Positions 1-7,890 of a stretch of 7,890 nucleotides of DNA are shown here, one piece after another. The DNA comes from Moraxella caviae (GTDB lineage: Bacteria > Pseudomonadota > Gammaproteobacteria > Pseudomonadales > Moraxellaceae), in NCBI RefSeq assembly GCF_002014985.1, contig NZ_MUXU01000019.1:1-7890 (forward strand), read 5' to 3'. The notes under the pieces were generated by a model. The model was given only the letters and a program-made list of their open reading frames with translations, searched no databases and was not told the DNA's origin. The translations under genes were made by a program, and so were the position numbers. Numbering within the stretch: the first letter of the stretch is position 1; each line of letters starts with the position of its first letter.

Positions 1-189
1 AAAAACAGTGTTGGCTTCAAGAGCTAAGTGATATTCTATCACAAGGCGGATTTTGTGGTAGAAAAGGGCTGCTGAATTAGGGTGAATGCCCAGTAAATCA
101 GCTGCACTTCTAGCAGTAACTTCGAGTACAAAAAATTCAAGCAGTCTTTTTTGAACTTTTTTACTTAGTTTACAATGGGTTATCTTCAT
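1..189 (-). CDS. IS1016-like transposase, N-terminal 63 residues (runs off left edge)
   Basis: An open frame of exactly 63 codons starts with ATG at 189 and continues past base 1. It begins MKITHCKLSKKVQKRLLEFF and continues with VTARSAADLLGIHPNSAALF and FYHKIRLVI. This is the N-terminal region of IS1016/IS1595-family transposases as I know it: a short helix-turn-helix-like segment around residues 24-55 (T-ARSAADLLGI-PNSAALFYHKIR). The DDE-type catalytic core would lie further along and is not in the window, so I cannot say whether the gene is intact. A TATACT -10 hexamer preceded by TGT sits at 196-201, only six bases before the ATG, and no Shine-Dalgarno is visible, so the mRNA is probably leaderless. 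Confidence 0.88.
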   Translation of the reverse strand, partial: MKITHCKLSKKVQKRLLEFFVLEVTARSAADLLGIHPNSAALFYHKIRLVIEYHLALEANTVF

Positions 190-228
190 AAAACTAGTAT
201 AACATGGTTGTTATTCTAGTACAGCCCC
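1..228 (-). mobile_element. IS1016-like insertion sequence (IS1595 family), left copy, partial
   Basis: The element ends at base 228 and reads leftward out of the window. Its terminus, read on the minus strand, begins GGGGCTGTACTAGAATAAC, which resembles the GGGGCTG-type terminal repeat I remember for IS1016. It leads after 39 bases into a transposase start codon. A second copy in opposite orientation lies at 7805-7890; the two share GGGGCTG, have the same 42-base distance from terminus to the end of the ATG, and have identical first 47 coding bases, but differ at about 13 of the 42 terminal bases. The 8 bases next to the terminus (229-236; AAGATATT on the minus strand) are the expected target-duplication copy if this was a simple insertion, since the family usually makes 8-bp duplications. 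The far end lies outside the window. Confidence 0.88.
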
Positions 229-1394
229 AATATCTTAGTTTCACCCAAATTCCATAGCATATAGCCAAAGACTGCTCTAGGATCGCTGTTATAGTTGGTG
301 ATTTTATTGCTAATAACTGTTTTTTCGTTGACTGTTATCGTGCCATCTTTATTGGTGATAGTTTCTTTATGAGTTTTTTCATCTGTTTTAAGATGGCAAT
401 AACTTGTGATGTCATTGACGCTGCTGGGACAGGCGAAATTTTGTTTTGTCGTCTGTTTGGATGTAGAGATATTATTTTTAAAATAATCGTCATGGATTGC
501 GTACCATTGAGCATCTTGAGGTTTTTCAATAAAACCGACGGTGCGCATAAGATGATGTGAGATATTATGACAATGCAAAATAGCAAAAACCGTGGCTGCA
601 ATTAACAAAATGAGAGCAGCAGCTCCTGTTTTTATTGCATCTTCTGGGTTTTCAAAGAAAAAATGTTGTGTGGCAAATGCAGTATTGCTTATAAATAATA
701 TGAAGGTAATTAGGACTGGCATTTTGCCTTTATCTGCGCCACCTGACCATAGTATGACCAAGGCTAGCAATAGGAATAGGCAAAAAGCATTAATAGTCGC
801 ACCAAAAAGATTTTCAAGGACAAGACGTTTGAGTTTTGAGTTGTCGGATTGATCGCAATACAGTGTGTATATCGCGGCGATAAATATTATAATACCAGTA
901 GGAATGTATTTCCAATAGTTTGAAAATTCAATCAAAGCCAATAATTGGAGTGCAAACAAACAAGCAGTAGTATTATATATCATGAAATCACACAGTGTTT
1001 TTTGTCGCTGTGATTTGTAATCTTTGGCGGATTGGTTTGGTTTTGCTTGTTGTGTTGATAGGCTTCTTTTTGTAAAAATAGCGGCAATATGTGCAGGCAA
1101 AAAACATAAGCTTATAAATACAACAAGTAAAACAGCTATAGTAAAAATAGCCATTAAGATGGATGGCTGAAGAACTAAGCTTAGCAACCCTTGTTGTTGT
1201 ATATCAGACAGATAATCTAAAATGACAAAGAAGCTAAAGGTGGCTCCGATAATAGATCCATAAGGGATCAACTTGTCAAAAATTTTAAGCGTATTTTTGA
1301 TGAGTGCTGCACGCTTTTTGTACTCTTGGTCATTGGGTGTGGTTTGGCCATTGTCTTTTGGTTCTTGATTTGAGTTAGGTAATTTGTCTGACAT
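216..1394 (-). CDS. Multi-pass membrane protein of unknown function, 3' end truncated by an IS
   Basis: I do not recognise this 392-residue protein. It starts at ATG 1394, with AAAGGA about seven bases upstream. A polar N-terminus (1-40; many N, Q, K, D) is followed by about seven hydrophobic segments near residues 45-63, 78-99, 135-156, 163-180, 197-217, 225-243 and 256-275, and then a soluble C-terminal domain (about 285-392) with cysteines at 322 and 333 and a run of Thr, Lys and Asn. The frame crosses the IS boundary at base 228: the final Gly-Leu-Tyr and the TAG stop are read from the IS terminus (GGG CTG TAC TAG). The native C-terminus is therefore probably lost. The gene is AT-rich compared with prpC and surA. 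A role in envelope or transport cannot be assigned from sequence alone. The coding call is supported by length, RBS and a clear membrane topology. Confidence 0.8.
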   Translation of the reverse strand: MSDKLPNSNQEPKDNGQTTPNDQEYKKRAALIKNTLKIFDKLIPYGSIIGATFSFFVILDYLSDIQQQGLLSLVLQPSILMAIFTIAVLLVVFISLCFLPAHIAAIFTKRSLSTQQAKPNQSAKDYKSQRQKTLCDFMIYNTTACLFALQLLALIEFSNYWKYIPTGIIIFIAAIYTLYCDQSDNSKLKRLVLENLFGATINAFCLFLLLALVILWSGGADKGKMPVLITFILFISNTAFATQHFFFENPEDAIKTGAAALILLIAATVFAILHCHNISHHLMRTVGFIEKPQDAQWYAIHDDYFKNNISTSKQTTKQNFACPSSVNDITSYCHLKTDEKTHKETITNKDGTITVNEKTVISNKITNYNSDPRAVFGYMLWNLGETKILGLY

Positions 1395-1631
1395 TGCTTG
1401 TCCTTTTGCTATGTTTTATTGGTTATGACTGGGTGATATAGGTGTTTTTGTAAGTTTGAATAATCCCATCCGCAGTCTATTTTATTCTTATTGTCCAACG
1501 AACTGATAAAAGTTGAGGCGTTACGCTTATAAATATGCTATCTATCAGCTATGCTTGCCTACAATTTTGTTTGCTGTAGTTATCTTAAGTTAATTACAAT
1601 TAGTGTTGAGAGTTTTAAAACATGGTGTAAA

Positions 1632-2267
1632 CTAATCAACCAACGCAGGCTCAGGCACTGGCAAGCCACCCACATTTATCACAGTTTCGTGCTGTCTGCC
1701 CAGCTGATTGACGATGGCTTGAACTTTGTCTGCGTCCTGCTGGCTGCCCACGCTGATGTTAAATGTTTGCGTTTCTAAATCAAAACCCATGCTGTATTTT
1801 ATATTTAACTGTTTGATTTTTCTGCTAATTTCATCGCTTTGAGTGTTTTGGTCAATCAGTGATTTTTGATGATGTTTGATGACGATGTACGGCTGAATGC
1901 TTTTATCAAAAGAGCGCACCAGCTCATCACGATTTTTATCATCGCTAAATAAAATCACAATTTTATAGTCAGGCTTGTGCTGAATATACATATCGCCATA
2001 ATGTGGGTCGTTTAGTGCATTGAGTTTTTGGGATACCAAGATGGCGCTGTCTTGCACCTGCATATAACGATCCACATCATCAACCACTGCAGCCGATGTC
2101 GTGTCTTGCGCTGCGTTTTGCTCTGTATCCTGCGCTGCATTTTGCTCGGTATTTTGGTTGTGCATTTCTTGATTGGATGCGTTCAAGGTTTGTGTTTTAT
2201 GCTTTGGCAGCGGCTGGCAAGCGCTCAATGCCCCAACTGCCAACCATAAAACGATGTGTTTTTTCAT
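1632..2267 (-). CDS. Predicted lipoprotein, paralogue of the secreted protein at 2423-3043
   Basis: This 211-residue product has a lipoprotein signal peptide: MKK, a hydrophobic stretch, then lipobox L14-S15-A16-C17, so Cys17 should be lipidated. Residues 18-60 form a low-complexity Asn/Gln/Thr-rich tether with two copies of TEQNAAQD (40-55). A folded part follows from about residue 65. It contains YGDMYIQHKPDYKIVILF (90-107), GFDLETQTFNISV (161-173), DADKVQAIVNQL (178-189) and an end of GGLPVPEPALVD. These blocks align in order with the neighbouring gene upstream, so the two look like diverged tandem duplicates. The ATG at 2267 has AGGACAG seven bases upstream. It lies 155 bases after the paralogue's stop on the same strand. 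Function is unknown; attachment to the outer membrane is inferred because residue 18 is Gln, not Asp. Confidence 0.85.
   Translation of the reverse strand: MKKHIVLWLAVGALSACQPLPKHKTQTLNASNQEMHNQNTEQNAAQDTEQNAAQDTTSAAVVDDVDRYMQVQDSAILVSQKLNALNDPHYGDMYIQHKPDYKIVILFSDDKNRDELVRSFDKSIQPYIVIKHHQKSLIDQNTQSDEISRKIKQLNIKYSMGFDLETQTFNISVGSQQDADKVQAIVNQLGRQHETVINVGGLPVPEPALVD
2101..2148 (-). repeat. 24-bp tandem repeat (two copies) in the lipoprotein linker
   Basis: Two adjacent 24-base units, 2101-2124 and 2125-2148, match at 20 of 24 positions and encode two TEQNAAQD blocks. The unit is a multiple of three, so copy-number change would lengthen or shorten the tether without shifting frame. Confidence 0.8.
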
Positions 2268-2272
2268 GCAAA

Positions 2273-2310
2273 CTGTCCTGATAAATAAGCTGTCCTAATA
2301 AAAAGCTGTC
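2273..2310 (-). repeat. Short direct repeats containing the Shine-Dalgarno of the lipoprotein gene
   Basis: CTGTCCT on the plus strand (AGGACAG in the mRNA) occurs at 2273-2279 and again at 2290-2296, each followed by an AT-rich stretch ending in AAG, and CTGTC recurs at 2306-2310. The spacing is 17 and then 16 bases. The copy nearest the gene is well placed as the Shine-Dalgarno of the lipoprotein. The others duplicate it upstream. Confidence 0.55.
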
Positions 2311-2422
2311 AATCAATGGGCGGTGCTGCCAAGTTATTTGTTTAAAATACAGCGGCTAAGCCTTGGTTTTGTTAAAATTGTGTGGCTGTGTCAAGTGTTT
2401 TGCGCCTAACCCAGCTTGTATT

Positions 2423-3043
2423 TTATTTGTCCGCAACTGGCACGCCGCCATAAGCCATCGCCATCGGCACAATGCTATAATTAACGAAAACAATATTTAA
2501 ATCCACATTGGGATTTTTCCATGCTTCCAATAGTTGATTTATTTTGGCTTGCGTTTCATCAGTATTTTTTCCTTTAACTTCTACATTTATTTGACCAGTT
2601 TTTTCATTAAAACCAACCATTTGCACATTGGTTAAATACTGCTGCGCTAATTTCTTGGCTTTTTTGAGCTGCTCTCTGGCAACATCTCTTGTGGCTTTTG
2701 CGCCATAGATCAATTCCACGGGAACGCTGATATTTGTCTGGTTTTTAATAGGCAATCTTGTTGTTTGATTGACGCCATCGCCTGTTAATCTAACAACTAT
2801 TTTATAGGTTGGTTTATTTTCAATATAAATGCCTGCCAAACGACCTTTATATTGGTTTTCTATAAGATCTATAATCCCATCTCTATGCAGTTCAATGGTT
2901 AAAGCCTTTTTTGCTTCGTTAATGCCGACATCGTGAATTTTGGCATATTCTTGTACATCTTTATCAAAACCTTCATTTGCCAATGAAATGGTTGAGCTTG
3001 TCAAAATTACGCACAATAAGGCTTTTGAAATGATTGCTTTCAT
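2423..3043 (-). CDS. Secreted protein of unknown function, paralogue of the lipoprotein at 1632-2267
   Basis: This 206-residue product has a Sec signal peptide (Lys2 and Lys7, hydrophobic 8-20, likely cleavage after SLA at residue 22), so it should be periplasmic or secreted. The mature protein opens with a charged helical region (25-65), then RLAGIYIENKPTYKIVVRLTG (69-88 region), a helical segment rich in Lys, Ala and Gln (115-137), GFNEKTGQINVEVKG (144-158), DETQAKINQLLEAW (162-175) and a C-terminus ending YGGVPVADK. The order and sequence of these blocks match the downstream lipoprotein, which differs mainly in its lipobox and repeat linker. The IENKP-YKIVVRL-G block faintly recalls the propeptide-like domains before secreted S1 peptidases, but no protease domain follows. 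The ATG at 3043 has a weak GAAG upstream. I cannot name a function. Confidence 0.83.
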   Translation of the reverse strand: MKAIISKALLCVILTSSTISLANEGFDKDVQEYAKIHDVGINEAKKALTIELHRDGIIDLIENQYKGRLAGIYIENKPTYKIVVRLTGDGVNQTTRLPIKNQTNISVPVELIYGAKATRDVAREQLKKAKKLAQQYLTNVQMVGFNEKTGQINVEVKGKNTDETQAKINQLLEAWKNPNVDLNIVFVNYSIVPMAMAYGGVPVADK

Positions 3044-3327
3044 ATTTTTAACTTCAAAATAATAAAATGGTGAAAGTGAGCAAACTTATTGCCATTTTCA
3101 TCATAACACCAAGCACATTCAAGAGTTGTGTTTTTTTTGTGAGTAGTTGTGCTTTTATTTTAAAGTTGGTTTTATCTTGTGATGATGGATTGCAGTTTAT
3201 TTTTTGTCGTACTTAAGGGCTAAAATAATTTTGAAAAAATTGATGATAATTAGAGCGTTTAAAAAACAACACCAAAAAACAAGCCACGCAGTTCACAACC
3301 AAATCAATCATATCTGCGCGAATAAAA
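3044..3327. other. AT-rich intergenic stretch upstream of the secreted protein
   Basis: No convincing gene is seen on either strand. The sequence is rich in T and A runs. It should hold the promoter for the secreted protein transcribed leftward, but I see no hexamer pair close enough to consensus to place it. The right edge merges into the prpC terminator hairpin. Confidence 0.5.
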
Positions 3328-3388
3328 CTTTCAGACCGCCTAAATGGTGGTAATCAATCATCGTGCGCCCATTTAGGCTGCCTGAAAG
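3328..3388 (-). terminator. Rho-independent-type terminator of prpC made of paired DNA-uptake-sequence-like repeats
   Basis: Arms at 3328-3347 and 3369-3388 are inverted repeats matching at 18 of 20 positions, with a 21-base loop. In the direction of prpC transcription the second arm is followed by TTTTATT, and the hairpin begins 15 bases after the prpC stop. Read on the plus strand, the right arm contains AGGCTGCCTGAA. Read on the minus strand, the left arm contains AGGCGGTCTGAA. The first is identical to the Simonsiella dialect of the Neisseriaceae DNA uptake sequence as I recall it, and the second is one base from AGGCCGTCTGAA. Inverted pairs of uptake sequences serving as terminators are typical of Neisseriaceae. 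Confidence 0.8.
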
Positions 3389-3402
3389 CTAATCATCGCT
3401 GA

Positions 3403-4560
3403 TTAACGCTCACTCATCGGCACAAACGCCAAATCATCAGGGCCTGTGTAGTTTGCGGACGGACGGATAATCTTGCCGTCTGCACGCTGCTCAAGCACAT
3501 GAGCCGACCAGCCTGTCGTGCGTGAAATCACAAACAATGGCGTGAACATCGCCGTTGGTACGCCCAATTTTTGATACGACACCGCACTGAACCAATCCAA
3601 ATTCGGGAACATTTTTTTCTCGTTCCACATCAAAGTTTCCAAGCGCTCAGCAATGTCAAATAGGCGCATATCGCCTGTTTCGGCAGACAAATCTTTGGCA
3701 ACTTGCTTAATCACCACATTGCGTGGGTCAGACACGGTATAAACAGGGTGTCCAAAGCCAATCACGATTTCTTTGCGACCAATACGCTCACGAATGTCCG
3801 CTTCGGCTTCGTCTGCGTTGCGATAGCGTTTTTGAATGTCGTACGCCACTTCATTCGCTCCACCGTGTTTTGGGCCTTTTAATGCACCGATGGAGCCTGT
3901 GATGCACGAATAAATGTCCGAGCCTGTGCCTGCAATCACACGGCTGGTAAAGGTGGACGCATTAAACTCATGCTCAGCGTACAAAATCAGCGAAATGTGC
4001 ATGGCTTTGATGTGGCTTTCGCTTGGGCGTTTGCCGTGCAGCATATGCAAGAAATGCCCGCCAATGCTGTCTTCTTCACTTTCAACCGAAATGCGCTTGC
4101 CGTTGTGTGAAAATTGATACCAGTACAGCAGTATTGAGCCAAGGCTTGCGATGAGCTTATCGGCAATATCACGCGCTTCGCTGGCAGGCTGGCTTTCACG
4201 TTCTGGGTGTACGCAGCCAAGCATGGACACGCCTGTGCGCATCACGTCCATCGGGTGCGTGTGCGCAGGCAGACTTTCTAGCACTTCAATCACACGAATC
4301 GGCAAACCACGCAAAGATTTCAATTTTTGCTTATACGCCGCCAATTCAAATTTGTTAGGCAGATGACCATGAATGAGCAAATGCGCCACTTCTTCAAATT
4401 CGCAGTGCTTTGCCAAATCCAAAATGTCATAGCCACGATAGCTTAAGTCATTGCCACTGCGACCCACGGTACACAGCGCAGTATTGCCTGCTGCCACGCC
4501 TGATAGGGCAACGGATTTTTTGGGTTTTGGGGTGGTGGTTGGGGTGGTGTCGTTTGACAT
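3403..4560 (-). CDS. prpC: 2-methylcitrate synthase
   Basis: PrpC condenses propionyl-CoA with oxaloacetate to 2-methylcitrate, the entry step of the methylcitrate cycle, in the cytosol. The 385-residue length is normal for the citrate synthase superfamily members of this type. The expected catalytic triad is visible: His232 in GPKHGGANE, His271 in GFGHPVYT, and Asp322 in NLDWFSA. Arg280 (SDPR) and Arg347 ([10 protein letters not shown]) fit the oxaloacetate- and CoA-binding positions, and AEHEFNAST (195-203) is another family motif. The N-terminal 15 residues are a Thr/Pro/Lys-rich tail. The sequence from [19 protein letters not shown] onward matches what I remember of neisserial PrpC more closely than Acinetobacter PrpC. 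The ATG at 4560 has a strong AAGGAG eight bases upstream. prpB lies 330 bases upstream on the same strand; a hairpin sits just before the RBS. Confidence 0.96.
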
Positions 4561-4583
4561 ACAACTTTCTCCTTGTTAAAAAT

Positions 4584-4626
4584 CAGCGAAGTTCAATCCT
4601 TTAAACTTCCAAATCGCACTTCGCTG
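4584..4626 (-). promoter_or_regulatory. Terminator-like hairpin just before the prpC ribosome binding site
   Basis: In the mRNA sense, CAGCGAAGT (4626-4618) pairs perfectly with ACTTCGCTG (4592-4584) across 25 bases, and the second arm is followed at once by ATTTTTAAC and then the prpC AAGGAG. A competing smaller hairpin (GAAGTT with AACTTC, loop of about 10) can form inside. An arm followed by a U-rich run right before a gene is what an attenuator, or a processing/stability hairpin between prpB and prpC, would look like. It could equally end a read-through transcript. The pairing is seen; the role is inferred. Confidence 0.5.
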
Positions 4627-4890
4627 GACGCTTAAAAAACATCTGGCTAGTTTGGATAGGGCAGCAAGTTTTGGCGTTTTGGGTTTGTTTGGGTTTGATA
4701 AACCGCTACGCCTTTGGCTTGCTGCTTTTGGTGGTTGGTGTTTGTAAAGTTTGTGGTGATTTATAAGTATTTAAAAGTTATCAAAACCATTTAAAAAATC
4801 ACTTAAATCACCCAAACTTAACTTAAAATAATGCTTTCGCCTTTGATAGTTTAGTAAAAAACCATTTGACGAAACATCATTTAGTAAAAA
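4627..4890. other. Non-coding prpB-prpC gap with a long imperfect stem
   Basis: No gene is supported here on either strand. Two structures are visible. GCAGCAAG-tttt-GGCG (4661-4676) is complementary to CGCC-tttgg-CTTGCTGC (4709-4725), giving an imperfect stem with 12 paired bases per arm and a GT-rich loop. TTTAGTAAAAA occurs twice (4850-4860 and 4880-4890) with a 30-base period, the second copy touching the prpB stop. The left half is T/G-rich. I see no clear prpC promoter, so co-transcription with prpB through this region is possible. Confidence 0.5.
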
Positions 4891-5769
4891 TCACTTGGCA
4901 AACAGCTTATCCAATTTCTGCTCAAAATCGTGATAATTGAGATATTCGTAGAGTTCAGCACGCGTTTGCATGGTGTCCACGACATTCGCCTGTGTGCCAT
5001 CACGCATGATCGCCTGATAGACGTTCAATGCTGCAGCACTTGCCGCACGGAAGGTTGATAAAGGATACAGCACCAAAGACACGCCATTATCGGCAAGCTC
5101 TTTTTGTGTGTACAAAGGCGTTGCGCCAAATTCGGTGATGTTTGCCAAGACAGGGACTTTCACCGCATCGCTAAACTTTTGATACATGGAAAGCTTGGTC
5201 ATCGCTTCTGGGAAAATCATGTCTGCGCCTGCTTCCACACAAGCGATGGCACGCTCAATCGCTGCGTCCAAGCCTTCCACCGCCAATGCGTCCGTACGCG
5301 CCATAATCACAAAATTTTCATCAACGCGTGCGTCTACCGCTGCTTTGATTCTATCCACCATTTCATCTTTGGAAACGATGGCTTTGTTTGGACGATGACC
5401 GCAGCGTTTTTGGGCAACTTGGTCTTCAATATGCACCGCTGCCACGCCTGCTCGCTCAAAAGCACGAATGGTGCGTGCGATATTAAATGCACCGCCCCAG
5501 CCCACATCAATATCTACAAGCAAAGGCGTGTCTACGTTGTCGGTGATACGTTGGGCGTCAATAAGCACATCTTCCATCGTGGTAATGCCCAAATCAGGAA
5601 TGCCACGCGAACACGCCGCCACGCCACCGCCTGACAGGTAAATGGCTTTAAAACCGCTCGCCGTTGCCAAGCGTGCAAAATAGGCATTGACACAACCAAC
5701 AACAGCTAAAGGATTTTCGGTGGCGACCGCTTGACGGAATTTTGCACCAGCAGAAAGGGAATTTGACAC
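4891..5769 (-). CDS. prpB: 2-methylisocitrate lyase
   Basis: PrpB splits 2-methylisocitrate into pyruvate and succinate, the last step of the methylcitrate cycle. The protein has 292 residues, the usual length for this isocitrate lyase/PEP mutase family TIM barrel. The signature KRCGH is at 121-125 with catalytic Cys123; Mg-binding Asp86 and Asp88 lie in [15 protein letters not shown] (46-51) and the substrate-contacting ARTDA (157-161) and IFPEA (185-189) are present. It is best read as PrpB and not isocitrate lyase AceA, which is much longer. Translation starts at a GTG (5769; [11 protein letters not shown]), chosen because AAGGAG sits about seven bases upstream and no in-frame ATG fits better. 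prpC follows on the same strand. The protein also matches my memory of neisserial PrpB closely. Confidence 0.96.
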
Positions 5770-5991
5770 AGGTTCACTCCTTAAACAAATTTGGCTTAAA
5801 CGTGATATTTAAGCGGTTTTCCTTGATGGCTGCTTTGGTAGGGTGGATTGTGATTTTTAATCAAATTGTGCTTTGCGATTAAAACGCAGGCTTTGATTTG
5901 ATGAATTTATCGCCAAGTAAATTGACGCAATTTTCATCAAAATGACAATCGGCAAACAGCCAGATGAGATAACAATTCGTTATTGATTGAA

Positions 5992-6021
5992 TTTATAGCA
6001 TAACTTGTAGGGGTATTGCAA
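5992..6021 (-). promoter_or_regulatory. Candidate sigma-70 promoter for prpB
   Basis: On the minus strand TTGCAA (6021-6016) is followed after 18 bases by TATAAA (5997-5992), and the -10 is preceded by TGC, an extended -10. It points toward prpB, about 220 bases upstream of its start. The spacing and hexamers are good, but AT-rich DNA gives chance matches. Confidence 0.45.
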
Positions 6022-6106
6022 GCACTGATTGAGAAAAATTTTTGATTTAATATATACCCTAAAAATGCCTTGTAAGTCAGATTAAGTATGGCTTGCGGCG
6101 CGCTTA

Positions 6107-6131
6107 TTGTACTGTATAGATGACTGTACAA
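6107..6131. promoter_or_regulatory. Inverted repeat TTGTAC-N13-GTACAA, possible operator
   Basis: Perfect 6-base arms are separated by 13 bases; within it ACTGTA also recurs as a direct repeat 12 bases apart (6111-6116 and 6123-6128). It lies about 85 bases upstream of the proposed prpB -35. The shape would suit a dimeric regulator, but no regulator is identified. Confidence 0.3.
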
Positions 6132-6200
6132 CTGCCAAAAAGCAGTCTTAAAAATAGCCATAAAAATCAGCCATAAATTCCACTCACAAATCCCGCCCAT

Positions 6201-6227
6201 AAAAAAGCTGGGCGAAAAACCCAGCTT
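6201..6227 (-). terminator. Rho-independent terminator of surA
   Basis: In the surA transcript AAGCTGGG (6227-6220) pairs with CCCAGCTT (6212-6205) around a 7-base loop, and the stem runs into a T run (6206-6201). It starts 27 bases after the surA stop codon. This ends surA transcription before prpB. Confidence 0.88.
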
Positions 6228-6254
6228 GATTTTGGTGAAATTGCCACATTTCAA

Positions 6255-7592
6255 TCATTCAAAAATGCGCACATAAGCACTGGCACGCAGCTCTTGAATC
6301 CAGTCTTCTTCTGCTTGTGGAGCGATACGGCTAAACAGCAACTCGCGCGCGGCATTGCGGCGATATTGCTCGGTAACATCACGCTCACGCACGTTATCCA
6401 CTTTTAGGATATGCCAGCCAAATTGCGTGCGAAACGGTGTGGAGTAATCGCCAGCTTCGGTGTTTTTCATTGCGGCTTCAAATTCTGGCACCATCTCATC
6501 TTCGCCCACCCAGCCAAGACTGCCACGCTGTGCGGCTGTGCCTGCGTCATCTGAATAAGTGGCGGCAAGCTCATTAAAGTTTGCACCTTTTTGTAGTTCG
6601 GCATAGATGGCGTTGATTTTTTGTTCGGCGATGGCGTTAGTTTGCGTGTCGTCCACGCGCGCTAGGATGTGGCTGGTTTGCCATTCTGGAATCAGCACAC
6701 GGCCTTTGTCGTCTTTTTCTACCAATTTCACCACGTCAATGCCGTTTTGGGTAACGATTGGCGCACTCACATCGCCAGCTTGTAAAGATTGTACCGCTTC
6801 GCTGACACTCGTGGGCAAAGACGCTGCTGCCACACGTCCTGTATCTGCGCCTTGTAGTTCAAGCGGATAATTGCCCTTGGCGCTGTTCATGGCGATTTGT
6901 AGCGGTGCGTCTGTGGCAAGGGCGGCTTGTACACGCTCAGCTGTGGCAAGGGCGGCTTTTTGGGCGGCGTTTTTGCGCTTATTGTTGCTTGAGCTGATGT
7001 CATCTGTATAAGGAATGCGCACATGAATTAGGCGGTATTGTGTTTGGTTTAGCACTGCGCCATCAGGGGATTTTAAGAATGCGTCAATCTCTTGGTCGCT
7101 GACGTTGATGCGGTTTGACACTTGGTGTTGCCATAGCGCAGAGATGGCAGCGTCTTCAATCAGCTGGCGGCGAAGGGCGGCATAGCTGCCTGCTTGTTTG
7201 CCGTCAAGCGCGCGCTGCAGTTCAGACAGTGAGCTGTGGCCTTGTGATTGGGCGATTTGCAGCATTTGGCGGTTAATCACAGCGTCATTGGCGGTAAAGC
7301 CAGCGCGGTTAATCATGCTTAGCTGGATTTTGCGTGTGATGAGCTCGTCTAGGGCTTGCTGCTGAATTTGCGCTGGTGCAGCGTTCACATTGTTGGCTTG
7401 ATATTCGGCAGCCAGTGCGGTTGCCGCGGCGATAAGCTCGCTTTTTAAGATGATTTCATCATTAACCATCGCCACAATGCCATCGGTGCTGTCGGCAACA
7501 CTGATGGCGGCTTGTGCTAGGCTTGGTGCGCTTAGGCTTGCTGCGCCAAGTAGGGCGGCAAGCAGTGATGAAGTAAGCAGTGATTTTTTCAT
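6255..7592 (-). CDS. surA: Periplasmic chaperone / peptidyl-prolyl isomerase SurA
   Basis: SurA escorts unfolded outer membrane proteins through the periplasm to the BAM complex. The 445-residue length is near the gamma-proteobacterial norm. Parts in order: signal peptide (MKK, hydrophobic core, cleavage near AQA at 26-28); SurA N-terminal chaperone domain (about 36-160, starting IVAMVNDEIILKSEL); a diverged first parvulin domain (about 184-292, YRLIHVRIPY to DVVKLVE); a second, well-conserved parvulin domain (about 303-400: QTSHILAR, YSDDAGTAAQRGSLGWVGEDEMVPEFE in pieces, FGWHILKV); and a C-terminal helix and strand ending VRIFE. The ATG at 7592 has AAGGAA upstream. It usually sits directly downstream of lptD; here the upstream neighbour is an IS element 213 bases away. 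It has its own promoter at 7725-7753 and terminator at 6201-6227. Confidence 0.95.
   Translation of the reverse strand: MKKSLLTSSLLAALLGAASLSAPSLAQAAISVADSTDGIVAMVNDEIILKSELIAAATALAAEYQANNVNAAPAQIQQQALDELITRKIQLSMINRAGFTANDAVINRQMLQIAQSQGHSSLSELQRALDGKQAGSYAALRRQLIEDAAISALWQHQVSNRINVSDQEIDAFLKSPDGAVLNQTQYRLIHVRIPYTDDISSSNNKRKNAAQKAALATAERVQAALATDAPLQIAMNSAKGNYPLELQGADTGRVAAASLPTSVSEAVQSLQAGDVSAPIVTQNGIDVVKLVEKDDKGRVLIPEWQTSHILARVDDTQTNAIAEQKINAIYAELQKGANFNELAATYSDDAGTAAQRGSLGWVGEDEMVPEFEAAMKNTEAGDYSTPFRTQFGWHILKVDNVRERDVTEQYRRNAARELLFSRIAPQAEEDWIQELRASAYVRIFE
6911..6958 (-). repeat. surA: 18-bp direct repeat inside surA
   Basis: CTGTGGCAAGGGCGGCTT occurs exactly at 6911-6928 and 6941-6958, a 30-base period. 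It encodes two (K/Q)AALAT segments ten residues apart (212-216 and 223-227) in a helical part of the first parvulin domain. The frame is kept. Confidence 0.75.
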
Positions 7593-7724
7593 GAAAATTC
7601 CTTATGGCAAGCGAAATAAACTCGCTAAAGCGTTTTATTTTAATCGTGTTTTTGGTTGCTGGTGCTGCGTGAAAAAGGACATCAGCCGCAAAATACCAGC
7701 GTTAATTTGGTTTAAATTTGGCTA

Positions 7725-7753
7725 AGTGTAGCAAAAGCCCGCCAAGCCGTCAA
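7725..7753 (-). promoter_or_regulatory. Strong sigma-70 promoter for surA
   Basis: On the minus strand TTGACG (7753-7748) and TACACT (7730-7725) are separated by 17 bases, and the -10 carries the extended TGC. Transcription would start near 7718 and give a leader of about 125 bases. The promoter lies 51 bases inside the right IS terminus, so the insertion has left it intact. Confidence 0.65.
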
Positions 7754-7765
7754 ATCATCGTCTGT

Positions 7766-7784
7766 TTGCCGATGGTAACGGCAA
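7766..7784. other. Small perfect hairpin between surA promoter and right IS
   Basis: TTGCCG (7766-7771) pairs with CGGCAA (7779-7784) around 7 bases. On the plus strand it is followed a few bases later by GGTTTTAAATTTTA. It may be a weak terminator or the remains of the former upstream context. The arms are short. Confidence 0.3.
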
Positions 7785-7826
7785 GTAACGGGTTTTAAAT
7801 TTTAGGGGCTGACGTAGATTAGCAGT

Positions 7827-7843
7827 CATGCTATACTACAAAA
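7827..7843 (+). promoter_or_regulatory. Extended -10 of the right IS transposase
   Basis: TATACT at 7832-7837 is preceded by TGC and followed by only six bases before the ATG at 7844. CTGACG (7809-7814), 17 bases upstream within the terminal repeat, could act as the -35. No Shine-Dalgarno is present. The left IS has the same arrangement. Confidence 0.5.
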
Positions 7844-7890
7844 ATGAAGATAACCCATTGTAAACTAAGTAAAAAAGTTCAAAAAAGACT
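7844..7890 (+). CDS. IS1016-like transposase, first 15 codons (runs off right edge)
   Basis: The frame reads MKITHCKLSKKVQKR and then leaves the window. All 47 bases are identical to the start of the transposase gene of the left IS copy. Nothing more can be said of its integrity. Confidence 0.82.
   Translation, partial: MKITHCKLSKKVQKR

Follow-up and report, generated by a model that had tools for sequence, protein, structure and literature searches.

The 7,890-nucleotide stretch of Moraxella caviae DNA analyzed here (the window) carried two neisserial DNA uptake sequences (DUS), one exact and one nearly so, in inverted orientation directly downstream of prpC. This pair likely came with prpB-prpC from a Neisseriaceae donor, a reading to which we assign a probability of about 0.76, and it is the predicted terminator of prpC. 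The first-pass annotation of the window had proposed that the pair either arrived with the DNA of a Neisseriaceae donor or belonged to an uptake-sequence dialect that the organism shares. The first proposal was supported: PrpB and PrpC were closest in kinship to Neisseriaceae proteins, SurA was of the Moraxella type, and the distribution of such pairs among prpC loci agreed. The second appeared unlikely, as Moraxella-type relatives held far too few DUS-like words. The annotation had also spoken of a fingerprint of natural transformation across orders. Transformation is the presumed vehicle, and the step was wider than stated, since Moraxella belongs to the Gammaproteobacteria and Neisseria to the Betaproteobacteria.

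The hairpin, at positions 3328 to 3388, was an inverted repeat of two 19-base arms with a 23-base spacer, and 17 of the 19 columns were complementary (2 mismatches). Arm 1 (CTTTCAGACCGCCTAAATG, 3328 to 3346) was delimited by the arm alignment (17/19 versus the complement of arm 2) and the fold, and arm 2 (CATTTAGGCTGCCTGAAAG, 3370 to 3388) was delimited by sequence, arm alignment, and fold. On the forward strand of arm 2, positions 3375 to 3386 matched the AG-simDUS AGGCTGCCTGAA with 0 mismatches; on the reverse strand of arm 1, positions 3330 to 3341 spelled the DUS-like word AGGCGGTCTGAA, which was one base off the AG-DUS AGGCCGTCTGAA. The arms carried neisserial DUS, as had been claimed, one being a described dialect and the other lying a single base away. 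The assignment of the motif to Simonsiella was also upheld, as AGGCTGCCTGAA is named AG-SimDUS in the consulted text of PMC10715097, which gives it as the dialect of Simonsiella, Alysiella, and Kingella oralis.

The two inverted words lay just past the prpC stop codon with their CTGAA ends pointing outward, and 14 bases separated the TAA stop from the hairpin stem. On the prpC (reverse) strand, the stem was followed by the T tract TTTTATT at 3321 to 3327, which together with the hairpin made up a predicted intrinsic terminator. The RNA fold of this strand had an energy of -37.1 kcal/mol (z score, -5.8), a value that 0 of 200 shuffles equaled. With its stable predicted stem-loop and, on the transcribed strand, the T tract behind it, the structure is predicted to terminate prpC transcription. 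The output of a terminator scan with a maximum loop of 8 did not include this hairpin, the spacer of which is 23 bases. A comparison of positions 3280 to 3420 with a plasmid collection gave no match to the hairpin region. Two N. gonorrhoeae records that were filed as plasmids (NZ_CP119142.1 and NZ_CP119140.1) were chromosome-sized, at 2.17 Mb.

For the counts of DUS words, we used dialect strings that, apart from AG-simDUS, we take to be those of the DUS literature. A search of the window with eight described dialects and AGGCGGTCTGAA returned one exact simDUS, one AGGCGGTCTGAA, and nothing else. The claim that the window had no other copy of the motif held for exact matches, as AGGCTGCCTGAA occurred once and the other arm matched it with 2 mismatches. 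It did not hold for looser ones: 10 matches with up to 3 mismatches were present, which was at the level of shuffled sequences (mean, 6.8; 28 of 200 shuffles reached 10). What was unusual here was exactness and pairing only; loose matches were no commoner than in shuffles.

An ordinary terminator hairpin could happen to spell a DUS. Terminator stems are rich in G+C, some 12-mer match is expected somewhere, and at least one sim/king word was found in 156 of 299 Moraxellaceae-family genomes, or about 0.7 per genome if the words are Poisson distributed. We nevertheless regard a chance origin as scarcely credible. Of 1000 first-order Markov sequences derived from the window, one contained an exact simDUS and one a DUS-type inverted pair, which puts the chance for the window at about 1 in 1000. 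The arms differed at two columns only, and both were columns at which the dialects also differ. Moreover, the site, beside Neisseriaceae-type prp genes, is the usual place of such pairs, and none was found in the 353 tiles of Moraxella-type prp loci described below.

The region downstream of prpC was compared across loci, as the first-pass annotation had suggested. A DUS-type inverted pair was defined as one exact core plus one core within one base, no more than 200 nt past the prpC stop codon. The Neisseriaceae sample consisted of 45 prpC loci (44 matches plus N. gonorrhoeae), and 31 of them carried such a pair; the orientation was that of the window in 29 of the 31, and two different dialects were joined in 11, as in the window. 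The 18 Moraxella-type loci, so labeled by PrpC and SurA kinship, yielded no pair (one locus had only 86 nt to read), which argued against a hairpin common to all Moraxellaceae prpC loci. Loci L106 to L117 (PrpC identity, 74 to 75%) were left out of these 18, and the reading covered 30 of the 41 PrpC matches from the family. The hairpin was also absent from G267, G330, and G339, three Moraxella-type genomes with a Neisseriaceae-type PrpB. As for background, DUS pairs were present in 65 of 632 tiles of 200 nt from the first 31 of the 45 Neisseriaceae loci versus 0 of 353 tiles from the 18 Moraxella-type loci. Exact DUS of the eight dialects numbered 269 in 229,897 bases of Neisseriaceae regions (1.2 per kb) versus 0 in 209,010 bases of 11 Moraxella-type prp regions.

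Eight simDUS-rich genomes contained prpC (G980, G982, G983, G984, G986, G988, G989, and G990), and a sim/king pair was located at this site in four of them. No DUS pair lay within 200 nt past prpC in G989 or G990, the nearest simDUS-rich relatives of the window. In an AG-dialect genome (G955, locus L184), a hairpin of simDUS and AG-DUS was found 14 to 42 nt past prpC; it was mixed like the one in the window and had the opposite orientation. By eye, similar palindromic repeats around GTGCGTATTACGCACC were seen downstream of prpC in two Moraxella-type loci (L090 and L093) and two simDUS-rich Neisseriaceae loci (L179 and L180). In G967, no 12-mer in the 60 kb read (L209 to L211) was more frequent than ATGCCGTCTGCA, a CTGCA-ending word with 28 copies that was also found downstream of prpC (L198). 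It falls outside the eight dialects used here and is possibly an undescribed DUS dialect.

The kinship of the two prp genes was examined by protein identity and gene trees. For PrpB (methylisocitrate lyase; 4891 to 5769, reverse strand), the best named matches among the 120 listed were a Moraxella MAG (91%), Conchiformibius steedae (89%), and C. kuhniae (87%), followed by other Neisseriaceae (84 to 87%), Neisseria among them, and then Chromobacteriaceae (79%). The PrpB proteins of ten Neisseriaceae loci were 88 to 92% identical to that of the window. From 11 of the 18 Moraxella-type loci prpB was taken, and the identity was 66 to 71% in nine of them and 89 to 90%, the Neisseriaceae type, in two (G267 and G330); a third such case (P0241, from G339) came from a protein search. 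In a PrpB tree of 39 rows, the window, G267, G330, and G339 fell inside Neisseriaceae with support of 99/97, and a single clade of all Moraxella PrpB rows was rejected by the AU test (p = 1.3e-56; log-likelihood, 127.6 lower).

PrpC (2-methylcitrate synthase; 3403 to 4560, reverse strand) gave a similar placement. In a tree of 55 rows, the window and 11 Moraxella-type rows were nested among Neisseriaceae (98/88); the window was the first branch of a 13-row set (95/88) that included one Neisseriaceae row (L169), and seven other Moraxella-type rows branched outside the Neisseriaceae group. Both trees were built from part of the available rows, with 14 later-read PrpC loci lying outside the PrpC tree. 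The outgroup was drawn from a PrpC scan of genome contigs; among the 80 loci listed, there was no Moraxella and no recognized genus of Neisseriaceae proper. The gene trees placed both PrpB and PrpC with Neisseriaceae, as opposed to the Moraxella SurA, and on these sequence comparisons the prpB-prpC block is NEISSERIACEAE kin.

Most of the Moraxella-type loci read had a Neisseriaceae-like PrpC beside a native-type PrpB. Across loci L219 to L230, two PrpB types occurred near similar PrpC in Moraxella-type genomes; the prp locus was mosaic, and on several chromosomes it was far from surA. One PrpC (P0013) named "unclassified Acinetobacter" was 94% identical to that of the window, compared to 74 to 75% for other PrpC of the Moraxellaceae family outside the Moraxella type, and it may represent another transfer or a mislabeled genome. 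Given this 94% PrpC, the seven Moraxella-type PrpC rows outside the Neisseriaceae group, and the position of L169 inside the Moraxella clade, the traffic was neither one-way nor a single event.

The host side of the boundary was marked by surA (6255 to 7592, reverse strand), a Moraxella-type gene that flanks the block. After its own record, the closest SurA proteins were 64 to 66% identical, followed by named Moraxella (60 to 61%) and Psychrobacter (about 49 to 53%). In a search of 19 genomes, 18 had a match, the best at 67 to 68% and some of them partial. These results bore out the first-pass description of a Moraxella-like organism. The searches with SurA and with the 211-aa protein described below covered 19 to 21 genomes, including three (G314, G302, and G336) that were picked for DUS counts and small size and had no PrpC match. 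In relatives, surA did not adjoin prpC, and the two genes were at least 0.18 Mb apart on single contigs of G330, G297, G285, G310, G340, G200, and G275. G+C content was rejected as a marker of an imported block: prpB and prpC were at about 50%, the same as surA, and the downstream genes were at about 35 to 44%.

Two genes of unassigned function lay downstream of prpC. One encoded a 211-aa protein (1632 to 2267, reverse strand; no Pfam match). Of 83 Neisseriaceae genomes, G989 and G990 alone encoded a clear relative (37 to 38% identity; E of about 1e-26), on the prpC strand and 2.1 to 2.5 kb past prpC. Both genomes are among the 13 of 83 genomes that were simDUS-rich (about 700 to 2,500 exact simDUS); the other 70 had 193 or fewer. 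Among 21 Moraxella-type genomes, a weak relative was found in G310 only (28%; E = 2e-11). For the 206-aa protein (2423 to 3043, reverse strand; no Pfam match), weak relatives were found in G990, in the prpB-prpC interval, and in the Moraxella-type G310. The open reading frame between prpB and prpC in G990 (L204:10778-12469) resembled the 206-aa protein at its start (E = 2e-6), and the rest read like a putative serine protease.

The nearest prpC DNA among the 45 Neisseriaceae loci was that of G989 and G990. Identity to the window in prpC and prpB was 83.8 and 80.8% for G989, about the same as for G267 (83.5 and 80.9%), the closest of the Moraxella-type loci in which prpC and prpB are both of this type. 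Since the 211-aa relatives and the prpC/prpB DNA identity point to these simDUS-rich genomes, a donor of the sim/king dialect is likely as judged from sequence. The evidence was split: the 211-aa relatives were only 37 to 38% identical, G989 and G990 have no DUS pair directly past prpC, and the PrpB tree put the group of the window closer to AG/muc-dialect Neisseria rows than to these two genomes, with weak support. A donor of another dialect is thus possible.

The genes could also have been in Moraxella already. In that case a Neisseriaceae prp locus would have recombined with them later and contributed the hairpin by itself or together with a short stretch of the 3' end. This would accommodate the 11 Moraxella-type prpC of the same clade that lack the hairpin, as well as the differing histories of prpC and prpB in Moraxella. 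We consider it unlikely, given that identity did not rise at the 3' end of prpC, where the best match of the last sixth among the 45 Neisseriaceae loci was 82.6%, about the same as for the remainder of the gene, and that the downstream 211-aa gene agreed with the hairpin in its kinship. A local recombination block at this end, looked for in six bins of DNA identity, was rejected; the profile was even.

Most likely, a stretch of Neisseriaceae DNA that included prpB, prpC, and the DUS-pair terminator belonging to them was taken up, presumably by natural transformation, and kept beside surA. Pair and genes would have entered in the same event from a donor that probably used the sim/king dialect, and later mutation may have removed other DUS and altered the second arm, the single odd base of which fits decay. 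In the present host, the hairpin would act as a terminator only, the uptake-tag role belonging to the donor family. The block did not have a donor-like DUS density, as the window held one exact DUS compared to the Neisseriaceae mean given above. This low density would be expected if the transfer is old or if the donor was poor in DUS, as G936 is; together with DNA identity of 80 to 84%, it points to an event long past or to a donor outside the sample. The transfer was probably old, since G989 and G990 have no pair after prpC and the block has no other exact DUS.

We also considered whether the motif is native, that is, whether the Moraxella lineage uses its own uptake dialect of the neisserial type. 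M. catarrhalis is competent via type IV pili, and the consulted text of PMC6384898 (2019) leaves DUS use in its uptake still to be investigated. We regard this reading as very improbable. In 18 Moraxella-type genomes, AGGCNGYCTGAA occurred 162 times in total, with 0 to 39 copies each and at least one copy in 14 of the 18, compared to 16 in total (0 to 2 each) for the reversed-pattern control, and the copies were often clustered. The 209 kb of Moraxella-type prp regions had no exact DUS, and the 7.9-kb window had one pair only. An even spread of hundreds or more copies, expected of a native dialect, was not seen in these counts, which were made in relatives' genomes only and make a native dialect unlikely. 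More widely, AGGCWGCCTGAA was absent from 143 of the 299 family genomes and occurred mostly 1 to 3 times in the others; the highest counts were in G314 (54), G340 (32), G310 (31), G328 (18), and G200 (10).

Many of the DUS-like copies were clustered and were mostly sim/king palindromes, 28 of which lay in nine 20-kb cluster regions. Clusters of such palindromes, some with AG-DUS, were seen in G310, G340, G328, G330, G200, G297, G267, and G306 (L160 to L168), and one region (L161) had seven sim and seven king words within 20 kb. These clusters in Moraxella-type genomes are likely islands of Neisseriaceae DNA. In the case of G310, a 2.13-kb block (L162:12914-15042) was 98% identical to L249 of G989, and other pieces of L162 were at 83 to 88% and lower. 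In G989, both edges of the block had sim/king palindromes within about 60 bases; in G310, such palindromes adjoined one edge. The block looks like a DUS-bounded cassette, and either direction of transfer or contamination is possible. From such sequences, Moraxella-type genomes appear to receive DUS-bearing DNA and to have no dialect of their own, with contamination of draft genomes being possible.

Ambur et al. in 2007 reportedly described how DUS pairs in inverted order terminate transcription in Neisseriaceae. The same role is given in the consulted text of Frye et al. (2013; PMC3630211), and the pair in the window shares the inverted arrangement, the outward CTGAA ends, the position directly past a stop codon, the stable predicted hairpin, and the T tract. 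It also joins two dialects, as do pairs after prpC in Neisseriaceae. Unlike those pairs, it has a gammaproteobacterial host, the relatives of which lack DUS in number, and one of its arms is one base off a dialect. The AG-simDUS arm matches the dialect at 12 of 12 bases, but the window has one copy and genomes of the dialect have thousands; for S. muelleri, PMC3630211 gives 2292 simDUS and 2257 kingDUS in the text consulted. In S. muelleri (same source) and in sampled simDUS-rich genomes, the sim and king words overlap and together make up a palindrome of 15 bases, from which the arm in the window departs at one base; we counted 64 such palindromes in 100 kb of G990 and 16 in 20 kb of G989. 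Peregrine DUS, the foreign-dialect words within Neisseriaceae genomes (PMC3630211), are likewise a sign of past exchange, but they stay within the family, whereas the pair in the window is outside it and in another class. The genomic island of N. meningitidis that carries prp genes (PMC4441257) resembles the window in the horizontal movement of propionate-use genes; it differs in that the paper treats gain by Neisseria, and its main text contains "DUS" and "uptake sequence" 0 times. DUS, their use as terminators, DUS of foreign dialects, and the transfer of prp genes have all been described before. A literature search at title and abstract level, together with the consulted text of PMC3311624, PMC3045334, and PMC6384898, found no report of a DUS-pair terminator outside Neisseriaceae. 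For M. catarrhalis, the text consulted of PMC3045334 gives no reported system analogous to uptake-signal sequences.

DUS are usually viewed as a fence that confines transformation to Neisseriaceae. To judge from the DUS-pair terminator in Moraxella and the clusters in related genomes, tagged DNA may also escape from the family. A broader picture, which we put forward tentatively and at slightly less than even odds, is that Moraxella regularly takes in DNA from Neisseriaceae that live on the same mucosal surfaces, across the beta/gamma divide. The tags would survive as scars, either as single terminators, as here, or, where import is fresh, as clustered sim/king palindromes at the borders of imported cassettes. 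Some of these cassettes could be exported again, since they still carry the tag. A simple word count could then trace the donor dialect and the relative age of transfers into another class. If the import is true, the tag is a lasting fingerprint of prpB-prpC transfer. Import into a lineage that has no native dialect would argue that uptake by Moraxella needs no tag of its own, which bears on the question of sequence specificity raised for M. catarrhalis in the consulted text of PMC6384898.
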